Made by a program: the position numbers and the translations under genes | From: Methanosarcina mazei S-6 | Lineage (GTDB): Archaea > Halobacteriota > Methanosarcinia > Methanosarcinales > Methanosarcinaceae | Assembly (NCBI RefSeq): GCF_000970205.1 | Contig: NZ_CP009512.1 | Coordinates: 124,001 to 188,000 of the forward strand | Direction of reading: 5' to 3' | Length of the DNA: 64,000 nucleotides | In this document: piece after piece, positions 1 through 64,000 of the stretch | How the letters are laid out: every line of letters starts with the position of its first letter | Numbering within the stretch: the stretch's first letter is position 1 | Notes under the pieces: generated by a model | Seen by the model: only the letters and a program-made list of their open reading frames with translations | What the model was told of the DNA's origin: nothing | The model's database searches: none

Positions 1-1029
1 CACGGTATTGCTTGTATAAATCGGAAGCCCGAGGTTCTCCACTTCATCAATATCTCTTACAGCCCCTTCAATTACCACGCCTGCAATTCCTTTGTTCAGG
101 CTGCTCAGGGTTGCAAGCCCTCCCCAGCATGCAATATCCTTGCTTTCATTATAGATTACTATTACATCTCCAGGTTTTGCGAGATCGATGGCTTCTACTG
201 TCTTTGCCCAGTCCCCCGGGAAACACTGAACTGTAACCGCAGGTCCTACCATTTTCCCTCTTACCAGGGGATGGATACCTTTCATCGCTCCTTTTCTGTG
301 CATTGCGTCCGATATATTCGAGGTAGAGACTTCCTTAAAGATCTCCCTTATCTCCTGGTCTACGGTTCCCCTGTCCCTGATATCTACAGACTCAGGAGAG
401 TCAACACTCTTTCTTATTTTTTTTGCGGCTTCGGTTACATTGTCAGAACGGGTTATATTTCCTCCCACTATTACAATCCTGGCTCCTGCCCTGACCGCCT
501 GAGCTGCACTTTCGGAATCAAGACCTCCGGCTACTGCAAGCTGCACACCCACTTTTTCTGAAATTTCCATTAAAATGGATACCGGGTCCTTTCCAATCAT
601 TTGCTGGTCTATGCCTACGTGAACGTTAATATAGTCCACCCCAAGAGCTTCGAGTTCAACTGCTCTTTTTACAGGATCAGGAGCCGAGATCAGGTCTGCC
701 ATCAGCCTGACTCCATATTTGTGGGCTGATCGGAGTGCATCAAGGATTGTGGAATCATCAGCACTACCGAGAACAATAGCCACATCTGCACCGGCTTTTG
801 CCGCCATCTCCACCTCCATGGCTCCTGTGTCCACAGTCTTCATGTCAGCTAGAATTGTCCTGTCCGGAAAAGCTTTTCTCATGGTGCGGATTGCATTCAT
901 GCCCTCGCTCTTGATCAGGGGGGTTCCTATTTCTATCCAGTCCGCTCCTCCTGCGACTGCTTCCTTTGCAATCTCCACTGAGCGGTCAAGTTCCAGAAGA
1001 TCAAGTGCAACCTGAATTATGGGAACGAT
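1..1029 (-). CDS. Bifunctional 3-hexulose-6-phosphate synthase / RraA-like protein (3' end outside window)
   Basis: Read on the minus strand, the frame is open from about 1029 to the window edge. The first ~210 codons match hexulose-6-phosphate synthase of the OMP-decarboxylase fold: an N-terminal [12 protein letters not shown] strand, the catalytic-type motif [13 protein letters not shown], and [11 protein letters not shown]. The family joins formaldehyde and ribulose-5-phosphate, or runs in reverse to supply pentose in archaea. From about codon 230 an RraA-like (ribonuclease-regulator/aldolase family) domain follows, with [20 protein letters not shown] and [10 protein letters not shown]. 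This fusion is known in methanogens. The C-terminus is missing. The start is unclear: no ATG, GTG or TTG lies in frame upstream of the conserved PIIQV. The best Shine-Dalgarno (GAGGTG, 1035-1040 reversed) stands 5 nt before an ATC codon. The end coordinate given assumes that ATC. Confidence 0.87.
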
Positions 1030-1420
1030 AGTATCACCTCTATCGGGAAACTGAAAAAAATGTGAAAAATTAATTTTTATATCGGTTTCCCTTCTATTTT
1101 TTAATTGAATTTGTGCACAAATATGCTTAAATATGCTTTACTCTTAATTTTTACTCGATCAAATCTACTTTACTCTTAATTTCTACTTTACTCTTAATTT
1201 TTACTCGACATTTATTATTCTTTTTGATTCTTTCTATTCTATTCATTTGCTGATGCAGATTTTTCAGTATATGAGTTCTTCATTATGTTACTTTTCATTC
1301 TGAGTTTCATTTTTCGAAATCTTTTGTTTTCGAAGTTTCATCTTTGAAATCGAAAGTCTGACGTTAAAAGGTTGACACAAAAATTTTTGATTTGGGAGAA
1401 CCATTAGTCCTGAGGATAGT
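1030..1420. other. Intergenic spacer with short direct repeats
   Basis: AT-rich spacer between the divergent HPS-RraA gene and the small acidic protein gene. At 1136-1208 a 17-23 bp motif (core ctttactcttaattt) occurs three times, the first and last copies both running on into ttactcga. It presumably holds the promoters of both flanking genes. No gene is seen. Confidence 0.6.
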
Positions 1421-1900
1421 ATGGAAAAGAGCCTCAAACCAAAAGAGAATGAAAACTTGTCTCAAAAATATATCACGGACGCGGAACGTAAACAGTTTCT
1501 GTCTGCTCTACACTGCCGCCTCTTCTGGGTAGGACAATATATCCCGGATTATGTGGAGTTCAAGGGAAAGAGGCACCCGCTCCATAACTATGTGTGGGAA
1601 CTGATTCAGAAAGAGAAGCTTACTGAAGGCGAAAAGTCCCGGATAAACAAATGCATCGATATTATTTCAGTGAAAGAGAAAGAGAATGAAAAGAAATTGG
1701 AAGAGAAACCTCTCACAGAGGAAGAGGCAAAATCCCTGTATCATGAGACTGCAGGTTTGTTGCGCGCAATAACAGACCTTAAAGAAATTGAAAGTGGTGA
1801 ATTTAAAGAGAGCACAAGACGTTTTCAGGAAAAGTTTAATGAACAGAGAGTTAAGGATGCCAAGCTCTGGCTTGAATTCCTCAGAAATGTATCAAAGTAA
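1421..1900 (+). CDS. Small acidic helical protein, possibly DUF5788-like
   Basis: 159 residues, rich in Glu and Lys, no signal peptide or membrane segment, predicted mostly helical. It is clearly a paralogue of the protein at 3685-4155: both have an opening ERK/NxxLxxLxxxxxW(V/A)G segment with an aromatic/Ile-Pro-(E/D) motif (residues ~25-45), a Glu-rich middle, a EA(K/E)xLxxE(A/T)xGLLRA helix (~110-120) and a C-terminal K..W.EL/FL tail. I think this is the archaeal DUF5788 family, but that is from memory. Function unknown. The pair brackets pyrBI, which suggests local duplication around the operon rather than a pyrimidine role. Confidence 0.75.
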   Translation: MEKSLKPKENENLSQKYITDAERKQFLSALHCRLFWVGQYIPDYVEFKGKRHPLHNYVWELIQKEKLTEGEKSRINKCIDIISVKEKENEKKLEEKPLTEEEAKSLYHETAGLLRAITDLKEIESGEFKESTRRFQEKFNEQRVKDAKLWLEFLRNVSK

Positions 1901-2003
1901 AACCGCGCAGCACCGAGTCTAATCAGGGATTAATTGCTGCAGTATTCCATGGGAAATTTTCAGAGCAAAGATTATATCCCTGTGCACCATTTATGAAAAA
2001 TTG

Positions 2004-2930
2004 ATGTTATTCAAGAACCGGCACGTCATCTCCATGAAAGATTTTTCACGGGAAGAAATCGATTATATTCTGGACATTGCAGAAAAACTCGAACCTGTAG
2101 CCAGGGGGGAAGAAAGGTCCAGGCTTCTTGACGGAAAAATCATTTCTCTTCTTTTTTTTGAACCAAGTACAAGAACACGACTCTCTTTTGAGGTTGCCAC
2201 CCGGAGGCTGGGGGGGCAGGTCCTGAGTCTGGGTTCGGTTGAGGCAAGTTCTGTTATGAAGGGGGAAAATCTTGCTGATACTATCCGCGTGATCAGCAAA
2301 TATGCAGACCTGATTGTGCTGCGTCACCCTCTTGACGGGTCAGCAAGAATGGCTACGGAATTTGCAGCTGTCCCTGTGATCAATGGGGGAGATGGTTCTG
2401 TCCACCATCCTACCCAGACTTTTCTTGACCTCTATACCATCCGCCGAGAAAGCCATCTTGAAGGCTTGAAAATTGCCATGGCAGGAGACCTGAAATATGG
2501 GAGAACAGTACATTCCCTCTGCTATGCCCTTTCCCTGTATGGGGCAGAAATGACTTTTGTTTCACCTCCGGAACTCAGGATGCCCCGGGAAATTGTCCGA
2601 GAACTTCGGAAGAAAAATATCCGCGTAAAGGAAAGCGAGTGCCTTGAGGAAATAATAGGAGATATTGAAGTTCTTTACATGACAAGAGTTCAGAGGGAGC
2701 GTTTTCCTGACCCTCAAGAATACGAAAAGGTTAAGAATAAGTTAAAAATTACGGGAGATCTCTTAAAATCCGCAGATCCCGAACTTAAAATCCTTCACCC
2801 TCTTCCAAGGGTAAATGAAATATCTCCTGATGTTGATGATACTCCCCATGCCCGTTATTTTGAGCAGGCTTTTTATGGAGTTCCTATCAGGATGGCTTTA
2901 CTCGCTCTGACAATAGGGGTGATTGAATGA
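2004..2930 (+). CDS. pyrB: Aspartate carbamoyltransferase catalytic subunit
   Basis: Condenses carbamoyl phosphate with aspartate, the committed step of pyrimidine synthesis, in the cytoplasm. 308 residues, the usual length. Signature residues are present: FFEPSTRTRLSFE (carbamoyl-phosphate loop, S55-T-R-T58), the HHPTQTFLDLYTI block (~132-145), the LYMTRVQRERF loop and HPLPRVNEI near the C-terminus. ATG 2004 is preferred; a TTG directly upstream adds one residue. The stop overlaps the pyrI start by 4 nt (ATGA), so the subunits are translationally coupled for the PyrB-PyrI holoenzyme. No attenuator or PyrR site is seen. Confidence 0.97.
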   Translation: MLFKNRHVISMKDFSREEIDYILDIAEKLEPVARGEERSRLLDGKIISLLFFEPSTRTRLSFEVATRRLGGQVLSLGSVEASSVMKGENLADTIRVISKYADLIVLRHPLDGSARMATEFAAVPVINGGDGSVHHPTQTFLDLYTIRRESHLEGLKIAMAGDLKYGRTVHSLCYALSLYGAEMTFVSPPELRMPREIVRELRKKNIRVKESECLEEIIGDIEVLYMTRVQRERFPDPQEYEKVKNKLKITGDLLKSADPELKILHPLPRVNEISPDVDDTPHARYFEQAFYGVPIRMALLALTIGVIE

Positions 2931-3397
2931 AGGAAAAAAGAGATTTAAAAGTCCAGGCAATCGAGAGTGGAACTGTGATCGATCACATAAAGTCTGGACA
3001 AGCTTTGAACGTCCTGCGCATTCTGGGAATCTCAAGTGCTTTTCGGGCGACTATCAGTTTTGTGATGAACGCTCCCGGAGCAGGAGGAAAAAAAGACGTT
3101 GTCAAGATTGAGGGCAAAGAACTCAGTGTTGAGGAACTTAACAGGATAGCCCTTATCTCTCCTAAAGCTACAATCAATATTATAAGGGATTTCGTGGTGG
3201 TTCAGAAAAATAACGTCGTGCTCCCGTCTTACGTGGAAGGTGTGGTCCGCTGTACGAATTCAAGCTGTATATCAAACAGCAGCGAACCTATAAAATCTAA
3301 ATTCTCGGTAATACAGTCTGAAGAAGAAGGAGTTTCTCTTCACTGCCTGTACTGCGAGCACGTAATTTCCGAAGAGATTGCAGAAAATTTACTATGA
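2927..3397 (+). CDS. pyrI: Aspartate carbamoyltransferase regulatory chain
   Basis: 156 residues, typical PyrI length. The N-terminal ~100 residues form the nucleotide-binding allosteric domain (V..I..GTVIDHI.SGQALNVLRILGI). The C-terminal zinc domain carries C109-x4-C114 and C140-x2-C143, the four ligands that hold PyrI to the catalytic trimer. All four are intact, so regulation of PyrB by nucleotides is expected. It starts inside the last codons of pyrB. A longer ORF in another frame starting at 2923 is a shadow. Confidence 0.97.
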   Translation: MKEKRDLKVQAIESGTVIDHIKSGQALNVLRILGISSAFRATISFVMNAPGAGGKKDVVKIEGKELSVEELNRIALISPKATINIIRDFVVVQKNNVVLPSYVEGVVRCTNSSCISNSSEPIKSKFSVIQSEEEGVSLHCLYCEHVISEEIAENLL

Positions 3398-3510
3398 TTT
3401 TTTATCAGCTAAAAGAAAAAAGAGTGCTGAATTTCAAAAAAGCAAATATTCTCAGCACTTTTCTGTATCTAATTTGCAAGCATCTAATTTGCAGATAAGT
3501 AGCGGTTTCG

Positions 3511-3558
3511 TCTCAACTTTTTATTGTCTCAACTCTTTATTGTTTCAACTCTTTATTT
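3511..3558. repeat. Three 16-bp tandem repeats downstream of pyrI
   Basis: Three adjacent copies of a 16-bp unit (tctcaactctttattg and close variants) lie in the T-rich spacer between pyrI and the next gene. They may simply be slippage-prone spacer. T-runs here could serve as an archaeal terminator for pyrBI. Confidence 0.7.
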
Positions 3559-3684
3559 TTACTTCTTTATAATATCTGCCCATTCTTTAAATCCAGATTG
3601 AAGCTTTTTTCGGGACAGAATCGAAAAGAATATGAGATCGGGGTAATAAACCATAAATAAGTCTGGATTTGAGGGAAAGAGATC

Positions 3685-4155
3685 ATGAAAGACGGGAATA
3701 ACACAAACGAAAAAGAAACAGAATATCTAAGTTATCAGGAACGTAACAAACTCCTCTGGAGACTCAGGAGTGACTTTGCCTGGGCAGGAAAGAAAATCCC
3801 TGAAATTGTAGAGATAGATAATGAGGAGTACATGCTGCGCGATATGATTGAGGAACTTGGAGAAATAGATCTGCTCAGTCCGGATGAAATCGCCGAAATC
3901 AGGGCTCTTATCCCTAAACTTCAAGAAAAGGCAAAAGTCAATGAAGAACTGCTCGAAACAGAAGAACTCACAGTGGCAGAAGCAGAAGCTCTCTGTGAAG
4001 AAGCAACCGGGATTTTGCGGGCAGCAATGGACCTTAAGGACAGGCTTGAAGGAAAAATCGGAGAAAAGGGAGCCTCCGAATTCAAGCGTATGCTCAACAC
4101 CCAGAAGCTTGTAGATGAAAAGCGCTGGCAGGAACTTATTAAAAGCTTGAAATGA
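3685..4155 (+). CDS. Small acidic helical protein, paralogue of the gene at 1421
   Basis: 156 residues, strongly acidic (many EE and EAE clusters), no membrane segment. It shares with the 1421-1900 protein the opening YxERNKLLWRLRSDFxWxGKxIPE-type segment (~residues 18-45), the EAEALCEEATGILRA helix (~108-122) and a terminal K..W.EL tail. GAGGGAAAGAG just upstream of ATG 3685 is a plausible ribosome site. Function unknown; possibly DUF5788. It is monocistronic by position. Confidence 0.75.
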   Translation: MKDGNNTNEKETEYLSYQERNKLLWRLRSDFAWAGKKIPEIVEIDNEEYMLRDMIEELGEIDLLSPDEIAEIRALIPKLQEKAKVNEELLETEELTVAEAEALCEEATGILRAAMDLKDRLEGKIGEKGASEFKRMLNTQKLVDEKRWQELIKSLK

Positions 4156-4260
4156 TTAGTTTTTTTTCTGTATTCAATGTGAATTTCCAGGGGAAACATC
4201 TTCTCCAGTAACAGCCCATAAATTTTCTAATATATTTACTAAATACCATCTCATACCCCT

Positions 4261-4980
4261 TCACAAATGCCTTTCAATAAATGACTTAAGCTCTTCAGCC
4301 GAGGCTTCATCCGTGATCAAAGAATAGTAAGGAGTCCATTCATACAATTTTTTGTGTCTGGTTTTAATATATAGCTGCGTATTCAGATTCCAGAACCGCA
4401 TTTTTTGTTTCATCTCCACAAGCAGAAGGAGGGGAATTATTGAGACCAGTAGCAGAAGTGGCTTCCATTCTCCCTCTGCAACAGCGATGTAAACAAAGAA
4501 TCCACAGAGGGCAATTCCTCCAATTACTAGAAGCAGGGACATTTTCTTTGAACGCTTTTCAAGCCTGCATAACTTCATGCTTTCAATCTCTTCAAAAGGA
4601 ATCTCAAATTTCTTCAGTCTGAAGGCATGCATGTGTACCCCGAATCTGTCTACCAGAACTGCTGCCTCGAGAGTTTTGAGATATAGAAAGTAGTAAAAGA
4701 TGTTAAGCAGGAAGAGACCTGCAAGGAAGAGTGAAATGTCTTCCGGATATCTCAGAAGCAGGCTGATACATATATAAAAAAGTACAAAAACCAGAGTTGT
4801 ATTTGCAGGAAAAATTATATTTGACGTTCGGAACTCCGGGATATTTCCTGTTTTTCCGGAGATCTGGGCTGTATTTATAAAGTTACAAGGCTGTTCCGTT
4901 TGCAATGTCATTTTCCTGCAAGCCGGGCACCAGCCCATCAGTTTTTGGATCTGATCAAAAACAAAAGTTTTAACGGGCAT
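4261..4980 (-). CDS. DUF1673-like membrane protein, sixth of tandem array
   Basis: 239 residues and last in the operon. The N-terminal block MPVKTFVFDQIQKLMGWCP is nearly identical to that of the 6227-6853 protein, and the DNA around the start (about 4938-4987 versus 6812-6861) is also nearly identical. The body differs: two hydrophobic segments (~60-100), then a PH-like middle (DRFGVHMHAFRLKKFEIPFEEIESMKL), two more hydrophobic segments (~150-185) and a C-terminal W.LNTQLYIKTRHKKLYEW region. The start abuts the stop of the preceding gene. The family has no known function; I recognise the KLMGWCP signature as DUF1673 of Methanosarcina. This copy looks mosaic. Confidence 0.8.
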   Translation of the reverse strand: MPVKTFVFDQIQKLMGWCPACRKMTLQTEQPCNFINTAQISGKTGNIPEFRTSNIIFPANTTLVFVLFYICISLLLRYPEDISLFLAGLFLLNIFYYFLYLKTLEAAVLVDRFGVHMHAFRLKKFEIPFEEIESMKLCRLEKRSKKMSLLLVIGGIALCGFFVYIAVAEGEWKPLLLLVSIIPLLLLVEMKQKMRFWNLNTQLYIKTRHKKLYEWTPYYSLITDEASAEELKSFIERHL

Positions 4981-5601
4981 TTATTTTCTCTCCCGAATGA
5001 TATACGAATTTTTCCACTTTCCATACTTTTTATCAAAATAGATCGTTTTGTGATTCTTCCTTTCCCAGTATAGTATCTGAAGATAGCCAAGCCACATGAA
5101 GGCGAGTCCGCCTGCAAAGAAAGAAAGGGTTCCTTTCATGAGAAAATTTCTTTCCAAATCTCCTGCAAAAATCCAGTAAAAAAGTGTGGCATAGAAGATC
5201 AGAGTTATTATTCGAAAAAGTTTTTTATACAGGTTTTTCTTGTTGGAATCATCAAGAACGAGTTTTTGTGCGAGAGTATCGTACCTTTGCATCTGCTTCT
5301 TCCAGCCAAAAATGAAAAAAGTTAAGGAAATGAAAAATCCAGCGAGTAAAGTCACTACATTTACGCCCAATTGGATCATTACCAGGAGATATGTAAGTGT
5401 AAGAAAAGAATCAACTAAGAGAATTCTGCTACTCGACTTCCGGAACCATCCTGTATTTTTCAGACCTCCGTTTTCTCCCCCTGCTCTTTCCGGAACATCA
5501 GAATCAAAATTCTCACAGCTAACATTTCGTCTGGCTTCAGATGCTCTGGCATTCGGGCACCAGCCCATAAGTTTTTTAATGTATTCAATATTCAGGTTCA
5601 C
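4981..5601 (-). CDS. DUF1673-like membrane protein, fifth of tandem array
   Basis: 206 residues. N-terminal MNLNIEYIKKLMGWCPNA signature, then a soluble linker, four hydrophobic segments (~65-100 and ~125-180) and a conserved tail LQILYWERKNHKTIYFDKKYGKWKN. Closest in the array is the 6854-7471 protein (same N-terminus MNLNxEYIKKLMGWCPN and same tail). Its ATG overlaps the previous gene's stop by 4 nt and its stop abuts the next start, so translation is coupled. Function unknown. Confidence 0.8.
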   Translation of the reverse strand: MNLNIEYIKKLMGWCPNARASEARRNVSCENFDSDVPERAGGENGGLKNTGWFRKSSSRILLVDSFLTLTYLLVMIQLGVNVVTLLAGFFISLTFFIFGWKKQMQRYDTLAQKLVLDDSNKKNLYKKLFRIITLIFYATLFYWIFAGDLERNFLMKGTLSFFAGGLAFMWLGYLQILYWERKNHKTIYFDKKYGKWKNSYIIRERK

Positions 5602-6230
5602 AGTTCCCTCTCCTTTTCTCCAAGTGCATACATCTTCTGGAATCCCTTCTCACTTTTTATATAAATTTTCATATGGTTTTCCTTCTCCCAGTAAATTAGC
5701 TGAAGATAACTTCCCCACATCAGTATCCAAGCCCCTGCAATAAAAGAATACATTGACTGAGCGTTAGGAAAATGGAGCATATGAGATAAATGAGACAGTA
5801 AAACCATAAACAAAATTAAGCCCAAAATTATGACTGAGAGAACCCAGATGAATGTTTTTTTAAAGGAAGAGACAACAGCAGGTTTTTTTGTCAGAGCATC
5901 GTACTTATTCATCTGCTTTTTCCAGCCGAGCAAATAGGTAAGTAAAGAAAGTGAAAGGCCCAGAAGGAAAGCCTCTGAGTTTATACCCTTTTGAGATAAC
6001 AAAATTATGAGATAAAAAGTAAAGAATAGTGTTGGTAGAAGAATTCTGACATCATACCTGGAAAAGAGCCTGGAGAATCGGCTGAGAACTTCAGGCCCAC
6101 CGGCTTTTTCTCCTCCAGACTGATCATATGCTTCAAAATTAGCGGGACCAGTCCGGGAGTCCAATCCGGTGGTTTTTGCATAGGGACACCAGCCCACCAA
6201 TTTTTTTATGTATCTGGCTTCCCGGATCAT
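5598..6230 (-). CDS. DUF1673-like membrane protein, fourth of tandem array
   Basis: 210 residues. The N-terminus has the variant IKKLVGWCPYAK, followed by FEAYDQSGGEKAG, a segment also present in the 6227-6853 protein. About four membrane segments are predicted (residues ~75-115 and ~130-185), with GLSLSL.xYLLGWKKQM between the pairs and the family tail LQLIYWEKENHMKIYIKSE. 4-nt ATGA overlaps join it to both neighbours. Function unknown; the shared tail and linker suggest a recent duplicate of its upstream neighbour. Confidence 0.8.
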   Translation of the reverse strand: MIREARYIKKLVGWCPYAKTTGLDSRTGPANFEAYDQSGGEKAGGPEVLSRFSRLFSRYDVRILLPTLFFTFYLIILLSQKGINSEAFLLGLSLSLLTYLLGWKKQMNKYDALTKKPAVVSSFKKTFIWVLSVIILGLILFMVLLSHLSHMLHFPNAQSMYSFIAGAWILMWGSYLQLIYWEKENHMKIYIKSEKGFQKMYALGEKEREL

Positions 6231-6853
6231 AGTTCTCCCCCCTTTTCCTCAAGGACATACAGCTTTTGCTGTGCATTTTCTCTTTTTATATATATTTTCA
6301 TATGGTTCTTCCTCTCCCAGTAAATTAGCTGGAAATAGAAACCCCATATTAAAATCAGAGTTCCCAAAACAAAAGAGTTCAGTGTCTGATCGTTAAGAAG
6401 ATAAAAATAAGGTGAGATATAAGGCAAGAAAACCAGAAGCAAAGTAATACCCAAGAATAGAAATAAGACGACACAAGCTAATGTCTTTCTAAAGGAAGGA
6501 GAAATAACAGGTTTTTCTTTCACGGCATTGTATTGATGCATCTGCTTTTTCCAGCCAAGCAAGTAGATCGGTAAAGAAAGTGAAAGGCCAAGAAGGAAAG
6601 CTTCCGTATTTATATCTTTTTGGAATAGGTTTATATAAATAGGAGTAAAGAAAAATGGAAACAGGAAGAGCTGGATATCAAGTCTGGAATGCTTGTCTGA
6701 AGCCTTCGAAACGTTTGATTTTTCTTTTCCCGATTGGTCATATGCTTCAAAATTAGAAAAGCTATTTTGATTTACGGCTTCAAGTTTTTTTGCGTTCGGG
6801 CACCATCCCATCAGTTTTTTGATCTGATCAAAAACAAAAATTTTAACGGGCAT
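6227..6853 (-). CDS. DUF1673-like membrane protein, third of tandem array
   Basis: 208 residues with the KKLMGWCPNAKK signature after a MPVKIFVFDQI leader, the NFEAYDQSGKEKS linker, about four membrane segments, a central LLGWKKQMHQYNA loop and the tail LQLIYWERKNHMKIYIKRE. Its leader is shared with the last gene of the array, while its body matches the next gene, so leader and body have different closest relatives. The start abuts the previous stop. No known function. Confidence 0.8.
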   Translation of the reverse strand: MPVKIFVFDQIKKLMGWCPNAKKLEAVNQNSFSNFEAYDQSGKEKSNVSKASDKHSRLDIQLFLFPFFFTPIYINLFQKDINTEAFLLGLSLSLPIYLLGWKKQMHQYNAVKEKPVISPSFRKTLACVVLFLFLGITLLLVFLPYISPYFYLLNDQTLNSFVLGTLILIWGFYFQLIYWERKNHMKIYIKRENAQQKLYVLEEKGGEL

Positions 6854-7471
6854 TTATTTTTCCCCCTGAATAATGTATGATTTCTTCCATGTCCCGTAAC
6901 TTTTGTTGAAATAGATTGTTTTATGGTTCTTTTTTTCCCAGTATATTAGCTGTAAATAGCTAAGCCACATTCCTACAATTAAACCACCCGCAAATGAAAA
7001 TATTGCCTGTAGTGAAGGTTCATATCCTTTAATATAAAGAAGATATATCAAAATCAAAAATAAGTATCCAAGTATGTAATACATTATTTTCTTATCTGAA
7101 TAGTCAACTACCGGACATTTCACCAGAGCATCATATCTTCGCATTTGTTTTTTCCAGTCAAATATAACTATAAACAGGACAATGAAAAGTCCGACAAGTA
7201 AATGGATGAAATTTACACCCAGAGTTAGATTTATTCCCAGTTGATTGATTACAAGAAAATAAGCAAATGTGAAGAATGTGTTAATTAAAAGGGTTTGGAT
7301 ACGCGTTTTTCGGAACCATTCAGGGGGTTTCAGATCTTCGTTTTCTCCCTTTTCTCTGTCAGGAACATTGGAATCAAAGCTCTCAATGTTAAAATGTCGT
7401 CTTGCTTCATTTGTTTTTGTGTTAGGGCACCATCCCATCAGTTTTTTAATGTATTCAGTATTAAGGTTCAC
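6854..7471 (-). CDS. DUF1673-like membrane protein, second of tandem array
   Basis: 205 residues: MNLNTEYIKKLMGWCPNTK leader, acidic linker, two membrane hairpins and the tail LQLIYWEKKNHKTIYFNKSYG. It is the clear duplicate partner of the 4981-5601 protein. ATG overlaps the stop of the first array gene by 4 nt. Cytoplasmic placement of the Cys-Pro leader is plausible because no signal peptide precedes it. Function unknown. Confidence 0.8.
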   Translation of the reverse strand: MNLNTEYIKKLMGWCPNTKTNEARRHFNIESFDSNVPDREKGENEDLKPPEWFRKTRIQTLLINTFFTFAYFLVINQLGINLTLGVNFIHLLVGLFIVLFIVIFDWKKQMRRYDALVKCPVVDYSDKKIMYYILGYLFLILIYLLYIKGYEPSLQAIFSFAGGLIVGMWLSYLQLIYWEKKNHKTIYFNKSYGTWKKSYIIQGEK

Positions 7472-8187
7472 AGTTTCCCCTCCTTTTCCCCAATAGCATA
7501 TATCTTTTCGAGGCTATTTTCAAATATTATATAAATTTTCATATGATTTTTCTTCTCCCAGTATACATCCGTAAGGTAATACAGAAAGGCTGTCAAACAA
7601 GTGCCAAGTATAAATGCCATAACTGCCATGTTGAATGAACCGAAGTAAAGAAGAAATACCAGAGGAGCTGAATTAAAATTAAAGTAGTACAGCAAAGCTA
7701 TCAAACAAAAAGCAGAGATTAAAAATAAAACGAATCCCCAGTTAAATTCTGAAAATAAGAGATACAGTGACCCCAGGGATAGTATTAGATTTATAACTCT
7801 CCATTTCGACGATACAGTTATAATTTTTATTTTTCTGCTTGAGTTCTTTATGTCGTCCAGATAACTCCAGTTCCAGATACAAAAGAGCAGGTTACAAATA
7901 ATTCCGAAAATTAACCCGTGTATAAAAGCTTCATTTTTGAGAGATTCTCCCTGGAATGCAACCCAATATATGGAAAAGATTGTGAGCACGGAGGAAAATA
8001 TTAATGACCTGTTACGGCGTTTGTTCCACCAGCCAGAAGGTAAAATAGGAGTATTTCCGGCATCTCTTCCCCTGGATTGGTTATCAGCTTCCAAATATTC
8101 AGGGCAGATGGAATGCCTGGTTTCAAGTGTTTTTGTATTCGGACACCATCCCATCAGTTTCCTTATACTCTTTGTGAATACATCCAT
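7468..8187 (-). CDS. DUF1673-like membrane protein, first of tandem array
   Basis: 239 residues, the most divergent member. It has a MDVFTKSIRKLMGWCPNTK leader, then about six hydrophobic segments rather than four (residues ~75-115, ~130-185, ~190-215) and the family tail DVYWEKKNHMKIYIIFE. It lies 35 nt downstream of the HTH gene on the same strand, which suggests that the regulator and all six membrane proteins form one transcript. Function unknown. Confidence 0.78.
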   Translation of the reverse strand: MDVFTKSIRKLMGWCPNTKTLETRHSICPEYLEADNQSRGRDAGNTPILPSGWWNKRRNRSLIFSSVLTIFSIYWVAFQGESLKNEAFIHGLIFGIICNLLFCIWNWSYLDDIKNSSRKIKIITVSSKWRVINLILSLGSLYLLFSEFNWGFVLFLISAFCLIALLYYFNFNSAPLVFLLYFGSFNMAVMAFILGTCLTAFLYYLTDVYWEKKNHMKIYIIFENSLEKIYAIGEKEGKL

Positions 8188-8222
8188 CGTTTACCCAATC
8201 CCCAATTTTTACCTGCCTTAAG

Positions 8223-8678
8223 TCAGGCCTTTTCCACCAATTCTTTCAATTTTCCAAACAATTCATCCGCAATCTTTGTGGGATCTTCCGAACTCTTAAG
8301 TTTGAGCTGCATTTCTTCTGCAAAGTCCCAAAGGAGTTCGATACATTCCCTGTATCGATCACAGGAACCGCATTCTCCTTCGTGTTCATACCAGACCTGT
8401 AACCCGTGTTTTGCCGAGACAAAGATTATTGCGCTGGTTTTGAAAGGGATCGATCTGCCGAATAGAATTCCTTTCTTTGGGTCCAGCTTTTCTACTTCTA
8501 TCCTGTTTGCCCTGGCCATCTCAAGTAGAGTTTCTTCAATGCGCTTATCCATACTGAGGAGTGCTCTTGAGATTGCCTGCCTTGAGATCCCGAACTGCTT
8601 TGCAATATTGATGTTCGGGAGCCCGTTTCGGCGCAGGACCCAGAATTCAAACTGTTTTTCACCTTCCGGAAGGAACAT
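8223..8678 (-). CDS. Helix-turn-helix regulator with C-terminal Cys cluster
   Basis: 151 residues. Residues ~1-50 form a winged/sigma-region-4-like HTH (FWVLRRNGLPNINIAKQFGISRQAISRALLSM). A middle beta segment follows, then CGSCDRYREC (C-x2-C-x5-C, ~105-114), which could bind a metal or sense redox state, and a helical tail. This is inference: no family name is certain. It is first in the minus-strand run leading into the six membrane-protein genes, so it is the obvious candidate for controlling them. ATG at 8678 follows an AT-rich upstream region. Confidence 0.8.
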   Translation of the reverse strand: MFLPEGEKQFEFWVLRRNGLPNINIAKQFGISRQAISRALLSMDKRIEETLLEMARANRIEVEKLDPKKGILFGRSIPFKTSAIIFVSAKHGLQVWYEHEGECGSCDRYRECIELLWDFAEEMQLKLKSSEDPTKIADELFGKLKELVEKA

Positions 8679-8971
8679 AAGTAAACATCTCTATGTTGAC
8701 TATTTATAGCTTTCTACCTCCTTGACTTTTTGAGCTTTTTCTTTGAAGATTTTTTTCTCTCTGGTAGAAAATTTGTAGTATTTTACATGATTGTTTGATG
8801 ATCTGGCCATAAAATATATATTGGAAAAGACTATACTTGATTTTAAAGTAAGATTATTAATCGGATAATATATAAATATATGATATATTTAGGTGCAAAA
8901 TATACAATCTTGGAATTAAATGAGGCATTCTATATGGAAAGAAGACAATTCTGAATGGAAATTTAGAAATT
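8679..8971. other. AT-rich promoter region of the HTH/DUF1673 operon
   Basis: Strongly AT-rich, with several TATA-like stretches (around 8810-8822 and 8865-8890). It separates the minus-strand HTH gene from a plus-strand pseudogene. No gene is supported here. Confidence 0.5.
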
Positions 8972-9200
8972 ATGTTTCTTTCTGAAGACTTCAGAAAACT
9001 GGTGCAGGCTCTCTCCAGTGCGACTTCAATACAAATCCTCCAGCTTCTGAAAACCGAACATGTCAACAGGTGAAATTGCAGAAAAGCTCAGTCTGGGCTT
9101 GAATACTTTTGAATATAATCTGAATCCCCTCTTAAGTTGACTTGATAAGGGTTTCAGAGACAAATGGGGTCAGAGACCGGAAAAAAAGACCTGCGAGGCA
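8972..9200 (+). pseudogene. Decayed ArsR-like winged-HTH regulator
   Basis: Three short stretches in different frames read like one winged HTH protein. From ATG 8972: MFLSEDFRKLVQALSSATS, then IQILQLLKTEH and a stop. From 9060 in another frame: MSTGEIAEKLSLGLNTFEY and NLNPLL, then a stop. From about 9141 in a third frame: DLIRVSETNG. The order and content match an ArsR-type domain (helix 'IQILQLLK', recognition helix 'STGEIAEKLSLGLNT', wing 'LIRVSE'). At least two frameshifts and a lost 3' part make it non-functional. An inert copy of this regulator family is the simplest reading. Confidence 0.65.
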
Positions 9201-9364
9201 GTTGAAATATAATAGTCCCTGTCCCTGTTTACAGAGATGTCCTCAGGGTATCAGTTATTGATAAGTTTCTTTGAATGGAGGAAGAAGATTTCTATATAAA
9301 TAACATTTATGATTTTTCTTTTGATTCAAATTTGATATGAGACTGAACAATAAGGCTGAATTTT

Positions 9365-9781
9365 ATGAGAAGCTTTCGAAGAAGTCTAATGCTCTGGATT
9401 TCCCTTATGGTACTGATACTTGTATCGCTGTTTGTAGTTGTTCCCTATATCCTGGTCGGGCCTCCTACTCCTCTTTTCTACGTCCGAAACCACGATGTCG
9501 GAGTTCACGAGCTCAGAGTAGAAGTCTGCGACTTAAAAAATAATTCCATACTCGATAAAACATACGAACTTTCAGCAGGAGAGGAAATCTATTATGCCAA
9601 ACCTTTCAGGTTCCTTGTTCCAGAGTTTGAAGGTGAGGGTTATACATTCGAATTTACACTTGATAACAGTTTTAAGGAAACACATAGTACGAACATTCAG
9701 CCCTGGAACACAGTTCACGTAGAACTATACTCTGATTATGAGGAAGGTCAACCTCTTCTAGTAGGAGAAATGACCGTCTAA
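9365..9781 (+). CDS. Secreted or membrane-anchored small beta protein
   Basis: 138 residues. A strong N-terminal hydrophobic segment (residues ~7-31, SLMLWISLMVLILVSLFVVV) after three Arg acts as signal or anchor. The rest (LFYVRNHDVGVHELRVEVCD ... WNTVHVELYSD) looks like a small extracellular beta sandwich with one Cys. No family recognised. Upstream lies the HTH pseudogene; downstream is a minisatellite. No strong Shine-Dalgarno is visible before ATG 9365. Confidence 0.7.
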   Translation: MRSFRRSLMLWISLMVLILVSLFVVVPYILVGPPTPLFYVRNHDVGVHELRVEVCDLKNNSILDKTYELSAGEEIYYAKPFRFLVPEFEGEGYTFEFTLDNSFKETHSTNIQPWNTVHVELYSDYEEGQPLLVGEMTV

Positions 9782-9878
9782 GGTCCATTTCAGGTTTGTT
9801 TCAGCAAATATAAGCATGTTTTTAAGGACTCTCCAACGCCCGAAAAAATTCAGATGAATAAAGGAATAAAACTTTGAT

Positions 9879-9982
9879 AGAAAAAATACGGATAGAAAAA
9901 CAGTGAATAAAATACGGATAGAAAAACAGTGAATAAAATATGGATAGAAAAACAGTGAAAAAAATATGAATAGAAAAACAGT
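9879..9982. repeat. Four tandem copies of a 26-bp A-rich repeat
   Basis: Units at 9879-9904, 9905-9930, 9931-9956 and 9957-9982, each ending tagaaaaacagt, with few mismatches. It sits in the convergent space between the 9365 gene and dapB. ORFs across it are low-complexity artefacts. Confidence 0.9.
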
Positions 9983-10047
9983 AAAAAAATGTGCAAAAAA
10001 ACATTGATAAAATTGTGTAAAAAATAGTGATAAAGTTAAGAAAAAAT

Positions 10048-10075
10048 GCTGACCTGAATAATTTCAGAGGTCAGC
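10048..10075 (-). terminator. Hairpin terminator after dapB
   Basis: Perfect 8-bp stem gctgacct/aggtcagc around a 12-nt loop. On the minus strand it lies just past the dapB stop and is followed by a run of six T, the layout of an intrinsic terminator for the rps17e-dapA-dapB transcript. Confidence 0.7.
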
Positions 10076-10108
10076 CTGCTTACAATTAATTATTTTTAAA
10101 TCCGGCCT

Positions 10109-10900
10109 TTACAGCCCGAGCACATCATCCATGGAATAAATTCCCGGTTCCTGTCCGCAGATCCATTCGGCTGCACGGACTGCGCCTTTGGCAAAGATCT
10201 GGCGGGAGTGAGCCATATGATGAATCTCTACCCTTTCGGAATTTCCTACGAAGAGGACGGTGTGGTCTCCGGTGATATCTCCGCCGCGCACTGCGTGGAT
10301 GCCTATTTCTTTTCCGCGGGGAGCGATTCCTTCTCTTCCGTATACGTACTCTTTGCCGCCCAGAGCCTCGCTAATTACATCAGCTGCGCGAAGAGCGGTC
10401 CCGCTTGGGGCATCTTTCTTCTGGTTGTGGTGAGCTTCGATGATTTCAATATCGTAATCTGCAAGATACTTTGCAGCTTCCCTGACTATCTTGAAAAAGA
10501 CGTTAACGCCTACGGAATAGTTTGGGGATATGACTGCACGTACCTGGTTTTTCCGGATAGCTTCCTCAATTACTGCTCGCTGTTCCGAAGTAATGCCGGT
10601 TGTCCCTATTATAAGGTTTACACCGCATCCTGCTGCGATCGGAGCGTTTACAATAGTTGCGCCTGCTGCAGTAAAATCTATAAGTACATCAGCCTGGGTC
10701 TTTTTCAGGACTGTCTCCAGGTCTTTGACATCTGAAATCTGGATTCCCAGGTTTCCTACATGAGCAAATTCCCCTGCATCCTTTCCTATATTCCCTATGT
10801 CAAATGCAGCTACAAGCTGCATATCCGTGGAACAGGTGATGTTTTCTATAATTAAGGAGCCCATCCTGCCACAAGCTCCGAGTACTGCTGCATTGATCAT
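10109..10900 (-). CDS. dapB: 4-hydroxy-tetrahydrodipicolinate reductase
   Basis: Reduces the DapA product with NAD(P)H on the route to diaminopimelate and lysine. 263 residues, normal length. The nucleotide-binding GACGRMG is at residues 8-14. The catalytic block EAHHNQKKDAPSGTA (~residues 155-169) carries the paired His and the Lys of the family. The start ATG overlaps the dapA stop by 4 nt, so the pair is coupled. Cytoplasmic. Confidence 0.97.
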   Translation of the reverse strand: MINAAVLGACGRMGSLIIENITCSTDMQLVAAFDIGNIGKDAGEFAHVGNLGIQISDVKDLETVLKKTQADVLIDFTAAGATIVNAPIAAGCGVNLIIGTTGITSEQRAVIEEAIRKNQVRAVISPNYSVGVNVFFKIVREAAKYLADYDIEIIEAHHNQKKDAPSGTALRAADVISEALGGKEYVYGREGIAPRGKEIGIHAVRGGDITGDHTVLFVGNSERVEIHHMAHSRQIFAKGAVRAAEWICGQEPGIYSMDDVLGL

Positions 10901-11772
10901 TCCATTACCCCCAGTTTTCTGAGTTCGTTGGCAAGCTTTGCCTGGTTGGCATCGCTGATGGGAGCCAGTGGAAGCCTCAGGTGTCCGCTTGCAAGCCCGA
11001 CAAGTTCTGCAGCTTTCTTCACAGGAATCGGGTTTGTCTCAAGGAAAAGGGCACGGATCAGCGGGGCTATCTCGAAATGCAGCTTTCTTGCAGTTTCGTA
11101 ATCTCCTTTGAGGGCTGCATTTACCATTCCTGACATTTTATCAGGCACAATGTTTGCAGCAACTGAAATGACTCCTCTGCCTCCCATTGAAATGATCGGA
11201 AGAGTTAGCCCGTCCTCGCCTGAGAGAACTACAAAGTCGTCATCCATAGTGTTCTCAAGGATCTGAGAAACTTTTGCTGCGTTCCCGCTGGCTTCCTTGA
11301 TACCCACGATGTTTTCTACCTTTGCAAGCTCGACAATCACGTCTACAGGCATATCCTGCCCTGTCTTGGAAGGGACATTGTAGAGGATCATGGGGATATC
11401 TACTGCCTCTGCAATCTTCTTAAAATGGGCAAGAAGACCTGCAGGATTTGGCTTATTATAATAAGGAGAAATAAGAAGTACACCGTCAACACCCGCATCT
11501 GCGGCGTGTTTTGTGAACTGGAGTGCTTCACCCGTATTGTTTGAACCTGTTCCTGCAATTACAGGAACTTTTGAGCACTCAACTGCAATGTCTATTACTT
11601 CTTCATGCTCTGCTGCAGAAAGGGTTGCCGATTCTCCGGTTGTGCCACAGGGCACTATTCCTGAAACCCCTCCCTCTTCAACAAACGCTATGTTCCTCTG
11701 TAAGCCTTCCCTGTCAATCCTGTCATCTTTCGTAAAAGGAGTGATCAGGGCAGGCATTGCTCCTTCAAACAT
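10897..11772 (-). CDS. dapA: 4-hydroxy-tetrahydrodipicolinate synthase
   Basis: Aldolase condensing pyruvate with aspartate semialdehyde, the branch point to lysine. 291 residues. Family motifs: ALITPF, CGTTGESATL (~residues 43-52), YNVPSKTG with the active-site Tyr, and NIVGIKEASG with the Schiff-base Lys. It lies between rps17e and dapB on the same strand, in a translation-plus-lysine operon. Confidence 0.97.
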   Translation of the reverse strand: MFEGAMPALITPFTKDDRIDREGLQRNIAFVEEGGVSGIVPCGTTGESATLSAAEHEEVIDIAVECSKVPVIAGTGSNNTGEALQFTKHAADAGVDGVLLISPYYNKPNPAGLLAHFKKIAEAVDIPMILYNVPSKTGQDMPVDVIVELAKVENIVGIKEASGNAAKVSQILENTMDDDFVVLSGEDGLTLPIISMGGRGVISVAANIVPDKMSGMVNAALKGDYETARKLHFEIAPLIRALFLETNPIPVKKAAELVGLASGHLRLPLAPISDANQAKLANELRKLGVME

Positions 11773-11825
11773 ATAGATATCCCTGCCTGTTTCCCGGAAA
11801 TTAGTTCTTTATCTATCCAGTACGA

Positions 11826-12366
<541 letters not shown>

Positions 12367-12735
12367 TTATTTTCTATCAGGAGCTGCCTTCTGACCATTT
12401 TTCCTTAACCTATTAGCCCTCCTGTAATCAGTTTTCCCAAGAAAACGGTCAAGAGTTCCGGCATTTGTGAAAACAGGCTCTCTTACTCCTTTACGGTTGA
12501 TATAAAGTCCTAATAATACAATAAGCAGACCAATTTCTGGTTTTGCTTCAATGCTAATCGCCCCTATAAGAATCAGGGAAGAAGCTGCAAGCCCTTTCAG
12601 GGCACCTTTCCTGTAAGAAATATAGCCTGTCCTTTTAAAAATCCGGATATCCCGGATTGTCAGGAATAAGACTACAAAATAGGCAAGCATTGCAATTTCC
12701 AGGTACATTCTTTTCTCCAATTTTTGGTTTTGCAT
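12367..12735 (-). CDS. Small three-helix membrane protein
   Basis: 122 residues. Hydrophobic segments at ~10-28, ~47-64 and ~66-82, with basic loops, and a basic C-terminal tail (DYRRANRLRKNGQKAAPDRK). By the positive-inside rule the tail is cytoplasmic. An internal ATG at residue 10 (MYLEIAML) is an alternative start. Family not recognised. Confidence 0.65.
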   Translation of the reverse strand: MQNQKLEKRMYLEIAMLAYFVVLFLTIRDIRIFKRTGYISYRKGALKGLAASSLILIGAISIEAKPEIGLLIVLLGLYINRKGVREPVFTNAGTLDRFLGKTDYRRANRLRKNGQKAAPDRK

Positions 12736-13168
12736 TTCCTGCTACTTTAAATGCCTATTTTCCAGAATATTTCTCTATAATCGGATAAATCAGGATAACA
12801 GGTTTAAAGAGCAGGTGCAGGGTTGGGATTATTATATGATTTCTTGATACGCAATATAGCTGTGATATTGCATGCGAATAATTGTGGTACTGGCGAATGT
12901 ATTGCCGGATATTGCCAGCGAGTATTATTCTCAGCGTATGAATTAAGTATGAATTAATAGTGAACAGGAATGCATATATATAATATTTAATTTTCGGATA
13001 ATATTTTTAAAATCAGGTATCCCAGATAATATATAAAACCAGCAGGTCTGGTTTTTCTATTACTCCTCTTTTCATCAAAAAGACGATAAACTGTGTTTTT
13101 TAACCCCGAGAAAAGTTCTAAAATCTTTTATTACCGGTTCTAAAAGATCTGGTTTTATCTGGAAAATT
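12736..13168. other. Intergenic region, nothing recognised
   Basis: 433 bp of AT-rich sequence between two minus-strand genes. There are short internal echoes of gatattgc/gaatta but no clear tandem array, hairpin or ORF. It presumably carries the promoter of the 12367 gene. Confidence 0.45.
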
Positions 13169-13933
13169 TCACAGCATTCCAGGATCAAGAATCCCGCTGA
13201 GGAGCAGAATCCCGAGGAAAACCGGCTGGTGAATAAAGTATATTGATAGGGAATGTTTTCCGATCCAGGAAAAGGGCTTCTGAAGCAGGAACTTGTCGGC
13301 GTCAGGCACTTTAAACTGCCTGCTCCCGTTTTTATACAGGGAGTTCCCAAGGAAAATCCCTGTGAGGAGTACTCCAAACCAGGGAAATACAGGGAAATAA
13401 TCCAGGGTTACAAAACCTTCGGGCCTTAAGCCCAGCCAGAGAAGAGCGGAAAAACCGAAAGTCCTGTCTTTGAGATAGAACCCTGCAAGAACAAAAAGCA
13501 GACCGAAGAACAGGTTTTCTTTTCCGTACTTCAAAAAAGGGTAGGCAAGCACCGCCGATAGTCCGAAAAAATGCAGGATCCCAAACAGAATATACTGCCC
13601 TGGGAAAAAAATCCAGGTAATTACTGTGATTACAAGTCCCATCGAAAATAGCCTTAACCCTCTTTCAAGGTATCTGGTAAAATTCTCAGCAGGCTTTCCT
13701 GAAGACCTGCTCCGGAGAGCTCTTGACCGGCTTATGGAAAGGGCAGTTCCCGATATCAGGATGAAAAGAAAAGCTGCACCTCTTCCTGTATAAAAAAAAG
13801 TACCGGACCTTAATTCTATATCGGCAAGCCCAAAAAAATCCAGGTCGTAAAGAAAGTGATATGCGAGCATCAATATTATGGCTAAGCCCCGCAGACAATC
13901 AATTTCCCAGAAGCGGCCTGAACGCTTTTCCAT
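13169..13933 (-). CDS. DUF1624 / HGSNAT-like membrane acyltransferase
   Basis: 254 residues. The opening RFWEIDCLRGLAIILMLAYHFLYDLDFF (residues ~7-35) is the hallmark of the DUF1624/heparan-alpha-glucosaminide N-acetyltransferase family: an Asp, an Arg and a membrane-embedded His at the end of helix 1. Seven or eight membrane segments follow, with IGKHSLSIYFIHQPVF near the C-terminus. The family moves acyl groups across or at the membrane onto sugars; the substrate here is unknown. It neighbours surface-protein genes, so envelope modification is plausible. Confidence 0.85.
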   Translation of the reverse strand: MEKRSGRFWEIDCLRGLAIILMLAYHFLYDLDFFGLADIELRSGTFFYTGRGAAFLFILISGTALSISRSRALRSRSSGKPAENFTRYLERGLRLFSMGLVITVITWIFFPGQYILFGILHFFGLSAVLAYPFLKYGKENLFFGLLFVLAGFYLKDRTFGFSALLWLGLRPEGFVTLDYFPVFPWFGVLLTGIFLGNSLYKNGSRQFKVPDADKFLLQKPFSWIGKHSLSIYFIHQPVFLGILLLSGILDPGML

Positions 13934-14048
13934 AGATCTTTCTCCAAACTGCCTGAATCCTGTTAATAAAACATTTTGCTTTCCTTTAAAGAAAGCAGTG
14001 TTTTATATAATCTGCGGGGCACAGGGGCAGCAGGGGATAAAAATATTT

Positions 14049-14906
14049 TTACTTTTTTCTTTTAATTACCTGTAAACATCCGAATCCTGCCAGGGCTCCG
14101 GCAAGCAGATAAAAGAAATTGGAGGCCTGGTTGTTGTAATGTCCCTGATTTTTTTGCTCTTTTTCAAGCCCTTTTGAAGGGACTTCTCCTGCAATTGCAG
14201 CCTCAGAATTATCTTCGTCCCATGAACTTTCAGCCAGGTAAATGCTGCGTTTTTCCTCATTTTCCACGTTCACAGGTTCAGAGGTTTTTTCTTTTGCATC
14301 AAGTATGATTTCCCTTTCCGAATTTCCCACTCTGACCTCAAGCTTGCCTGAAGGAACCGACTCCGTTCTGTATATATAATTGAATTTTCCGTCTTTTCCA
14401 GCTTTCAATTTCTGGACTGATGTAACCTTCAGGTTAACACCCGAGGCTCCTTCTTCTGCCGCGCCTTCTACCCTTATCTTATACTTTCCAGGAGATACCC
14501 CGGAAAAGGACACGGTAGCGGTCCCATCTTCCGCCCGGGTAGCTTCTGTTTTTGAGAGAACCATTTTCATTTTTACTTTAAGGCTCTCTACTCCTTCTGT
14601 CCTTATAGTTAAGAGATTATTAAAATTGAGAACCTCGATGTTTTCTAACTCGTAAGTGTACTCTCCAAGGTAAACTGGAATTGTCTTTTCAAAAGAAATT
14701 GAAACTCCCACCTCTTCTTCAGGTGAGGCAAGTCCGCTGATTATTATTGTATCCCCTTTCTCCGGGTTTTCAGGGGTTACTCCCCACTCTACTATCTCAG
14801 CATTTGCAGAATGAGTCAGACACCCGAAAAAGAGAGAAAGTGTGATTAATAAGCAGAAAAGGAGCTTTAATCCAGTCCTGTTCAATTTGAGCAGCTCGGA
14901 TCCCAT
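14049..14906 (-). CDS. Secreted, C-terminally anchored surface protein
   Basis: 285 residues from the ATG at 14906, chosen because GGGAGGG lies 5 nt upstream; a longer frame starts at 14966. Signal peptide ~1-37 ending SANA. The mature part is beta-rich, opening with E-W-x-V-T-P-E-N-P-x-K-G-D-T, a pattern shared with the paralogues at 20284 and 52144. A short acidic linker leads to a C-terminal membrane helix (FFYLLAGALAGFGCL) and basic tail KRKK. It is last in a run DUF1616-CPBP-this gene. Function unknown; a wall-associated adhesin or structural role is inference. Confidence 0.8.
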   Translation of the reverse strand: MGSELLKLNRTGLKLLFCLLITLSLFFGCLTHSANAEIVEWGVTPENPEKGDTIIISGLASPEEEVGVSISFEKTIPVYLGEYTYELENIEVLNFNNLLTIRTEGVESLKVKMKMVLSKTEATRAEDGTATVSFSGVSPGKYKIRVEGAAEEGASGVNLKVTSVQKLKAGKDGKFNYIYRTESVPSGKLEVRVGNSEREIILDAKEKTSEPVNVENEEKRSIYLAESSWDEDNSEAAIAGEVPSKGLEKEQKNQGHYNNQASNFFYLLAGALAGFGCLQVIKRKK

Positions 14907-14999
14907 AAATTCCCTCCCCGGTTTAACCTTCGCCAGTTTGTTTAATTTGTATAATCTGCTCAGCACGGCTTTTTTTATTTTCTCAACCGGCTTCTATTT

Positions 15000-15875
15000 T
15001 TATACCAGACCCAGTCCCGGACCCAGGTGCGGAATTATCCCGAATAAGAATATATTTATGAAACCGTGAATCATTACAACGAGAGGAAGGCTTTTCGTTC
15101 TGTAAAAGAAATACCCGAGAATACCTCCTGCAAGAAAAGTATATACTATTTCGTAAAAAGTACCATAACTCGAGTGCATTACCCCAAACAGAAGACTTGC
15201 AAGCAGGACTCCTCCTGCAGGTCCTAAAAACTCTTCCAGCCTTGTCTGGATAATTCCCCTGAAAATGAGTTCTTCAATCAGGCCTACTATAAAAATCATT
15301 ATAATTGTAAGTTGAAGAAGGTTAAAAAATGAAAGGTCCGGGATAAGCGGTCTTGTCTGTACGATCAAATACTCCGCCTCTGCAAAAATCAAACCTGCGA
15401 GCAGAGAAAAAGGCAGATAAAGCCCCATTTTCCTGAGCAAATCCATTTTTCCTTCTTTTGGAATTTCCTGATACACAGATACAATTGTTATAGGGATTGT
15501 CATGGGCAAATACATGAATACGAATGAGTAAATATTGGCTTCAAAGAATATAGGCATTGAAAGGTTTACCAGCCGAAGAACTGGCAGGAGTATTAATGCC
15601 TGGTAAACCTTGCGTGTCTCCAGTTTTTTTGAGGCTATTATTGAAAGTGAAAGGATGATAAGAAGCAGTGTATAGGTGGCAGCGGCTTCTTTTATTCTTC
15701 CGGTAAATATCAGCAACTCGGCAAAGGCGATAGCAATAACAGGAGCTCCTGCAGAAAATATCTTTTGTAAATATCCGGTTTTTTCACTGGTCTGTATTTT
15801 GAACATTTTCCCAAACTCCGGCAAAGAGATCTGCCCTGCCTCACGTTCAGAAGAAGGATAGTCTGAAGACGCCAT
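15000..15875 (-). CDS. CPBP-family intramembrane glutamic protease
   Basis: 291 residues, about eight membrane segments. All catalytic-type motifs of the CPBP (Abi/Rce1-like) family are present: E201-E202-x3-R206, F230-x3-H234 and H270-x3-N274. Such proteins cleave substrates within the membrane (Rce1 type) or give bacteriocin immunity in some bacteria. It lies 2 nt downstream of a DUF1616 gene and just upstream of a surface-protein gene. The same numbering of catalytic residues occurs in the 62463 copy. Confidence 0.9.
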   Translation of the reverse strand: MASSDYPSSEREAGQISLPEFGKMFKIQTSEKTGYLQKIFSAGAPVIAIAFAELLIFTGRIKEAAATYTLLLIILSLSIIASKKLETRKVYQALILLPVLRLVNLSMPIFFEANIYSFVFMYLPMTIPITIVSVYQEIPKEGKMDLLRKMGLYLPFSLLAGLIFAEAEYLIVQTRPLIPDLSFFNLLQLTIIMIFIVGLIEELIFRGIIQTRLEEFLGPAGGVLLASLLFGVMHSSYGTFYEIVYTFLAGGILGYFFYRTKSLPLVVMIHGFINIFLFGIIPHLGPGLGLV

Positions 15876-15877
15876 CT

Positions 15878-16765
15878 TCAGGTCTCCTTTGTGACATTTA
15901 TCCAGAGGTGCGTATTCCTGTAAGGTATACTCTTTTCGGTTTCGTTAAAAAGCAGAAACTCCAGTTTCATGTTATTCCCCTCAACAGACGGGGTAAAAGT
16001 GACTGGCTCTTCCAATGATTCGTTGTGTCCAAGGCTGATGTATTTCTGGTCTTCTGGAAGGGGCAGGGAGTGATTTTCGAGCCTGACTTCCATTGTATAA
16101 TCCACGTTTCTGTGCTCATGGTTCTTTACCCCTACAATAACCGTTCCGCTGTTTCCCTGTGTGTATTCTGTCGGGTAGTTCTCAGCCACCCTATCAGGAC
16201 CCAGGATGTAAAATTCAGTGAATGGCTCTTCTCCTCTGGGATTTCCTATGACATACGCAAGGCTGCCAAGGGAAGCCAGTATGGAAATTATCAGCAAGGC
16301 TGCAAAGGCTTTGCTGGTCCCGTATCCGATCTCTTCAAGGATTTCTGTTTTCAGTGTGGAGGTAAAAGTTTCACCTGTAATATTGAAAGCTTCAGTTTCA
16401 GGTAACCTGGATCTTCTATAGTATGCTGCCCCACAGCTGAGAAGAGTAAAAGCTGAAAGTCCTGCGAGTACAGGAATTTCCCTGATCCCCCAGGAAGTAT
16501 AGTTCATTCCAAATCCCATAAGCGGGGTTATTGCGATACTTAACCCTAAAGAGAGAAGTGCTCTTTCAATTCCTTCCAGATCCTTTTTTGCAGGCAAAAG
16601 AGCTGCGGTCAGTGCATATCCCGGCAGGAATAGAACCAGAAGGAGTCCGAGGACTGTGCGCAGAAAGCTTCCGCTGAGTGGGGGCACAAGTACAAAGATA
16701 TCAGTAAGGACCACAAGAGCTGCTACAATCAGCAGATCAAGAGAAAATTGTCTGTTCCCGGTCAT
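15878..16765 (-). CDS. DUF1616 membrane protein
   Basis: 295 residues from ATG 16765, the same length as the 25836 paralogue; a GTG three codons upstream is possible. Four helices (~10-30, ~33-55, ~68-88, ~95-115: LLLVLFLPGYALTAALLPAK, LSLGLSIAITPLMGFGMNYT) form the DUF1616 core. A fifth helix (~150-172) leads to an extracellular beta domain starting FTEFYILGP with NHEHRNVDYTMEVRLEN. Function unknown; always paired here with a CPBP protease. Confidence 0.87.
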   Translation of the reverse strand: MTGNRQFSLDLLIVAALVVLTDIFVLVPPLSGSFLRTVLGLLLVLFLPGYALTAALLPAKKDLEGIERALLSLGLSIAITPLMGFGMNYTSWGIREIPVLAGLSAFTLLSCGAAYYRRSRLPETEAFNITGETFTSTLKTEILEEIGYGTSKAFAALLIISILASLGSLAYVIGNPRGEEPFTEFYILGPDRVAENYPTEYTQGNSGTVIVGVKNHEHRNVDYTMEVRLENHSLPLPEDQKYISLGHNESLEEPVTFTPSVEGNNMKLEFLLFNETEKSIPYRNTHLWINVTKET

Positions 16766-16774
16766 TTTTATCAC

Positions 16775-17309
16775 TGTGGAAATATTTAGTAATCTCTCTT
16801 CCTACAATTTATACTTATGTAAGCTTTCTGGCGACATCCTCTTTTTCAAAATCTTTTTGTATTTATTTATACACTCCTCTTCTACTTATTATATCTTTTC
16901 TGAATTTTTTACCTTACCAACAAAGTCCAGATTCAGATATTGCTGCAGAAGATTGGAGAATTTAAAAAGGAAATTTCAAGGTGCGGTTACACGCAATTCT
17001 TTACTTAAAATTCTAACTAAGTTTCAACTCGAAATTGTAGTTTAGAAAGTTATCCCGCCCCGATAGCTATACAGCAAAAACCTTAATAAACTTATGAGGT
17101 CCTAAAAGCTTTTATAGTTCTGGAACCCTGATTCCCAATTTTTTAATTCCCCTGTACCCATAAGGCTTCTTTCTATGAAAAATTTTCCCCTCTGAAGGAA
17201 CTTCCTTCTGATTACTATCCGTTTTTTCTATTTCTATTAATATTTTTTAATTCTATTTTTCAGGCCTGCATAGAAAATTTTATTTTATACTTTTCCCTTT
17301 TCTCGAAGC
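16775..17309. other. Divergent promoter region
   Basis: About 535 bp between the minus-strand DUF1616 gene and the plus-strand epimerase. A TATA-like tttatac at about 17284-17290 lies only ~20 nt before the epimerase ATG, so that transcript may have almost no leader. No gene is seen. Confidence 0.5.
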
Positions 17310-18206
17310 ATGAAAGTGCTGATTACAGGAGGAGCAGGTTTCATAGGCTCCCATATAGCTGAGTATTTTGCAGAAGCAGGCCATAGTGTAAGAATTCTTG
17401 ACAATTTCGCTACCGGTTTTTCTAAAAATATCCCTCAGCACAAAAATGTCGAATTTATTCAGGGGGATATATGTGATCCTTCTTCGGTCGAAAAGGCTAT
17501 CTCAGGTATGGACTGCGTTTTTAATGAAGCTGCCCTTGTATCAGTGCCGCTTAGCTGTGAAAAACCAGTCGAGGCTTTTCGGATAAATACTTTGGGAACG
17601 CTTAATGTATTGCAGGCATGCGTGAGGGAAGGAGTCGAAAAGTTTGTAACAGCATCTTCAGCTGCAGTTTACGGGAACAATCCTGTCCTCCCTAAAAGTG
17701 AAGGCATGTATCCGGAGCCAGCTTCACCTTACGCGATCTCCAAACTTGACGGGGAATTCCTGGCAAAGATGTTTTACGAAGAACATGGGCTCAGGACTAC
17801 CTGTTTACGTTACTTTAATGTCTATGGGCCTCGCCAGGACCCAAAGTCTCCATATGCAGCTGTAATCCCCATTTTCCTTGAAAAGGCAAAAGCAGGAAAA
17901 GACCTTGTTATTCATGGCGACGGACTTCAGAGCAGGGATTTTGTACATGTCAGGGATGTTGTCAGGGCAAATGTAGCAGCTCTTGAAAATGGAGACGGCC
18001 AGGTATTCAATGTGGCTATGGGGAAAAGTGTAACAGTCCTGGAGCTGGCCGAGAAGATTGTTGAACTTACCGGCTCCTCAAGCAGGATCGTACATGTCGG
18101 GTCAAGGGCAGGAGATGTTCGGGACTCAAGGGCAGATGTCTCAAAAATTTCAGGCTGGTGGAAAGGCGAGATCGAACTGGAAGAAGGATTAAAAAGCCTT
18201 ATTTAA
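17310..18206 (+). CDS. NAD-dependent sugar-nucleotide epimerase (GalE-like SDR)
   Basis: 298 residues. Rossmann motif GGAGFIGSH at 7-15, catalytic Ser block SSAAVYG (~117-123) and Y-x3-K (YAISK, ~142-146), then CLRYFNVYGPRQ and a QSRDFVHVRDV substrate loop. This is the extended SDR pattern of UDP-glucose/UDP-GlcNAc 4-epimerases. It should supply UDP-galactose-type donors for surface glycans. Slightly short for GalE, as is common in archaea. It sits alone on the plus strand between envelope genes. Confidence 0.9.
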   Translation: MKVLITGGAGFIGSHIAEYFAEAGHSVRILDNFATGFSKNIPQHKNVEFIQGDICDPSSVEKAISGMDCVFNEAALVSVPLSCEKPVEAFRINTLGTLNVLQACVREGVEKFVTASSAAVYGNNPVLPKSEGMYPEPASPYAISKLDGEFLAKMFYEEHGLRTTCLRYFNVYGPRQDPKSPYAAVIPIFLEKAKAGKDLVIHGDGLQSRDFVHVRDVVRANVAALENGDGQVFNVAMGKSVTVLELAEKIVELTGSSSRIVHVGSRAGDVRDSRADVSKISGWWKGEIELEEGLKSLI

Positions 18207-18269
18207 ATGTAAAAGGCAGGTTTTTAATAGAAATGCTGTTAGCTGGCTAATTTAAAAAATAGAATTAAA

Positions 18270-18288
18270 CAGGAGATATTATCTCCTG
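18270..18288. terminator. Palindromic terminator between convergent genes
   Basis: Perfect stem caggagat/atctcctg with a 3-nt loop, immediately past the stop of the minus-strand surface protein and 63 bp past the plus-strand epimerase. On the minus strand it is followed by a T-rich stretch. It could serve both genes. Confidence 0.6.
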
Positions 18289-18289
18289 C

Positions 18290-20191
18290 TCACGTTTTCT
18301 TTTCAGAATTTTCGTCTTCACTCTTCTCAGCTGTTCTTTTCTTTATAATTGCTCCTATTGCAATAATCACAAGGGCCCCCAACAAGAAGCTGGCAATTTT
18401 CAATCCTGAATTCCCGTCTTCCACAGGAGACGTATCAGATCCCATGGCTATTTCTGAATTGCCCTGCTGTTTTTCGTCAGAAATTGAATGGTCTTCATCT
18501 CCTCCTGTTTTTTCTTCAATCAGGAGGATGTTCTTGCTCGCTACAATTGCAAAGGGAGAGAAACTCGTTGTTTCGGCTTCGAAATAAATATATTCGTCAT
18601 CTTCGCCTGTTTTTTCCGTTTTAAGAGGGTTCCACTGGTCTTCGGTGTAATGCTGAAGGACTATTGTATCCGTATCAATGTGGTTTTCATCTATCCATTC
18701 TTTGCTCACCTTGAAACCCACTATAGCATCCTTTATATTTTTCGAGCTCGATAACTTCCCGTCTCCTACCTGGATATTGATATATTTGTAAACTTCCCCT
18801 TCAGGTTCCTCAGTAACTTTTGAGGACTTTCCTTTCAATTCCTCAACAAAAGCCGTTATTCTGCCTGCTGTCTTCCGGGAGTAAAACTCAATATAACCTA
18901 CAGGAGTGGCTGCATTTTTGAAATAGAACTTTACCTTTTTGCCATTTGACACAAACTGCTGGCAGGAATCTTTCTTTTTGATATTTTTCTCAGGCTCGGT
19001 AAAGTCTTCTTTATCTTTCTTATCATCACTCTTTGAGCTTCCTTTTGGTTTAATTTCTACTTCCGTTTGATTAAGGCCTACAAGTCCTTTTTCAGGGCTG
19101 TATGCGCCCACAAGGAGGTAATAACATCCTACAGGCAGATCAAATGCGGTAAGCGACAGTTTATCCTGGCCGACTTCTCCTATTGCTATCGCACCTTTTC
19201 CTTCTCCTATAAGGGTCTGAATTTCTGTCTGGAGCTCATTCTTTGTCAATTTTGACCTGTAATTTGAGGAGTTGATATCAAATTCTTCAATAAGGTCCAC
19301 TTCATTAACTATGACTGAAGTTCCGGCTTTCGTGCCATTTGAGTTTATTTCTATGTTTGCTTTATATGCCTGCTCTTTTATGAGCACAGCCGCGTATGTG
19401 CAATCATTCCCGGCAGCTCCTTCCAGTGACATGCTTATGTCAAGGTCTTTTCCTTTTACTATACTGGAAGGGGACGAAATACACAGTTTATGTTCTGTAA
19501 CTACAAAGGCTGTTGAAGAAAGGACTGTCAGACTTCTATCCTGATTCTGCTGGACCATAACTATGCAGTACTGTCCTGCATCAAGAAGTCCCAGGTTATA
19601 GTCTGATATATCCCCGCATTCGTCAAGTTTAATAGAGTATTTTTTGTATTCTTCACCCGCGCTTTCTTCGAAAAGAGTATTTAAGTTCCTGATATCTCCT
19701 GCCAGGAAAGAATCAAGAAGCTCGTGTGCACAACCTGAAGTTAATTTGATCAGGTAAATATCCACTGTTTCGTTTTCAAGAGCTGGCTCTCCGTAGAAAG
19801 ACATCTCCACTTTTTCAGTCGGGAGAAAAATCGGATGAGTGGTATAGGACCTGGTTGAAGGGTATGTTATGGTATAACTTTCTTCTTCACATTTGTTCAG
19901 AGCCCCTTTTGCTCCTCCATATTCCATGTGTTTAGGACCGTTATATGTGAGTTTCATCGGTGTAGGAAGTTGAATCCTTGTGCCTTCATTCGGGCACCCC
20001 ATTACAATCCAGTTCCCTTCTGCCGGGTCACTGGTGTGGTCCAGAAAATAGACCACTTTATCAGTAAAATTCAAATTAGCAATTGTCTCTGTCTCTTCAC
20101 AGCATGCCACTGTCGGCGCTGAGGATGCCATTACCGGCGTTGAGGTTAAGACGAGTATTGCCAGTATAAGTATTAATTGACTTTTTCTCAA
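18290..20191 (-). CDS. TIGR04279-like surface protein with PGF-pre-PGF domain
   Basis: 633 residues. Signal peptide 1-22 (ILILAILVLTSTPVMA). The N-terminal ~370 residues match the 50338-51777 protein (VVYFLDHTSDPAEGNWI, LGLLDAGQYCIVMVQQNQD, NELQTEIQTLIGEGKGAI, DLPVGCYYLLVGAYSPEKG); I recall this as TIGR04279. Residues ~405-555 (VKFYFKNAATPVGYIEF ... SFSPFAIVA) fit the archaeal PGF-pre-PGF domain. A C-terminal membrane helix (IASFLLGALVIIAIGAII) and charged tail end it; the Pro-Gly-Phe tripeptide of archaeosortase substrates is not seen. Exported and anchored; function unknown. Confidence 0.85.
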   Translation of the reverse strand: MRKSQLILILAILVLTSTPVMASSAPTVACCEETETIANLNFTDKVVYFLDHTSDPAEGNWIVMGCPNEGTRIQLPTPMKLTYNGPKHMEYGGAKGALNKCEEESYTITYPSTRSYTTHPIFLPTEKVEMSFYGEPALENETVDIYLIKLTSGCAHELLDSFLAGDIRNLNTLFEESAGEEYKKYSIKLDECGDISDYNLGLLDAGQYCIVMVQQNQDRSLTVLSSTAFVVTEHKLCISSPSSIVKGKDLDISMSLEGAAGNDCTYAAVLIKEQAYKANIEINSNGTKAGTSVIVNEVDLIEEFDINSSNYRSKLTKNELQTEIQTLIGEGKGAIAIGEVGQDKLSLTAFDLPVGCYYLLVGAYSPEKGLVGLNQTEVEIKPKGSSKSDDKKDKEDFTEPEKNIKKKDSCQQFVSNGKKVKFYFKNAATPVGYIEFYSRKTAGRITAFVEELKGKSSKVTEEPEGEVYKYINIQVGDGKLSSSKNIKDAIVGFKVSKEWIDENHIDTDTIVLQHYTEDQWNPLKTEKTGEDDEYIYFEAETTSFSPFAIVASKNILLIEEKTGGDEDHSISDEKQQGNSEIAMGSDTSPVEDGNSGLKIASFLLGALVIIAIGAIIKKRTAEKSEDENSEKKT

Positions 20192-20283
20192 TTACATGCC
20201 TCCATTTTCCCCATTGAATTTCTGGTTAATCAGCTCAGGATAGCAAATCTTTTCATTCAATCCGGCTGAAGTATTCATCCCTT

Positions 20284-21177
20284 TTATTTTCTCTTTGAAT
20301 ACAGAATAAGAATTAATAATGCTGCTACCATACCTCCCAGCATGTAAACCGTATCCACGGGAAGTCCTGATTTTTCAACAGGCTGAGGTTTCACAGGCTG
20401 AGACTCATGAACTTCTTCATGTTCTACGTTTCCACTGCCCTGATCCGAGTTCAAGACTGCTTCAGTATTATTTTCCATTTTTTCCCGGATTTCCGATGAA
20501 TTCTCTTCCGTGACAGTTTCTATTTCCTCTAATGGATAGGCAGGTGTTATAGCTGAGGTTTTTCCCTTGAGGGTTACTTTTCGAGTAGTGCCTCCAACAC
20601 TTATCTTAAAGTCTCCCGGGGGGACTGCTTTTGTATTATAAGAATAACTGAAGTCCCCGTCTGAATCTGCTTTTATCCTCTGAACAGCAGTAATTTTCAG
20701 GTTCACTGTTGAATCTCCATTTTTAGCGTCTCCATCCATTTTTATCTGATAGGTTCCTGGAGGGACACTTGACTGCGTTACAGTTGCGACGCTACCGGAA
20801 GCGTCTGAGCTTTTGGTTATCCAGATTAGCATTTTTACTCTGACATTGAGGTTTCTGGCATCACTTGCCTGTACTGTAAAGCGGTTATTGAACCCATCCG
20901 GAATTTTGACGTCTTCGAGTATGTACTCGTACTCCCCTCCGGATGCCTGAACATCCTTTTCAAAGCTTACCTGTATTTCAACCTCCTCTTCCGGAGAAGC
21001 GCTTCCCTTGATTCTAAGGGTGTCTCCAAGAGTGGGGTTCTCGGGGGATATTTCCCAGCTGTTAACTGCGGCAGCTGCAGGTAAAATTGTCAGTAGAGCC
21101 AGAATCAAAACTGAAAAAGAGACAGTTATAAAGAGATGTTCTTTTAGCCTTTTATGGGGATGAGCTGATTTTATCAC
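20284..21177 (-). CDS. Secreted, C-terminally anchored surface protein
   Basis: 297 residues, GTG start with AAAGGAG 8-9 nt upstream. Signal peptide ~15-38 (FSVLILALLTILPAAAA). The mature part begins NSWEISPENPTLGDTLRIKG, closely matching the 52144 paralogue and more distantly the 14049 one, followed by VSFEKDV, NRFTVQASDARNLNVRVKM and PPGTYQIKMDG. A Glu/Gln-rich spacer and a membrane anchor VYMLGGMVAALLILILYSKRK-type end follow. It faces the small Ser-rich gene at 21788 across a 610-bp divergent spacer. Function unknown. Confidence 0.82.
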   Translation of the reverse strand: MIKSAHPHKRLKEHLFITVSFSVLILALLTILPAAAAVNSWEISPENPTLGDTLRIKGSASPEEEVEIQVSFEKDVQASGGEYEYILEDVKIPDGFNNRFTVQASDARNLNVRVKMLIWITKSSDASGSVATVTQSSVPPGTYQIKMDGDAKNGDSTVNLKITAVQRIKADSDGDFSYSYNTKAVPPGDFKISVGGTTRKVTLKGKTSAITPAYPLEEIETVTEENSSEIREKMENNTEAVLNSDQGSGNVEHEEVHESQPVKPQPVEKSGLPVDTVYMLGGMVAALLILILYSKRK

Positions 21178-21787
21178 GGGAACTACTCCTTTAAAATTCG
21201 GATATGCTTTTTATTTTTATTATGTGCGTACTTAAATTTTTTGAAATATTTTACAAAAGTAAACATTTATAATAATGCTAAAGATCGATATTTTGCAAAC
21301 ATTTTCTGTAATAATCTATTAATTTTTTGTAAATAGTAATCCGGGCCCTCTGCAAATTAAATATAAAATTTTATATTTTGTCCTGTTTTTTAAGGTATAC
21401 CCTGATTTTTTTCAAACTCATCAATTTTTTAATCTGTATCACCTGTTATTTTCTGCTTTTACTTTCTATTATTTTTTAGTACATGAATTAGTAATGTTAT
21501 TTGATGTTTATATTCTTTTCTCGCATTTTCTTACATTGACTTATATAATATTTTTAACAAAAATTTTTGCGTTTGATACTGACATCCTTATTTAGTCCCG
21601 ATTTTTTTGATCTATTCTTGATTTCTATTATATTTTTGCTTTATGTTTCATGCCAGAAATGAACTTTGTATTATATGTTAATCGTTTAACTTCTTAAGAA
21701 ACTTTTTTATACTTTGCAATCATCGTATACGAATAATTTCACAAAATCTTGTGTGAAACTAATCAATTATTTATGGGAGGTATACTT
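21178..21787. other. Long AT-rich divergent regulatory region
   Basis: 610 bp with no ORF. A segment at about 21695-21735 (ttttttatactttgcaatc, then cgtatacgaata) resembles one at about 22672-22712 (tttttatagggcatctttc, then cgtacacgaata), suggesting a duplicated promoter of the small-protein gene. A stem-like tcacaaaatcttgtgtga lies at ~21740-21757. Confidence 0.5.
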
Positions 21788-22051
21788 ATGCTGTTAAGCA
21801 TAATTTCATCAAGTGCTATTTCCTCGAGTGCAATTTCCTCAAGTGCAATCTCTATGGTTACAAGTCCCGGGATCCCTCAATATGGTGCTGCGGTGGTTGT
21901 AGGGCTCATAAGCCTTCTTTCTTTGAAGGAGATCCTTTCAGCATCCGAGCACTGGAACAGATCACTGGACAGTTCTTTTAATATGACAATTCTGCCTTTG
22001 CTGTTCAGCTTTGCTGCAATTGTCGTTTACAAAGTAACCGGAGTAATTTAA
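21788..22051 (+). CDS. Small Ser-rich two-helix membrane protein
   Basis: 87 residues from ATG 21788, which follows GGGAGGT by 6 nt and gives exactly the length of the 23337 paralogue; an ORF start at 21749 is rejected. Residues 5-22 are a Ser-Ser-Ser-Ala-Ile pentapeptide repeat, then TSPGIPQYG, helix 1 (~32-48, GAAVVVGLISLLSLKEIL), a polar loop with HWN and helix 2 (~66-86, ILPLLFSFAAIVVYKVTGV). No family recognised. Three paralogues occur in this window, two of them convergent with a CPBP-DUF1616 pair. Confidence 0.8.
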   Translation: MLLSIISSSAISSSAISSSAISMVTSPGIPQYGAAVVVGLISLLSLKEILSASEHWNRSLDSSFNMTILPLLFSFAAIVVYKVTGVI

Positions 22052-23336
22052 ATTCCGCATTTCCGGAATCATTCTCTTTTTTGCCGCATCAGACAGGTTT
22101 CGTGCAACTTTGCACTATTATTTTTTTAATACTTTCTGATTTATTTCAGTCACTTTTTAGCTATTTTTAAATTTTCGCGTCTTTCTGTCATTATTTTTTC
22201 TGTGTATCAAAATAAGAAAAGACCGTTTAACATTAAAGCTGAACAGAATAAATAAACTGTAAAGAAAGTGACAACTCCAAGACAAACCAACATTTTAATT
22301 AATAATTAAAAGTAAAGGGCAAATAAGAGGAAAAATAACTGGAGAATATCCGGATAGAAAAAGTTGAAGTTAAAGTTGAATTTAACTTTCGAATAATGAA
22401 TTAGAGGATCGAATAAATTAAGTTGTTCAGGTAGATAATATCTCAAAAAATTTCAATTTTTTTTGTTTGGTAAACATAATATTATTTGATTGTGAAACTT
22501 GATTGTGAAACTTGATTGTGAAACTTGATTGTGAACTTACTTCTCTATTTCGATAAACCCTATCCATGACAAATTATTTTCCAGTTTACACTTTATTACT
22601 TTTTTCTTTTTCTATCTTTTTTATTTATTGTTTTATATTCTTAATCTCCACTATTTTTACAAAATCTTTTGCAAAACTTTTTATAGGGCATCTTTCCGTA
22701 CACGAATATTTTCTATAATGTTTCATGCCAGTTTACTCCTGAAGCCCTTTAAAATTTTTCTGTTACCTTAATTTCTTCTTTTTTGCATGATCTTTTTCTG
22801 CCTCAGAATTACGGGCTTTCCTTTTTCCCTGTCTATTATAAAATCTCCTGTCCTGGATATTAAGTAGATAATCATGAGGAGACTGAGAATATAGTCAGGC
22901 AAATACTGGCTATATATGTTTATTTTTTAGTGGCTGTTAGCAGGGATATTTATCTGTCTTTTATACAGTTTCACTGTTCATTTTTTTACATCTGCTCCTT
23001 GATTAATCATGTCAATTACAGCCTATTTTTTTCAGGTAAACAGGTTTTCTATTCCAATAACCTCTCCCTCTGCAATGTATTACGTGCTGGAGATAGGACC
23101 GCTCATAAGCCTGATTCTAATATTTTCCTGTTATTAATTTTAAAACCGTGTTCAATGAATCCGGGAGGACAATAAAGGCATCTACCCGCTATTAAAATTT
23201 AGGAACTTGGAAAAAGTGTTTTATAGTATGTTGTATTATTATACCAATGATCTAAGATTATGTCAGTAGTCTATTATTATATCAATGATTCTCCAGTATC
23301 CGGGGTATATGCTTTAATGTTTAAAGGGGTGTCTTT
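22052..23336. other. 1.3-kb AT-rich spacer between two small-protein genes
   Basis: No convincing gene. It contains the 13-bp tandem repeat at 22488-22535, a promoter-like copy at ~22672-22712, and an open frame 22930-23175 whose translation has no family signature or ribosome site and is treated as chance. Confidence 0.5.
22488..22535. repeat. 13-bp tandem repeat
   Basis: Three full copies and one partial copy of gattgtgaaactt, identical to one another. Located mid-spacer, far from both flanking genes. Confidence 0.9.
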
Positions 23337-23600
23337 ATGCTCTTAAGTATAGTTTCAACCAGTGCTATTTCCTCAAGCGCTATCTCTTCAAGTGTAATTT
23401 CCATGGTCACAACCCCCGGTCTTCCTCAATATGGGTCTGCTGTAGTTGTCGGGCTGATTTCCCTTCTTTCCTTGAAGGAAGTTCTTTCCGCATCCAAATA
23501 CTGGAATAGACGACTTAATAACTCTTTTAATTTGCCAATTATTCCTTTACTGTGCAGTTTTGCTGCGATTGTCGTTTTTAAGGTTGCTACAATCCTATGA
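23337..23600 (+). CDS. Small Ser-rich two-helix membrane protein
   Basis: 87 residues, about 70% like the 21788 protein by eye: Ser/Ala/Ile N-terminus, TTPGLPQYGSAVVVGLISLLSLKEVLSAS, YWNRRLNNSFN, and a C-terminal helix IPLLCSFAAIVVFKVATIL. AAGGGGTG lies 5 nt upstream. It converges on the CPBP fusion gene ending at 23932, leaving 331 bp; the 61905 copy has a 312-bp spacing to its CPBP gene. Substrate or partner of that protease is inference only. Confidence 0.8.
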   Translation: MLLSIVSTSAISSSAISSSVISMVTTPGLPQYGSAVVVGLISLLSLKEVLSASKYWNRRLNNSFNLPIIPLLCSFAAIVVFKVATIL

Positions 23601-23931
23601 GATTATTACTTCTCTTTATTACTTCTCTTGAAATTACCGGCTCTTTTTTGAAAAAAAGTTTTTTTTCATCTTATCTTTTTTATTACTTTCTCATTGCTTC
23701 CTGTCGTCAGTATGCTCTAATTTTTCTTTTATCTCTTAAAAAGGGGTTTTCCATTTTTGTTTAATTCATGATATCAGGTTTTCTTTCAGGAATATTATGG
23801 TTTTTTCGAAATAGTAGAGAAAGGAGATCTGAAAAATAAAGAATATAAGAAAAGAAAAATGGATCGGGAAGAAAACCCAGAGAAAATTTTAAAAAATTTA
23901 TTGAATTTTAATTTGGTTTTGTATGAATTGT
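23601..23931. other. Convergent spacer between small protein and CPBP gene
   Basis: 331 bp, T-rich near the small gene (aagttttttttcat) and A-rich near the protease gene, consistent with terminators for both strands. No ORF. Confidence 0.45.
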
Positions 23932-25329
23932 TTAGAGTCCTGGTAAGATATTTAGCTGGTGGGGCAGGATCCCGAAGAGGAAAACGTTAACAAAACCGTG
24001 AAGGACCGCAATAAAAGGCAAGCTCCTTGTTTTGTAGAAAGCGAGTCCCATGATAAGCCCTACAAAACCCGTATAGAGAATTTCCTGAAAAGTGCCGTAC
24101 CCTGAGTGCATCAGCCCGAACATAAGGCTTGTAATCAACAGGGCTTCCCGGACGGTGAGAGCTTTTTCGAGCCTGCTTTGCAGGATTGACCTGAAAATCA
24201 GTTCTTCAACAAGCCCCACGAAAAAAACCATTATAAAGGTAAGCTTAAGAAGATTTACAAAAGTCAGGTCCGGAATCAGGTATCCTGACCGGATTGTAAG
24301 GTATTCCCCAAATCCGAGTAAAAAACCCAGAGGAACTGCAATAAGCATGTAAGGCACGAAATTCTTCATAGTTATGCCTATCTGCTCAAGGGAATCACGC
24401 TGGTGAAGTATAATAATTATCACAGGAATTGCAAGGGGTCCGTAGACAAACATGAAGGTGTAAAGGGTAGTTTCAAAAAATATCGGCATTGAAAGGTTAA
24501 TAAGCCTGAGTACGGGCAGAAGCATCAATGCCTGATATATCCTGTGTACCTCCGGATCTTTTAAAAATATGTCTGAAAGAGAGAGGGAGATAACGATCCC
24601 TATATGTACCCAGACAGCTGCACCCATCCTGCCTGAAAAGATCAGAAGTTCCGCAATTGTTATGCCCAGGACAGGAAGTGCCGTAAGAAGCCTGAGCCGT
24701 TTGGCTTTGAATTCTTCCTGACTATTTTCCTTAATATTTTCCTTAATATTTTCCTGAATATTTTCCTGAATATTTTCCTGACTATTTTCCTGAATATTTT
24801 CCTGAACATTTTTCTGAACATTCTGGACACCCCGGACATTCTCCTGAATGTTCTGAATCTTCTGGGCGTCCTTAATATTTTCCTGAATTCTCTGAACGTC
24901 CTGACCCTTCTCCATGCCAGATTCTTCAGGCCCTGTTATTTTCCTGATTCTGATCCGGGGGAGTCCTTTTATATATTTTTTTGTAACCTCCGGATTTCCA
25001 GAAGTTATGTGCAAATACCCTATAAGAATCAGAACTGCTGCCCCGATTCCTCCTGCGGTATATATGATATCTACATACTGCTCGATTTTCTGAATTGGGT
25101 CGGGATCTTCATGCAGAACCGATGCAGATACGGAGTTTTCTGTTTCTCCCGAAACCTCTGAATATATCTGTTCTGAAAGATGCCCTGTATCTGTTGAAGG
25201 GGATAATTCCAGGCTGCTTCCTGGTGCGGCATGTGCAGAAATTGCCAGCAGGGTCAGAGTAAGGACTGAAACGATAACCTGAATATTCAGTTTTTTTTGC
25301 TTATTGTGATAATTAGTTGGTTTTCGCAC
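23932..25329 (-). CDS. CPBP intramembrane protease fused to a surface-protein remnant
   Basis: 465 residues in two parts. Residues 1-120: a signal peptide (~15-35, VIVSVLTLTLLAISAHA), an acidic segment, and a membrane helix VDIIYTAGGIGAAVLILIGY that resembles the C-terminal anchor of the 20284 surface protein (VDTVYMLGGMVAALLILILY); the beta domain between is missing. A Gln/Glu/Asn/Ile repeat (~135-200) links to the CPBP domain with E375-E376-x3-R380, H408 and H444-x3-N448 all intact. It follows a DUF1616 gene after 506 bp. The fusion ties the surface-protein and protease families together. Function unknown. Confidence 0.86.
   Translation of the reverse strand: MRKPTNYHNKQKKLNIQVIVSVLTLTLLAISAHAAPGSSLELSPSTDTGHLSEQIYSEVSGETENSVSASVLHEDPDPIQKIEQYVDIIYTAGGIGAAVLILIGYLHITSGNPEVTKKYIKGLPRIRIRKITGPEESGMEKGQDVQRIQENIKDAQKIQNIQENVRGVQNVQKNVQENIQENSQENIQENIQENIKENIKENSQEEFKAKRLRLLTALPVLGITIAELLIFSGRMGAAVWVHIGIVISLSLSDIFLKDPEVHRIYQALMLLPVLRLINLSMPIFFETTLYTFMFVYGPLAIPVIIIILHQRDSLEQIGITMKNFVPYMLIAVPLGFLLGFGEYLTIRSGYLIPDLTFVNLLKLTFIMVFFVGLVEELIFRSILQSRLEKALTVREALLITSLMFGLMHSGYGTFQEILYTGFVGLIMGLAFYKTRSLPFIAVLHGFVNVFLFGILPHQLNILPGL
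24718..24840. repeat. 12-bp coding repeat (Asn-Ile-Gln-Glu) inside the CPBP fusion gene
   Basis: About ten imperfect copies of ttttcctgaata (minus strand encodes Q-E-N-I). Copy-number change keeps frame, so linker length may vary between strains. Confidence 0.85.
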
Positions 25330-25835
25330 GGAAATTGCTCCTCTTTCAAACAGGGCAGTCCAGATTTATTTTGTGGACATCTTATTAAATGTTTTTTAGT
25401 TGTTTTCCTTATTAAATCTTGGGGATGTTATACGACTTTCATATTATACAGGTTTTTATTATAAAATCTTATATGAAGTTTTGTAGATAGTTAGATGTTT
25501 TAATTTCCAGGGTCCAAACTTAAAGAGTCTAAACTTAAAGGGTCTAAACTTAAAGGGTCTAAACTTAAAGGGTCTAAACTTAAAACTGGAGCAAAAAAGT
25601 TTTGAGTCCGTAAAAATATTACAGACCCGTTTTCCATAAGAACTTTTTCAGGATTCCGAATAATCGAATTTTCAGAAGAAACCCGATAAATAAAACCCGG
25701 AGCCTGAATCCGGTATTTCGGATTTGAACAAAATGGCACAGATCAAAAATAAGATTCCGGGCTCCAATCCTACTTTTTCGAGTTATGAAATTTTCTGTAT
25801 CAGTTGTATCAGTTGTATCAGGTGTATCAGTTGTA
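25330..25835. other. Repeat-bearing spacer between DUF1616 and CPBP genes
   Basis: 506 bp. It contains the 15-bp array at 25510-25584 and, at about 25797-25841, five copies of a 9-bp unit (gtatcagtt) running up to the DUF1616 stop. A minus-strand frame across it (LSLDP repeats) is a by-product of the minisatellite. Confidence 0.6.
25510..25584. repeat. Five tandem copies of a 15-bp repeat
   Basis: Unit gggtctaaacttaaa at 25510, 25525, 25540, 25555 and 25570; the last three are identical and the first two carry single changes. Intergenic. Confidence 0.92.
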
Positions 25836-26723
25836 TCAGGTCCCTGTTGAGTTTACATCTATCCAGAGGTGGAGGTCCCGGTAGGACGTGTTCTTATCTG
25901 TCTCGTTAAAGAGCAGGAACTCAAGTTTCATGTTTTTCCCTTCTTCCGGAGGAATGAACGTTAGAGATTTTTCCCAGGTCTCGTTATGTGCGAGTGATAC
26001 CTGCTGCATATTTCCAGGAATTGGAAGGGATTTATTTTCAAGCCTGACGTCCAGTGTGTAGTTTACAGGCCTGTACTCGTGGTTTACGACCCCTATAATT
26101 ACTTTTCCGCTATCTCCGAGTGTGTAGTTTGTCGGGTAATTATCAGCCATTCCTTCAGGCCCGAGGATATAGAACTCCGTGAAGTGTTCCCCTTCTTTTG
26201 GGGTAATAATCACATACACGAGGGTTGTAACGGAGAGGAGAATGGAAATAACCAGAATGATTGTAAGGGTCCTGTCAAGTCCTGGTTCGGGCTTTTCCAG
26301 AATTTCTGCTTTTATTTCGAGCAGGGTTTTCCTGAAGGGAACCTCAAAGGCATCAGCTTCGGGAAGTTTTGCCCTCCTTATGTAGGCAAGCCCGCACATT
26401 ATAATTGTGAACACTGACAGGCTTATAAGGATTGGCAGAAGCCTTATTCCCCACGGGGTATAGTTAAGCCCAAGACCTATCAGGGGCACGACCGCAATAC
26501 TCAGCCCGAAGGAAAGGGCTGTCCTTTCAATGCCGTCAAGGTCTGATTTCGCGGGAAAAAGTGCAGCTATCAGGGCATATCCTGGCAGGAAAAGTACAAG
26601 GGGCAGGCCGAGGATATTGCGGAACACAGTTTCACTTAATCCGGGCATGAGCACAAAGAGATCGGTAAGGAGCACAAGCCCTATAACGGTCAAGAGGTCT
26701 GAAGGAATTTTCTTTCCGGTCAT
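25836..26723 (-). CDS. DUF1616 membrane protein
   Basis: 295 residues, closely related to the 15878 protein: helices at ~8-28, ~32-52 (LGLPLVLFLPGYALIAALFP), ~67-87 (ALSFGLSIAVVPLIGLGLNY), ~93-112 and ~150-170, then an external beta domain FTEFYILGPEGMADNYPTNYT ... NHEYRPVNYTLDVRLENKSL with several potential N-glycosylation sequons (N-x-S/T). Upstream of the CPBP fusion gene. Function unknown. Confidence 0.87.
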   Translation of the reverse strand: MTGKKIPSDLLTVIGLVLLTDLFVLMPGLSETVFRNILGLPLVLFLPGYALIAALFPAKSDLDGIERTALSFGLSIAVVPLIGLGLNYTPWGIRLLPILISLSVFTIIMCGLAYIRRAKLPEADAFEVPFRKTLLEIKAEILEKPEPGLDRTLTIILVISILLSVTTLVYVIITPKEGEHFTEFYILGPEGMADNYPTNYTLGDSGKVIIGVVNHEYRPVNYTLDVRLENKSLPIPGNMQQVSLAHNETWEKSLTFIPPEEGKNMKLEFLLFNETDKNTSYRDLHLWIDVNSTGT

Positions 26724-27816
26724 TCAGGTCATCCGGCATATTATTTAAAAAAATTATTATATTTCTCCAATTTCTTCCGGAGAGTTACTATTTTTTCCTC
26801 ATACATTTTATTCTTTCGCTCTTTCCACTTTATTTGTTTGTTCCGAGGAATTTTTTTCGTTCCTGTATTTTTTCTTTTATGTATTCAGGGCTCCATCCTT
26901 ATACATTTTTTGCTTCAGTTTTTCCCCTTTTATTATTTAATTTCTATGTATATCTTTTGATTCGACTCGTCATTTTCCATTTAATTTGAATTTGATTTTA
27001 AATTTGATTTCATTGGTCATCGGTTAAGGTATTTTTTTGCCTGAAAGCTATCGATTTTGCACCAGAAGCCTATCTTAAATTTTGGTCGATTTACATGAAA
27101 TCGATATCCTGTTCATGCCTATAATGAAATTAAATATTTGATGAATGTCGTAGGAATGGAGGCAATTTATCACGATTCTTCACTTCACCGAATACTCATG
27201 AATTTGATTTTAAATTTGATTTTGATTTTGATTTTGATTTTAAATTTGATTTCGATTTTGATTTTAATATATACTTCCCAATAAAGCCCGGAAAAATCTT
27301 GAAATTATTTTTTCAGAGTTTTTCTATCCTGTCTTCTTCTCCCTTTATCTAAATGCGGCAAGTGGGGTATATTTCAGGCCAGACTCCAAATCTTCAGTTC
27401 ACAGGAGAAATTTATCAAGAATACTGGAAAGCCCGCGGTGTCTGAAGGCGGAATTTTTGTGCCCTTATGCTGTTGTTTTTTCGAAATTAATTTTTATCTT
27501 ACTTTATATATCTTTTTTATGTTCTCCTTTTCCCGTATTTTTTGCACTTACGTAACCCAATGGTATAATGTTATATCCGTATAATCAATGGCTCTCCAGA
27601 TACTATTATTACTTATTTATTATTATGCCACAGTACATCTGTCAATAAATTTATATATTCGCGGCCCAGATGTCAATCTAAAAAATTAAAGTATATTTGG
27701 GACTCAAACAGTTATAAAGTTGGTCTGGATTGCGGTGCAGCGACCGGTATTTAATGACGTTTGAGCCGCTTTAATTATTTCTACTTTATAATATAAATTA
27801 AAATGGGGTCATACAT
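26724..27816. other. 1.1-kb AT-rich divergent spacer
   Basis: No supported gene. It contains a gatttt microsatellite at ~27201-27267 and a 31-codon frame at 27353-27445 of no recognised family. A motif pair at ~27556-27600 (aacccaatgg ... tcaatggctctccag) resembles ~23240-23296 upstream of the 23337 gene. TATA-like ataatataaatta lies ~25 nt before the GT2 gene's ribosome site. Confidence 0.5.
27201..27267. repeat. gatttt hexanucleotide microsatellite
   Basis: About ten imperfect units of gatttt/gattttaaattt. A shorter stretch of the same character occurs near 26988-27015. Slippage-prone. Confidence 0.85.
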
Positions 27817-28785
27817 ATGAGTAACGAACTTCTTATGAGCAGTGCAGAGTATCCGGCTCATCAAGAAAATAAGCGTTTCAGGGGGGCATCCTCTCAAAAT
27901 ATAACTGTAATTCTTCCGGCATGCAATAATGAAGTTTCAATCGGAAGCCTTATCCTTCTCACCAGGCTCTATGCCGACAATGTAATTGTTGTCGATGACG
28001 GCAGCACTGACAGGACAGTCGAAATCTCCAGGAAAGCCGGAGCCCATGTAATTGTTAACGGAGCCTGCAAAGGAAAAGTCGGATCCCTCAGGACCGGCTT
28101 CACAGCCGCAGCTGACCTGGGAGCAGATATTATAATAACTATGGACCCGGACGGCCAGCACAACCCTGCAGATATTCCCAGAATCGTAGCCCCAATAATT
28201 AAAGGCGATGCAGAAATGGTAAACGGCAGCCGTTATCTGAATTATCCCGGCAAAAATTCTTCCGTTTACAGCCGCACAGGCAAGACCATGCAGGACATTT
28301 CTGCAAATGTTAACTTCAACCTCAAAATTACCGATACTCAGAGCGGTTTTCGCGCCTATGCAGCCTCTACAAAGAGCATTTTCCGCTTCAGCGGCAAAAA
28401 AACAGCCATAGAAAACGAAATGCTTGCCGACGCCGGCAGGTCAGGCATCCGCATTGCTGAAGTCGAGATCGGGGCCTGCACCAGCGTCAGAGCTTCGATC
28501 CGGGACCCGGTAAAGTACATGATGGGAGCCCTGAGGACCGTGGCTGAAGATATAGAAGCCAACAAGCCTCTGTACTTCTATTCCGTGCCAGGCTTTGCTC
28601 TTGCGACATGCGGCTTCTTTATGGGTTTCAAATTTATGGCAGATTATTTCTTCGGAATCGCAAGCCTCAACTTCGGGCACACATTCCTTATGGTCTTCCT
28701 TGCCCTTGCAGGCGCGTACATGACTCTCAGGGGAATAATCGCCCACTCGATGGCAGGAGCGGCCAGACAGACCGATTCTACCTGA
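27817..28785 (+). CDS. GT2 glycosyltransferase, divergent DPM1-like
   Basis: 322 residues. GT2 fold from ~25: ITVILPACNNEVSIGS, VVDDGSTDRT and the DxD-type MDPDGQHNP, then TQSGFRAYAAST and two C-terminal membrane helices (~252-275, ~283-308). Relatives transfer sugar from a nucleotide to dolichyl phosphate. Compared with the 29012 and 44404 paralogues it lost conserved residues: NKGKG(A/M)A is CKGKVGS, DSDG is DPDG, and VRYDVDGST is replaced by CTSVRASIRD. It may use another donor or be less active. Ribosome site GGGGT 7 nt before ATG. Confidence 0.88.
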   Translation: MSNELLMSSAEYPAHQENKRFRGASSQNITVILPACNNEVSIGSLILLTRLYADNVIVVDDGSTDRTVEISRKAGAHVIVNGACKGKVGSLRTGFTAAADLGADIIITMDPDGQHNPADIPRIVAPIIKGDAEMVNGSRYLNYPGKNSSVYSRTGKTMQDISANVNFNLKITDTQSGFRAYAASTKSIFRFSGKKTAIENEMLADAGRSGIRIAEVEIGACTSVRASIRDPVKYMMGALRTVAEDIEANKPLYFYSVPGFALATCGFFMGFKFMADYFFGIASLNFGHTFLMVFLALAGAYMTLRGIIAHSMAGAARQTDST

Positions 28786-28945
28786 CGGTTAAATTCAATC
28801 ACAGAAATTCAGTCCGTCAGCTTCGACACCAGACGCAAATGAATGTTCAGGCACACAGGTATGAGCACTTAATTGAATTGAATTTTGTTTTTTAAGCTCT
28901 ATGTGCTTTAATATTCAAGACTTAAATTAAATATTTACCAATTGC

Positions 28946-28954
28946 TTTATATAT
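28946..28954 (+). promoter_or_regulatory. TATA box of the 29012 glycosyltransferase
   Basis: tttatatat followed by cgttaactt, about 60 nt upstream of the start. A close copy with the same following bases and a similar leader ending ggggtt occurs at 46541-46549, which supports it as a real promoter inherited with a duplicated gene. Confidence 0.6.
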
Positions 28955-29011
28955 CGTTAACTTCCGTTAATCTATACCAGAAGTTTAAATTTATCTTTCG
29001 GGGTTATTCGA

Positions 29012-29983
29012 ATGAATATAGAAGTGCATATGAGTAAAAGCACCCAGATAATACAAGAAGAACAGGGAGATCCAGGTATAAGAAGCGCAACTCCCCAAAA
29101 TATAACCGTGGTCCTCCCCGCTTTCAACGAGGAAGTCGCCATCGGCAGCATAGTCCTCCTAACGAAGCACTACTGCGACAACGTGATCGTGGTCGACGAC
29201 GGAAGCTCGGACCGCACAGCCGCAATAGCCAGGAGAGCAGGAGCCCACGTAATTGTCCACGAGGCAAATAAAGGCAAAGGAGCAGCCCTCAAGACCGGCT
29301 TCACAGCCGCAGCAGACCTTGGTGCAGATGTGATTGTTACCATGGACTCTGACGGGCAGCACAACCCTGCCGAAATCCCCAGGCTCGCAGCCCCAATCAT
29401 AGACGGCACGGCAGAGATGGTAAACGGCAGCCGCTACCTGAGCCATAAGGACAAAAATACCCCTATTTACCGCCGCGTCGGGCAGACTATCCTTGATACT
29501 GCCACAAATATGAATTCCGGCCTCAAAATTACAGATTCCCAGAGCGGTTTCCGCGCCTTTGCAGCTTCAACGAAAGACGTTTTCCGGTTCAACGCCAGAG
29601 GCATGGCAATAGAAAGCGAAATGCTTGCCGATGCAGGCAGGTCCGGGTTAAGGATTAAGGAAGTTGAGATCGGGGTAAGATATGACGTTGACGGCTCAAC
29701 CGTAAGCCCGATAGAACATGGTTTAGGCGTCCTTGTTATGATTTTAAAAGATATTGAATTTAACAAGCCTCTTTATTATTTTACAGTTCCTGGAATTTCC
29801 CTTGGATTGGGAGGGCTGTATATGGGTGCTCATTTCCTGCAAATTTTTGTTACAGGTGGAGGCTTGCAGTTCGGGCCTACCATGCTTATGGTTCTCTTTA
29901 TTATTGTAGGGACTTTTATGGCATTGACAGGGATTTTGCTACATTCTGTGTCTGCAATTACAAGGGAAACGAAGGCTGTATAA
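29012..29983 (+). CDS. GT2 glycosyltransferase, dolichyl-phosphate sugar synthase-like
   Basis: 323 residues. A variable ~30-residue leader, then ITVVLPAFNEEVAIGS, VVDDGSSDRT, the NKGKGAALKTGF loop, MDSDGQHNP (metal-binding DxD), NGSRYLSHKDKNTPIYRRVGQ, DSQSGFRAF and VRYDVDGST. Two C-terminal membrane helices. All DPM1-like catalytic residues are present. It likely charges a lipid carrier with a sugar for glycan assembly. The start is preferred over the internal ATG six codons on because GGGGT is spaced 7 nt from it, as in the 27817 paralogue. Confidence 0.93.
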   Translation: MNIEVHMSKSTQIIQEEQGDPGIRSATPQNITVVLPAFNEEVAIGSIVLLTKHYCDNVIVVDDGSSDRTAAIARRAGAHVIVHEANKGKGAALKTGFTAAADLGADVIVTMDSDGQHNPAEIPRLAAPIIDGTAEMVNGSRYLSHKDKNTPIYRRVGQTILDTATNMNSGLKITDSQSGFRAFAASTKDVFRFNARGMAIESEMLADAGRSGLRIKEVEIGVRYDVDGSTVSPIEHGLGVLVMILKDIEFNKPLYYFTVPGISLGLGGLYMGAHFLQIFVTGGGLQFGPTMLMVLFIIVGTFMALTGILLHSVSAITRETKAV

Positions 29984-30058
29984 CGAGAACTCACTAAAGA
30001 CACTTCTTTTTTATCTTCTACAGTTGCGCCTTAGATTTACGATAGTGCAGGTAATAAA

Positions 30059-31111
30059 ATGTCTGGAAAACACAAGTCTGTAAGCGTTGTTATTCTTTCA
30101 TATAACAGTAAAGAAGATTTGAAGGAGTGCATTCCTTCTTTAATATCCCAAACATATCAAGATTTTGAGATTATTGTAGTTGACAATGCGTCTACAGACG
30201 GCAGCGAAGAATTTATAAAAGCCAATTATCCAGGGATAAAGACAGTTCAGACCGGAAAGAACCTTGGATATGCAGCAGGAAATAACGCAGGATTTGAAGT
30301 TGCTGAAGGCGAATATATTGTAGTTGTAAATCCTGACACTGTTGCAGACCCGGAATGGCTTGCAAAGCTCATAGAGCCCCTTGAAAATGACCCTACAATA
30401 ACGGCTACTACTTCTAAAGTCCTCATATATTACCAGAAGGATAAAATTAACACCTGTGCAAATACAGCTCACTATACCGGCCTTACTTTTTGTAGAGGGC
30501 TTAATAAGTCTGCATCTGAACTCGATAGCTGCCAGCCAGTAGGTGCAGTATCAGGATGTTCATTTGCAATAAGAAGTGATATGTTAAAGAATATTAACGG
30601 TTTTGACTCTGATTTTTTCCTATATCAGGAAGATGCGGATCTTTCCTGGAGGATACGTTTTGCGGGAGGTAAAATAATGTATGTTCCGGAGTCCGTAATA
30701 TACCACAAGTACAAATTATCAATAGCCCCCTGGAAAGAATTTTACCTCGAAAGAAACCGTTACTTAATTTTATTGAAAAACTTTAGTTTGAAAACATTGT
30801 TGTTATTATTACCTGTACTTATAGTGACTGAAATTGTAACGATGGGGCATGCTGTTTTAAATGGCCCCAAATATGTAAAGAGTAAATTACTGGCTTACTT
30901 CTGGATTCTACAGAACATTAAAATCATTTTGACAAAAAGACGTGAAACCCTTTCTAAAAAAATAATCACAGACAGCGAATTTTTTAGGTTCCTGGATTGG
31001 AAAATTCCGTTTGAACAGGTTATTAAAAATCCTATTCTGAATAAGACCGCTGATGCAGTTTTCAATTCCTTTTATACATTTCACATGAAGATGATAAAAA
31101 GAATAGTTTAA
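30059..31111 (+). CDS. GT2 glycosyltransferase, rhamnosyltransferase-like
   Basis: 350 residues. N-terminal VSVVILSYNSKEDLKECIPSL (~7-27), VVDNASTDGS, NLGYAAGNNAGF and VNPDT, the metal site; further on GAVSGCSFAIRSDML and the catalytic acidic YQEDADLSWR (~190-199). This arrangement is typical of WbbL/rhamnosyl-type inverting transferases. A hydrophobic segment at ~240-258 may tie it to the membrane. With rmlABCD in the same locus, dTDP-rhamnose is a likely donor (inference). Confidence 0.9.
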   Translation: MSGKHKSVSVVILSYNSKEDLKECIPSLISQTYQDFEIIVVDNASTDGSEEFIKANYPGIKTVQTGKNLGYAAGNNAGFEVAEGEYIVVVNPDTVADPEWLAKLIEPLENDPTITATTSKVLIYYQKDKINTCANTAHYTGLTFCRGLNKSASELDSCQPVGAVSGCSFAIRSDMLKNINGFDSDFFLYQEDADLSWRIRFAGGKIMYVPESVIYHKYKLSIAPWKEFYLERNRYLILLKNFSLKTLLLLLPVLIVTEIVTMGHAVLNGPKYVKSKLLAYFWILQNIKIILTKRRETLSKKIITDSEFFRFLDWKIPFEQVIKNPILNKTADAVFNSFYTFHMKMIKRIV

Positions 31112-31419
31112 CCCAAAATCTGACTTTCCGCAAATATCTTCAAAAAACGGATATTTCCTCTTCATAAAACTCATATATAAAACTGATAAATTAGTCGATG
31201 AAACTAATACTTAAATTAAAATTTGGTGATAGTTAATCCGGCAAATTGTTGGTGTTTAATAAAATCTAAAAATCAGAGAATATCTGTGGAAAGTCAGATA
31301 AATAAAATTTGTAATTATTCAGTCTCAAAAACAGTTGATTAATTTTGAGTGTAAGAAACTGAACTTTTTGAATTCAGGACCAAGTTGATGCTTACAGATA
31401 TAATTCAAAGGTGGATAAT
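31112..31419. other. AT-rich spacer, start of low-GC island
   Basis: 308 bp between two plus-strand glycosyltransferase genes, with no ORF or repeat. Base composition becomes visibly more AT-rich from here on. Confidence 0.4.
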
Positions 31420-32559
31420 GTGATAATAGCTTTCTTTATAAATACACCTGCTCAAGCACATTTAATGAAAAATATTATTAAGAAGCTTGAATCAAAAGAT
31501 CATAAAGTACTAATTTTAGCAAGAGAATATGGAGAAACCGTTAATCTTTTGGAGCATTTTAAATTTAATTATTTTATTTACACTAACGTTTCAAATTGTG
31601 GCAAATATCGGAAAATTTGTAATTTACCATTTAGTGTTTTCAATTCATATAATTTCTTAAGGAAATACAAACCAGATTTATTGGTTGGTGCGGGTCTTGA
31701 GTGTGTATATACTGCTCTGCCATTAAATTCAAAGTGTATTCTATTTAGTGATTCAATGCCAATCAATGAGTCCATTTATGTAAAAACGCAATTTTTACTA
31801 TGCAAACCTTTTATGGATACCATAATAACCCCGGATGCTGTAGTTACTCCAGGCTCTTCAAATAAATCGTTAGGTTCAAAGCACATTAAGATAAATTCTT
31901 ATAAAGAACTTGCATACCTCCATCCAAATAATTTTGTACCGGATGATTCTATTTACAAGTTATTAGGGCTAGATAAAGATGAAGAATTTGTTCTACTTCG
32001 TTTTAATGCATTTGATTCAGTTCATGATTTTGGAGGTGTGACTGGTTTTTCTGTAGATGATAAAAGAGAACTTGTAAATAAATTATCAAAACATGCTAAA
32101 GTTTTTATTTCGTCGGAATTAGTACTTCCTCCAGATCTAAAAAAATATTTACTAGATGTTCCTAAATATAGGATTCATGATGTTCTAAATTATGCAAAGT
32201 TAGTTGTGGCAGATACTGGAACAATGGTTACCGAAGCAGCTGTATTAGGCACTCCTGCAATCAGATTTAGCAGTAATGCAGGAAATAAAGATTTGGGTAT
32301 TTTTGTTGAGTTATCTAATAAATATGATCTCATTTATACTTATGATGATCCCGAAATGGCAATTACAAAAGCAGTTGAATTAATAAGGAGACAAAATCTT
32401 AAAAATGAGTGGAAATCTAAAAAAGAGGTTTTGTTGAATGATAAAATTGATTTAAGTTTATTCGTGGAATGGTTTATTGAAGAATTTCCGCGGAGTTTCG
32501 ATGAGTGTCTATTCAAAAATGAACTTCAAATGTGCGATAACACTTGTGAATACTTTTGA
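31420..32559 (+). CDS. DUF354 family protein (GT-B fold, glycan biosynthesis)
   Basis: About 379 residues from GTG 31420, preferred because GGTGG lies 5 nt upstream; GTG 31411 adds three codons. Opens IIAFFINTPAQAHLMKNII (~1-19), with GAGLECVYTALPL, SFKE-like NSYKELAYLHP, DDSIYKLLGL and a C-terminal VADTGTMVTEAAVLGTPAIRF block. That is the DUF354 pattern, related to UDP-GlcNAc 2-epimerase/MurG folds and usual in archaeal polysaccharide clusters. Exact reaction unknown. Low-GC codon use. Confidence 0.83.
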   Translation: MIIAFFINTPAQAHLMKNIIKKLESKDHKVLILAREYGETVNLLEHFKFNYFIYTNVSNCGKYRKICNLPFSVFNSYNFLRKYKPDLLVGAGLECVYTALPLNSKCILFSDSMPINESIYVKTQFLLCKPFMDTIITPDAVVTPGSSNKSLGSKHIKINSYKELAYLHPNNFVPDDSIYKLLGLDKDEEFVLLRFNAFDSVHDFGGVTGFSVDDKRELVNKLSKHAKVFISSELVLPPDLKKYLLDVPKYRIHDVLNYAKLVVADTGTMVTEAAVLGTPAIRFSSNAGNKDLGIFVELSNKYDLIYTYDDPEMAITKAVELIRRQNLKNEWKSKKEVLLNDKIDLSLFVEWFIEEFPRSFDECLFKNELQMCDNTCEYF

Positions 32560-32654
32560 TTGCACTTTCTAATTTCTAGAATTGATATTCTTCACTTCAA
32601 TGTATTTTTATATTTGGATGTATAAATTCGATAACAGTTACAGGGTGAATTTAT

Positions 32655-33827
32655 ATGGAAAAAAAGAACTTGTTGGTAATTGGTGAATCTTATAATACTT
32701 TTCAAAAAGATCCTACCGATATATTAGCAAATAATTTCAATAATGTATCTATGTTTATTAAATATAACCCTGTAGCTGAAATCTCCAGATACATCTCAAT
32801 TCCCGCGTTGAAATCATTCGATTTAAGAAGTAAGATAGACTTGGCAAATAAACCTCCAAATCTTGATGTTATTTTAGCTCCTGTATTTTATGCACCGTTG
32901 GACTCACATTATAAAAAAATTGGAGAGAAACTTTATCGCACAGTTGATAAAATAATCATGAAAAAGAATATTAATTTTAATTTGATCCATTCTCATTTTA
33001 CTTGGCCAGCTGGCTATGTAGGAATGAGGCTTAAGGAAAGGTATAATGTCCCATTTATAGTCACTGCACATGGATATGATATATACCGTTTGCCGTTTAA
33101 GGATAAGGATTGGATGGAAAAAATCATAACCGTTCTTAATTCTGCTGATCATATTATTACTGTAAGTAATAATAATTTAAAATTCATTCAAAAATTAAAA
33201 GTAAACAACCATGTGACAGTTTTGCCAAATGGGTTCAAAAGTGATTTATTTTACTTACAAAATTCAAGTAAATGTAGAAAAATACTTAATTTGCCTATCG
33301 ATAAAAAAATTATATTATCAGTTGGCAACCTAGCAGAAGTAAAAGGTTACAGATATCTCATTGAAGCCATGCAAAAAATCTCCACATATAGAAAAGATGT
33401 GCTTTGTATTATAGTTGGTACGGGTCCACTAGAACAAAGTTTGAGGAAACAAATTAATGCTGCGAATTTACAAAGTCACTTTGTACTGATGGGTAGAAAG
33501 CCTCATAATGAAATCCCACTTTGGATTAATGCTTGTGATCTATTTGTTCTTCCAAGCTTGAACGAAGGTAATCCGACAGTTATGTTTGAATGTTTGGGAT
33601 GTGGAACACCATTCATCGGAACTAAAGTCGGCGGCATTCCAGAGATTATAAAGTCTGATGACTATGGGTTACTTGTCGACCCAAAGAACTCCTACGATCT
33701 AGCCCAGAAAATTGAGATTGGTTTAAATAAAAATTGGGATGAAGGAAAAATTATAAATCATGCAGAACAATATCGATGGGATAGAATAGCTTCACAAATA
33801 ATGAAAGTTTACTCTGACACGATTTAG
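32655..33827 (+). CDS. GT4 glycosyltransferase
   Basis: 390 residues. GT-B fold: LIHSHFTWPAGYVGMRLKERYNVPFIVTAHGYDIY (~113-147), VLPNGFKSDLF, the nucleotide-binding SVGNLAEVKGYRYLIEA (~215-231), and the donor-site E-x7-E motif LPSLNEGNPTVMFECLGCGTPFI (~300-322). Retaining family-4 transferase, probably adding a sugar to a lipid-linked glycan at the cytoplasmic face. AT-rich codons like its neighbours. Confidence 0.92.
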   Translation: MEKKNLLVIGESYNTFQKDPTDILANNFNNVSMFIKYNPVAEISRYISIPALKSFDLRSKIDLANKPPNLDVILAPVFYAPLDSHYKKIGEKLYRTVDKIIMKKNINFNLIHSHFTWPAGYVGMRLKERYNVPFIVTAHGYDIYRLPFKDKDWMEKIITVLNSADHIITVSNNNLKFIQKLKVNNHVTVLPNGFKSDLFYLQNSSKCRKILNLPIDKKIILSVGNLAEVKGYRYLIEAMQKISTYRKDVLCIIVGTGPLEQSLRKQINAANLQSHFVLMGRKPHNEIPLWINACDLFVLPSLNEGNPTVMFECLGCGTPFIGTKVGGIPEIIKSDDYGLLVDPKNSYDLAQKIEIGLNKNWDEGKIINHAEQYRWDRIASQIMKVYSDTI

Positions 33828-33850
33828 ATAATTTAGATCTTTAACTCCAT

Positions 33851-35620
33851 GTGATGTTTATGAAAGCCAATAAAAATAAGATTTTTTTGTTATTATCTAT
33901 AACATGTTTTGCCTTATTGATTAGAAATCTAATTTTGATTAAGTTAATTAAGCCTTCTGGATATGTTGTAGATATATATTCTAACTTCCCTTTTAGTTTT
34001 TTTTTGGGACTTATTTTTTGTTATTTTATAGCATCGTTTCTTATTCTTAATGGAAAAAATGTAATTGGAGTGTTAATTCTTGCTCTTAATCATTTAGAAA
34101 TACTTCTTATACCTTACATGTCAGGATATTATTCAATGGGGCGTGGTGATGACATGTCGTATATTGGAGAATATTTGCAAATTGCAAACTCTGGTCATTT
34201 TTCAGTTTGGGATGTTTATCCCGCCATTCATATAATAGGAGCAACTATATCTATTGTTTTAAGCCTTGAAGCTCATATTGTATCTTTTATAATACCGATA
34301 ATGTTTTCTTTTCTTTTCATTATGGGTATTTATCTATTTTCAAGAGAATTGTTTCCTCATTCTTGCATAAAATCTTTGGTAATACTCTCATCTTTTATAC
34401 TCTATCTTGGGACATATCATTTTTTAAACGCTCCACATGCTTTATTCTTTGCTTTTATGCCACTTTATTTATTTGTGGTACGGTCATATTCTAATAATGA
34501 AAAACACGTTGTGCTTCCATTTTCAATAGCTTTTGTTCTCATAACTTTGTTTGTACCTTACACACATCCTTTTATTGTGTTTTTCTTGATAGTAGTGTTA
34601 CTATTCCATCTAATCCCTAAAATCCCATACTTTTCCCAGTTAGAGAATTTGAAGATACCACCAGTAAATTTTATGAGTCTTCTTATTTTAATGGTGTCGT
34701 TCTTTAGTTGGTTTGTATATAGTGATCGTCTCATGGGTAATTTAAGATTAAGTTATATTAGTTTCATCAATAAAGTGACAGAACCTGTTTTTTTTAAGAC
34801 ATCAGATCAGTTGACTAAAGTACATTTCGATTTTTTGGACTACGCTCAGTTATTTAGTTTTTTTTATGGAAGGTATGTGATCCCTACAGCATTTATTGTG
34901 GTTTCAGTTCTATTTTTTTATTATAAGAAAGACTTGCTCAAGAATAGCATTTTCAAAAACTATCCTTATTTAGTTGTTCTGTACGTGGTTTTTTTATTTG
35001 TGCAGTTGATTTTGTTACTAAATCCTTTGATATCTCATCAGCCAGATAGAATAATTAGTCTTAATTTTATTGTATATGCGCAAATACCACTTTTTGCGAT
35101 CTCAATTTACGTATTTTTCTTACGAAAAACAAAATCTTTTTATATTGTATGTTTGGTTTGTCTTATTCTTACTTCTACATGGACTTTTAGTCTTTTTGGA
35201 TGTTTGGATTCTCCGCGAATTTTTCGGCCAAATCCTGCTCTTACATATAATGAAGTAGAGGGAGTTAGTTGGTTTTATGATCTAAAAAACAATGATGCAA
35301 ATATTAGCATACCATTAAGTCAAATAAATAGATTTCATTATTTATTTGGTAAAGATACTAAAGATTCTCTTTATCATTTTCCTGATCACTTCGGATATTC
35401 TAATAATTCTTCCACGATCAAAAAGATAAATTTTGAACTTGATAGTCATTTTTATATTGTACTTTTGACTATTGATGAGTTATTATACCAAGAGGTCCCT
35501 AGTTATACTGAAATAGGAAGATATTACAAATCCGATTTTATCAGGTTAAGGAATGATATCTCTATCAACAAAATTTATGATTCAACGAATATTGAAATAT
35601 TCATTTCATGTGTGAATTGA
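33851..35620 (+). CDS. Multi-pass membrane protein, probable GT-C type enzyme
   Basis: 589 residues with about twelve membrane segments and a soluble C-terminal ~140 residues. An early external loop reads GRGDDMSYIGEYLQIA (~104-119). Paired acidic residues after the first helices are typical of GT-C transferases using lipid-linked sugars (PMT/ArnT/STT3-like). A Wzy-type polymerase is the alternative. No exact family recognised. GTG 33851 or ATG 33854 may start it. Part of the AT-rich island. Confidence 0.7.
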   Translation: MMFMKANKNKIFLLLSITCFALLIRNLILIKLIKPSGYVVDIYSNFPFSFFLGLIFCYFIASFLILNGKNVIGVLILALNHLEILLIPYMSGYYSMGRGDDMSYIGEYLQIANSGHFSVWDVYPAIHIIGATISIVLSLEAHIVSFIIPIMFSFLFIMGIYLFSRELFPHSCIKSLVILSSFILYLGTYHFLNAPHALFFAFMPLYLFVVRSYSNNEKHVVLPFSIAFVLITLFVPYTHPFIVFFLIVVLLFHLIPKIPYFSQLENLKIPPVNFMSLLILMVSFFSWFVYSDRLMGNLRLSYISFINKVTEPVFFKTSDQLTKVHFDFLDYAQLFSFFYGRYVIPTAFIVVSVLFFYYKKDLLKNSIFKNYPYLVVLYVVFLFVQLILLLNPLISHQPDRIISLNFIVYAQIPLFAISIYVFFLRKTKSFYIVCLVCLILTSTWTFSLFGCLDSPRIFRPNPALTYNEVEGVSWFYDLKNNDANISIPLSQINRFHYLFGKDTKDSLYHFPDHFGYSNNSSTIKKINFELDSHFYIVLLTIDELLYQEVPSYTEIGRYYKSDFIRLRNDISINKIYDSTNIEIFISCVN

Positions 35621-35792
35621 ATCTTATTTATCAAATTATTTTCAAAATCTTAGAATCTCTACAAATCAAAAAACTTATGTTGTAAATAATACCGTCATAA
35701 TAAAGTGAACCAATCTGGGCCAAGTCAATGAAGTTGATTTTGCCCCCAGGCTACATCTTAATAGTCATAAACAATATAGCTGAACTGATAAC

Positions 35793-36866
35793 ATGAAAAT
35801 AACAGTTATAACAAATTACTGGATAAACAGTAATGGCGGCGGTGTGAAAACATATCTTACTAATCTGATAGACGAATTCAAGAAGAATAGTAATCTTTGT
35901 ATTGATGTTATTTTTCAGGAAGGCGAGGATAATGATAATTATCATGTTCTTGGAAATCGAGTGCTTTTTCCGATGAAGTCATTTTATATCTTAAGTAAAA
36001 TAAAGCCAAATGTGATTTGTTCTCAAGGACCATGGTATTGTCTATTAGGGGCCGTACTGTACAGACTATTGCATACTGATTCAAAATTAATACATACATT
36101 TCATACAGAACCTTCCAATAAATTGCCATTTTTTGGCAAAATGTTTTTTCAGTTTCTTTTGAATAGGTGCGATTGTGTTACTTTTGTTTCAAAAAGTTTA
36201 AAAGAGAAAAATGAGGAAATTTTAGGATTAAGATTTAAAAAGACTGAGATTATATATGCTGGTGCAAAAATTCCAAAAGAAATCACTGATAAAGAGGTAT
36301 GTTCTTTTTATAGCCGTTTCAATATTAAAGAGGATTCAATTATTCTTTTAGCTCACGGTCTTACTTCTTTTAAATATAAAGCTGAAGGCGCAAAATTGCT
36401 AATCAAATCAATAAAAATAGTGAAAGTAAAATATCCAAATATAGTTCTAATCTTAACTAAAGAAGGTCCGTTCTCTAATCAATTAAAAAATTTTTCAAAA
36501 TCCGAAAGTTTATCTGAAAATATAATATTTACTGGAAATCTTGATAACCCAAATATTCCTCTTAAAATCTGTAATCTTTATACTCATACACCTCTCATAG
36601 AAGGTGGTGTTTCTCTATCCATTTTAGAAGCTATGGCTATGGGTAAGCCTATATTGGCTACATCTATTGGAGGAATTCCTGAAGCAATCGACAATGGTGT
36701 AAATGGAATTCTTGTTCAGCCAGATCCAGATACAATTGCTCAAAAAATAATTTATTTACTTGAAAATGAAGAATTTGCTTTTAAACTCGGACAAAATGCT
36801 CAAAAAACTGTAAAAGAAAAATTCGATTGGAAGACCTCCGTGGATACATTTCTTAAATTATGTTAA
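35793..36866 (+). CDS. GT4 glycosyltransferase
   Basis: 357 residues. N-terminal ITVITNYWINSNGGGVKTYLTNLI (Gly-rich GT4 loop, ~3-26), HTFHTEPSN, a CDCVTFVSKSLKEK helix, ILLAHGLTSFKYKAEGAKLL donor strand, and TPLIEGGVSLSILEAMAMGKPILATSIGGIPEAI (~265-298, E-x7-E). All parts of a family-4 enzyme are present. The last plus-strand gene of the island before the MITE. Confidence 0.92.
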   Translation: MKITVITNYWINSNGGGVKTYLTNLIDEFKKNSNLCIDVIFQEGEDNDNYHVLGNRVLFPMKSFYILSKIKPNVICSQGPWYCLLGAVLYRLLHTDSKLIHTFHTEPSNKLPFFGKMFFQFLLNRCDCVTFVSKSLKEKNEEILGLRFKKTEIIYAGAKIPKEITDKEVCSFYSRFNIKEDSIILLAHGLTSFKYKAEGAKLLIKSIKIVKVKYPNIVLILTKEGPFSNQLKNFSKSESLSENIIFTGNLDNPNIPLKICNLYTHTPLIEGGVSLSILEAMAMGKPILATSIGGIPEAIDNGVNGILVQPDPDTIAQKIIYLLENEEFAFKLGQNAQKTVKEKFDWKTSVDTFLKLC

Positions 36867-37107
36867 CTAGGTAATTAATATTTCCTGAGTGAAGAACATT
36901 TATTTAAGGACTCGTCACAGAGCAATCTCTGCATATTTCCAACAGGATATCTTGATTTTCAAGATCAAAATCACCAATCAAAACTGTAATAAATAATCAG
37001 TTCATAGGTTGCTCCGTTATGGACCCTAAGTAAGATTACTTTAATTCCAAGAACTTATTGTATATATTTAAAATTTTGGAATTATTCTTTAATTTAAGAC
37101 AGCTTAG

Positions 37108-37234
37108 ATCCTATCCGAAAAGTCAGTAATGCATGTTGAAAAGTTAAAATCGGTCTATAATATTGTGTATATGTTCCGGTCGTGCATATTCTATTGTGAA
37201 AGTTACAGTCGATCAAACACTTTTCGGATAGGCT
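37108..37234. mobile_element. 127-bp MITE with target-site duplication
   Basis: 16-bp terminal inverted repeats atcctatccgaaaagt (37108-37123) and acttttcggataggct (37219-37234) match at 15 of 16 positions and are flanked on both sides by the direct repeat CTTAG (37103-37107, 37235-37239). No coding potential inside. This is the structure of a miniature inverted-repeat element moved by a transposase encoded elsewhere. It sits between convergent glycosyltransferase and pyruvyltransferase genes. Confidence 0.85.
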
Positions 37235-37260
37235 CTTAGTAAGAGATTTACTGTTTTTCT

Positions 37261-38520
37261 TTACTGCCTCTCTTGCTTTAGGCTATGTAATATACTACTG
37301 GTTATACGAGTATAATTTTCTCTTAGACTTAAAAGTTTTTCTTGATTTTTTTGGTTTCCGTTTATGAGTTTTTCAGAATCTTTATATATTTTGTCAATTT
37401 CAGCATTCACATTATTCAAATTATAACAGTACTGGCTCATACCTATGTAACTCATAAACCCACTTACTTTGTCTTGCCAAGAAATAGCTATAATTGGCAT
37501 ATACTGTGTAAATGCGATAATCAATGAATGCATTCTAGTCCCTATTACTAGGTCTTGTTTTTGGTAGAATTCTAGTAAATCACCTAAGCTTTTTATATGA
37601 ATTACTTTTAAGTTTTCTTCTGTTATTTTTTTATTCCTTTCTTTTATATGGTTTTCTAATTGTAATATTACTTCATAATCTGTGTATGCACTCGAAAACA
37701 AGTAAAATACAAAATTTGGATTTTTATCATATAGATATACTATTAGCTTTTCATACATCTCAATATAGTAACTACTCTCCTTATACCATTTTAAGTTGGA
37801 AAAAGATTTTTTTCCAAAAGGAATAACTGATATAGCTATATTTTTCTGTTCTTTATTCTTAAATTCTACCCTTACATTATTTAGCAATAGGGCTGGATCT
37901 CCTGATACTGCAATATGTTGCTTCACATTTAATGTATCTTCAAGCAAAATCTTACTGTTCTCATCTCTTACTGTGATATAATCAGCCATGTTTAATGCAT
38001 CAGAAAATAATTTCTGGGCTTTTTTGGATGAAATTGGGCCTGCACCAACAGAAATAATGAATACTTTCTTCTTTTTCTTTCTTGCAAGTTTTACTAATCG
38101 ATTTACCTTTACTGCCCAATAGTTAGTGTTCAAGGTCATCAGTAGGTTTCCGCCCCCGATACATACAAAATCACATGTTTCTAAACCTTTTATATACTCT
38201 CTACAATATATTGAAGACAGACAATACATAGCATTTTCTTTATACATCGAATAAACATTTGAAATAAATTCATCATTTCTTATGAATAGTGACGATGTTA
38301 GATGTGAGTTTGAAAGAAACTTTTTTACTTTCTCATGTGTAGGTTCACTTTTCAAAAATTGAATTTCTGTAGTTGGCGTTTCCACTCTATTTAACGTTAT
38401 GAAATCTATGAGAGTAACAGATAGATTCTCGCTCCTTAAAAATTTATATATCTGATCCGATATAACTAAGTCTCCAATATTCTGGCCATTAAATATGCCT
38501 ACATACAGAACTTTTTTCAT
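37261..38520 (-). CDS. Polysaccharide pyruvyl transferase family protein
   Basis: 419 residues. N-terminal VLYVGIFNGQNIGDLVISDQI (~4-24), CIGGGNLLM (~118-126), FIISVGAGPI, YITVRDENSKILLE, VSGDPALLL, and a C-terminal GTRMHSLIIAFTQYMPIIAISWQDKV block (~337-362) with the conserved R-x-H. This is the PS_pyruv_trans/CsaB/WcaK pattern: transfer of pyruvate (or a related group) from PEP onto a sugar, making an anionic ketal. AT-rich and on the opposite strand from the preceding transferases. Confidence 0.88.
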   Translation of the reverse strand: MKKVLYVGIFNGQNIGDLVISDQIYKFLRSENLSVTLIDFITLNRVETPTTEIQFLKSEPTHEKVKKFLSNSHLTSSLFIRNDEFISNVYSMYKENAMYCLSSIYCREYIKGLETCDFVCIGGGNLLMTLNTNYWAVKVNRLVKLARKKKKKVFIISVGAGPISSKKAQKLFSDALNMADYITVRDENSKILLEDTLNVKQHIAVSGDPALLLNNVRVEFKNKEQKNIAISVIPFGKKSFSNLKWYKESSYYIEMYEKLIVYLYDKNPNFVFYLFSSAYTDYEVILQLENHIKERNKKITEENLKVIHIKSLGDLLEFYQKQDLVIGTRMHSLIIAFTQYMPIIAISWQDKVSGFMSYIGMSQYCYNLNNVNAEIDKIYKDSEKLINGNQKNQEKLLSLRENYTRITSSILHSLKQERQ

Positions 38521-38729
38521 ATTTTTCCCCTTTTCAACTTAGAAATGTTTTATTCATTCTTTTCTAATTGGTCTGATTTTTAATGTAGTTACTAAGTAGC
38601 TTGCACTCACAATACAAATTGACATTATATATTATTTTATATATATGGCGTTTTTATTTACCTATTAAGTAATTCTATGGTAAACTCCTGCACAAACCCT
38701 ACATCTATGCAGAGGTTTTTTTCATTATT

Positions 38730-40304
38730 TCATTGATCACATTTGACTTCAAGGTTTAGCCTGCTCCTTATTTTTATTGGTATAAATGATCCTGCAGTTT
38801 GCCTTTCTAACTGTTTAAGTCCAAATTTCCATACCACTAACAGATAAATTATTGTCAAAATAATCCCATAGATGAATAACGAGATTATACCTGAAATCTG
38901 AAGATAATTTGAGATCAGATTAGATACTACTGTAGTTATAATCATAGCAACTACTCCTGGTAGCATAGAGTTTACAAACGTAGTTTTAGAGATCTCAAGA
39001 ACCTTTGTAGCATACCAAGGGGTAAAAAATGCGTTTTTAAGTGTTAACATAATAGCTCCTGCCAATGCAACTCCGTAATAATTCCAGCCGGTAAGATAGG
39101 GAATCATTACTGCCAGGAAAAAATTTCCTATCCCCATAAAAAATGTGACAATACCTGGAATTCTTACTTTATTATATGCAACATTAATCGCGAAGAGGGG
39201 CGTTACTGGAAGGTTAATTACAAGATGAGATAACATTAAGACCATCAATAAAGAGAGTTTAGCAAATTCCGGGCCTATCCATAGTGAAAGAAGTTGTGGG
39301 GCAAAGCCGCATATGTAGCCAATCGGTAAAGCCATTGCAAGACCTGTAAATTTTACGGCACTCTTTGACACATTTATTAATTCATCAATTCTTTCCTTTG
39401 CATAATAAGTGAGAATTATTGGTGTAAGGACTCCCACAAGCATTCCTGCGATAGTACGCAACATCATGCTCCATGTTAGTACGACTGAATATTCCCCACC
39501 TGCAACAGCGCCAAATAATTTGTTCACAACTATTAGATCTATCTGGAGAAATAATAAAGAACCTATTTGGTTAATAATGACCCAGCCACCCATTCCTGTA
39601 ATCTCATTGACCTTCGATCTACGGAAATCTTTTATATTTACCTTTAAATAGGGATTTATTTTGCGTGAGAAAACTATAGTTAAAATAAAAGCAACTGAAG
39701 CCCCGATTAAATAAGCCAATCCAATATAAACAAGGCTAGGAGAGTAAAACCTGAATAATAGTATGATTAAGCCTACCTGAACAAGAATATTTACTGCATT
39801 TACTAGGTTCTGGAGGTCAAGTCGGTTGTAGGCAAAGAGAGAAACTCCAAAATTACTACCCCACGCCCGCAATAAGAATGAACTTATCACTCCAAGAAAA
39901 AGTATTCTTGCAGCATTTTCCTGGCTGGTGGGGATTTCAAAGAATAAAGGTGCATAATATGAAATTAAGACTACAAAGGGAAGCATTAGTAATATAATTC
40001 CAAGAGTCCCAAAAAGAGCAGTATTGAATGTTATATTAGCTTTTTCAAACTCCTTTCTTTGTAAATCTATAGTCAGATGTCTGGACACGGATGTATTAAG
40101 CGACTGTACAACCAGGTTCACATAACCAGTTAGGGATGTAGCTAAAGGAACGAGCGCATAACTTGCTACACCAAGAGAATCAATAAAAAATGGTACCAGG
40201 AACAGACCGATTATAACATTTATTATAAAGTACAAAACATTAGCTAACAGGTTCTTAGGTACCTGCTTGCTAAAAGTTTCCTGGTTTTCAGTTAAATTAA
40301 GCAA
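38730..40304 (-). CDS. Polysaccharide flippase (Wzx-type, MOP superfamily)
   Basis: 524 residues, about 14 membrane segments in two halves (e.g. LLANVLYFIINVIIGLFLVPFFIDSLG at ~18-44). Soluble transferases assemble a lipid-linked unit and such proteins turn it over to the outer face. It lies between the pyruvyltransferase and the rml genes on the same strand. A second, distant flippase is at 53424. Confidence 0.9.
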   Translation of the reverse strand: MLNLTENQETFSKQVPKNLLANVLYFIINVIIGLFLVPFFIDSLGVASYALVPLATSLTGYVNLVVQSLNTSVSRHLTIDLQRKEFEKANITFNTALFGTLGIILLMLPFVVLISYYAPLFFEIPTSQENAARILFLGVISSFLLRAWGSNFGVSLFAYNRLDLQNLVNAVNILVQVGLIILLFRFYSPSLVYIGLAYLIGASVAFILTIVFSRKINPYLKVNIKDFRRSKVNEITGMGGWVIINQIGSLLFLQIDLIVVNKLFGAVAGGEYSVVLTWSMMLRTIAGMLVGVLTPIILTYYAKERIDELINVSKSAVKFTGLAMALPIGYICGFAPQLLSLWIGPEFAKLSLLMVLMLSHLVINLPVTPLFAINVAYNKVRIPGIVTFFMGIGNFFLAVMIPYLTGWNYYGVALAGAIMLTLKNAFFTPWYATKVLEISKTTFVNSMLPGVVAMIITTVVSNLISNYLQISGIISLFIYGIILTIIYLLVVWKFGLKQLERQTAGSFIPIKIRSRLNLEVKCDQ

Positions 40305-40351
40305 ATTTTTTCCTCTTCATAAGTTATTGATTTTTTTAATCTACTTTTTTT

Positions 40352-40463
40352 GGTCATGGCCGCGAGCCATTGATCAAATCTGAAAAACGAGAATATCACC
40401 GTTTTTAGAGAAATTTAGAGAAAATCTTATGCTTAAGATTTTCAACAACTCACGGACATGACC
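40352..40463. repeat. Inverted-repeat element with nested hairpins
   Basis: Outer arms ggtcatggccgcgag (40352-40366) and ctcacggacatgacc (40449-40463) pair at 13 of 15 positions and are flanked by T-runs. Inside lie a perfect 10-bp hairpin gaaaatctta/taagattttc (40420-40443) and a 7-bp aaaaacg/cgttttt stem. It may be a small non-autonomous repeat or a structured terminator after rmlA. No target-site duplication is obvious. Confidence 0.6.
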
Positions 40464-40616
40464 CTTTTTTGACATACATTTAATTGTAAAAAGATACTCG
40501 TTTCTCACATTCCCTTATTATTGGGCTCATTTTTATAATTTCAGGCATGGTGCCGAGAATAATTGCAATCTTCATATTTTTACCGCGTCCTTGCAGGAAA
40601 CGATTCTTAGAATGTC

Positions 40617-41393
40617 TTACTCTTCTATGGAATTGATAGAATAGCTAACAGTTCTATAATTTTTGGTATTATGTCCAAAAAGTTCTTTTTCTCTATTTTG
40701 CTTTACGAGTATTCCTGCTCTTAATAAACTCTCAAAAGTTCCCGCATCGCTCCAGAAACCCTCAAGAACCCCGTAGTCCATGGCCCCTTTGCTTATGTAA
40801 TAATTATTTACGTCCGTTATCTCAAGTTCCCCTCTTCCAGAAGGCTTGAGAGTTTTAATTGCATCAAAAACATCAGAATCATAAATATAGAGTCCCGTGA
40901 CCGCAAAATTAGATTTCGGCTCTTTTGGTTTTTCCTCGATCCCTATTACTTTATCGCCTTTCAGCTCCGCAACTCCAAACCTGTGAGCGTCAGGCACTTC
41001 TTTTAAGAAAATCTTGGAACCATCATTAAAGTTTGCAACGTCTTCTCTGATGTTGTCCTGAAAGATATTATCTCCAAGAATAACAGTTACACTGTCCCCG
41101 TCAGCAAAATCTTCTGCCAGGCTTAGTGCCTGGGCGATGCCTCCGGCTTTTTCCTGAATTTCATAGGTAAAATGTACCCCAAAATCTACTCCGGAACCTA
41201 ATAGTTCGAGAAAATGTCCTGCATGCCCTCTGCCGGAAACGATCATAATGTCTTTTATTCCGGCGTTTATTAGAGTCTCCATCGGGTAGTAGATCATTGG
41301 CTTGTCATAGACAGGCAAAAGGTGCTTGTTAGTTACTTTGGTTAGAGGGTACAGTCTGCTGCCTGTGCCGCCTGCGAGTATAACCCCTTTCAT
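40617..41393 (-). CDS. rmlA: Glucose-1-phosphate thymidylyltransferase
   Basis: 258 residues. N-terminal KGVILAGGTGSRLYPLTKVTNKHLLPV (nucleotide-binding signature, ~2-28), VILGDNIF (~103-110), GLYIYDSDVF, and GRGELEITDVNNYYI. Makes dTDP-glucose for dTDP-rhamnose. It is shorter than the ~290-residue bacterial enzyme, lacking the C-terminal regulatory helices, as is common in archaeal RmlA. The start overlaps the rmlD stop by 4 nt. Confidence 0.93.
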   Translation of the reverse strand: MKGVILAGGTGSRLYPLTKVTNKHLLPVYDKPMIYYPMETLINAGIKDIMIVSGRGHAGHFLELLGSGVDFGVHFTYEIQEKAGGIAQALSLAEDFADGDSVTVILGDNIFQDNIREDVANFNDGSKIFLKEVPDAHRFGVAELKGDKVIGIEEKPKEPKSNFAVTGLYIYDSDVFDAIKTLKPSGRGELEITDVNNYYISKGAMDYGVLEGFWSDAGTFESLLRAGILVKQNREKELFGHNTKNYRTVSYSINSIEE

Positions 41394-42199
41394 ATATTTC
41401 TCTCCTGCAAATAGGTTTTAAGTGCTTCTCTCCAGTGTCTCATGGGTTCTGTTTTAGTATTCACAAGAACGGAATACTTCGGACGTTTTGCTTTTCTTGG
41501 GAATTCTTCACTGGTGCACGGAATTACATTATCAATTATAGAAGAAGCAAATTCGTACCAGGAACAGATTCCGTCATTTGTGATATGATAAATTCCCGGG
41601 TCGAGTTCAATTATTTCTTTTACTTTGCTGGCAAGGTCCATCGTGTATGTGGGTTTGCCGAACTGGTCATTGACAACCTTTACGGTATCCATTTCTCCTG
41701 ATAGTTTCAGCATGGTTTCAACGAAATTTTTCCCATGCATCCCAAAAAGCCAGGAAATTCTTACAATCCTGTAATCATCCATATTCTCGATGATCTTTTT
41801 TTCACCGAGAAGTTTTGAATCACCGTATACATTAATCGGATCCGGGATGTCAGACTCCACATACTCTTTTTTGGAGCCGTCAAAAACATAATCAGTACTG
41901 AAATGAACGAGTTTTGCACCTGCTCTGGCGCAGGCTTCTGCAATGTATCCAGGTCCGTATCCATTGACCTGAAAAGCAAGTTCTTTGTTGTCTTCACAGC
42001 CGTCAACATTTGTGTAGGCTGCTGCATTTATCACGACATCAGGTTTTATTTTTAAAATGGATTCAATGACCTGTTCTCTGTCTGTAATATCGAGGTCATG
42101 GTGTGTCAGTTTAACCGCATCGGGAAAGGCTTTGCACAGGTCTGACCCGAGCATCCCGCTGGCGCCGATGATCAGCGTTTTAATGGCTCCCACCACCAT
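41390..42199 (-). CDS. rmlD: dTDP-4-dehydrorhamnose reductase
   Basis: About 269 residues. Rossmann GASGMLGSDL, NAAAYTNVDGCE, STDYVFDGSK, and the catalytic Y-x3-K (YGDSK). Last step to dTDP-L-rhamnose. The start is uncertain: ATG 42199 or GTG 42196 give a short extra leader (MVVGA); family members usually start at the position of the following IKTLIIG, here an ATT codon behind a GGGAG sequence. The gene overlaps the end of rmlB in another frame, so the two are tightly coupled. Confidence 0.92.
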   Translation of the reverse strand: MVVGAIKTLIIGASGMLGSDLCKAFPDAVKLTHHDLDITDREQVIESILKIKPDVVINAAAYTNVDGCEDNKELAFQVNGYGPGYIAEACARAGAKLVHFSTDYVFDGSKKEYVESDIPDPINVYGDSKLLGEKKIIENMDDYRIVRISWLFGMHGKNFVETMLKLSGEMDTVKVVNDQFGKPTYTMDLASKVKEIIELDPGIYHITNDGICSWYEFASSIIDNVIPCTSEEFPRKAKRPKYSVLVNTKTEPMRHWREALKTYLQERNI

Positions 42200-43137
42200 T
42201 TGTTTTCCATGTACCATTTGACAGTCTGTTCGAGAGCGGTATCAAAATCATATCCGGGTTTCCAGCCTATTTTTTCCAGTTTGCTGCCGTCAAGGGAGTA
42301 GCGGAAATCGTGGCCTTTTCGGTCTTCAACATACTCTATTGAAGATTCGTCTTTCCCGATCATTTTAAGGAGCCGGTGCGTAATTTCAAGGTTTGTAAGT
42401 TCGTTTCCGCCGTCTATGTTGTAGATTTCTCCGGCGCTTCCGTTGTGGAGAACAAAATCGATCGCAGAACAGTGGTCTTCTACGTAGATCCAGTCCCGGA
42501 TGTTCAGGCCTGTACCGTAGACAGGGACTTTCTTTCCTTCCATTAGCCTGCTGATGAAAAATGGAATTAATTTTTCCGGGTACTGGTAGGGACCAAAATT
42601 GTTTGTGCATCGGGTTATGCAAACCGGAAGTCCATAGGTTGTGTAATAAGACATTGCAAGGAGGTCTGATCCTGCTTTGCTTGAAGAATAGGGGCTTGAA
42701 GGGTTCAGTTTATCTGTTTCTGTAAAAGAACCTTCCATTGTGCTTCCGTAAACCTCATCTGTGGAAACATGAATGAATTTTTTGATCTTATTTGCAAGGG
42801 CACTCTGGAGAAGGGTGTTTGTCCCGAGTACGTTTGTCCTGACAAAAACCGAGCCGTCTTCAATTGAACGGTCCACGTGGCTTTCGGCTGCAAAATGGAC
42901 AACCTGGTCTGCTGTTTTCATAACTTCGTTTACAACCACAGGGTCGCAGATGTCGCCTTTGACAAAAGAGTAATTCGGGTTGTTTTCAAGGTCTTTGAGG
43001 TTGGCGGGGTTTCCTGCATAGGTCAGTTTGTCAAGGTTTACAATCTGATAATCCGGATATTTTTTCAGCATATAACGGATAAAATTGCTGCCTATGAATC
43101 CGCAGCCGCCTGTTACAAGCAGTTTCAATTGAGTCAC
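42172..43137 (-). CDS. rmlB: dTDP-glucose 4,6-dehydratase
   Basis: 321 residues. GGCGFIGSNFIR (~9-20), the dehydratase triad T-D-E (STDEVYGST, ~124-132), Y-x3-K in PYSSSKAGSD (~150-159), and TRCTNNFGPYQYPEKLIP. Converts dTDP-glucose to the 4-keto-6-deoxy sugar. The order in the transcript is rmlC-rmlB-rmlD-rmlA. Confidence 0.96.
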   Translation of the reverse strand: MTQLKLLVTGGCGFIGSNFIRYMLKKYPDYQIVNLDKLTYAGNPANLKDLENNPNYSFVKGDICDPVVVNEVMKTADQVVHFAAESHVDRSIEDGSVFVRTNVLGTNTLLQSALANKIKKFIHVSTDEVYGSTMEGSFTETDKLNPSSPYSSSKAGSDLLAMSYYTTYGLPVCITRCTNNFGPYQYPEKLIPFFISRLMEGKKVPVYGTGLNIRDWIYVEDHCSAIDFVLHNGSAGEIYNIDGGNELTNLEITHRLLKMIGKDESSIEYVEDRKGHDFRYSLDGSKLEKIGWKPGYDFDTALEQTVKWYMENKWWWEPLKR

Positions 43138-43165
43138 CTTTTTGTGGAGTATAGATAATTTTCAA

Positions 43166-43255
43166 GAGTAAATGTTTCATGAGTAACTATTTCGGGAGTA
43201 AATGTTTCAGGAGTAAATATTTTGGGAATAACTATTTCATGAGTAACTATTTCAG
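43166..43255. repeat. Six tandem 15-bp repeats between rmlC and rmlB
   Basis: Six adjacent 15-bp units (gagtaactatttcgg and variants such as gagtaaatgtttcag) start at 43166, 43181, 43196, 43211, 43226 and 43241. They fill the 122-bp gap inside the rml operon, so they will be transcribed. Confidence 0.9.
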
Positions 43256-43259
43256 GTCA

Positions 43260-43811
43260 TCAGAAATTCATTCTGGCGTTTTTCAATTCAGGCAGAAGCT
43301 TATCTTTCTCTGAAAGTTTTGCATCTCTTTCAGGTATTTTCCAGTCAATGTTGAGGGAAGGGTCATTGTAGATGATGCCGGCTTCAGCTTCCGGGTGATA
43401 ATATTCATCACACTTGTATGCAAAAACGGCAGTTTCGCTCAGGACGGAAAAACCGTGAGCAAAGCCTTTTGGAATTAAAAACTGCTTTTTGTTTTCGCCG
43501 GAGAGTTCCACGCCTTCCCATTTCCCAAAAGTTGGGGAGTCCTTTCTCAGGTCTACGGCAACATCGTATACTCTGCCTTCCAGAACCCTTACAAGTTTTG
43601 CCTGGCTGTAAGGGGCTAACTGGTAGTGAAGGCCTCGGATCACGCCGTATGAAGATCTGGACTCATTGTCCTGTATGAAGTTATATTCCTTCCCGGTCAA
43701 TGATTCCAGTGTTTTTTTATTATAACTTTCAAAAAAATAGCCCCTCCCATCTGCGTAAACTTTTGCTTCAAGGATTAAGAGGTCTTTTATTGTTGTTTTT
43801 ATCAGGTTCAT
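43260..43811 (-). CDS. rmlC: dTDP-4-dehydrorhamnose 3,5-epimerase
   Basis: 183 residues from ATG 43811, chosen because GAGG lies 8 nt upstream; an ORF start at 43832 adds seven residues. Cupin signatures: ADGRGYFFESYN, SRSSYGVIRGLHYQ with the catalytic His, VRVLEGRVYDVAVDLRKDSPTFGKW with the Asp, and PKGFAHGFSVLSE. Follows RmlB in the rhamnose pathway. Confidence 0.95.
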   Translation of the reverse strand: MNLIKTTIKDLLILEAKVYADGRGYFFESYNKKTLESLTGKEYNFIQDNESRSSYGVIRGLHYQLAPYSQAKLVRVLEGRVYDVAVDLRKDSPTFGKWEGVELSGENKKQFLIPKGFAHGFSVLSETAVFAYKCDEYYHPEAEAGIIYNDPSLNIDWKIPERDAKLSEKDKLLPELKNARMNF

Positions 43812-43832
43812 TTGTTTTGCCTCATTTGACAC

Positions 43833-44403
43833 TTTTAAGCCGCTTCAGGGATTCCTCAACTTTGTGAACTTTTATTGAATTACACTTTACAGTTATTTAA
43901 TACATTTGATTTAAGTTTATCATTTAACCAGCTTAATTTTATTTATTAGCTTCTTCTCATCCCTGGTCCCAAATTTGTTCTAATAGAAGTATTTTATGAG
44001 AGCATCTGAAATAGATTTTCTAAAATAAAACCTGAACCTGAAAAGTTTCAAGGAATTGTACAGATAATTGATATTATTTAAGAAGAAAATACAGAGCCAG
44101 TCGTTTTTAAGAAATCGTCCATCTTTTGATTTTCACTTGCGGCACTATTAATTATTATAACGCGCCTCTTCCTCAACAATAATATATATTTTTATCTTTG
44201 TTTTCTATTTTAGATGAATTTTATAATTTTATATTGCTTAGTTTCAGTTCATTAGCCAGCGGCTAACTTTTATGAGGATATTTTGGCAATGCTCTCAGAA
44301 CTTTAGCAATGCTCTCGGAAGTGCCGCATTTTCTCATGAAATCTGAAATATAAGGTCAATTCACATTTATCAGTAAGGGCAGATTAAAACGGGTGTAGAA
44401 CAG
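43833..44403. other. Divergent AT-rich spacer
   Basis: About 570 bp between rmlC (minus) and the GT2 gene (plus). A direct repeat tagcaatgctctc/tggcaatgctctc occurs near 44285-44315. TATA-like ataatatatatttttatc at ~44181-44199 could serve the GT2 gene. No ORF. Confidence 0.45.
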
Positions 44404-45345
44404 GTGGCTGAGGGTAGTTTTTTCTCTTTTATTCCGCAGGAAACCTCTGAAAAGTAGCAGAAAAATTGTCGGAAGATAGCCGTTATTCTTCCGGCTTATA
44501 ATGAGGAGGTGTCCATAGGCAGCATTGTCCTGCTTGCCAGGAAGTACGCTGACAGGGTGATAGTTGTAGATGACGGGAGCACGGACAGGGCAGCAGAGCT
44601 TGCTGCAATCGCAGGGGCTGAGGTGATCGTGCATTCTTCGAATATCGGCAAGGGTATGGCTTTTAAGACCGGGTTTGCAGCAGCTGAGGGCGCAGATATA
44701 ATAGTCACCATGGACTCTGACGGGCAGCACAACCCTGCGGATATTCCGAAGCTCGTTGCCCCGGTCCTCAGCGGCGAAGCTGACATGGTAAATGGGAGCC
44801 GTTACCTGAACGGCAGGGAGACGGACACTCCCGCATACAGGCGCGTAGGTCAGGCTATCCTTGACAGGGCCACGGTAATGAACTCAGACGTCAAAATCAC
44901 CGACTCGCAGAGCGGTTTCCGCGCATTTTCAGCCTCCACAAAAGATATCTTCCGCTTCAATGCGCATGGAATGGCAATAGAAAGTGAAATGCTTGCCGAC
45001 GCAGGCAGGGCAGGGTTAAGGGTAAAAGAGGTGCCCATAGGCGTCAGGTATGACGTTGACGGCTCGACCGAAAATCCGGTAAGGCATAGGGTCACCGTTC
45101 TCTTAAAGATTTTTAAGGACATGGAGTCCAGCAAACCTCTGTACTACTTTACGCTTCCCGGTTTCCTTCTCGGGGCGGGCGGGTTTTACATGGGGCTCAC
45201 TTTCTTAAGGAATTTCTACCTGGGTGGGAGTCTGGAATTCGGGCCTACCATGCTCATGATCCTTCTGACTATCGTCGGTGTATTCATGTCTTTTACCGGA
45301 GTTCTCCTGCATTCGATAGCCGGGTTGCTCATGCATCTAAAATAA
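44404..45345 (+). CDS. GT2 glycosyltransferase with no ATG and an in-frame UAG near its start
   Basis: The body is a clear DPM1-like paralogue of the 29012 protein: AVILPAYNEEVSIGSIVLLA, VVDDGSTDRAAEL, NIGKGMAFKTGF, MDSDGQHNP, DSQSGFRAF, VRYDVDGST and two C-terminal helices. The first catalytic strand lies upstream of the first usable start in the open frame (GTG 44509), so starting there would remove it. Going upstream, the frame meets a single TAG (44455-44457), then stays open to a GTG at 44404. Read through, this gives a leader of the usual length. Either pyrrolysine/readthrough or a decayed 5' end explains it. Confidence 0.7.
45232..45344. repeat. Left copy of 113-bp direct repeat flanking HEPN-MNT pair 1
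   Basis: This is the 3' end of the GT2 gene; it recurs at 46280-46392 with six mismatches. The toxin-antitoxin pair lies between the copies. Confidence 0.9.
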
Positions 45346-45453
45346 GTAGGTTCTGGCGGGATGAATTATGCTGTAATGGTATCTGAAAAATATCTAACAT
45401 AACATACATTCCATAACATTCATGGCATGTATCTAAATTACTTGAATGGCAGG

Positions 45454-45798
45454 TTACTCAATCTCACTAAGGATAGATTTGAAAATCGGGACAAGAGGGG
45501 GGATATCCTGTTGTGCGGTGTCCCACAAAATTATCAGATCCACGCCAAAATATCCATGAATTAGCCTGTCTCGCATGGTAGCCATATCTCTCCATGGTAC
45601 AGCCCGATATTTTTCCCTTATCTCCAGTGGTAAGTTTTTAGATGCCTCTCCTATGATTTCGATGGCTCGGATCACTGCATATTGTGTTTTCCTATCGTTG
45701 ACAAACTGTTCATAGGAGTATTCGGCTATAAAGTCCTGAATATCGAGTAGGGCATTAAGTATATCTTCTATGTAATCCCCCGCAACTCCTGTGGTCAT
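45454..45798 (-). CDS. HepT-like HEPN toxin (DUF86), pair 1
   Basis: 114 residues, all helical. The HEPN ribonuclease motif R-x4-H is present in MRDRLIHGYFGVD (~72-84), and the family pattern YAVIRAIEIIGEASKNLP (~41-58) matches HepT/DUF86. Such proteins cleave RNA (tRNA 3' ends in studied cases) and are silenced by AMPylation from the partner MNT protein. Its ATG overlaps the antitoxin stop by 4 nt. The usual Tyr two residues after the His, the AMPylation target, is present. Confidence 0.88.
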   Translation of the reverse strand: MTTGVAGDYIEDILNALLDIQDFIAEYSYEQFVNDRKTQYAVIRAIEIIGEASKNLPLEIREKYRAVPWRDMATMRDRLIHGYFGVDLIILWDTAQQDIPPLVPIFKSILSEIE

Positions 45799-46103
45799 AT
45801 TTCAACCACTTCTGAAAGGATGTGTTTTCCTATCCTCGGCTTCAGGGCAGTTTTTGATACCAGATCAACCTTGATCCCAAGTTTATCCGATAATTCATTC
45901 TCAAGCCTGGCATACCCTAAAAGTGTGATAGACCCGTTAAACTCTACCAGTATATCCAGATCGCTTGATGGGCTCTGCTCTCCCCGGATGTATGAACCAA
46001 AAATACCCATATATTTGATAGGGTACTTCTTCTTCAGTTCCGGAAGCATTTCCTGCAGTTTTTTGATGTATATGTCAACTCCACGTTGGCTCTGCAGTTT
46101 CAT
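45795..46103 (-). CDS. MNT-domain nucleotidyltransferase antitoxin, pair 1
   Basis: 102 residues. Minimal nucleotidyltransferase motif GSYIRGEQSPSSDLDILVEF (~36-55): GS-x10-D-x-D metal site. The family (MntA) AMPylates the HEPN toxin. First gene of the pair, minus strand. The pair lies inside a direct duplication of a glycosyltransferase 3' end. Confidence 0.9.
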   Translation of the reverse strand: MKLQSQRGVDIYIKKLQEMLPELKKKYPIKYMGIFGSYIRGEQSPSSDLDILVEFNGSITLLGYARLENELSDKLGIKVDLVSKTALKPRIGKHILSEVVEI

Positions 46104-46279
46104 AGTGTTTTGAATTTATGGGCGTTCACATATAAATTAATAGTTTTTCCTTTAAGGAGCTTTTATTTGATGCTCAGTTTGTTTATGTAAAACTATGACT
46201 TTGAATAGATTCTCTTAATTAAGTTGTCATTTTTTCAGGACCGTCTGAGAGCATTTTGATCATTTTATTACGCACCTGC

Positions 46280-46395
46280 CTGGACTTCGGGGCTGCCGTG
46301 CTCATGATCCTTCTGACTATCGTCGGTGTATTCATGTCTTTTACCGGAGTTCTCCTGCATTCGATAGTCGGGCTGCTCATGCATCTAAAATGACT
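46280..46395 (+). pseudogene. 3' fragment of a GT2 glycosyltransferase
   Basis: About 95% identical to 45232-45344 and in frame: LDFGAAVLMILLTIVGVFMS to a C-terminal HLK and stop. It lacks everything upstream, including the catalytic domain. It is the end of a second GT2 copy, or half of the duplication that brackets the HEPN-MNT genes. Confidence 0.88.
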
Positions 46396-46540
46396 TAATA
46401 ATATGACTTAAGCAGGGTTCAAAATAAATAGGGTGTGAAAACGGACTAATTCAAAATAAGTATCCAAACAAATTAATTCTAACTTTATTATCTAATTATT
46501 TTAATAATATTAAATTTTAATCTCTACCGTCACCACTTCC

Positions 46541-46549
46541 TTTATATAT
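46541..46549 (+). promoter_or_regulatory. Orphan TATA box and leader of a lost GT2 gene
   Basis: tttatatat plus cgtcaactcc matches the 28946 promoter, and the following leader also ends ttggggtt before the former start site. The coding region behind it no longer matches GT2. It might still drive the epimerase at 46956. Confidence 0.5.
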
Positions 46550-46955
46550 CGTCAACTCCCTTTAATTTTATTTAATACTCAGTGTATTAGTTGGGGTTGT
46601 TTGAATTATTGAGTGCCTCTGTTCGAAAGGTGCTCGCACGACAACGAAAAACAGGAAAATTCAGCTGTAAGAGGGATATTCCATTGGAAAATGAATGTTC
46701 CTTCCTGGCTGTGCCGAGAAACACCAGCTACAGTAAATCCTGCTTTCAAGTTCTCCGGATCGTGAATAAAGGGGTTTCAGGCTTGTCGATCAGTATAAAA
46801 ACGGTTTAAAAGATGGTGCTGAAATTATCTTCAGACAACTCTTGCAGAAAAATTGGGAAAAACGGAAGAAAAACGTAACTGAGAATCAACAATTGATGAT
46901 CCTTCTGAAAAGTTGCCGTAAAAAAACGGTCCAGCTTCATAACGAGTTGATTTAA

Positions 46956-47960
46956 ATGTCTAAAATAGTGATCACAGGCGGTGCGGGTTTTATAGGCTCC
47001 CATATTGCAGAAAACCTCGCAAAAGATGGTCATGAGATTGTTATTGTCGATAATCTTGATCCTTACTATTCTGTTGACCTGAAAAAGAAAAATTTGAATA
47101 TTGCCCTTAACAGCGGGGATGCCACTTTTATTAATGCTGATGTCACCGACCTTTCAGGAATAAAAGATGTCATTGACAGCACAGTAGATTACGTTTACCA
47201 CGAAGCTGCCCAGGCAGGCGTCAGGATCTCGGTAGAGGACCCTTTTAAGCCAAACGATGTAAACGTGCGTGGCACTCTGAACGTGCTCAAAGCCTCTCTT
47301 GACGCGGGCGTAAAAAAGGTCATCAATGCTTCCTCATCTTCCGTCTACGGCAAAGTAAAATACCTGCCCTTCGACGAACGGCACCCAACAGAGCCAGTAT
47401 CCCCATACGGCGTCAGTAAATTGGCTGCAGAGCACTACTGCAGGGTATTTTACGAAGTATACGGCCTCCCGACCACCTCATTACGCTACTTCACAGTATA
47501 CGGTCCAAGAATGAGGCCCGACCTTGCAATCTCAATCTTCACCCGGAAAATGCTTGCAAACGAACCCATCACCGTCTTTGGTGACGGGGAACAGACACGG
47601 GACTTCACATACATCGAAGACGTCGTGGAAGCTAACAAAAGACTCCTTTACAACAGGGCAACCGACGGTAAAGTCCTGAACATCGGAGGCGGAAACCGGA
47701 TCAGTGTAAACAACCTGATAGAAAACTTAAGGTTTATCACCGGCTCAACCTCTGAAATCATAAACGCCGACAAGCAAAAAGGAGACACAGAAGACACACT
47801 TGCAAATGTTGACCTTGGAAATAATATGATAGGATACACACCATTATTCAACATCAATAAAGGCCTGAACAAATTCGTAGACTGGTTTAAAACCGAAAAT
47901 CAATGCCGTGATCCGGAACAATCCCTTTTAAGTCAGTCCGCTCCGCAACTTCTAAAGTAA
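46956..47960 (+). CDS. NAD-dependent epimerase, UDP-glucuronate/UDP-hexose 4-epimerase-like
   Basis: 334 residues. GGAGFIGSHIAENL (~8-21), catalytic SSSSVYGK (~129-136), Y-x3-K in SPYGVSKLAAEHY (~152-164), LRYFTVYGPRMRPD and a GEQTRDFTYIEDVV substrate loop. The RPD.AI..FTR pattern leans towards the UDP-glucuronate 4-epimerase group. Fairly distant from the 17310 enzyme. It likely supplies an epimerised sugar nucleotide to this glycan locus. Confidence 0.9.
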   Translation: MSKIVITGGAGFIGSHIAENLAKDGHEIVIVDNLDPYYSVDLKKKNLNIALNSGDATFINADVTDLSGIKDVIDSTVDYVYHEAAQAGVRISVEDPFKPNDVNVRGTLNVLKASLDAGVKKVINASSSSVYGKVKYLPFDERHPTEPVSPYGVSKLAAEHYCRVFYEVYGLPTTSLRYFTVYGPRMRPDLAISIFTRKMLANEPITVFGDGEQTRDFTYIEDVVEANKRLLYNRATDGKVLNIGGGNRISVNNLIENLRFITGSTSEIINADKQKGDTEDTLANVDLGNNMIGYTPLFNINKGLNKFVDWFKTENQCRDPEQSLLSQSAPQLLK

Positions 47961-48054
47961 TATTCTTAATTTCATCTCCATCTCCAGCTAAAATTAGTCC
48001 TCTATTAGTCCTCTTGAGCGAGCAAAGCGAGCGAAAAGGACCGCGTGCTCCCGA
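47961..48054. repeat. Left direct repeat flanking HEPN-MNT pair 2
   Basis: Matches 49208-49290 almost base for base (tattcttaatttca...ccagctaaaattagtcctc, then ttgagcgagcaaagcgagcg), except for an 11-bp insertion repeating tattagtcctc. It is followed by short palindromes of the type cccga...tcggg (48050-48099). Confidence 0.9.
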
Positions 48055-48101
48055 TGCGCAATTCGGGCGAGACGAGAATCGGGCGAGGCGCAATTCGGGA
48101 A

Positions 48102-48524
48102 TTACCTGTATCTGGAAATCAGGTACTTTGCAATATAGCCGGCAAAAAGTTCCAGGTCGTCAATGTCTTTCTGAAGATGGGAGTAAAGTTTTCCAATGTC
48201 GATATCTGCATACATATGGACAAGCACGTTCCGAAATCCTGCGGCAGGTGCCAGTTTTCTGGAAAAATCCTCCGGGAGGATACCGCGCTGGCCAAGTATC
48301 AGGATAACTTCTCTATAAGTATCCGGGCGCCTCAGTTTTTCAATGGAAATGACCATCTCGCAGATATCAATCATGCAGGCGAGTGAGACCTCCATGTACC
48401 TTTCAATCGCTCCTCTCAGAGTATGGTTGTTCATTATCTCTTCAATATCATACTGTTGATACTCTCTGAGGATACTGACATACTCCCCAAGCTGTTCCAG
48501 CTTGAAGTTTATCTCTTTTATCAT
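48102..48524 (-). CDS. HepT-like HEPN toxin (DUF86), pair 2
   Basis: 140 residues, helical. HEPN motif R-x4-H in FRNVLVHMYADID (~97-109) with the downstream Tyr of the HepT group. ACMIDICEMVISIEKL (~49-64) matches DUF86. ATGA overlap with the MNT gene. It is longer than and distantly related to the pair-1 toxin, so the two are not recent copies. Confidence 0.87.
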   Translation of the reverse strand: MIKEINFKLEQLGEYVSILREYQQYDIEEIMNNHTLRGAIERYMEVSLACMIDICEMVISIEKLRRPDTYREVILILGQRGILPEDFSRKLAPAAGFRNVLVHMYADIDIGKLYSHLQKDIDDLELFAGYIAKYLISRYR

Positions 48525-48976
48525 CGGAACCCGCTCTCTGATATCCTTTTCAGGCTTTCTTTTGCATGCCTTTCAATATGGTACCGTTCGTCCAGGTACC
48601 TTGACATCATTTTAGTCTCAAACTTTACCCTTAAAGGTTCGTCGGACTTCAATATTATTCCCTCACGTATAATATTATATGTCAAAAGGAGAGGAGAATC
48701 ATTGAGTACCACAAGGTCCACATTATCCGTTTTAAGAATGCATGTAAGTTCGCTTATCAACTCCACCTGGGGGTCAAAAGATTCCTTTCGTAAAAGAGCA
48801 TCATCAAAAAGTACAGCAATATCTATATCGCTAAGGCAATTAGATTCTCCCCTGGCAGTCGAGCCGAAAAGATAGGCTAATTTAACGCTCCCCACTCCTG
48901 ATAAAAAGTCCCTTAGCTTCTGTTCAAGCTGTTGGAGGTTTAATTGTGGCACAACAGGTTGCATATCGAAGATCAC
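48521..48976 (-). CDS. MNT-domain nucleotidyltransferase antitoxin, pair 2
   Basis: 151 residues, or 147 from an internal ATG at 48964. LAYLFGSTARGESNCLSDIDIAVLFDD (~33-59) carries GS-x10-D-x-D. A longer C-terminal helical region than pair 1 (IEEL-like SELTCILKTDNVDLVVLND, LLLTYNIIREGIIL) matches the larger MntA type. Expected to AMPylate and neutralise the neighbouring HEPN protein. Confidence 0.89.
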   Translation of the reverse strand: MIFDMQPVVPQLNLQQLEQKLRDFLSGVGSVKLAYLFGSTARGESNCLSDIDIAVLFDDALLRKESFDPQVELISELTCILKTDNVDLVVLNDSPLLLTYNIIREGIILKSDEPLRVKFETKMMSRYLDERYHIERHAKESLKRISESGFR

Positions 48977-49374
48977 CCGTTACTTTATGTCTATTTCTGT
49001 TTATAATTTATGCGGGCTTCATAATTTCCAGACCCGTTTCCTCAAGCTTCTAAAACCCAATCCAAAACTACTTCGAGTAAATACGCAGATATTTCCAGTA
49101 CCGATATTTAATGAAAATTGAAATTTGAAAATAAGTTGCCCTCAGGCTGACCTGTTCTTTTTCTTTCTCACTCCGATTAAGTTCAGCTACTCTCAACTAT
49201 AAAGCAGTATTCTTAATTTCAGCTCCATCTCCAGCTAAAATTAGTCCTCTTGAGCGAGCAAAGCGAGCGAAAAGGACCTCGTGCTCCCGAAACGAAACTC
49301 GGGAAGGACACCGTCCTCCCGAGACGGGACTCGGGAGAATAAACTTTATCATCTCTTAAGGAAAATAGGTTGGT
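48977..49374. other. Spacer with right direct repeat and hairpins
   Basis: About 400 bp with no gene. The right direct repeat lies at 49208-49290, followed by two stem-loops: tcccga/tcggga (49285-49304) and ctcccga/tcgggag (49317-49337). Confidence 0.6.
49208..49290. repeat. Right direct repeat flanking HEPN-MNT pair 2
   Basis: Partner of 47961-48054. The module between, including both toxin-antitoxin genes, is about 1.15 kb. The gcgagcaaagcgagc core is itself quasi-palindromic. Confidence 0.9.
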
Positions 49375-50076
49375 ATGCAGAAACGTGCCGAGATCAAAGT
49401 ATATGGCCGAGTCCAAAAAGCAGGTTTCAGAGACTTCATTGATGAGATTGCCTTTAATCTGAATCTCAATGGATACGTTAAGAATCTCGACGACGGGACA
49501 GTGCAGGTTGTTTGCGAAGGAGAAGAAGCCGCAATTAGCGAATTGCTCCAAAAAATTAACGTCACTCAGTACCCTATCAGGGTAGAAAACATTGAGGTGA
49601 CTTGCAAAGAACCGACAGGTGAATACGGGACATTTGAGCTTATTAGAGACGAAGACCTGACAACAGCAACTTATGAGAGAATGGATGTAGCTGCGCGGTA
49701 TATTCGTGAAATGAATTCAAACCTGTGCCAGAAGATGGATTCTATTGGCGGGAAAATTGATGGCCTCGGAGGAAAAATGGACTCTCTCGGGGGCAAAATG
49801 GATTCTCTTGGAGGCAAAATTGATTTTCTCGGCGGGAAGATCGACGTTCTGGGAGGCAAAATTGATTCCCTTGGTGGGAAAATTGATGTTTTTGGCGGAA
49901 AAGTGGATTCCTTCGGTGGAAAAATTGATGTCCTGGGCAATAAGATCGACCTTGCCAGGGTGGAAATTACATCTGAAATACGCATAAGCCGGGAGAGTCT
50001 CAGGTCTCATCTCGATGAAAGGATTTCGGTCATAGAACGAGAATTAGCCCTCATTAGAGCAAAAGTTGTGACCTGA
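49375..50076 (+). CDS. Acylphosphatase domain fused to a heptad-repeat tail
   Basis: 233 residues. Residues 4-92 are an acylphosphatase domain: YGRVQKAGFRDFI keeps the catalytic Arg (GRVQ..xFR) and GYVKNLDDGTVQVVCEG keeps the Asn. These enzymes hydrolyse acyl phosphates. After a linker come about eleven copies of a seven-residue unit GGKIDSL/GGKMDSL (~125-200), then a charged helical end (EIRISRESLRSHLDERISVIERE). The periodic I/M-D-x-L suggests a coiled coil or tail-fibre-like helix. The 21-bp DNA repeats imply slippage. Partner unknown. Confidence 0.9.
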   Translation: MQKRAEIKVYGRVQKAGFRDFIDEIAFNLNLNGYVKNLDDGTVQVVCEGEEAAISELLQKINVTQYPIRVENIEVTCKEPTGEYGTFELIRDEDLTTATYERMDVAARYIREMNSNLCQKMDSIGGKIDGLGGKMDSLGGKMDSLGGKIDFLGGKIDVLGGKIDSLGGKIDVFGGKVDSFGGKIDVLGNKIDLARVEITSEIRISRESLRSHLDERISVIERELALIRAKVVT

Positions 50077-50256
50077 AACAATTTTCTTTACTTTTTTTCC
50101 CTTCTCTATAATTCCTTTAAACTTTCTTTCCTTTCTTTAAAGTTTTCTTATTTTTCTTGGCTATATTGCTTTTCAAGCTTTTAATTCCTGATAAAACCCT
50201 GAACATGCTTTTCTCTGATAATCTGGGGACGCTTAAGACTAGTTGGAAAAATTAAA

Positions 50257-50308
50257 ATTTAAAGCAGGCAGGGTTTCAGTTAAATTTCCATTTAAGCCTG
50301 CTTTAAAT
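50257..50308. terminator. Long-stem hairpin between convergent genes
   Basis: Arms atttaaagcaggc (50257-50269) and gcctgctttaaat (50296-50308) are a perfect 13-bp inverted repeat with a 26-nt loop, lying between the acylphosphatase gene (plus) and the surface-protein gene (minus). Likely a two-way terminator. Confidence 0.65.
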
Positions 50309-50337
50309 CTCTGATATATTTTTCTGTTCCTCTTCAA

Positions 50338-51777
50338 TTAGCGCAGTTTCTTTATTATTACAATCCCGATAAGAAGAGTTCCTATAAACCCTATGAGGAA
50401 AGAAGCAAGTTTTGGGGGGTTCTTTATTACTTCTGCTGCCTGAAGTGCTTCTCCTCTGATCTGAGGCCCGAGGCTTTCCAGTCCTAGTGAGCTTGCGGTG
50501 TCAGGAATGGAATCCTCGGTTTCCTGGGAGAGGGGCTCCTGGCTCTCTGTTACAGGGTTATTGTTTGTTTCCTGTTTTTTATTTGATCCGTCAGATTTTT
50601 TGGCTTCGCGGATGGATACCTCGGTCTGGGCTACACCGACAATGCCTTTGCCTTTTTCGTAGGCGCCTGCAAAGAGAAGGTAATCACCCGGAGGGAGGTC
50701 AAAAGCAGTAAGTGAGAGTGTGTTCTGATTCTGTTCTCCTATGCTGATGGTACCGTTTCCTTCCCCTATGAGGGTCTGAATTTCAGTCGTGAGTTCGTCT
50801 TTGTTGAGTTTTGTTTTATAGTTAGTTGAGTTGATGTCAAACTCATCAATGACATCTATTCCATTAACAAATACACTGGTTTCTGCTGCTGTCCCATTTG
50901 AGCTGGCATATATTTCTGCGCGGTAGGCATCTTCCCTTATCAGCAGGGCGCCATATGTGTAATTCCCCTCAGAAGGAGCTTTTTTCAGGTCCAGGCTGAC
51001 CTCAAGGTTATCGCCATCTTTGAGCTTATTTGGGGACTTTATTTTCAGTTCATATTCCAGAACCTCAAAGCATGTTGCGGAAAGGACTTTTCTCTCTGAC
51101 TCAGGGTCCACATTTTCATCACCTGCAAGCATTATGACTACTCCGTAGCTGCCAGCATAAAGGGGGTCAAGGGTCAGGGAAGAGGGGAGGTCTCCGTTTT
51201 CATCCAGGGTAACAGTGTTTATCAGGGTTGTAGAATTCGTGGTGTCATCAAAGACTTCTTTCAGGCTCACGGAGTTTCCGTCCCTAACATCCGTGAAAGC
51301 CTCATCAAGGGAGTTAAGGTCAAGTCCCTCAACCAGGTAAATATTAGCCTCCTTCTGCCCGAAGGCTTCAGGACCTTTATAATCCAGAGTCACTTTGTCT
51401 TTTTCAGTGTAAAAAGGATGAGCAGTGTACGGATACGAAACAGTTATTTCAGTTTCTTCCTCTGATGCCTCTGATTTCAGTTCAAGAGCAGCTCCTGCAC
51501 TCTTAAGGCTGCCTGTCCCGTTATATGTAAAATTAAGAGGTTGGGGGAGCTGAATTTCATTTCCTCCGCTCAGGAGGATCCAGCCTCCTTCAGTCAGGTT
51601 TTCATTGTGGTCTGCAAAATACACGCTGTTCCCGTTTTTTTCAATAACTGCAATCCAGGGTCCATCTTCAGAGAATGCCGCTGACACCGGACTCAATAAA
51701 AAAATAAGAATCAAAACTGTCAGGGTTAACCTGAATATTCCACCATGAACTCTATACATTCCTGTTCTCTTCTTCAA
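50338..51777 (-). CDS. TIGR04279-like surface protein without PGF-pre-PGF domain
   Basis: 479 residues. Signal peptide to ~34 (LTLTVLILIFLLSPVSA). The body follows the first ~370 residues of the 18290 protein block by block: VYFADHNENLTEGGWILLSGG, LDPLYAGSYGVVIMLAGDEN, KDELTTEIQTLIGEGNGTI, DLPPGDYLLFAGAYEKGKG. The PGF-pre-PGF domain is absent; a short Ser/Glu linker leads straight to the anchor LASFLIGFIGTLLIGIVIIKK. Exported, membrane-anchored, several N-x-S/T sites. Function unknown. Confidence 0.85.
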   Translation of the reverse strand: MKKRTGMYRVHGGIFRLTLTVLILIFLLSPVSAAFSEDGPWIAVIEKNGNSVYFADHNENLTEGGWILLSGGNEIQLPQPLNFTYNGTGSLKSAGAALELKSEASEEETEITVSYPYTAHPFYTEKDKVTLDYKGPEAFGQKEANIYLVEGLDLNSLDEAFTDVRDGNSVSLKEVFDDTTNSTTLINTVTLDENGDLPSSLTLDPLYAGSYGVVIMLAGDENVDPESERKVLSATCFEVLEYELKIKSPNKLKDGDNLEVSLDLKKAPSEGNYTYGALLIREDAYRAEIYASSNGTAAETSVFVNGIDVIDEFDINSTNYKTKLNKDELTTEIQTLIGEGNGTISIGEQNQNTLSLTAFDLPPGDYLLFAGAYEKGKGIVGVAQTEVSIREAKKSDGSNKKQETNNNPVTESQEPLSQETEDSIPDTASSLGLESLGPQIRGEALQAAEVIKNPPKLASFLIGFIGTLLIGIVIIKKLR

Positions 51778-52143
51778 TTATAGCACCCCTCAGTTACCTT
51801 TTTCCTTTCTGGTTCCGGCTTTTGTCTTTTTCAGGGCTTCATGTGTTAATTTTCTTAGTTAGTATAATTCAACATTCATATATTTGTTTAAATACTTGTT
51901 TGATTTATTCAGAATACATACTTGATTTATTTAAATACTTGTTTGATTTATTTAGAATACATACTTGATTTATTTGGAATAAATACTTGATTTATTTAAA
52001 TATACATTTACTTTATTTGGAATATCTATTTGATTCATTTAGAGCATTATTTTGCTATTAAATTCATTGAAAATGCCTTTACAAACTTTTACAGGTTTGA
52101 AAATCACTTCTGCACGAATTTACTCTTTAAAATTTCAATAATT
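51778..52143. other. Repeat-filled spacer between two surface-protein genes
   Basis: 366 bp, mostly the AT-rich repeat 51890-52042. No ORF. It should contain the promoter of the 50338 gene, near 51800-51900. Confidence 0.5.
51890..52042. repeat. 43-bp tandem repeat and degenerate continuation
   Basis: Two adjacent 43-bp copies (51890-51932 and 51933-51975) differ at one base. They are built of shorter ~20-bp units with core acttgatttattt, which continue imperfectly to about 52042. Confidence 0.9.
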
Positions 52144-52908
52144 TTAACGCTTTTTTCTCCTCGAATAAAACAGGAGCAGTATCACTCCGGTTAAGGTTCC
52201 TGCTGCCAGTATATTCCAGTTTTTCCATTCCCCGGAAAAATCCTTTTTTGAGCTTTCTTTCTTTCCTGGTGAAGTATTTACGTCTGAAGGCGGTTTTTCT
52301 GCCGGCTTCAGGGTAACCTGCTTTGTGGTGTTCCCGGCTTTTATCTCAAAATTGCCTGCTGGTATGGATTCTGTATTATATCTATAACTGAAATTGCCCG
52401 AATTGACTTCCATCTGCTGGCGACCTGTAATCCTGAGTTTGACCTCGGAGGCATTTGACTTTCCATCTATCCTGATCTGATAAGTCCCTGGAGGTACAGC
52501 GGACTGCGATATCTCTGCAACTCCTCCTTTTGCCTTTGCAGTTCTGCTTATCCACAGTATCATTTTTACCCTCACGTTCAGGTCTTCGGCTCCTTTAGCC
52601 TGTACATTGAAACGGTTCTTGAATCCGGGTGAGATTTCCACATTTTCAAGCAAATACTCATATCTGCCTTCTGAGACCGGAACATCTTTTTCAAAGGATA
52701 CAAGTATCTCAGCCGTATCTCCAGTGAAATTGGACCCTTTTATCTCTATTATATCCCCGGCCACCGGGCTTTCAGGGACCAGTTCCCAGCTGTTAGCTGC
52801 AGCTGAGGCAGCTCCGGGGAGGGTGACCAAAGATATGAATAAAGAAAGCTAAAGCAGAAACTTTAGCTTTTTTCCACTTTTCCGGGACGTAAGACCAGTA
52901 AAAACCAA
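52144..52908 (-). CDS. Secreted surface protein with in-frame UAG in its signal peptide
   Basis: The mature part (NSWELVPESPVAGDIIEIKG ... VSFEKDV ... NRFNVQAKGAEDLNVRVKM ... C-terminal anchor ILAAGTLTGVILLLFYSRRKKR) is a close paralogue of the 20284 protein. The signal peptide is split: a positively charged KKLKFLL, then TAG at 52849-52851, then LSLFISLVTLPGAASAAA in the same frame. Downstream of TAG only a TTG (52830) could start, which would remove the hydrophobic core. Upstream a TTG at 52908 is available, and the position matching the paralogue's GTG now reads ACA. Either UAG is read (pyrrolysine) or the gene is decaying. Confidence 0.72.
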
Positions 52909-53423
52909 TTTTGTGAACGTGGTTCCTTTAAAAAGCAAGATTTTGAATCTCCTTTCTCCACTTTTTCCGGCTGCAGTTTCTGGCCTGATCAGTTCATGTG
53001 TGCACATAAATCAGCATACATATGTGATTTTGCTTTTTATTTCCAGATTTTTCGACGTGAATTGTCAAGCCATCGGGCAGTTTGATACTAACATGTTTCA
53101 GAAAAGTCTATTTATATTTTACTACGGATTTTTATAGTTTTAAATTCTTATATAAATCTAAATATTAATCTTTACTTAAATTCCGACCTAAAAATTCTGA
53201 ATATGGAAATTAAATGGGGATTTCTGGCAATAAAATCGGCTGTAACCCAAAAGGAATTGAATATGTAATTAATTTTCCAGCTTCTATTCAGTGTATTTTT
53301 CTCTTTACTTCCCTTTACTTTTAAGTCCGGGGCTATGGAGACCAATTGAGTTAATAACATTTTTCAGCATTATTTTCGTTTGTCCTGATCATCCTGAGGT
53401 GTGGAGGTGTAAATTTCAGTCTC
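52909..53423. other. Intergenic region, nothing recognised
   Basis: 515 bp between two minus-strand genes; AT-rich with TATA-like stretches near 53110-53165. Small frames here lack ribosome sites or family signatures. Confidence 0.45.
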
Positions 53424-54932
53424 TTACGCTTTTCCCGGAAGTTTGAACTCGGCAATAATCTCTTTCATCTGCTTATCCATCTTCAATATATACAGATAGT
53501 AAATGCAGATTATCAAACCGGATATTACAACAAGAAGGATCTGGTTTATTCCCGCGGTCTTGAGCGCAGTAAGAACCACTCCCGCAGGGATAAAAAGGAC
53601 AAAGTTTGAGAATACTATTTTAAGGGCTTTCGAAGTCTTTACTCCTGAGTAATACATCATTTTCAGGCACAGATACCCATATACCACAATACCTGATATT
53701 GAAAAAAGGATAAGGGCTATACGAGCGTTTCCGAGAATGCCTCCGATTGTAAGAGAAAGGAAGCGGGTTGTAAGGTTGAAAAAGTTATAGCTGAAGCCGA
53801 AATGGTGCTCTTCCACAACCAGGTATATTGTGGTCAAGGGGGATGAGATAAACCATATAAAAGCCCAGAGGCTCAGGATCTGGGCATATACTCCTGCTTC
53901 CGTCCAGGCTCTCCCGAAAACTACTGTAAAGACGTCTCCGCCTACAATTGTGAGAATCAGTATAGGAAACATGCCTATAATCACAAGTATTCTGAAAACA
54001 CTTTCTACAAGAATGCTGAGGGTGCCGTCGGATACTGCTCTGGATGCCCTCTGATAAAATACCTGTGAGATTGAGCCGCCGATAAAACTCATAGGCAACT
54101 GAAGCAGGCGGAACCCAAGGGAATAGAAGCCGACTATTGCGGGAGTAAAAAACGCTGAGAGTAGAAAAGCCGGGAGCTGCCAGGAAACCGAGTTCATAAG
54201 GGCAGACCAGCTGTCTATAAGAGGAAGGTTGCGGTGACGCACAGCGCCTTCATATATTTCCTTCCAGCTCAGGCTCTTTTTTATCAGGTTTTTATCATCT
54301 CTCCAGATCTGGCCCCCAAGCACAAATGTCGCTATAGACTGACCTGCAAGACTGCCCCCTATTAAACCGGCTGAGGTCGGAGGGTGCTGCATAAGTCCCA
54401 GGGCTATCTGGGTTGCAGTGGTTGAAACCGAACTGGAAATCTTTGAGAAAGAGAGCCTCTTGAAGAGCTTTGTTCTTGAGTTCCAGTGGGTGAGTGCAAG
54501 AAAAATCCCGTTTACAAACACGAACGGAGGGATAAGCCATAAATAACCCTCTATCTGCGGGGCATTTAAGAGATCAACCAGCTGGGCTTTAAAATACCAT
54601 ACTGCTGGCACGGTTAATCCGGTCACAGTCAGGACTGCAAGGACGCTAAGACCTAAAAGGTTTACTGCCTCCCTGTCTGATTCTGGCAGCATTATAGAAT
54701 AGTCATACCTGAGGCATGAAATAACACTTATAATGCTGGTGATGGAGACGTAAAGAGCCCAGACTCCAAAGTCTTCAGGTCCGTAAAGCCGGGTAAGGAC
54801 AGGGGCTGCCAGAATCGTGAGGATCTGGGCAAAAGTTGTTCCGCCTGCAAGTGTCAGTACATCCGACGCAAAACTTGACTTTTTTTCGTTACTATATGGC
54901 TTTTCTGCTGATTCTTCTATCTTTCTATCCAT
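53424..54932 (-). CDS. Polysaccharide flippase (Wzx-type, MOP superfamily)
   Basis: 502 residues, about 14 membrane segments after a ~20-residue charged leader. TLAGGTTFAQILTILAAPVLTRLYGPEDFGVWALYVSI (~28-65) is the usual start of oligosaccharide flippases. It probably exports the lipid-linked unit made with the sugar nucleotides encoded just upstream. Only distantly similar to the 38730 flippase. Confidence 0.91.
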   Translation of the reverse strand: MDRKIEESAEKPYSNEKKSSFASDVLTLAGGTTFAQILTILAAPVLTRLYGPEDFGVWALYVSITSIISVISCLRYDYSIMLPESDREAVNLLGLSVLAVLTVTGLTVPAVWYFKAQLVDLLNAPQIEGYLWLIPPFVFVNGIFLALTHWNSRTKLFKRLSFSKISSSVSTTATQIALGLMQHPPTSAGLIGGSLAGQSIATFVLGGQIWRDDKNLIKKSLSWKEIYEGAVRHRNLPLIDSWSALMNSVSWQLPAFLLSAFFTPAIVGFYSLGFRLLQLPMSFIGGSISQVFYQRASRAVSDGTLSILVESVFRILVIIGMFPILILTIVGGDVFTVVFGRAWTEAGVYAQILSLWAFIWFISSPLTTIYLVVEEHHFGFSYNFFNLTTRFLSLTIGGILGNARIALILFSISGIVVYGYLCLKMMYYSGVKTSKALKIVFSNFVLFIPAGVVLTALKTAGINQILLVVISGLIICIYYLYILKMDKQMKEIIAEFKLPGKA

Positions 54933-55528
54933 AGCAGTACCCTGTGAAGGAAGTTGTTTTTCAGCCAGATATCCAAAAGTTTTAGTTCCCGTGTTGGGTC
55001 ATTTAAAGACCCTGAAGCATATTTCCCTGAAGAATCTTAATTCTTCAAATTTCAGTATCCTGACTTCTCCTTTTTTCTCTGTGCCTTTTTATCTCCCTTC
55101 CAAACTCCTATACACAAATTCTCCTTTATATACTCATCCGATTCTAAAGCGCCCTTTTCCCATTAGTGACAGCCTTTATCCGGAAAACCCGCGAAATAAG
55201 AATTTTTACAGATATATTTTACCCTGCAGTACCGGACAATTATTTATTATCCTCGCTTATCAGAGAGATATAATTACATCTCAACGGATAAAATAATTAT
55301 CGATATTTCAAAAGAAAGTCACTGTTAACTCTTTAAGATAACAAAACTGTCTGTCAACATCAACCAGGCAATTCACCTGAGGCAGCCGTATTTTAGCAAA
55401 AAAGAGTTCTCTTTGAACTGTCTTTTATTGATGCTGTTTTTTGTTCAATAACTGTGATTTCTCAATAGTAATGTATAATGTTCCTTCTGTAGTGGTATAT
55501 CGTTCTCTAAATTCAATATACGTCTACT
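54933..55528. other. Intergenic region between deacetylase and flippase
   Basis: 596 bp, same-strand genes on both sides. No recognised gene, hairpin or tandem repeat. A plus-strand frame 54817-55296 is antisense to the flippase start and not credible. Confidence 0.45.
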
Positions 55529-56575
55529 TTAGTTTCCAGGCTCAATCTTACTGGTCCACCAGTTGTAGATTTCCTCTCCACTGGTAATCCAGGCGTTTTT
55601 CTCGGCGCAGTATTCAAGGACTTTTTCATAATACCTGAGGTTCTCTCCATCGATGCACATATTATTGTGCCAGAGGATAGTGATCACACCGTTATATTTC
55701 TCAACTGTATTGATCAGATGCTTTGTACATTCCCAGGCTTTCTTAACGTTCAGGCGCATGTAATCCTTCAAAAGAGAACGGTCCATTATCACCAGCGGGA
55801 TCTCCAGGATATCGATCTGGCGCCCCTCGTTTAAATTAAAAGGCCTGTAAGGATGGCACATCCCGTTTCTAAAACCGGCACAGTCCGAATATCCGAATGT
55901 GGTATCGTATTTGAACCCTGCTTTGCTTAATAATTCCCAGGTATCCGGTACTCTGAACCTTAGATAGTGGTTTCTGTACCCGACAACCTTTTTGCCCAGG
56001 ACTTCCTCAAGTCGCCTCTTTTTTTCTTTAATATCTTCAAGGCTGTTGTAAGACTCGTGCCCTCCGTGAAGTCCGACTTCCCATCCGCTATCTGATATGA
56101 ATCCAAGCTCGGTTTCAAGATCTTTAATATTATAATTGAAGTCGGTTTCTTCAGATGTCAGGGCAAGAAAATAGAAACTGGATTTTGCATTGTACTTTGC
56201 TTCAAGAGCCAGTATTTCCCTGAAGTTCCAGCAAGGGTTCCATTTCCTGTTAACTCTTGAAAAAGGAGCTTTTACTGCTTCAGCCAGTTTCCCCCTGGAA
56301 AGGGCTTTTACTGGCCCGACAATCGGATACAATTTGTCCGGATAAATCGCATCGATATCATGTGTGAGGCAGACAGCGAACTTTTTCCCGTCAGGATACT
56401 GAGGTTTTAACCCGTTTTCTACCAGAAATTTGGAAACCCTCGGCTCAAAGATATTCCTGTGACTGCTCAGATAATAAGGGAACCTCTCATACGCGTCGCG
56501 AAAAGTTACGCTGTACTCTTCTTTCCTGGTAAAGAGGTCCCAGAGTTCTTCGTTTTCTTTCAGTTTATCAAACAT
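55529..56575 (-). CDS. Polysaccharide deacetylase-like (NodB fold) protein
   Basis: 348 residues. CLTHDIDAIYPDKL (~69-82) supplies the metal-binding Asp-Asp of NodB enzymes. GWEVGLHGGHES (~169-180) carries the paired His motif, and GYRNHYLRFRVPDTWELL the downstream Arg. TILWHNNMC near the end adds the last His motif. The family removes N- or O-acetyl groups from sugar polymers. Last of the five-gene minus-strand run with the diacetamido-sugar genes; it may trim the glycan they build. Confidence 0.86.
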   Translation of the reverse strand: MFDKLKENEELWDLFTRKEEYSVTFRDAYERFPYYLSSHRNIFEPRVSKFLVENGLKPQYPDGKKFAVCLTHDIDAIYPDKLYPIVGPVKALSRGKLAEAVKAPFSRVNRKWNPCWNFREILALEAKYNAKSSFYFLALTSEETDFNYNIKDLETELGFISDSGWEVGLHGGHESYNSLEDIKEKKRRLEEVLGKKVVGYRNHYLRFRVPDTWELLSKAGFKYDTTFGYSDCAGFRNGMCHPYRPFNLNEGRQIDILEIPLVIMDRSLLKDYMRLNVKKAWECTKHLINTVEKYNGVITILWHNNMCIDGENLRYYEKVLEYCAEKNAWITSGEEIYNWWTSKIEPGN

Positions 56576-56629
56576 AATTTTCGCCCTGTTTCCCAGAATA
56601 TAAAATATATCAAAGGGGAATTTTCCCCT

Positions 56630-58066
56630 TCATTTTATTTTATGTGAGTTTTTGTCTCCCCTCCCAATTCCCTTGTAAACGAACCCTTTCCCGATAAATT
56701 CGTCCGGCTCGATGACATTTCTCCCATCAATAATAACCGGATTTGCTTTTGCGCTTACTTTCTTTGCCCAATCAGCTTTAAGGCTGGAGTATGCACTGTG
56801 CCCTGCAAGTACAACTATAGCGTCTGCGTTTCTGACAACCTCTTCCAGATTATCTAAAATTTCAACGCCCGGATAATTGACAACGTAAGGGTCGTGTACC
56901 ATTACGCTGGCCCCGGCTTTCAGGCAGAGGTCCCTGTATGGTTCCGAAGGTGTGTTTCTGGCATCGTCCGAATCTTTGATAAATGCCCAGCCGAGCATTG
57001 CGACTTTTGAGCCATCCATCTTCTTCCCGAGCCTTTCAAGGGCTGCAACGGTCAGGTTATACATGTGTGCGGGCATGAAATCATTGACTTTCCTTGCAAG
57101 CACGTAAATAGAATCTGCACCTTCCGGATAGTCAAGTTCTCCCCTCCCGATTTTAACTCCTCTTTCAAGGTGGTAAGTGTCTTTGGTCAGGCAGTGGCCT
57201 CCAACTCCTGCTCCGGGCCAGAGGACAGCCCTTGTAATTCCCTCGCCTTTTAAGCTGTCGACTCCTGTCCTGACATCATAGACATTTATGCCCATAGCTT
57301 CACAGTAAAGGGCGAGCTGGTTGATTGCTGCAATCTGAAGGTCGCGAAAAGTGTTTTCTGCGGTTTTTGTGACCTCAGCCGCTGTTGCACTCATAGGGAT
57401 AACCTGTCCGACTGTGAGCACAGGGGAGTACAGTTCAACAGCCCTTTTTGTGCTTGCTTCATCTATTCCGCCCACGATCCTGTCGTGTTCTCTGATGTTC
57501 TTTAAAAGCCTGCCTACCATCACTCTTTCGGGGGCGTGTGCAAGGGCAAAATCTTCACCTGCTTTTAGCCCTGACTCTTCTTCAAGGATCTGTTTTGCCA
57601 TGCCTTCAGTTGTCCCGGGAGTAATTGTGGATTCCAGGACCACAAGCATCCCCGGTTTAAGGTATTTGCCCACATTTCTGATACCATCTATAAGCGCGCT
57701 GAAATCAGGTTCCAGGTCTTTGGGATTTGCAAAAGGAGTCTGAATTGCAAGTGTAACTGCATCAAGCTCGGAAATCCTTGAAAAATCAGGTGTGCATTCG
57801 AACTTTCCGGCTTTTACAACCTTTCCAATAAGCTCTTCAAGGCCGGGCTCTTCCCCTTTGAGCGGGCTCTCCCCTCTGTTAAGCATTTCAATTTTATAAC
57901 CCGAGCTTTTTGAGTTGCGCTGGAAGCCGAGGACTTTCTCAAAACAGGGAGCATCTGCAAAAAGGACAGCAGCAGGGATTCCTACATATCCCATGCCAAG
58001 AACGCCTATCTTTTTTATAGGGCCGCGTTCCTTCAAAAGTTTTTCTAATTTGCTCATACTTATCAC
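56630..58066 (-). CDS. Nucleotide-sugar 6-dehydrogenase (UDP-HexNAc type)
   Basis: 478 residues. IGVLGMGYVGIPAAVLFADA (NAD site, ~19-38), ESTITPGTTEGMAK, HAPERVMVGRLLKNIREHDRIVGG (~191-214), and GAGVGGHCLTKDTYHL with the catalytic Cys (~285). The HAPERV.(V/P)G pattern fits UDP-GlcNAc or UDP-ManNAc dehydrogenases (WbpA/WecC) over the UDP-glucose type. Oxidises C6 to the uronic acid. In a run with oxidoreductase, aminotransferase and acetyltransferase genes. Confidence 0.92.
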   Translation of the reverse strand: MISMSKLEKLLKERGPIKKIGVLGMGYVGIPAAVLFADAPCFEKVLGFQRNSKSSGYKIEMLNRGESPLKGEEPGLEELIGKVVKAGKFECTPDFSRISELDAVTLAIQTPFANPKDLEPDFSALIDGIRNVGKYLKPGMLVVLESTITPGTTEGMAKQILEEESGLKAGEDFALAHAPERVMVGRLLKNIREHDRIVGGIDEASTKRAVELYSPVLTVGQVIPMSATAAEVTKTAENTFRDLQIAAINQLALYCEAMGINVYDVRTGVDSLKGEGITRAVLWPGAGVGGHCLTKDTYHLERGVKIGRGELDYPEGADSIYVLARKVNDFMPAHMYNLTVAALERLGKKMDGSKVAMLGWAFIKDSDDARNTPSEPYRDLCLKAGASVMVHDPYVVNYPGVEILDNLEEVVRNADAIVVLAGHSAYSSLKADWAKKVSAKANPVIIDGRNVIEPDEFIGKGFVYKGIGRGDKNSHKIK

Positions 58067-58152
58067 TTTCCGGTATTGTTTTTTAAAATTTTTTTGAATT
58101 TTCCCGAGGCTTTCGGTTTCTTTTTCCCTTCACCCTTTATCTTTTATGCGGT

Positions 58153-59091
58153 TTACTTCCCCACTTCAATCAGTCTTTCTTCTTCGTAAGACCTGATTGC
58201 TGCCATCGCCACTTCAAGGGCATGTTTCCCATCTTCACCGCAGGGGTTTGGTTCTCTACCTGTCTGAACACAGTCTATGAAATAGGCGAGTTCATTTTTC
58301 AGGGGTTCACTTGGCTCGACTTTGGCTTTTCTTATCCAGCCGTTGTCGTGCAGTTCTACTGTCTGGTCAATATAGTCCAGATACGCCACACCCTTGACCC
58401 CTATTGCTGTCAGGTGCCTGACCTTATGAGGAGTCAGCCAGTTTGTTTCTACAACTCCTGCAAAGTTATGGTCCATACGCAGGATAATTGAGGCATGGTC
58501 TTCAAAAGAGTGTATGTCTGCACCTGCAATGGCGTAAACGCCTTTTATTTTCTTGCCGTAGAGATATGAAATGATATCTATATCATGGACACCGATATCC
58601 AGAATTACGCCGACGTCTCTTATCCTCGGGTTATACGGGCCTACTCTTCTTGTAGAGATAGATACTATTTTACCCAGAGTGCCTGAATTTATGATCTCCT
58701 TAAGCCTTATGACTGCAGGGTTAAAGCGTTCGATATGACCTACCATGAGCACTTTACCTGCCTTTTTTGCAGCTTCTATCATAACGTCTGCGTTTTCAAC
58801 CGTATCTGCTATGGGTTTTTCAACAAGGACATGAAGGCCTGCTTCCAGGGCATCAAGGACTACCTGTTTATGCAGTTTTGTAGGCACAACAACGCTCACT
58901 GCATCAAGGCCTTCGGCAAACATTTTTTTATAATCTGTAAAGGCTTTTGTTTTAAACTGGGCAGCCATGGCTTCGACTCTACTCTGGTCCACATCGGATA
59001 TCCCTGCAAGCTTCACGCCTTCCATCTCACTATAGATTCGGACGTGATTCTGGCCCATGGCACCCGTGCCTATTACTCCTACTCTTATCAA
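58153..59091 (-). CDS. Gfo/Idh/MocA oxidoreductase (WbpB/WlbA-like)
   Basis: 312 residues. Rossmann GVIGTGAMGQNHVRIY (~4-19), VVPTKLH, the family signature VEKPIADTVENADVMI (~92-107), and GVHDIDIISYLYG (~168-180). Next to the aminotransferase and dehydrogenase genes it is expected to oxidise C3 of a UDP-N-acetylhexosaminuronate. 45 nt from the aminotransferase stop. Confidence 0.92.
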   Translation of the reverse strand: MIRVGVIGTGAMGQNHVRIYSEMEGVKLAGISDVDQSRVEAMAAQFKTKAFTDYKKMFAEGLDAVSVVVPTKLHKQVVLDALEAGLHVLVEKPIADTVENADVMIEAAKKAGKVLMVGHIERFNPAVIRLKEIINSGTLGKIVSISTRRVGPYNPRIRDVGVILDIGVHDIDIISYLYGKKIKGVYAIAGADIHSFEDHASIILRMDHNFAGVVETNWLTPHKVRHLTAIGVKGVAYLDYIDQTVELHDNGWIRKAKVEPSEPLKNELAYFIDCVQTGREPNPCGEDGKHALEVAMAAIRSYEEERLIEVGK

Positions 59092-59136
59092 AATTTCACT
59101 TCCTTTTTAAGAATGTGATTGCAACCTGAAAACTGA

Positions 59137-60219
59137 TCAGGCACTTGCATAAAATTCTTTGACTTCCTTTATTACTTTCAGAACATCGTCTCTGGACAGG
59201 GCAGGATGTACAGGAAGGGAAAGAACCTCTTCTGCTGCTTTCTCCGAGACAGGCAGGGAGTCTTTGTATCCAAGCTCCATATAATAAGGCTGTTTATGGA
59301 TAGGTATCGGGTAGTGAACTCCTGTGCCTATGCCTTTTTCCTTCAGAAAATCTGCCAGTTTATCTCTGTTTTGTGCCCTTATTGTGTACTGGTGAAAAAC
59401 GTGGGTATAACCTTCCCTTGTAGTTGCGGGTACAATTCCTGAAATGCTTTTAAGCCCTTCTGAGAGCATGGCTGCATTTTTCTGCCGGGAGGCATTAAAC
59501 CCGTCCAGTTTTTCAAGCTGAGCAAGCCCTATTGCGGCTGCAATGTCAGTCATGCGCAGGTTAAAGCCCAGCATTTCGTGCAGGTAGCGGACTCTGGAGC
59601 CGTGAGCCCTGATCATTTTTGATTTTTCTGCAATTTCCCGGTCGCTGGTTGTAATTATGCCGCCTTCGCTTGTTGTCATGTTTTTGGTCGGGTAAAAGCT
59701 GAATGCTCCTGTCCCGAAACTGCCTGCTTTCTTCCCCAGGCACTCTGCGCCATGTGCCTGGCAGGCATCTTCTATCACAACAAGTTTGTGGTCTTCAGCG
59801 ATTTCCATTATGGCTTTCATGTCAGCAGACTGCCCGTAAAGGTGGACAGGCATAATGGCTTTCGTTTTTGGATTGATCTTTTCCTTTATTTTTTCCGGGT
59901 CTATATTGTATGTATCAGGCTCAATGTCTGCAAAAACAGGTTTTGCTCCGGTATAAAGGATGCTGTTTGCAGTGGCAATAAATGTGAAGGGACTTGTGAT
60001 TACTTCATCTTCTTTTCCGATATCGTGGGCAAGAAGTGCAATATGAAGAGCTGCAGTGCCGGAATTTACGGCCGCTGCATATTCGCAGCCTGTGTACTCG
60101 GAAAAAGCAAGCTCAAATTCTTCTACTTTTGGTCCCTGTGCGATCATGCCTGAACTCAGGACCTCTGTTACTGCATCAATCTCTTCCTTGCCCAGCAGGG
60201 GCCTGGCGATTGGGATCAT
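59137..60219 (-). CDS. DegT/DnrJ-family aminotransferase (WbpE/WlbC-like)
   Basis: 360 residues. [15 protein letters not shown] start, [13 protein letters not shown] (~50-62, PLP phosphate), [12 protein letters not shown] (~150-161), and [19 protein letters not shown] with the Schiff-base Lys (~182). HQYTIR and a C-terminal [12 protein letters not shown] are also family typical. Adds the C3 amino group to the keto sugar. Confidence 0.95.
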
Positions 60220-60280
60220 TTTTAGACCTCTTATAATCTTGATTATGTTCCTTTGATTTCGATTAGCTTTTTCAGTAGGC

Positions 60281-60949
60281 TTATATCCTGTTTAATTCTT
60301 TGAGATCTTCCGGGAGTTCCTGTATTTTAGCAGGCACACCTAGAGCCAGTTTCCATGGGGGCACGTCTTTTGTTACAAGAGCTCCTCCGGCAACCATTGC
60401 TCCTTCTCCAATCTCTACTCCTGGAAGTAAAGTCGCGTTCGCGCCTATTGACGCTCCTTTTCTCAAAACAGGGCCTTTAAGCTCGTACTTTTTACGGATA
60501 GGATATTTGTCGTTGGCAAGAACAGCACAAGGTCCAATAAATACATTGTCTTCGATAAGCACATTCGTTGGAATATACACATTCCCCTGAATGCTGACAT
60601 TATTACCTATCTTTACGTTTCCGTCTATGATAACGTTCGTTCCGATAAGTACGTTGTCTCCTATTTGTGTATTTTCCCTGATCATTACATTATGTCCGGT
60701 CTTGAAGTTATTCCCGGTCTTTACACTGGAGAATATTGTCGAACCTGCTCTAATTATCGAGTTTGCGCCTATAGTGCAGCCCGGAAAATCAAAGTCCTCA
60801 ATCTCTATATTTTGTTTGAGGATTTCCATGAGGATTTTGTGTTCCGGATACCCCAGTATTACATTTTCCAGAACCACAGTATCTTTTCCGATTACAGAAT
60901 TTCCGTAAATCTTGGAAGAATCATGGATTTTGAATTTTTTTGAATTCAT
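60281..60949 (-). CDS. Hexapeptide-repeat N-acetyltransferase (WbpD/WlbB-like)
   Basis: 222 residues from the ATG at 60949, preceded by AAGGGGA 6 nt upstream; an ORF start five codons earlier is less likely. Many [LIV]-G-x-x hexapeptide turns ([34 protein letters not shown]-type) form a left-handed beta helix. The end ([19 protein letters not shown] ... [15 protein letters not shown]) is the acetyl-CoA site region. Acetylates the C3 amine. First gene of the run. Confidence 0.93.
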
Positions 60950-61904
60950 ATCTTTCCCCTTCATATACTTTATATCCGTTCGATAAATTCCAAATTGAAC
61001 AAAGACATACTTAAAATTTTTAATGAATTAGAAAGTATATATTTTATTTTCATGTTCCGAACTTTCTGGTTATCTGATGTTACAGCCTGCCCGGGACATT
61101 TGTTATTTCCTTATTCCCTGTACCCACTCCCTTCAATTTACTAACTATGTGAATTTTTTAGTTTGAATACACTTTATAATTATTTAACTGATTTGGTTTA
61201 TCTGTCAATCCACAGCTTTTTCGATCTTTTTTTGTAATGGTATTTAATTTATCGAAATTATTTGGTACAAATTAACCTTGAAGCTCTTTTAAATTCACAT
61301 CTAATTTTTTATAGTGTATGTATATCTTTAATCACTGTCTTATTCCTTATTGACTTTTTACTTCTATAATAATTGTGGTTTTATTTCTATAATTGCTGTC
61401 TTACTTTTACATGTCTGTCTTGATTCTTTTAGAACAATATGTATAATACTGAATATACACAGTTATAATTTTATATGATAGTAATCCGATTTAAAAATTA
61501 TCTATTAATCTATCAAAAATATTTTTAAGCCCTTCCTGATAAGATCTTACCATTTCTCTGTTAGAAGATTTATATGGATGGGGACTTATGCCAGTAGCTT
61601 GTTGTAAGGGCAATATATTCCACTCATCTTCTGCCTTACATAAAAAAGGTATGTATATTTCATTTTCAAGGAAAAAACTAATAACTATAAAGCTGGATCG
61701 CCCTTGATTTAAAATTTATATATCTACTTTTTTATCCTGCAAAATGGAGCAGGATTTTTTGAAATTAACATCTATTGCTTTCTTTTTTTCATTCTCTTTT
61801 TACGTTCTATTCTTTGAGTTCAGGAGATTAAATGAAGGAGAGTTTTTATATCAGATCGCACATTTGATTCTTTTATACTTCAATCAACTAGAGGAGTTTT
61901 AACT
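60950..61904. other. About 950-bp AT-rich intergenic region
   Basis: No supported gene. It holds the promoter of the sugar-nucleotide run and, at its right end, the leader of the small membrane-protein gene: an 11-codon frame MKESFYIRSHI (61832-61867) and GAGGAG at 61891-61896. No tandem repeat. Confidence 0.45.
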
Positions 61905-62150
61905 ACGCTCAGTTTAATTTCATCAACTTCTGCTTTTTCGGGCGAGCTAACAATGATGACTCCACCTGGAGTCCCTGATGGCGCATCAGTCGCCGTAGCG
62001 GTTTTGCTTGTAATGTTACTTCTCAGAGACATCCTTCCTTTGCTAAAGAACTGGGATGAATCTGTACAAACTTCTTTGAATATGGGGATTCTTCCACTTC
62101 TGTTTTCTTTCGGTGCAGTAGTCCTTTATAAACTCGTAGCTCTCTTCTAA
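61905..62150 (+). CDS. Small Ser-containing two-helix membrane protein, ACG in place of ATG
   Basis: 81 residues if started at ACG 61905. The first in-frame ATG (61953) would give 65 residues but drop a segment LSLISSTSAFSGEL that aligns with the N-termini of the 21788 and 23337 proteins. ACG-CTC-AGT lines up with ATG-CTC-TTA-AGT of the 23337 gene, and GAGGAG lies 8 nt upstream. Then PPGVPDGASVAVAVLLVMLLLRDIL (helix 1), a loop with NWDES, and ILPLLFSFGAVVLYKLVALF (helix 2). Convergent with the CPBP gene. Confidence 0.72.
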   Translation, partial: TLSLISSTSAFSGELTMMTPPGVPDGASVAVAVLLVMLLLRDILPLLKNWDESVQTSLNMGILPLLFSFGAVVLYKLVALF

Positions 62151-62462
62151 TTTATGGGGAGAGCTTAATATTTTAAGCCTGTAAGCTGGAGACAAAACAC
62201 TGTAGAGATAAACCATTTTTTATTTTAAAAGTTCTGAGGAAAATTAGTTTTTTCAGGCTGTCAAAAATAAGTTTTCCTGCCTTTTTTTCTGCTCCTTCTT
62301 TTCTGCCTGTTCATTCTTTATGTCCTGCTCTTTTTTGCTTTTTATTTACATTCTCTTACCTGCTTCAAGCATCTGATTTTTCTTTCTGTCGGCAAAATTT
62401 TATGGCAGAATGCGTGGCATGGTTGAAATTACAGATCGGAGTGTGCATTTTAAAAAATAAAT
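62151..62462. other. Convergent spacer between small protein and CPBP gene
   Basis: 312 bp, T-rich, no ORF. It has the same size and place as the 23601-23931 spacer of the second module. Confidence 0.45.
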
Positions 62463-63320
62463 TTAAAATAGATGGGGAATAACCCCAAAGAGGAAGACAT
62501 TTATGAAGCCGTGTACCATTGTGACAAGAGGGAGGCTTCGGGTTTTGTAGAACATGTATCCTATAATAAAACCTACCAGGAAAGCGTAGAAAATTTCAAC
62601 CATGCTTCCATATCCCGAATGCATCAGCCCGAAGAGGACGCTTGTCACAAGTAAGCCACCCCTGCTTCCAAGGAACATTTCAAGCCTGTTTTGCAAGATG
62701 GATCTGAAAATGATCTCTTCAACAAGACCTACTAAAAAGACCATAACAAGGGTGAGTATCAACAGGCTGATTATTGAGAGATCAGGAACCAGGTAATTTG
62801 TCTCTATTATAAAATATTCTCCTATTCCGAGAAGGAGACCGATAATTATTGAAAGTGGAATATAGGTGCCTATTTTTTTGAAGGTTACCCCAAGTTGTTC
62901 CTGGTTAAATCCCTGATTGGTGAGCGCAACAGTAACTGGAATTGTGAGGAGCCCATAGATAAAGACAAATGAGTAAAGGGTTATCTCATAAAAAGCTGGC
63001 ATTGAGAGATTTACCAGCCGCAGGATTGGCAGCAGGATAAAAGCCTGATAAGTCTTCTGGATCTCTACATTTTTTATATATAGCATGGAAAAACAAAGCC
63101 CAATAAGAAGGACTGCATGGACTTCCATCGCAGGTATGATTTTTCCGGAATATATCAGAAACTCTGCAATTGCGACTAATAATACCGGAATAATAATGTA
63201 GAGCCCTTTGTTTTTTATTTCGGGCTCGGATGCTGACATGTGCGCGTAAGTTCCCCGGTATTCAGGCCTTTGTGCTTCTCTATCAGGTGTTTTTAACTCC
63301 AGATTCTCATAAGTTTCCAT
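62463..63320 (-). CDS. CPBP-family intramembrane glutamic protease
   Basis: 285 residues, aligned without gaps to the 15000 protein through the catalytic region: E201-E202-x3-R206, F230-x3-H234, H270-x3-N274. About eight membrane segments after a ~38-residue charged cytoplasmic N-terminus. Starts 2 nt after the DUF1616 stop, exactly as in the first module. Confidence 0.9.
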   Translation of the reverse strand: METYENLELKTPDREAQRPEYRGTYAHMSASEPEIKNKGLYIIIPVLLVAIAEFLIYSGKIIPAMEVHAVLLIGLCFSMLYIKNVEIQKTYQAFILLPILRLVNLSMPAFYEITLYSFVFIYGLLTIPVTVALTNQGFNQEQLGVTFKKIGTYIPLSIIIGLLLGIGEYFIIETNYLVPDLSIISLLILTLVMVFLVGLVEEIIFRSILQNRLEMFLGSRGGLLVTSVLFGLMHSGYGSMVEIFYAFLVGFIIGYMFYKTRSLPLVTMVHGFINVFLFGVIPHLF

Positions 63321-63322
63321 TT

Positions 63323-64000
63323 TTATGCCTCCCCGATAACATCTATCCAGAGGCGCAGGTCCTCATAAGGTATCTCTTTTTCGGTTTCATTGAAAAGCAG
63401 AAACTGGAGCTCCAGATCTTTTCCTCTTATAGAGGGGGTTATCTCAAGAGGTTCTTCCAGGGTCTTATTGTCTTCAAGCTGTATGTGTTTCAGGTTTTCA
63501 GGCAGAGCCAGTGATTTATTTTCAAGCCTGACATCCAGTGTATAATTTACTGTCCTGTGTTCGTGGTTTGCAATCCCTATAATGACAGTTTCGCTTTTTC
63601 CCTGCACATATTCCATAGTATAATTATCGGCTTTTCCCTCAGGCCCAAGAATATAAAATTCTGTGAATGGGTCATGCTGGTGGGGAAATATGCTTATATA
63701 TGCCGTAGCCCCTGCAAGTGTCAGGAGGGAAATTGCCAGAAAAGCCCTCAGGGTCTTTTCCGTTGAAGATTCCGGTTTTCCCAGGACTTCAACTATGGAA
63801 CTGGCAGATTTTTTGAAAGAAACTTCAAAGGCTTTGTCTTCTGGAAGCTGCTTCCTGCGAATATACGCTCCTGCACATGCCAGGATAATAAATACAGAAA
63901 GGCTTGCGAGAAGAGGCATCTCTCTTATCCCGAATGATGTATTATCAAGTGCAAGTCCTGTAAGAGGTACTATTGCAACACTCATCCCTATGGAAAGTGC
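63323..64000 (-). CDS. DUF1616 membrane protein (5' end outside window)
   Basis: C-terminal ~226 codons of a DUF1616 protein; the frame is still open at 64000, so the ATG at 63985 is not the real start. Visible: IGMSVAIVPLTGLALDNTSFGIREMPLLASLSVF (helices 3-4), a later helix (~residues 80-100 of the visible part) and the external domain FTEFYILGPEGKADNYTMEY ... ANHEHRTVNYTLDVRLENKSL. Third DUF1616 copy in the window. Confidence 0.88.
   Translation of the reverse strand, partial: ALSIGMSVAIVPLTGLALDNTSFGIREMPLLASLSVFIILACAGAYIRRKQLPEDKAFEVSFKKSASSIVEVLGKPESSTEKTLRAFLAISLLTLAGATAYISIFPHQHDPFTEFYILGPEGKADNYTMEYVQGKSETVIIGIANHEHRTVNYTLDVRLENKSLALPENLKHIQLEDNKTLEEPLEITPSIRGKDLELQFLLFNETEKEIPYEDLRLWIDVIGEA

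Follow-up and report, generated by a model that had tools for sequence, protein, structure and literature searches.

As described in the accessible excerpts of the respective papers, SdpI of Bacillus subtilis protects the cell and also sequesters the autorepressor SdpR at the membrane (PMC1626106); HAAS-PadR systems, proposed as an alternative to two-component systems, consist of an N-terminal adaptor fused to diverse multi-transmembrane bodies and always encoded beside a standalone helix-turn-helix (HTH) gene (PMC11237479). A third excerpt describes EnfR, a protein of interest here for its HTH, as binding a pseudo-palindrome whose centre lies 21 nt upstream of a start codon (PMC10570040). The locus reported here, from Methanosarcina mazei S-6, consists of an HTH regulator gene (REG) and membrane proteins that share an N-terminal leader with the motif GWCP. 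It resembles the SdpR-SdpI operon, which combines an autorepressor with a polytopic membrane protein, in that REG likewise has a predicted operator and stands beside polytopic membrane proteins, and in that SdpI-type bodies carry the GWCP leader in three proteins of other genomes; it differs in having a separate leader peptide and many unrelated bodies per regulator. A common N-terminal adaptor, diverse transmembrane bodies and one HTH gene are also features of HAAS-PadR, but the HAAS domain has three helices and a GxP motif, whereas the adaptor here is ~20 residues long and REG is no PadR protein. By analogy, SdpI/SdpR would be a described precedent, and HAAS-PadR a predicted one, for the docking of REG proposed below.

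The membrane family itself has been listed before. A table in PMC4158269 gives arCOG06827 as “Membrane protein expansion in Methanosarcina, MGWCP motif, DUF1673”, and PMC4390880 reports the DUF1673 family as expanded in Methanosarcina (both as available in part). Literature searches for DUF1673, PF07895, arCOG06827 and MGWCP returned no paper beyond these two, neither of which gives a regulator, an operator or a function in the parts available, and a broader search returned nothing that we recognised as a REG/leader module. DUF1673 and the MGWCP motif are thus already in print (2014) without a function, which is absent from the literature as far as it was searched and as far as these excerpts extend; new here are the regulator, its predicted operator, the portability of the leader and the matching of leader and regulator.

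Organization of the locus

One REG gene and six coupled genes (c1 to c6) were confirmed, all on the minus strand, in the window, by which we mean the whole stretch of 64,000 nt that was analysed (Table 1). The locus is real and conserved rather than an artefact. REG and c1 are separated by 35 nt; c1/c2, c3/c4 and c4/c5 overlap by 4 nt, and c2/c3 and c5/c6 abut (0 nt). The initial annotation had described six coupled KLMGWCP paralogues. The coupling of six genes stands, and all six proteins have an N-terminal KL[MV]GWCP (residues 10-19), but the motif reads KLMGWCP in five and KLVGWCP in c4, and c6 is no plain paralogue: it has upstream and leader DNA in common with c3 to about codon 20, after which homology ends.

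Table 1. Features of the REG locus, in positions of the window
Feature	Position	Strand	Description
REG	8223..8678	-	151-aa HTH regulator with C-terminal H-x3-C-x2-C-x5-C
c1	7468..8187	-	Leader IRKLMGWCP and DUF1673 body; motif DNA at 8141-8154
c2	6854..7471	-	Leader IKKLMGWCP and DUF1673 body; motif DNA at 7425-7438
c3	6227..6853	-	Leader IKKLMGWCP and DUF1673 body; motif DNA at 6798-6811
c4	5598..6230	-	Leader IKKLVGWCP and DUF1673 body; motif DNA at 6184-6197
c5	4981..5601	-	Leader IKKLMGWCP and DUF1673 body; motif DNA at 5555-5568
c6	4261..4980	-	Leader IQKLMGWCP, common with c3, and a different membrane body; motif DNA at 4925-4938
Predicted REG operator	8681..8700	.	Inverted repeat GTCAACAT-N4-ATGTTTAC, 2 nt before the REG start codon
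TATA-like box	8701..8708	-	TATAAATA, directly upstream of the predicted operator; aligned among REG upstream regions
Second conserved upstream element	8794..8811	-	TATGGCCAGATCATCAAA, at a near-fixed 109-111 nt from the operator

The motif DNA, searched as the pattern RTGGGNTGGTGYCC, had 6 matches in the whole 4.14 Mb genome, all at c1 to c6, and the reversed control had 0. The Pfam cut-off for PF07895 (DUF1673; 30.4 bits) was passed by all six proteins, by c1 to c5 over the full length (159-250 bits) and by c6 over residues 7-102 only (35.7 bits). Pairwise identity was 26-52% within c1 to c5 and 15-26% between these and c6, compared with 84-93% between the window REG and other REGs of the genus. 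DUF1673 is also present in the control genome, Methanosarcina acetivorans.

The regulator and its linkage to leader genes

The residues H99, C103, C106 and C112 of REG (H-x3-C-x2-C-x5-C) were invariant in 80/80 aligned REGs (80 of the 83 REG ORFs; 3 short ORFs were left out). This is the spacing of His-Cys3 [4Fe-4S] sites of the NuoG and FeFe hydrogenase type, which REG matches. REG scored below the Pfam cut-offs for His-Cys3 [4Fe-4S] families (PF10588, 13.4 versus 27; PF22609, 11.8 versus 27), and at this site zinc and a [4Fe-4S] cluster are equally possible. The predicted model comprised an HTH, four strands and two C-terminal helices (pLDDT 86, with one of five models far better than the others). 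Its HTH gave the best structural alignment with EnfR (8hno; Z 7.1, rmsd 1.4, 48 residues, 31% identity), and many other HTH proteins reached Z 5.6-7.0. REG differs from Tfx/EnfR in that its C-terminal H-C3 domain is unmatched and in that it scored 15.5 bits against the Tfx family TIGR00721, below the cut-off of 60.25. SdpR belongs to the ArsR family, from which REG is set apart by having no ArsR Pfam match at E up to 1; at the same threshold, neither REG nor c1 to c6 had a Pfam match to HAAS (DUF1700-like) or to the PadR winged HTH. A sequence search of solved structures returned nothing convincing for REG or DUF1673, and viral contigs contained 0 relatives of REG. A TAG within REG was considered as a pyrrolysine codon and rejected; it is read as the ordinary end of the gene because it is codon 150, with a TGA two codons further on in the species shown.

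REG and DUF1673 were then counted across genomes. Among 392 genomes of the phylum, 53 had DUF1673 and 71 had REG, and REG was present in 52 of the 53 DUF1673 genomes. Within 59 relatives (window genome included), both were found in 36, REG only in 3, neither in 19 and DUF1673 only in 1 (G043, with four GWCP genes and no REG found). Gene maps of 40 loci and the window have REG followed by a variable number of leader genes, the copy number differing widely. Six loci of the REG1 type (distinguished from its paralogue REG2 below) were without a downstream leader ORF in the scan (L090, L105, L108, L109, L111 and L204); despite this, motif DNA directly follows REG in L108 and L109. In one orphan DUF1673 gene, next to a REG remnant, the motif has been lost, and SWCS stands in place of GWCP.

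The predicted operator

In an alignment of 36 REG upstream regions, a palindrome is flanked by a TATA-like box on one side and the REG start codon on the other; its consensus is the inverted repeat GTCAAC-N8-GTTKAC, which we predict to be the auto-operator of REG. In the wider set, it was found ≤60 nt upstream of 82/83 REG ORFs, ending 2 nt before the start in 79/82 and with a TATA-like box just upstream in 74/82; its presence at the REG promoter in nearly every REG gene backs, as a prediction, the binding of the regulator to upstream DNA that the initial annotation had in view. The reading of regulator and membrane genes as one module is likewise supported. The distance from the second conserved element to the operator was 109-111 nt in 18 loci and 121 nt in three (L200, L206 and L207).

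A strict operator pattern had 45 matches in the 59 genomes, of which 33 were directly at REG starts (counted from the listing). The neighbourhoods of 9 of the 12 non-REG sites were read: two sites lie ahead of GWCP genes where REG is deleted or decayed, three ahead of an ABC exporter, three Yip1 genes (two of them followed by ABC and MacB genes) and one lipoproteins. Three operator-pattern sites (G013:2846532, G022:C42 and G025:C15) were left out of this reading. With a symmetrical pattern, one more Yip1/MacB cluster was found, together with two loci of LolA-like lipoproteins; one site of that search, G028:737364, was left out. Decayed REG 5' ends adjoin several of the extra operator sites, which therefore probably arose by duplication, and some of them may be no more than relics. 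On reading, the pattern sites at G001:3246701, G020:933760 and G058:C8 did not convince.

A portable leader on unrelated bodies

The leader is an N-terminal stretch of ~20 residues with the consensus [IV]-[KR]-K-L-M-G-W-C-P. We collected 264 leader rows across all loci; stripped of their leaders, 260 bodies fell into 26 groups (some singletons, two masked, one chance match). DUF1673 accounted for 128 bodies, and two further groups had 30 and 28, the latter being the one that c6 resembles. A group of 22 had weak DUF6159 or GPDPase-membrane matches, an SdpI-type group had 7 members, and a polysaccharide flippase group had 2, with the same leader. Pfam found the SdpI-type pair PF13630 and PF07853 behind the GWCP leader in three archaeal proteins tested; within the window it found no SdpI/DUF1648 body, the bodies there being DUF1673. 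A body profile blind to the leader retrieved 135 DUF1673 bodies, with GWCP present in 127, absent in 7 (one masked by N) and 1 cut, and only one Cys was conserved across the DUF1673 alignment. Similar, position-bound leaders are joined to different bodies in other genomes too. The leader, which precedes unrelated membrane bodies, is by sequence a portable module, and the simplest cause of its reshuffling between bodies would be homologous exchange at the leader.

The AF2 model of c5, of moderate confidence (pLDDT 73), comprised four long helices and a beta hairpin besides the leader helix and a tether of low confidence. A PH-like domain, suspected in DUF1673 from its sequence, was rejected, the c5 model having four long helices and a hairpin instead, and a fold search with the DUF1673 model was uninformative, reaching Z 4.0 at best. 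Lys/Arg counts favour cytosolic N- and C-termini for the leader proteins, on the side where REG is.

Two regulators and two leader types

Ten REGs formed a monophyletic clade (REG2; FastTree support 1.0) that is a paralogue of REG1 and has a different predicted operator, with half-sites GTAAAY...ATTTAC. The leaders behind REG2 comprised 0 GWCP and 16 GLC[RP] (14 GLCR, 2 GLCP), and 242 of those behind REG1 were GWCP. Another 6 REG1 rows differed: a GWCR and a GLCP (the latter in L101, the one case of GLCP behind a REG1) look real, whereas two GLCR, a GFCR and a GYCR were put down by eye to chance and kept in the counts. The bodies in REG2 operons are homologous to GWCP bodies (one pair is 60% identical over 305 aa), and in genomes with both REGs each leader sorts with its own regulator, as in L183 and L189. 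A cut-short GLCPK gene follows REG2 in L170, and L174 has VLCPK.

The columns separating REG1 from REG2 are S32T and A35G in the HTH and I84Y, R108E, L115F, L116I and F141L elsewhere. R108E goes with a leader change of PN to RK, and L115F with W to L; these co-changes are suggestive of contact between REG and leader, although they come from one clade and may be coincidence. Because REG2 is a single clade, the match of leader to REG rests on few evolutionary events, and it could partly reflect the spread of leaders inside one operon.

The leader might instead be an insertion, targeting or assembly signal, with REG only controlling transcription of the operon and never touching the leader. The modelled short helix ahead of a flexible tether, adjoining the membrane, would suit such a signal, and neighbouring genes could trade leaders by recombination at conserved DNA, as at c3 and c6. 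We regard this as rather unlikely, since the motif DNA is absent from the rest of the window's genome and homologous bodies carry one leader type or the other according to the REG paralogue. A further point against it comes from the REG2 operon of L189, where the leader RVTEVIRGWLGLCPH retains REG1-type flanking residues and has L in place of W.

Discussion

The sequences show that the genes are linked, that the operator is conserved, that the leader is portable and that leader type matches REG type. We consider it somewhat probable that these features reflect an autoregulated, membrane-coupled envelope-response module, in which the cytosolic leader of membrane sensors or effectors docks REG. 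By binding the palindrome that lies between the TATA box and the start of its own gene, REG would repress its operon; in some species, it would also repress envelope genes at other sites. The membrane proteins encoded with it would sense or act on the envelope in various ways, and the cytosolic leader that they have in common, on a flexible tether, would dock REG; when a body sensed an envelope change or a hostile compound, REG would be held (or released) at the membrane, and the operon and regulon would be induced. The most economical account of the leader would make it the meeting point with REG, the protein nearly always encoded beside leader genes. We infer the binding of REG to operator and leader, its sequestration, the direction of control and the signal. 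Speaking against this account are G043 with its GWCP genes and no REG found, the GLCP leader behind the REG1 of L101, and the REG loci in which no leader partner is visible.

As a tentative extension, which we hold to be possible but doubtful, REG1 may recognise the GWCP leader, and REG2 the GLC[RP]K leader, on whichever membrane protein carries it. Sensors would then be recruited by leader swapping, the two channels would be insulated within one cell, and the leader Cys may bind the His-Cys3 metal site of REG.

An immunity array, in which every body confers protection from its own toxin or antimicrobial and REG acts as an ordinary repressor of the operon, would be consistent with the turnover and tandem expansion, with the SdpI-type bodies and with the place of the family among archaeal “dark matter islands” in the available part of PMC4158269. 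This is improbable, however: PADLOC gave no match for 7/7 proteins tested, and the shared leader and its match to REG type would be left unexplained. That the six WCP proteins form a hetero-oligomer performing metal or thiol (redox) chemistry at the membrane is more improbable still, for although Cys is kept in nearly all leaders (GWCP in 127/135 body matches) and the H-C3 cluster of REG is invariant, DUF1673 has a single conserved Cys, the bodies are unrelated (SdpI and flippase among them) and copy number differs widely.

The initial annotation had raised both parts of this last idea. Metal or thiol chemistry is plausible in the regulator, given the invariance of H-C3 in all aligned REGs, but doubtful at the membrane because WCP lies on a K/R-rich, low-confidence N-terminal tail that is predicted to be cytosolic. 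A fixed hetero-oligomer or a dosage need finds no support, because copy number fluctuates strongly and unrelated families interchange behind the same leader.

If the leader does dock REG, a large “dark matter” family of methanogen membrane proteins would become a signalling system open to testing, for which the REG1/REG2 split offers a ready basis for a specificity swap. Docking would also account for one tag common to unrelated membrane proteins, and would provide an archaeal counterpart of the bacterial membrane proteins that sequester regulators.

Exception to regulator linkage and further regulator copies

The main exception to linkage between REG, the HTH regulator, and membrane genes bearing the KL[MV]GWCP (GWCP) leader is locus L102, which carries four GWCP genes in a genome (G043) where REG was not found and the operator-pattern search returned 0 matches.

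The window's own genome has a second predicted operator at L122, followed by the decayed start of a REG gene and by lipoprotein genes in tandem. Polysaccharide flippases with fused GWCP leaders were observed at L126 and L127; their neighbors there are a second copy of REG together with an ABC exporter. The REG remnant at L083 adjoins a DUF1673 gene whose motif has been lost.

Neighboring genes and upstream element

In the window, a pyrB-like region sits between the two DUF5788 paralogues, and a Pfam search of the divergent ORF gave nothing above cut-off.

The element TATGGCCAGATCATCAAA lies at a near-fixed distance from the predicted operator and is also present at the lipoprotein loci L134 and L135. 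Its spacing to the operator is 10-12 nt longer, approximately one helical turn, in three loci (L200, L206 and L207).

Coordinates of features in the window and at compared loci
Feature	Position	Strand	Remark
DUF5788 (PF19101) paralogue 1	window 1421-1900	+	Pfam
pyrB-like region	window 2001-3397		
DUF5788 (PF19101) paralogue 2	window 3685-4155	+	Pfam
Conserved element	window 8794-8811		upstream of predicted operator
138-aa ORF	window 9365-9781		divergent, upstream of REG
Second predicted operator	L122, G000:C1:354000-362500		
Flippase fusion	L126, 4740-6446		
C-terminal REG remnant	L083, G015:C201		after lipoprotein gene

Follow-up and report, generated by a model that had tools for sequence, protein, structure and literature searches.

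A family of tiny two-helix membrane proteins co-occurs and co-descends with one subfamily of CPBP intramembrane proteases across the phylum, which makes it a directly testable candidate partner of these enzymes. The interpretation that we place first, and to which we give an even chance, is a two-gene envelope module consisting of the CPBP intramembrane protease and the tiny protein as its dedicated membrane partner and substrate. To our knowledge, very few CPBP proteases of prokaryotes have a known natural substrate, and Methanosarcina has the genetic tools for such work.

Gene layout of the window and the encoded proteins

The window, i.e. the whole stretch of 64,000 nucleotides analysed here, contains three DUF1616-CPBP pairs, as had been proposed in a preliminary description of this DNA, and all three were found by Pfam (PF07760/PF02517) (Table 1). 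The distances reported there for the two tiny genes converging on a CPBP gene, 331 and 312 bp, turned out to be exact, the latter being the distance between the 3' ends of copy C and of the CPBP gene of pair 3. The third tiny gene, said to lie 1.3 kb away and divergent from a surface-protein gene, was located as well: the 3' end of copy A lies 1285 bp before copy B, and copy A is divergent from the gene at 20284-21177. Copies A and B, which share 77% identity over 257 nt, constitute a tandem duplication; a decayed extra copy between them was considered and rejected, there being no profile match. Pair 1 (14-16.8 kb) has no tiny gene but a surface-protein gene next to it instead, whose product resembles, by eye in its sequence and C-terminal anchor, the product of 20284-21177, which itself belongs to a family repeatedly found next to tiny genes. 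The whole genome (4.14 Mb) contains six copies of the tiny family and three DUF1616-CPBP pairs; elsewhere, DUF1616 occurs in one longer protein and one remnant. A MAG labelled Syntrophomonadaceae (L007, JAHDSE010000051.1) contains this locus as well, and its tiny protein is 100% identical to that of copy B; the contig is probably mis-binned Methanosarcina.

Table 1 Tiny, CPBP, DUF1616 and neighbouring genes in the window (positions are those of the window).
Feature	Position	Strand	Remarks
Ig-like surface protein with C-terminal anchor	14049..14966	-	Last gene of a DUF1616-CPBP-surface gene run
CPBP protease, pair 1	15000..15875	-	Pfam; paralogue type usually without adjacent tiny gene
DUF1616 protein, pair 1	15878..16774	-	Pfam
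Surface protein, TIGR04279 + PGF-pre-PGF domain	18290..20191	-	NCBIfam E=3e-124 and 6e-60
Ig-like surface protein with C-terminal membrane anchor	20284..21177	-	Divergent from tiny A
Tiny two-helix protein A	21788..22051	+	87 aa; Ser-rich N-terminus; ATG start; SD GGGAGGT
Tiny two-helix protein B	23337..23600	+	87 aa; 3' end 331 bp from CPBP 3' end, convergent
CPBP/Rce1-like glutamic intramembrane protease, pair 2	23932..25329	-	465 aa; PF02517 E=1.3e-18
DUF1616 protein, pair 2	25836..26723	-	PF07760 E=2e-108
AglJ-like GT2 glycosyltransferase, surface-glycan context	27817..28785	+	TIGR04182 E=6e-34, below equivalog cut-off
AglJ-like GT2 glycosyltransferase, surface-glycan context	29012..29983	+	TIGR04182 E=2e-44, below equivalog cut-off
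Tiny two-helix protein C	61905..62150	+	81 aa from ACG at homologous start; SD AGAGGAG 61892-61898; convergent with CPBP of pair 3
CPBP protease, pair 3	62463..63320	-	Whole-genome Pfam search
DUF1616 protein, pair 3	63323..64000	-	Extends past window end (genome 187341-188168); whole-genome Pfam search

The CPBP proteins of the first two pairs scored 67.5 and 73 bits against PF02517, compared to a gathering score of 22.4. The protein of pair 2 carries the motifs EExxxR (E375, E376, R380), FxxxH (F404, H408) and HxxxN (H444, N448); among 42 CPBP relatives, E375, E376, R380, F404 and N448 are invariant, and H408 and H444 are kept in at least 90%. Since the catalytic residues are conserved, these CPBP proteins are probably active proteases. 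Among their best relatives in NCBIfam are the sorting proteases MrtJ, MrtS and Mrt core, all below cut-off (41 vs 75, 36-42 vs 130 and 28 vs 100 bits, respectively). PADLOC gave a marginal LeoBC match for the 465-aa CPBP protein (E 0.0018) and nothing beyond it, and a known defence system was rejected; the tiny proteins, DUF1616 and the CPBP protein of pair 3 had no PADLOC match. The CPBP protein of pair 2 is extended at its N-terminus by a long segment with Glu/Asn-rich repeats (window 24660-24900; NIQENIQENIKEN), which pairs 1 and 3 lack, and the 506-bp gap between its gene and the DUF1616 gene contains short tandem repeats at 25510-25590 (TTAAAGGGTCTAAAC). The model of the DUF1616 protein of pair 2 (pLDDT 84) consists of an N-terminal helical membrane part and a CARDB/Ig-like C-terminal domain, the CARDB-like domain being the sole informative part in a Foldseek search (matches to 2kl6/3idu). 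Among the publications searched, DUF1616 appears in one, as an N-glycosylated Haloferax protein, and none treats DUF1616 together with CPBP.

The tiny proteins have a Ser- or Thr-rich tail with in-frame repeats and a length of about 10 to 75 residues, a conserved helix 1, often after GLP[EQ]YG, a loop of the type KE[ILV]LSAS...W with basic residues, and a helix 2. In the AlphaFold2 model of copy B, the helices comprise residues 33-51 and 58-86 (block pLDDT 83-91) and the tail is of low confidence (residues 11-23); by the positive-inside rule, the tail would lie outside. The tiny genes are under purifying selection, with a pN/pS of about 0.27 (0.26-0.40 in three groups), and are thus protein-coding. 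The family is undescribed; copies A and B gave 0 matches in Pfam and NCBIfam, and 71 members gave sporadic weak single matches to Pfam only. Its profile matched 129 of the 186 genomes (20 of 27 genera) surveyed in the order and, in a sample of the phylum, 103 of 393 (35 of 136 genera), the genomes being partly fragmented and the start positions of the tiny proteins set by alignment. A divergent subfamily (GNSFPGSG.CFVYTDFG) was found with no CPBP nearby in five loci (L020, L026, L028, L031 and L041), which contain the gene for UDP-glucose dehydrogenase besides others for nucleotide sugars or glycans.

Linkage of tiny and CPBP genes and their genomic context

Loci were fetched around most of the listed tiny matches, picked regardless of CPBP, which gave 148 copies in the order. 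Among these listed matches, at least 95 are convergent with a CPBP gene no more than 2.5 kb away, and for at least 52 of them the distance is 400 bp or less. At least three are co-directional just downstream of CPBP, at least one is divergent, and 28, each with 3 kb or more of room, lack a CPBP gene of this subfamily in their vicinity. Of the 99 tiny genes with a CPBP neighbour no further than 2.5 kb away, 95 are thus in convergent orientation (P about 1e-51 compared to 1/4, a nominal value as the loci are related). Seen from the protease, a tiny gene lies no more than 2.6 kb away on the 3' side for at least 90 of the best 150 CPBP proteins (84 convergent, 6 co-directional), and those without a tiny neighbour include the pair-1 type, which is present once in several complete Methanosarcina genomes. 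Per genome, presence agreed in 173 of 186 cases, with both genes in 120, the tiny gene only in 9, CPBP only in 4, all of them weak CPBP matches, and neither in 53 (P 5e-32, again nominal, the genomes being related); both are jointly absent from several genera. The tiny genes of the order are thus not found mostly away from CPBP genes, the observation that the preliminary description had named as speaking against it, and the recurrent, undescribed association that it had proposed is strongly supported by these linkage and co-occurrence counts. It had, however, taken the DUF1616-CPBP pair as the partner, of which only the CPBP half held: loci such as L033, L034 and L042 carry CPBP and the tiny gene without DUF1616. 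DUF1616 is optional, and the constant partner of the tiny gene is the CPBP protease.

The sequence distances of tiny and CPBP proteins correlate with 0.82 (Mantel correlation, 42 pairs), compared to a mean of 0.24 for shuffles of paralogues within genomes, none of which reached 0.82 (0/5000). The matched distances show that the two genes duplicated and descended as a unit; they do not prove contact, since linked genes are inherited together in any case. The arrangement was also found in distant families, in which tiny and CPBP genes are either convergent (f6, f9 and f34, with overlapping genes in two of the three f9 loci) or divergent and mostly about 100-300 bp apart (f10). As the orientation differs between families while the pairing is kept, a functional link is favoured, and antisense overlap is disfavoured as the cause of the pairing.

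The setting of the tiny-CPBP loci is surface-protein and glycan assembly. Recurrent neighbours in 69 tiny loci of the order, named by Pfam/NCBIfam and otherwise by eye, were DUF1616 (36), AglJ-like glycosyltransferases (23), TIGR04279 proteins (16) and Ig-like surface proteins, the latter in two clusters (18 and 13), together with nucleotide-sugar enzymes. In f10, seven of the larger loci contain a full CPBP gene; EpsI is present in all seven and EpsH in six of them, and one f9 locus also has both. These findings tie DUF1616, exosortase and CPBP genes to one archaeal surface-assembly theme. There is no exosortase gene beside the pairs of the window, and the only exosortase-like gene of the genome (3196438-3197232) is about 3 Mb away in coordinates. 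It lies near the gene of an 807-aa DUF1616 protein and those of two PEF-CTERM-type proteins (L194, genome 3186000-3204000). No common C-terminal sorting motif was found on the neighbouring surface proteins in Methanosarcina, and isolated PGF-like ends were seen elsewhere.

Near-cognate start codons

Copy C has no ATG, GTG or TTG at its start, the homologous codon behind the sequence AGAGGAG being ACG (61905-61907). In a first count, the homologous start position was ATG in 59 of 77 copies. When 146 copies were scored by codon, SD and motif, ATA, ACG, AGG, ATT or AAG was found at the start of about 34, including copy C, to which this scoring assigned an upstream AGG while the aligned codon is ACG. 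All five codons are one substitution away from ATG and are mostly preceded, at normal spacing, by an SD of the GGAG/GGGGG class, the strength of which is partly built in because the start choice rewards a strong SD. ACG is present in copy C and in orthologues from at least seven other genomes, and AGG or AAG in several genomes from at least three genera; loci with near-cognate start codons include L017, L024, L025, L034, L036, L072, L101 and L108. Since silent differences exceed replacement differences in the N-terminal codons after the near-cognate starts (pN/pS 0.51 and 0.33), this part appears to be translated. In some tiny copies, translation thus seems to begin at a codon which, like AGG, is not among the known start codons as far as we know. 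For unannotated sORFs of M. mazei (proteins of up to 70 aa), Ribo-seq gave ATG, TTG, GTG and CTG starts (PMC11456600). With the conserved non-AUG starts, AGG and AAG above all, this question of archaeal initiation becomes testable by a reporter construct.

Possible functions and comparison with known systems

Among the roles that the preliminary description had considered for the tiny protein, that of a processed peptide still seems the most probable. In the module that we favour, the tiny protein, whose two-helix hairpin is joined to a Ser/Thr-rich tail that is probably extracytoplasmic, would be inserted into the membrane without a signal peptide, with the tail outside and the basic loop inside. 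The CPBP protease would cut it, most likely at or within helix 1, and thereby release or re-anchor the Ser/Thr-rich peptide at the cell surface, where this peptide may serve the assembly of surface glycoproteins or polysaccharides; DUF1616 would be an optional accessory. We infer in this way the topology, the physical contact of the two proteins, the cleavage and the role of the tiny protein as substrate and not as subunit. The copy ratio fits a substrate, with six tiny genes for three CPBP genes in this genome and tandem tiny copies elsewhere, but GLPEYG before helix 1, which is not kept in f5, f9 and f10, counts against it. Counting against the module as such are that convergent genes are not co-transcribed and that there are 28 copies without a CPBP gene nearby despite sufficient room.

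Alternatively, the tiny protein could be an uncut regulatory or docking subunit of a complex with CPBP (and DUF1616) that presents surface proteins or lipid-linked glycans, the true substrates being the neighbouring C-terminally anchored surface proteins. The deepest conserved motif of the tiny proteins, KE[ILV]LSAS, is predicted to be cytoplasmic and fits a subunit equally well. The same applies to the one-to-one co-divergence of the paralogues, which follows partly from the linkage itself. The one-to-one copy number that is frequent outside Methanosarcina speaks for a subunit, as do the surface proteins with a membrane helix and a basic tail that recur in the loci. A subunit is less easily reconciled with tiny copies outnumbering CPBP genes in this genome, with tandem tiny duplicates beside one CPBP gene, and with orphan tiny genes in glycan loci devoid of CPBP. 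The substrate is favoured because of the MrtJ/JDVT-CTERM precedent and the EpsH-CAAX protease fusions described below; we give it about half of the total weight and regard the subunit as a lesser, but real, possibility.

A merely structural role of the tiny protein at the surface, unconnected in function with the protease, is rather unlikely; the two genes would then be neighbours only through shared surface-glycan loci. Several of the 28 CPBP-less copies do lie in glycan loci, e.g. the subfamily beside UDP-glucose dehydrogenase, but the adjacency is far tighter than shared membership in a cluster, the orientation is strongly biased inside each lineage, and the two genes agree in presence (173/186) as well as in their joint absence from several genera.

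CPBP proteins have a role in bacteriocin or toxin immunity or maturation in some bacteria, and the preliminary description had considered the tiny protein as a membrane-active peptide accompanied by such a CPBP protein. The weak start codons of many copies would fit a limitation of dose. This reading found no support, however, and we consider it very improbable: the tiny proteins have no PADLOC match, no peptide exporter was seen, tiny and CPBP genes are separate convergent or divergent genes instead of one operon, inheritance is vertical over the phylum, and the genes occur as several chromosomal copies in glycan loci, linked to surface-sorting genes and in part as orphans without adjacent CPBP. 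Antisense control of CPBP by the convergent overlap, with the small frame being secondary, would agree with the close 3' ends, which at certain loci overlap by as much as about 30 bp, but is largely refuted by the divergent arrangement in f10, the gaps of 18 to about 2000 bp and the purifying selection at the protein level (pN/pS 0.26-0.40), and we give it next to no weight.

More tentatively than for the module itself, we suggest that the tiny-CPBP pair may be a new archaeal envelope-processing system based on a CPBP protease and its own two-helix mini-protein with a Ser/Thr-rich ectodomain. Many genes of this mini-protein would be started at ACG, AUA, AUU and even AGG/AAG, codons shared among species and preceded by very strong SD sequences, probably for a low dose of the membrane peptide.

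Among known systems, Rce1 (type II CAAX prenyl endopeptidase, MmRce1) shares the PF02517 domain and all catalytic residues with the CPBP proteins described here, but no CAAX box was seen on the tiny protein; a search of the family profile against PDB sequences gave no match at E 0.01. The staphylococcal CPBP envelope proteins LnsB and SpdC (PMC7387801) are likewise involved in envelope modification, LnsB working with a partner, but both lack the catalytic residues that are kept here. Myxosortase MrtX with its MYXO-CTERM targets (PMC11980579) has the CPBP fold, EExxxR and HxxxN and a role in the envelope, but acts on dozens of targets with a C-terminal Cys motif, and the CPBP proteins of this study match the Mrt core model weakly. 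The tiny protein does not have the Cys motif, single C-terminal helix and basic tail of a myxosortase-type target. Because the cut-offs are missed and the target architecture differs, the tiny-CPBP pair cannot be filed as a myxosortase-type system. Exosortase/archaeosortase systems (EpsH, EpsI, PEF/PEP-CTERM) adjoin the tiny-CPBP loci of f10 and one of f9, unlike the pairs of the window, which are without an adjacent exosortase gene, and EpsH-CAAX protease fusions tie both enzyme classes together (PMC1569441). A precedent for a dedicated pair is MrtJ, which forms with its single JDVT-CTERM target a two-gene unit of a CPBP sorting enzyme and a dedicated target (PMC11980579). The pair described here differs in that its CPBP protein falls below the MrtJ cut-off, in that it is archaeal with mostly convergent genes, and in that the tiny protein, with its two helices, lacks both an invariant Cys and a tripartite tag at the C-terminus; in both cases, however, the gene of a CPBP glutamic intramembrane protease adjoins that of one membrane-anchored protein.
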